From positions 1 through 5,944 of the forward strand of contig JALOPK010000217.1 in the NCBI GenBank assembly GCA_025453925.1: DNA of 5,944 nt, in the 5' to 3' direction. The notes under the pieces were generated by a model. It saw only the letters and a program-made list of their open reading frames with translations. It did not search any database and was not told the DNA's origin. The translations under genes and the position numbers were made by a program. How positions within the stretch are numbered: position 1 is the stretch's first letter; the number at the start of each line of letters is the position of its first letter. The stretch is from Candidatus Eiseniibacteriota bacterium. GTDB lineage: Bacteria; JAFGKV01. Shown in pieces: positions 1-5,944 of this stretch.

Positions 1-2612
1 GGGTAGATCTCGTACATGAGGTTGTCGCCTGCCCACCGGGGATGCTGCCCGGGCGCCAGCGGCACCGCGCCCGTGCTGTCGATTCTGACGGTGGCCACGC
101 CGGAGCCGTATCGGTCGCCGTCTCCGACGGTGAGACGCACGGCGTAGTCGCCGGCCGGCCTGGGCAGCGAAAACGACGCCTGTGCCGACCCGGTGCCGGC
201 AAGGCCCAAAGCCGCGGGATTCCCCGGTTCCTCGCTCCACTGGAAGGAGACGATGTTGCCGCCATCGGGATGGAAGGATCCGCCGCCATCGAGCGTCACG
301 AGACCCTGTGACGGTGTGACCTCGATCCTCGCCTTCGGAAGCCGGTCGGGCCGGCAGTCGTACCGGGCCCAGGTGATGCTCTGGTTGCCGCCCCCGTCGC
401 TGACCTTCAGGCCCACGTAGTTCGGCCCGTCGCCCATGGTGATGGGAACCGAGAACCCTCCGTTAGTGATGGTGATGGGCCAGACCGAATGATTGTGCAT
501 GAACAGGCCTATCGTGACCGATGGATCCGCGACCATGCCGGTGACCGTGAAGTTGCGCCAGATCCGGGTCGCCCCCGCCGAGTAGAACATCGTTTCCGGG
601 CCGGGTTGCGGGAGCCCATGGATGCTGTCGGGCGGCAGCGCCACGATTCCGCGTCCGGGGCTCATGAGCGCCACCTCACGGGGTCCGCCCACCAGCCCGT
701 CTTCGATCCAACTCCCGAGAATCCGCGGCTCCGAAGGCGGCGCCGCGAAGAAGGCGGCGTCGTAGATATCGGGGTCTTCCTCAGCCAGCCAGCCGCCCTG
801 CGCGGGTTCGAGCTCGAGTCCGGCATCGGTCCGCAGCGTGGCGATCAGACCCCAGAACCACGACGTGGAGTAGGTTCCCAGGTAGGTCTCCAGCTCCTCC
901 AGCGGCAGCGAAACGATGAACGAGCCGGTGGTCTCGGGGTCCGGATTCATGCCGATGGCCGCGCCAACCTGGATCGGATCGGCCTGGAGGATCAGCCGGT
1001 TGTCCCGTGACTCGTCGTAGAACGGAGAGGAGGGGGGCACCAGCCAGATGAACACTCCCTGGCCCTCCCAGGGCGGCGCCATGACTTCGATGTCGCCGGG
1101 GAGCGGCATCGCGGGCCCGTCGAGCGATGACACGATCATCAACCCCAGGGCGGTATGCTGGTCCACCGCGGCCATGTCGATGACCGCCTGGATGGTGACC
1201 GGATCCAGCCTCGTGGATGTGCCTACGTGGAAGGCATGGATGTCGGCGGCGCCCGGGGTTACCCCGTCGGGATACCGGTATCGGCCGGGGCCCTTGTCGT
1301 CACCGAATCCGTCGACGGCGTGGAACCCGTTGCCTGTGCCGTAGACGCCGAAGGAAAGAGTCGCCGTTCCGACCCGGCCGAGTTCGTCGACGACCCGGAC
1401 CGCCGCGCGGTGAAGCCCCGGTTCGAGCAGGGGCAGGGTGAGCGACACGAAGAGGCTCTCGCCCACGACCTCCGGGGTGACCTGCTGCGTGACGTCGTCG
1501 AGCGTCAGCAGCAGCGAGTCCGGAAGAACGGGGGTGCCCCAGTCTCCGGGTACGGCGGCGAAGCGCACCGTCGGTCCCTGCGACGCGGGCGGGATGATGC
1601 TCCCCTGAAGCCGGGCAATGTCGAGAACCCTTGGCGGTCCAAGGGGATTCGCCCGTCCCACGCTCACGTACCAGTCACCTGGACTGCGAAGCTCCAGGAG
1701 CGGATTGTCAGGATCGGGAAGGTAGAGGGTGCCGTTGGCAATGAACCGGTACAGGAAGTTCCTCCCGATCTCCATGCGAATGGAGGTCTCCCAGACACCG
1801 TCGTTGTCGTCGTCGACGAAGCGGGCCGGAGACGCGCCCCAGTTGCTGAAGTCGCCCGTGATCTGTACGCGGCTGACGTCAACCGGAAGGCCGAAGTTGG
1901 GGCTCTTGGTGTCCAACGAGAATCGCATATTCATTCTGGGCGGCCCCTGCACCAGTTGGAAGCGGGAAACCGCGGCGGCCGCGGCGCCCACGTTGTTGGC
2001 GCACGAGACTTCCAGCATATGCCACCCCATGGAGAGATCCGACCCCGGGAGGTATGACAGGCATCCGGTCTCGGCGTCGAAACTCGCTGAGCCCGTGATG
2101 TCGATACCGTCGAGCTTCATCGAGAGGCTGCCTGCATCGAGGCCGGTCTGGGTCCCGGCGGCGAAGTTGACGGAGAGGAGCGGCCGGGTGTCTTCCACCT
2201 GGCTGCTGTCACTGGGCAGGACGTAGTAGATCATCGGATCGGCAACGATGAGCACCGAGTTGTTGTAGGCGGACCCGTCAGTGAGCGGGTTGAGCGGGTC
2301 GGGATACCATCCGGTTACGTCAGGGTAGCTGCTGCTCTCTTCGGGGTCGGTGGACGAGAGGGTGACGAACTTGTAGAAGTAGTCGCCCTCGGCGAGGGTC
2401 ATGGCGCCGCGCCACACGTTGTCCTGGTCGTCATCCTGGAACACCAGGTACGAGCCGTTGGGCGGCAGGCCCCACCCGTTCATGGAGCCCAGCATGCCTG
2501 TGGCGACGTCCGGCGGCCCCACCTGGTACTCGAACCGGAAATGCACTTCGACGTCGGACGCATGCAGTGGAAACGCGATCAGGAGCAGGAGGATGGCCGG
2601 GAGGACACGCAT
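1..2612 (-). CDS. Secreted multi-modular glucan-active protein, probable GH13 alpha-amylase/pullulanase type (N-terminal 870 aa, cut by left window edge)
   Basis: The frame is open from the ATG at 2612 to the left edge: 870 codons with no stop, so the gene is partial at its 3' end. Residues 1-18 form a signal peptide (MRVLPAILLLLIAFPLHA, then SD), implying export. Modules in order: CBM48-like E-set domain about 20-125 (GSMNGWG 42-48, DDDQDNVW 60-67, DPLNP 105-109); Ig-like domain about 127-222; second CBM48-like domain about 226-318 (GDFSNWG 253-259, DDDNDGVW 267-274, DPDNP 300-304); second Ig-like domain about 326-424; a glucodextranase-C-type binding domain about 430-626, recognised from GDDKGPGRYRYP at 437-448; another beta-sandwich about 640-752; a PKD domain about 758-845; then NLMYEIY at 864-870, which looks like the first strand of a GH13 barrel. 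These modules are known from amylopullulanases and glucodextranases. No catalytic residue lies in the window, so the enzymatic role is inferred. Start choice rests on the signal peptide and a GAGGTG ribosome-binding site. An alternative is a non-catalytic surface glucan-binding protein. Confidence 0.9.
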   Translation of the reverse strand, partial: MRVLPAILLLLIAFPLHASDVEVHFRFEYQVGPPDVATGMLGSMNGWGLPPNGSYLVFQDDDQDNVWRGAMTLAEGDYFYKFVTLSSTDPEESSSYPDVTGWYPDPLNPLTDGSAYNNSVLIVADPMIYYVLPSDSSQVEDTRPLLSVNFAAGTQTGLDAGSLSMKLDGIDITGSASFDAETGCLSYLPGSDLSMGWHMLEVSCANNVGAAAAAVSRFQLVQGPPRMNMRFSLDTKSPNFGLPVDVSRVQITGDFSNWGASPARFVDDDNDGVWETSIRMEIGRNFLYRFIANGTLYLPDPDNPLLELRSPGDWYVSVGRANPLGPPRVLDIARLQGSIIPPASQGPTVRFAAVPGDWGTPVLPDSLLLTLDDVTQQVTPEVVGESLFVSLTLPLLEPGLHRAAVRVVDELGRVGTATLSFGVYGTGNGFHAVDGFGDDKGPGRYRYPDGVTPGAADIHAFHVGTSTRLDPVTIQAVIDMAAVDQHTALGLMIVSSLDGPAMPLPGDIEVMAPPWEGQGVFIWLVPPSSPFYDESRDNRLILQADPIQVGAAIGMNPDPETTGSFIVSLPLEELETYLGTYSTSWFWGLIATLRTDAGLELEPAQGGWLAEEDPDIYDAAFFAAPPSEPRILGSWIEDGLVGGPREVALMSPGRGIVALPPDSIHGLPQPGPETMFYSAGATRIWRNFTVTGMVADPSVTIGLFMHNHSVWPITITNGGFSVPITMGDGPNYVGLKVSDGGGNQSITWARYDCRPDRLPKARIEVTPSQGLVTLDGGGSFHPDGGNIVSFQWSEEPGNPAALGLAGTGSAQASFSLPRPAGDYAVRLTVGDGDRYGSGVATVRIDSTGAVPLAPGQHPRWAGDNLMYEIY

Positions 2613-2616
2613 GGTT

Positions 2617-2622
2617 CACCTC
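2617..2622 (-). promoter_or_regulatory. Ribosome-binding site of the multi-modular glucan-active gene
   Basis: On the minus strand GAGGTG lies 4 nt upstream of the ATG at 2612. It matches the Shine-Dalgarno core well and supports this start, which also directly precedes a clear signal peptide. No convincing -35/-10 pair is visible just upstream; a TATGAA near 2720 has only a poor -35 partner. Confidence 0.6.
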
Positions 2623-3017
2623 GTGGAAGGTCGGCTCGGTCTCGGGGTCAGGGAGCGACACCCCGCCACTCGTCGGTGACGGAGAAGACAATGCCGGGGG
2701 TTGGCCGGCGCAACCGTTTCATACGGCTTCGACGACACACATGAAGTCTCCGGGACGACCGACACCTCGGTCATCGCGAGGACAAGGGGCGTCACGCCGC
2801 GTCGACCCTGGCGGCGTGAGGTTCTGTGGACGTGGCGATCGATTCGTCGACCGGGATTGCGTCGTCCTCGAACGGACTCGCAATAACCATATCACGGCTG
2901 AGGTCGTGCACACATGATGCAGGCAGGGTGGCGCACGCAACCCGGGTCACCCGATACCGGCTCTGATCTCCCCGGCATCCGGTCGCATGGCCGTTCAGGC
3001 GCGAGCGGACTTCAGCA

Positions 3018-3063
3018 CGTTCATATAGGACTAGTCCTATATAGGACACGTCCTATATGAACG
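3018..3063. repeat. Nested palindrome: tandem operator-like sites with TATAGGAC half-sites
   Basis: The outer arms CGTTCATATAGGAC (3018-3031) and GTCCTATATGAACG (3050-3063) are perfect 14-bp inverted repeats. Inside are a perfect 20-bp palindrome at 3023-3042 (centre ACTAGT) and a perfect 14-bp palindrome, GTCCTATATAGGAC, at 3034-3047. The whole can be read as a 16-bp unit, TATAGGAC-NN-GTCCTA, repeated twice head to tail (spacers TA and AC), giving four half-sites in alternating orientation at 3024, 3034, 3040 and 3050. By count, 19 of the 46 bases are G or C, far below the surrounding DNA. Paired sites for a dimeric transcription factor binding co-operatively are the simplest reading; a cruciform-forming element is the alternative. 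It lies 406 bp upstream of the start at 2612. I cannot name the regulator family. Confidence 0.75.
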
Positions 3064-3192
3064 AACGCAAAGTGAGACCGGTTCGCGCGCCGCGTTTCGA
3101 TCGCTGAGGCCATGGCAGAGGTGAGCAGCGCCCCGCCGTCCCGCAGCTCTCGATACGTGACCGTACGTATGCACCCGAGTACAAAACGTGGT

Positions 3193-3211
3193 TGAGGGTT
3201 CGGCCCCCTCA
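3193..3211 (-). terminator. Hairpin overlapping the esterase stop codon, possible terminator
   Basis: TGAGGG (3193-3198) and CCCTCA (3206-3211) are perfect 6-bp arms around a 7-base loop. On the minus strand the first arm starts with the esterase TGA itself, and the hairpin is followed about 5 nt later by a short T run (CGTTTTG). The T run is weak and the stem short, so termination is plausible but not certain. Confidence 0.35.
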
Positions 3212-4645
3212 CCGCGCCAGGTGGATGGCGGATGTGACGGTCCGGGCGATGCCGTCATCCACCTCGATGATGCACGGGCCGGCCGGGAGGCAGGCCGGCT
3301 GCCACGACCACGCCTGCTCATCAACCGGGATCATCCCTCGGTGATGCCGCCGCCCCGCGAGGTCATAGACAGAGATCGTCGTGGGCCCTGTTGCTCCGGC
3401 GAGGCGAAGCGTGAGGCGCGAACTGAACGGATTCGGGAAGGCCGCGAGGCGCAAGCACCCGTCCGCCGGCACCTCGGGCAAAGGCCCATCACCACTCTGC
3501 ACGCCTTCACAGAACAGCAGCCCTTCGTCGATGGTGGCCCGCCAGAGGCCCCATGAGTGGCCTTCGTGGAAGAGACGGCTCTGATGCGCGATTCCGTGGG
3601 TGTCCATCATGTCGTCGAACGATTCGATGAGCGGGATGAGTTCCTGGATGTCGTAGGAGCCCCAGTTCATGTAGATGCGGTAGGTCTCCGGTGGCTGGGT
3701 CGCGATGAGGTCGGCCTGTTCCGGGGGGATGTACGGGCTCATGATCACAAGCCGGCGGAACTGCTGGGGATAGGTTCCGGCCAAGTAGACCGAGATGTTG
3801 CCGCCATTGCTTGCGCCCATGCTTCCCCACATCGTCGGGTCACTTGGCGCGGTGGCGTACCGTTCGTTCACGAACGGGATCACGGTCTCCATGATGAACT
3901 GCCCGAAGGCCTGCTGCTGGGAACCGGCGTACTCTTCGGTCCGGTTCACGGGTGGCACGCACACGCAGATGGGCAGGGCTGCGCCAGGGTAGTGGACGGC
4001 CAGGAACGCCAACACGCGGTCGAGGTGGGCGAGGGAGAGGTATTCGAGGCCGTCGTGCACAATGAAGGTCGGATATGCTGTCGTGGAGTCGTAGCCGGGA
4101 GGCGTGACGACCCGGATGGTGCGGGTGTTGTTGAGCTGGGGGCTGAAGAATCCCTCGTAGGTGTCGATCCCACAGGGCGGGTAGCCGTAGTCGGTGATCT
4201 CGGGTGGCTGCACGTAGTCAGGCATGGCGAGCTCCGAGTTGGGGCCATAGCCGCCGGCACACGTGTGCGGGTTGAGGGGATCCAGCATCCACTCCGTGCC
4301 GTTGCGCACGAACTTGTAGTCGAGCCGTGAGTCCGATGGGCAGGCAAACTCACGGTACCAGAAGGTCGTACTCAGCACATGGATCAGGGAAAGATCGGGC
4401 GACCACCACGTCATGTCACCCGCCACCGCCATCGAGGTGGCCTGCCCGCTGTAGACGAAGAACGCCATGGTGTCCTCCTTCACCGGCGCCTCGCCACCAG
4501 GGAGGTTGGCGATGAAGCTGTCGACCAGCGCCTGCCGCTCCTGCGAGGGCGTCATGTTGAGCAAGGCCAGGAAGTCATAGAAGCCATCGGCGCGGGCCGA
4601 GGCCACGAGAACCATGATCGCGAGGGCGCAGGCGAGACGTCTCAT
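3209..4645 (-). CDS. Secreted esterase (enterochelin-esterase/esterase-D-like alpha/beta hydrolase) with N-terminal CBM48-like domain and C-terminal FlgD-like tail
   Basis: The protein has 478 residues. A signal peptide spans 1-19 (MRRLACALAIMVLVASARA, then DG). A short helical segment (about 22-50) is followed by an E-set/CBM48-like domain at about 58-145 (AGDMTWWSPD 75-84, RLDYKFVRNG 107-116, DPLNP 122-126, GPNSELAMP 134-142). The alpha/beta-hydrolase domain spans about 160-385. The nucleophile is Ser279 in GASNGG, matching the GxSxGG elbow of PF00756-type esterases; Asp332 in WGSYD is the probable acid and His363 in EGHSWGLWR the probable base; HDG at 197-199 fits the strand before the oxyanion region. 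Residues about 395-478 form a FlgD-like/T9SS-type tail (FPNPFSS, VYDLAGR). The frame stays open upstream to 4879, but the start at 4645 is preferred because it gives the signal peptide and follows an AAGGAG site. Known relatives hydrolyse siderophore, feruloyl, acetyl or similar esters; the substrate here is unknown. The glucan-binding-like module and the adjacent amylase-like gene suggest a polysaccharide-linked ester. Confidence 0.93.
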   Translation of the reverse strand: MRRLACALAIMVLVASARADGFYDFLALLNMTPSQERQALVDSFIANLPGGEAPVKEDTMAFFVYSGQATSMAVAGDMTWWSPDLSLIHVLSTTFWYREFACPSDSRLDYKFVRNGTEWMLDPLNPHTCAGGYGPNSELAMPDYVQPPEITDYGYPPCGIDTYEGFFSPQLNNTRTIRVVTPPGYDSTTAYPTFIVHDGLEYLSLAHLDRVLAFLAVHYPGAALPICVCVPPVNRTEEYAGSQQQAFGQFIMETVIPFVNERYATAPSDPTMWGSMGASNGGNISVYLAGTYPQQFRRLVIMSPYIPPEQADLIATQPPETYRIYMNWGSYDIQELIPLIESFDDMMDTHGIAHQSRLFHEGHSWGLWRATIDEGLLFCEGVQSGDGPLPEVPADGCLRLAAFPNPFSSRLTLRLAGATGPTTISVYDLAGRRHHRGMIPVDEQAWSWQPACLPAGPCIIEVDDGIARTVTSAIHLAR

Positions 4646-4650
4646 GGGTG

Positions 4651-4656
4651 CTCCTT
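4651..4656 (-). promoter_or_regulatory. Ribosome-binding site of the esterase gene
   Basis: AAGGAG on the minus strand sits 5 nt before the ATG at 4645. It is a near-ideal Shine-Dalgarno sequence and decides the start: the longer open frame back to 4879 has no comparable site and would bury the signal peptide 78 residues inside the protein. Confidence 0.75.
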
Positions 4657-4660
4657 GGCT

Positions 4661-4672
4661 GTTCACGTGAAC
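4661..4672. promoter_or_regulatory. 12-bp perfect palindrome GTTCACGTGAAC in the esterase leader, possible operator
   Basis: The palindrome begins 4 bp upstream of the esterase ribosome-binding site, between it and the candidate promoter. Position and symmetry fit an operator for a dimeric repressor controlling the esterase. A second dyad flanks it: CGCGATG (4673-4679) and CATCGCG (4704-4710), enclosing two copies of ATGTACG (4677-4683 and 4695-4701). A 12-bp palindrome can arise by chance and no second copy was found in the window, so the functional call is tentative. Confidence 0.35.
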
Positions 4673-4693
4673 CGCGATGTACGAAGCGAGCGC

Positions 4694-4722
4694 AATGTAC
4701 GTCCATCGCGCCGCACCGTCGA
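4694..4722 (-). promoter_or_regulatory. Weak sigma-70-like promoter candidate for the esterase gene
   Basis: On the minus strand TCGACG (4722-4717) and TACATT (4699-4694) are separated by 17 bp. Each matches four of six bases of the -35 and -10 consensus. A transcript would start near 4687, giving a leader of about 42 nt with the palindrome at 4661-4672 inside it. Matches this weak are common by chance, and the promoter consensus of this lineage may differ from the standard one. Confidence 0.2.
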
Positions 4723-4950
4723 CCAGCAGGCTGACCTGCCGTTCGGATCGGTCATCGTCAGAGCGCCCTGAATCAGTCCAATCCGTTCGGAGAGTGGGAC
4801 ACCGCGTGGACGATCCCATGGGACTGCCGGGGGCGATGAGCGGTCCGTCTGCATCCCCCCCCGGCGGCCCTCCAGGCATCGCCCGGGAGACTCTCCTCGC
4901 CGCCGCACTGATCGTGAAGACCGTCGCGCGGCGGACCGGGCACCCGGTGT

Positions 4951-4977
4951 GGGCTCCCTGCTGAGTTAGGGGAGCCC
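4951..4977. terminator. GC-rich hairpin GGGCTCCC/GGGAGCCC, possible terminator of the upstream gene
   Basis: Perfect 8-bp arms (4951-4958 and 4970-4977) enclose an 11-base loop. The hairpin lies about 190 bp downstream of the stop codon of the MAM-like protein gene. There is no T run on either strand, so it is not a canonical intrinsic terminator; it may instead stabilise a transcript end or be incidental. Confidence 0.25.
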
Positions 4978-5036
4978 GACGCCGTTGGGTGGCCCCAAAG
5001 AGCTACCGGTGGAAGACTCGGACGACCTCAACCCTA

Positions 5037-5165
5037 TCAGGTCGCCTCACAGTCCATGAGCTGGGATGCCTGGGCACAGCCAGAGCATTCGACATCCCGC
5101 AAGCAGTGCTCCCCGCAGATCAGAGCGTTAGCCTCCGGAACGCGGGGTGGAATCGGTAGACCCAT
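5037..5165 (-). CDS. Doubtful 42-aa Cys-rich small ORF immediately downstream of the MAM-like protein gene
   Basis: An ATG at 5165 follows the upstream TGA with only GAA between them, and the frame runs 42 codons to a TGA at 5039-5037. The peptide starts MGLPIPPRVPEANALI and then has five cysteines at positions 17, 21, 27, 30 and 39 (C-x3-C-x5-C-x2-C-x8-C), with a His at 20. The cysteine spacing could bind metal or form disulfides. There is no signal peptide and no clear ribosome-binding site, so translation would need coupling to the upstream gene. About 29 of 42 third codon positions are G or C, lower than I would expect for a gene in this window. I do not recognise a family. A chance ORF is the more likely explanation. 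Confidence 0.22.
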   Translation of the reverse strand: MGLPIPPRVPEANALICGEHCLRDVECSGCAQASQLMDCEAT

Positions 5166-5168
5166 TTC

Positions 5169-5944
5169 TCAGCGCATCACGATCACTTGCCCCGCCTGGA
5201 CCTCGGCTCCTGCCTCGATCCTGATCGTGTAGACGCCCTGGCCGACCTGCCGTGCATCGGCATCACGACCATCCCAGCGGACGACATGTGCACCACGGTC
5301 CTCCATGCCATCCAGCAGCGTGGCCACCTGTCTGCCCTGCAGGTCGTAGAGCGCAACCGTGACGCGTGATGCTGTGGGCAGGGCGTAGCGGATGCTCGTT
5401 GATCCGCCCGTTGGATTTGGCTGGATCGATTCGATCATCAAGACGTCGGGTCTCGCGGTGCTCTGATCACCAGTCCACGGCACCTCGCCCTCGGCATGGG
5501 CCAGGATCCGGATATCATCGATGTTCCAGCCGCAGTAGGTCCACCCGTCGTCCGTTGGCCCCATGGTCCACCGCACGAAGACCGTCGGCTGATTGTCAGC
5601 CACTGCCGAGAGGTCGACCTCCTGCTCCACCCATGCTTTATCCGCGATCTCCTCCGGGTTGGTCCACACCCTCGTCAAGGTCGTCCCGTCGTTCGACACG
5701 CTGATCGATGCCTGGTCGAACGATGGCGCCTCCACTCCCAGCCATCGCCAGAACCGCAGCCGAACATTAAACAGGCCGGTGCAGTCGATGGCACTCGTGC
5801 TCAGATGCCGCGCCGGGAGGTTGTTTGGATAGTCGCCTGCAAGGTTGTAGCCGCACACATTGACGCCCGTATGCCCGGCAGTCGGATCGGGCTCGCCATG
5901 GCTGCCACCACCTCCGGTGGGTTGGCCGAACGCCCAGTCTCCTT
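5169..5944 (-). CDS. Large exported protein, C-terminal 257 aa: MAM/jelly-roll-like domain plus FlgD-like/T9SS-type sorting tail (cut by right window edge)
   Basis: The minus-strand frame is open from the right edge to the TGA at 5171-5169. An internal GTG at 5858 is in frame, but the 28 codons upstream of it (GDWAFGQPTGGG...) clearly belong to the same domain, so this is the 3' end of a larger gene. Window residues 1-149 form a MAM-like beta-sandwich: WAFGQPTGG, NVCGYNLAGDYPNNLP, FWRWLGVE 64-71, SNDG, VADNQPTVFVRW, and GWNIDDIRIL 138-147. Such domains occur near the C-terminus of large secreted peptidases (M6- and gingipain-like) and other surface proteins. Residues about 172-257 form a FlgD-like Ig tail: QPNPTGG, IRYALP, VALYDLQGR 196-204, RWDGRD, GQGVYTIRI 235-242. 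In T9SS organisms tails of this type direct outer-membrane secretion and anchoring. The catalytic or binding part, and hence the function, lies outside the window. Confidence 0.92.
   Translation of the reverse strand, partial: GDWAFGQPTGGGGSHGEPDPTAGHTGVNVCGYNLAGDYPNNLPARHLSTSAIDCTGLFNVRLRFWRWLGVEAPSFDQASISVSNDGTTLTRVWTNPEEIADKAWVEQEVDLSAVADNQPTVFVRWTMGPTDDGWTYCGWNIDDIRILAHAEGEVPWTGDQSTARPDVLMIESIQPNPTGGSTSIRYALPTASRVTVALYDLQGRQVATLLDGMEDRGAHVVRWDGRDADARQVGQGVYTIRIEAGAEVQAGQVIVMR

Follow-up and report, generated by a model that had tools for sequence, protein, structure and literature searches.

The matS, SlmA and Noc boxes are dispersed palindromic sites, each set read by one DNA-binding protein and present in tens of copies; the element described here is likewise a dispersed palindrome with tens of copies, which are strictly intergenic and biased towards the 3′ ends of genes. 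The AphA box of Vibrio (PadR family, Vir_act_alpha_C type) is a 20-bp sequence, ATATGCA-N6-TGCATAT (PMC3440409), and at cqsS a pair of adjacent sites is occupied by AphA in a cooperative manner (PMC6855506). The present element shares with this box the 20-bp dyad and the ATAT outer ends, and a candidate PadR protein from the same genome matches AphA over near-full length; AphA has an autoregulated gene, two sites cooperatively bound at one promoter and about 49 sites per genome, while comparable regulation here is predicted. In contrast to AphA boxes, the core of the element is AGGAC rather than GCA, its dyads form a tandem pair at a fixed 16-bp spacing (double sites with this spacing at 40 of the 44 first loci), and its copies mostly lie away from start codons, near which AphA sites are found.

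cdPadR1 of Clostridioides difficile likewise recognises a pair of inverted repeats within the promoter of its own gene, and its motif has about 200 matches genome-wide (PMC5050560). The arrangement over the regulator's own promoter is alike, whereas cdPadR1 belongs to the PadR-s2 subfamily, reads another sequence with loose spacing and has been studied at promoters. REP, BIME and REPIN sequences, with their RAYT transposases, resemble the element as short extragenic palindromes in many copies with a bias towards gene ends and convergent gaps (PMC2817692, PMC3116915, PMC3733652). Unlike them, it carries no GTAG/CGTC tag, has no linked Y1 transposase, is genus-restricted with fewer than 100 copies, and has one copy built into the promoter of a regulator.

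The element in the window and its copies in one genus

The window, i.e. the whole 5,944-nt stretch of DNA that was analysed, belongs to genome G000, which was compared with a genome of the same genus (G001; JAFGKV01, Candidatus Fermentibacteria) and one of the same family (G002). Features of the window, in its own numbering, are:

3018–3031, no strand: left outer arm CGTTCATATAGGAC, of which 3018–3021 are private to the window copy, outside the family unit
3022–3059, no strand: complete 38-bp element CATATAGGACTAGTCCTATATAGGACACGTCCTATATG with two tandem dyads, the unit common to 70 loci of two genomes
3023–3042, no strand: dyad 1, ATATAGGAC-TA-GTCCTATAT, a 20-bp perfect palindrome and putative site of one regulator dimer
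3034–3047, no strand: inner palindrome GTCCTATATAGGAC, perfect over 14 bp, made by the two inner half-sites
3039–3058, no strand: dyad 2, ATATAGGAC-AC-GTCCTATAT, putative site of a second dimer
3050–3063, no strand: right outer arm GTCCTATATGAACG, of which 3060–3063 are private to the window copy
3–2612, minus strand: neighbouring gene for an 870-aa secreted-type protein with a PKD domain, running beyond the window edge
3209–4645, minus strand: neighbouring putative esterase gene (PF00756), with an alternative upstream ATG possible at 4879

The first-pass annotation had described a nested tandem palindrome at 3018–3063, AT-rich in GC-rich DNA, and its account holds for the outer arms (perfect over 14 bp), the inner palindromes, the two tandem 16-bp units and the composition (G+C content 0.41 vs 0.65 for the whole window). 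The dyad centres are 16 bp apart and the dyads overlap by 4 bp. In other copies the inner palindrome is mostly imperfect (GTCCAATATAGGAC, GTCATATATAGGAC), and the general form is a double operator of two 20-bp dyads, ATATAGGAC-N2-GTCCTATAT, 16 bp apart. The outermost 4 bp on each side are private to the window copy, because information content is at background directly beyond the 38 bp (68 copies with full flanks). It had also been noted that neither neighbouring gene starts close by, and this is the case: the 870-aa gene starts (2612, minus strand) ~410 bp from the element (409 bp), and the esterase gene presents its 3′ end across a gap of 149 bp.

A chance origin had been judged implausible, in agreement with four matches to the pattern in the window (up to three mismatches) vs 0.17 expected, and with 34 exact TAGGACNNGTCCTA dyads in G000 vs none for the reversed control pattern. 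The same dyad occurs 13 times in G001 and not at all in G002 or in the other relatives searched, and a scan with a sequence model found ~50 elements in G000, ~33 in G001 and none in G002; the proposed search of the genome thus yielded further copies, and conservation, which was to be sought in relatives, extends to the same genus and not to the same-family genome. Among 84,980 species genomes, a set that may leave out the window's own, the tandem pattern matched in JAFGKV01 alone (Candidatus Fermentibacteria). Element scores in the examined loci are separated by a clean gap, without a decaying tail (70 copies at or above 36.7, the next at 17.7). The element is a large site family restricted to a single genus of Fermentibacterota, an uncultured phylum. 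Viral contigs contained no match to either pattern, and a phage or viral origin was rejected on this ground.

In orthologous gaps, identity of the element is 82–92%, compared with 28–43% over the 60 bp on either side (four pairs: L029/L039, L010/L042, L023/L085 and L079/L041), and the element is under purifying selection. The numbers of copies in the two genomes, with none in the same-family genome and scan matches in JAFGKV01 only, exclude the earlier suggestion of a scar left by a lost regulator, which the conservation against randomised flanks also refutes. The pair L019/L046 was left out of the identity comparison because of a near-identical DNA stretch alongside. There, a gene without a Pfam match lies beside the element (L019:138–824 / L046:192–878) and includes long stretches of DNA that are near-identical between the species, in contrast to ~75% protein identity elsewhere; recent transfer is possible.

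At the centres of the two dyads, the dinucleotides covary in the pattern of a single 38-bp hairpin, being fully complementary in 20 of 70 copies vs 9.2 expected, while direct identity of the two centres is below expectation. Selection for a hairpin was rejected, since despite this covariation fully complementary centres are found in only those 20 copies; the covariation may stem from template-switch repair of quasipalindromes.

Placement relative to genes and turnover

Copies are intergenic and placed towards 3′ ends. With gene contexts taken from simple codon-bias gene calls on the extracted loci, none of 74 copies falls within a called gene, though coding sequence makes up 79% of what was examined. 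Convergent gaps hold 23 of the 55 copies with both neighbours called, a four-fold enrichment over the 11% background (p ~3e-9), and 19 of 21 co-directional copies are closer to the 3′ end. Starts account for 51 of the 129 gene ends that face a copy, at a median distance of 316 bp and with two within 100 bp, and no concentration of sites near the start codons of a regulon was seen among these ends. Promoters are avoided, and some copies sit in divergent gaps. The proteins encoded alongside are diverse (formate-tetrahydrofolate ligase, EF-G, SAM synthetase, ABC transporters, secreted proteins), with no common pathway or function found among them; a metabolic regulon was rejected because the neighbouring genes are unrelated in function. 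Promoters for hidden genes were likewise rejected, -35 boxes being at background level except at one gene, padR (see below). The first-pass idea that the neighbouring gene has a long leader finds no support: most copies are at 3′ ends, and no consistent -35 box was found at copies outside the padR promoter.

For ~31 copies of G000 the orthologs of neighbouring genes could be examined in G001; in nine cases the corresponding gene end there carries an element and in ~22 it carries none, i.e. about 70% of testable copies are missing from the orthologous end. Alignments of empty sites at L080 and L005 involve intergenic DNA too diverged to show a clean 38-bp insertion.

The candidate regulator and the proposed explanation

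One gene stands out in both genomes:

G000, contig C333, 426–989: padR, AphA type; ortholog in G001, contig C276, 5973–6536

Its 187-aa product has PadR and Vir_act_alpha_C domains (74% identity between G000 and G001), its best solved relative over near-full length is AphA (1YG2, E 6e-24), and a TonB-dependent receptor gene lies directly behind it. padR is the sole gene that starts less than 100 bp from a copy in G000 and G001 (20 and 17 bp, respectively), and the element overlaps its promoter, TTGACT-N17-TATATA in G000 and TTGACA-N17-TATATA in G001. The TATATA -10 box is formed by the leftmost bases of the element, and at position 1 both genomes have T in place of the usual C; a near-consensus -35 box with an element-made -10 box is found in both species at the padR copy only. 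Regulator and site co-occur across the three genomes of the family compared: both are present in G000 and G001, while the closest PadR of G002 is a 33% homologue that is not ortholog-like and elements are also absent. None of the other PadR genes of G000 and G001 is on a contig with a catalogued element. When ten more of the nearest genes with starts facing a copy were examined, the only other regulator was an ArsR-family gene, 225 bp from a copy in G001 (L037). The earlier statement that the palindrome has no partner gene is correct only for its neighbourhood; genome-wide, this AphA-like padR is a likely partner, encoded elsewhere.

The favoured reading, with a probability of roughly one half, is a high-affinity double operator for the AphA-type PadR that is autorepressing at padR and provides boundary sites elsewhere. 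Two PadR dimers would sit next to each other, one on each 20-bp dyad. Binding of the element by the AphA-like PadR is, on balance, probable, and the assignment of this partner, which draws on a single orthologous promoter, a match at the level of the fold family and the resemblance of half-sites, is likely. Given the copy in its own promoter and the likeness to AphA (20-bp ATAT-ended dyad, two sites cooperatively bound), autorepression by two dimers would be the natural reading of the padR copy; since the operator overlaps a sigma-70-type promoter, PadR should repress both its own gene and the TonB-dependent receptor gene behind it. Two ideas first drawn from the palindrome, a double operator read by a dimeric regulator and a regulon-like set of sites, gain support from the ~50 genomic copies and from a padR with a site over its own promoter.

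Other copies, including that of the window, lie between transcription units, mostly past gene ends and between convergent genes, where bound PadR might form a fixed boundary (by blocking read-through or antisense transcription, or as a nucleoid anchor) rather than a promoter switch. Such a role at gene ends is tentative; both it, for the non-promoter copies, and PadR binding are what we infer here. A repressor would normally have more promoter targets, the genes beside the copies have no pathway in common, absence from ~70% of orthologous ends is fast turnover for boundary elements, and the partial covariation of central dinucleotides is not predicted by simple dimer binding, all of which count against the respective parts of the explanation. 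It is more speculative, and rather doubtful, that in one genus an AphA-like PadR, once a local repressor, has come to serve as a boundary protein across the whole genome, with dozens of double sites between transcription units coinciding with a reshuffling of gene order between species. The isolated palindrome becomes part of a site-protein pair that can be put to the test, from an uncultured phylum. Should the PadR partner be correct, the copies of a repressor-type operator mostly avoid promoters and are found at the ends of genes and at breaks in synteny; a transcription factor used in this way, as a transcription boundary or chromosome organiser, would be unusual.

Alternative readings and gene order

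REPs are known for intergenic, 3′-end and convergent-gap placement and for promoter avoidance. The main rival is a REP/REPIN-like dispersed palindromic repeat, copied into the least harmful gaps, either kept as a parasite or put to use in supercoiling or termination, with the padR copy a lucky insertion. The same placement is found here, with all copies intergenic; the 70% turnover between two species and the hairpin-like covariation of the dyad centres also fit, and point mutation alone is unlikely to have created dispersed 38-bp copies. However, neither a GTAG-type tag nor a conserved tetranucleotide or flank was found beside the palindrome, and the RAYT link is also missing: Y1_Tnp genes are present, none of them near a copy and their contigs without a catalogued element within 28 kb, and G002 carries Y1 transposase genes yet lacks the element. 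The clean gap in scores in place of a decaying tail, the lack of target duplication or direct-repeat excess at the borders (which old insertions could have lost) and the use of the element as a -10 box in both padR promoters further reduce this reading to an unlikely one, with perhaps a quarter of the weight; a MITE or transposon with target duplication was rejected, as no direct-repeat excess is present at the borders. If the PadR partner is wrong, a new REP-like repeat class without RAYT would be equally worth describing. A transcription terminator or RNA hairpin at gene ends would agree with copies at 3′ ends and with single strands that fold strongly (DNA parameters), but there is no T-run, and no T enrichment or conserved flank outside the 38 bp, each dyad has a two-base turn, the full stem is broken at the centres in 50 of 70 copies, and divergent gaps and the padR promoter contain copies too; with T-run and Rfam match both absent, this highly improbable reading was rejected.

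A site-specific recombination or rearrangement site is also improbable, though less so. Two inverted arms of 16 bp flank a core of 6 bp, often asymmetric (AATATA), in a loxP-like layout, and exchange between copies would reshuffle operons. Element gaps are indeed synteny breakpoints: genes flanking a G000 copy are adjacent in G001 in 5 of 19 cases vs 13 of 16 for other gaps of at least 100 bp in the same loci (p=0.002), a comparison with a small control set and some gene pairs scored by hand. Convergent or divergent control gaps are conserved in 8 of 9 cases (p=0.004), or in 8 of 11 when two L082 gaps of ambiguous status are scored as broken (p=0.02). This coincidence is suggestive only, as an association without established causality. 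The neighbours in the window are themselves split in G001, esterase and 870-aa genes being on separate contigs (C194 and C286), and the upstream side of the 870-aa gene has room there. An apparent partner exchange and contig ends of G000 near copies somewhat above expectation (both below) are in keeping with recombination. Most broken partners in G001, however, lack an element at the orthologous end, so exchange between elements is not the general route; the 6-bp core is variable, and a non-systematic look linked no recombinase to the copies.

In the apparent exchange, one G001 element (L089:5000–5037) lies between convergent genes A and B, each of which in G000 retains a 3′-end element of its own with a new partner (L078:672–709 and L014:3348–3385). 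A truncated gene of the window (5169–5942) shares 72% identity with a papain/lectin-like/FlgD-Ig secreted protein encoded at two of these loci (L089:2482–4926, L078:982–3459), and its relatives adjoin an element in both genomes. Seven contig ends of G000 (C279, C435, C241, C271, C466, C103 and C201) are less than 200 bp from an element vs 2.7 expected (p=0.016), which may point to variation between strains or to assembly problems at these places.
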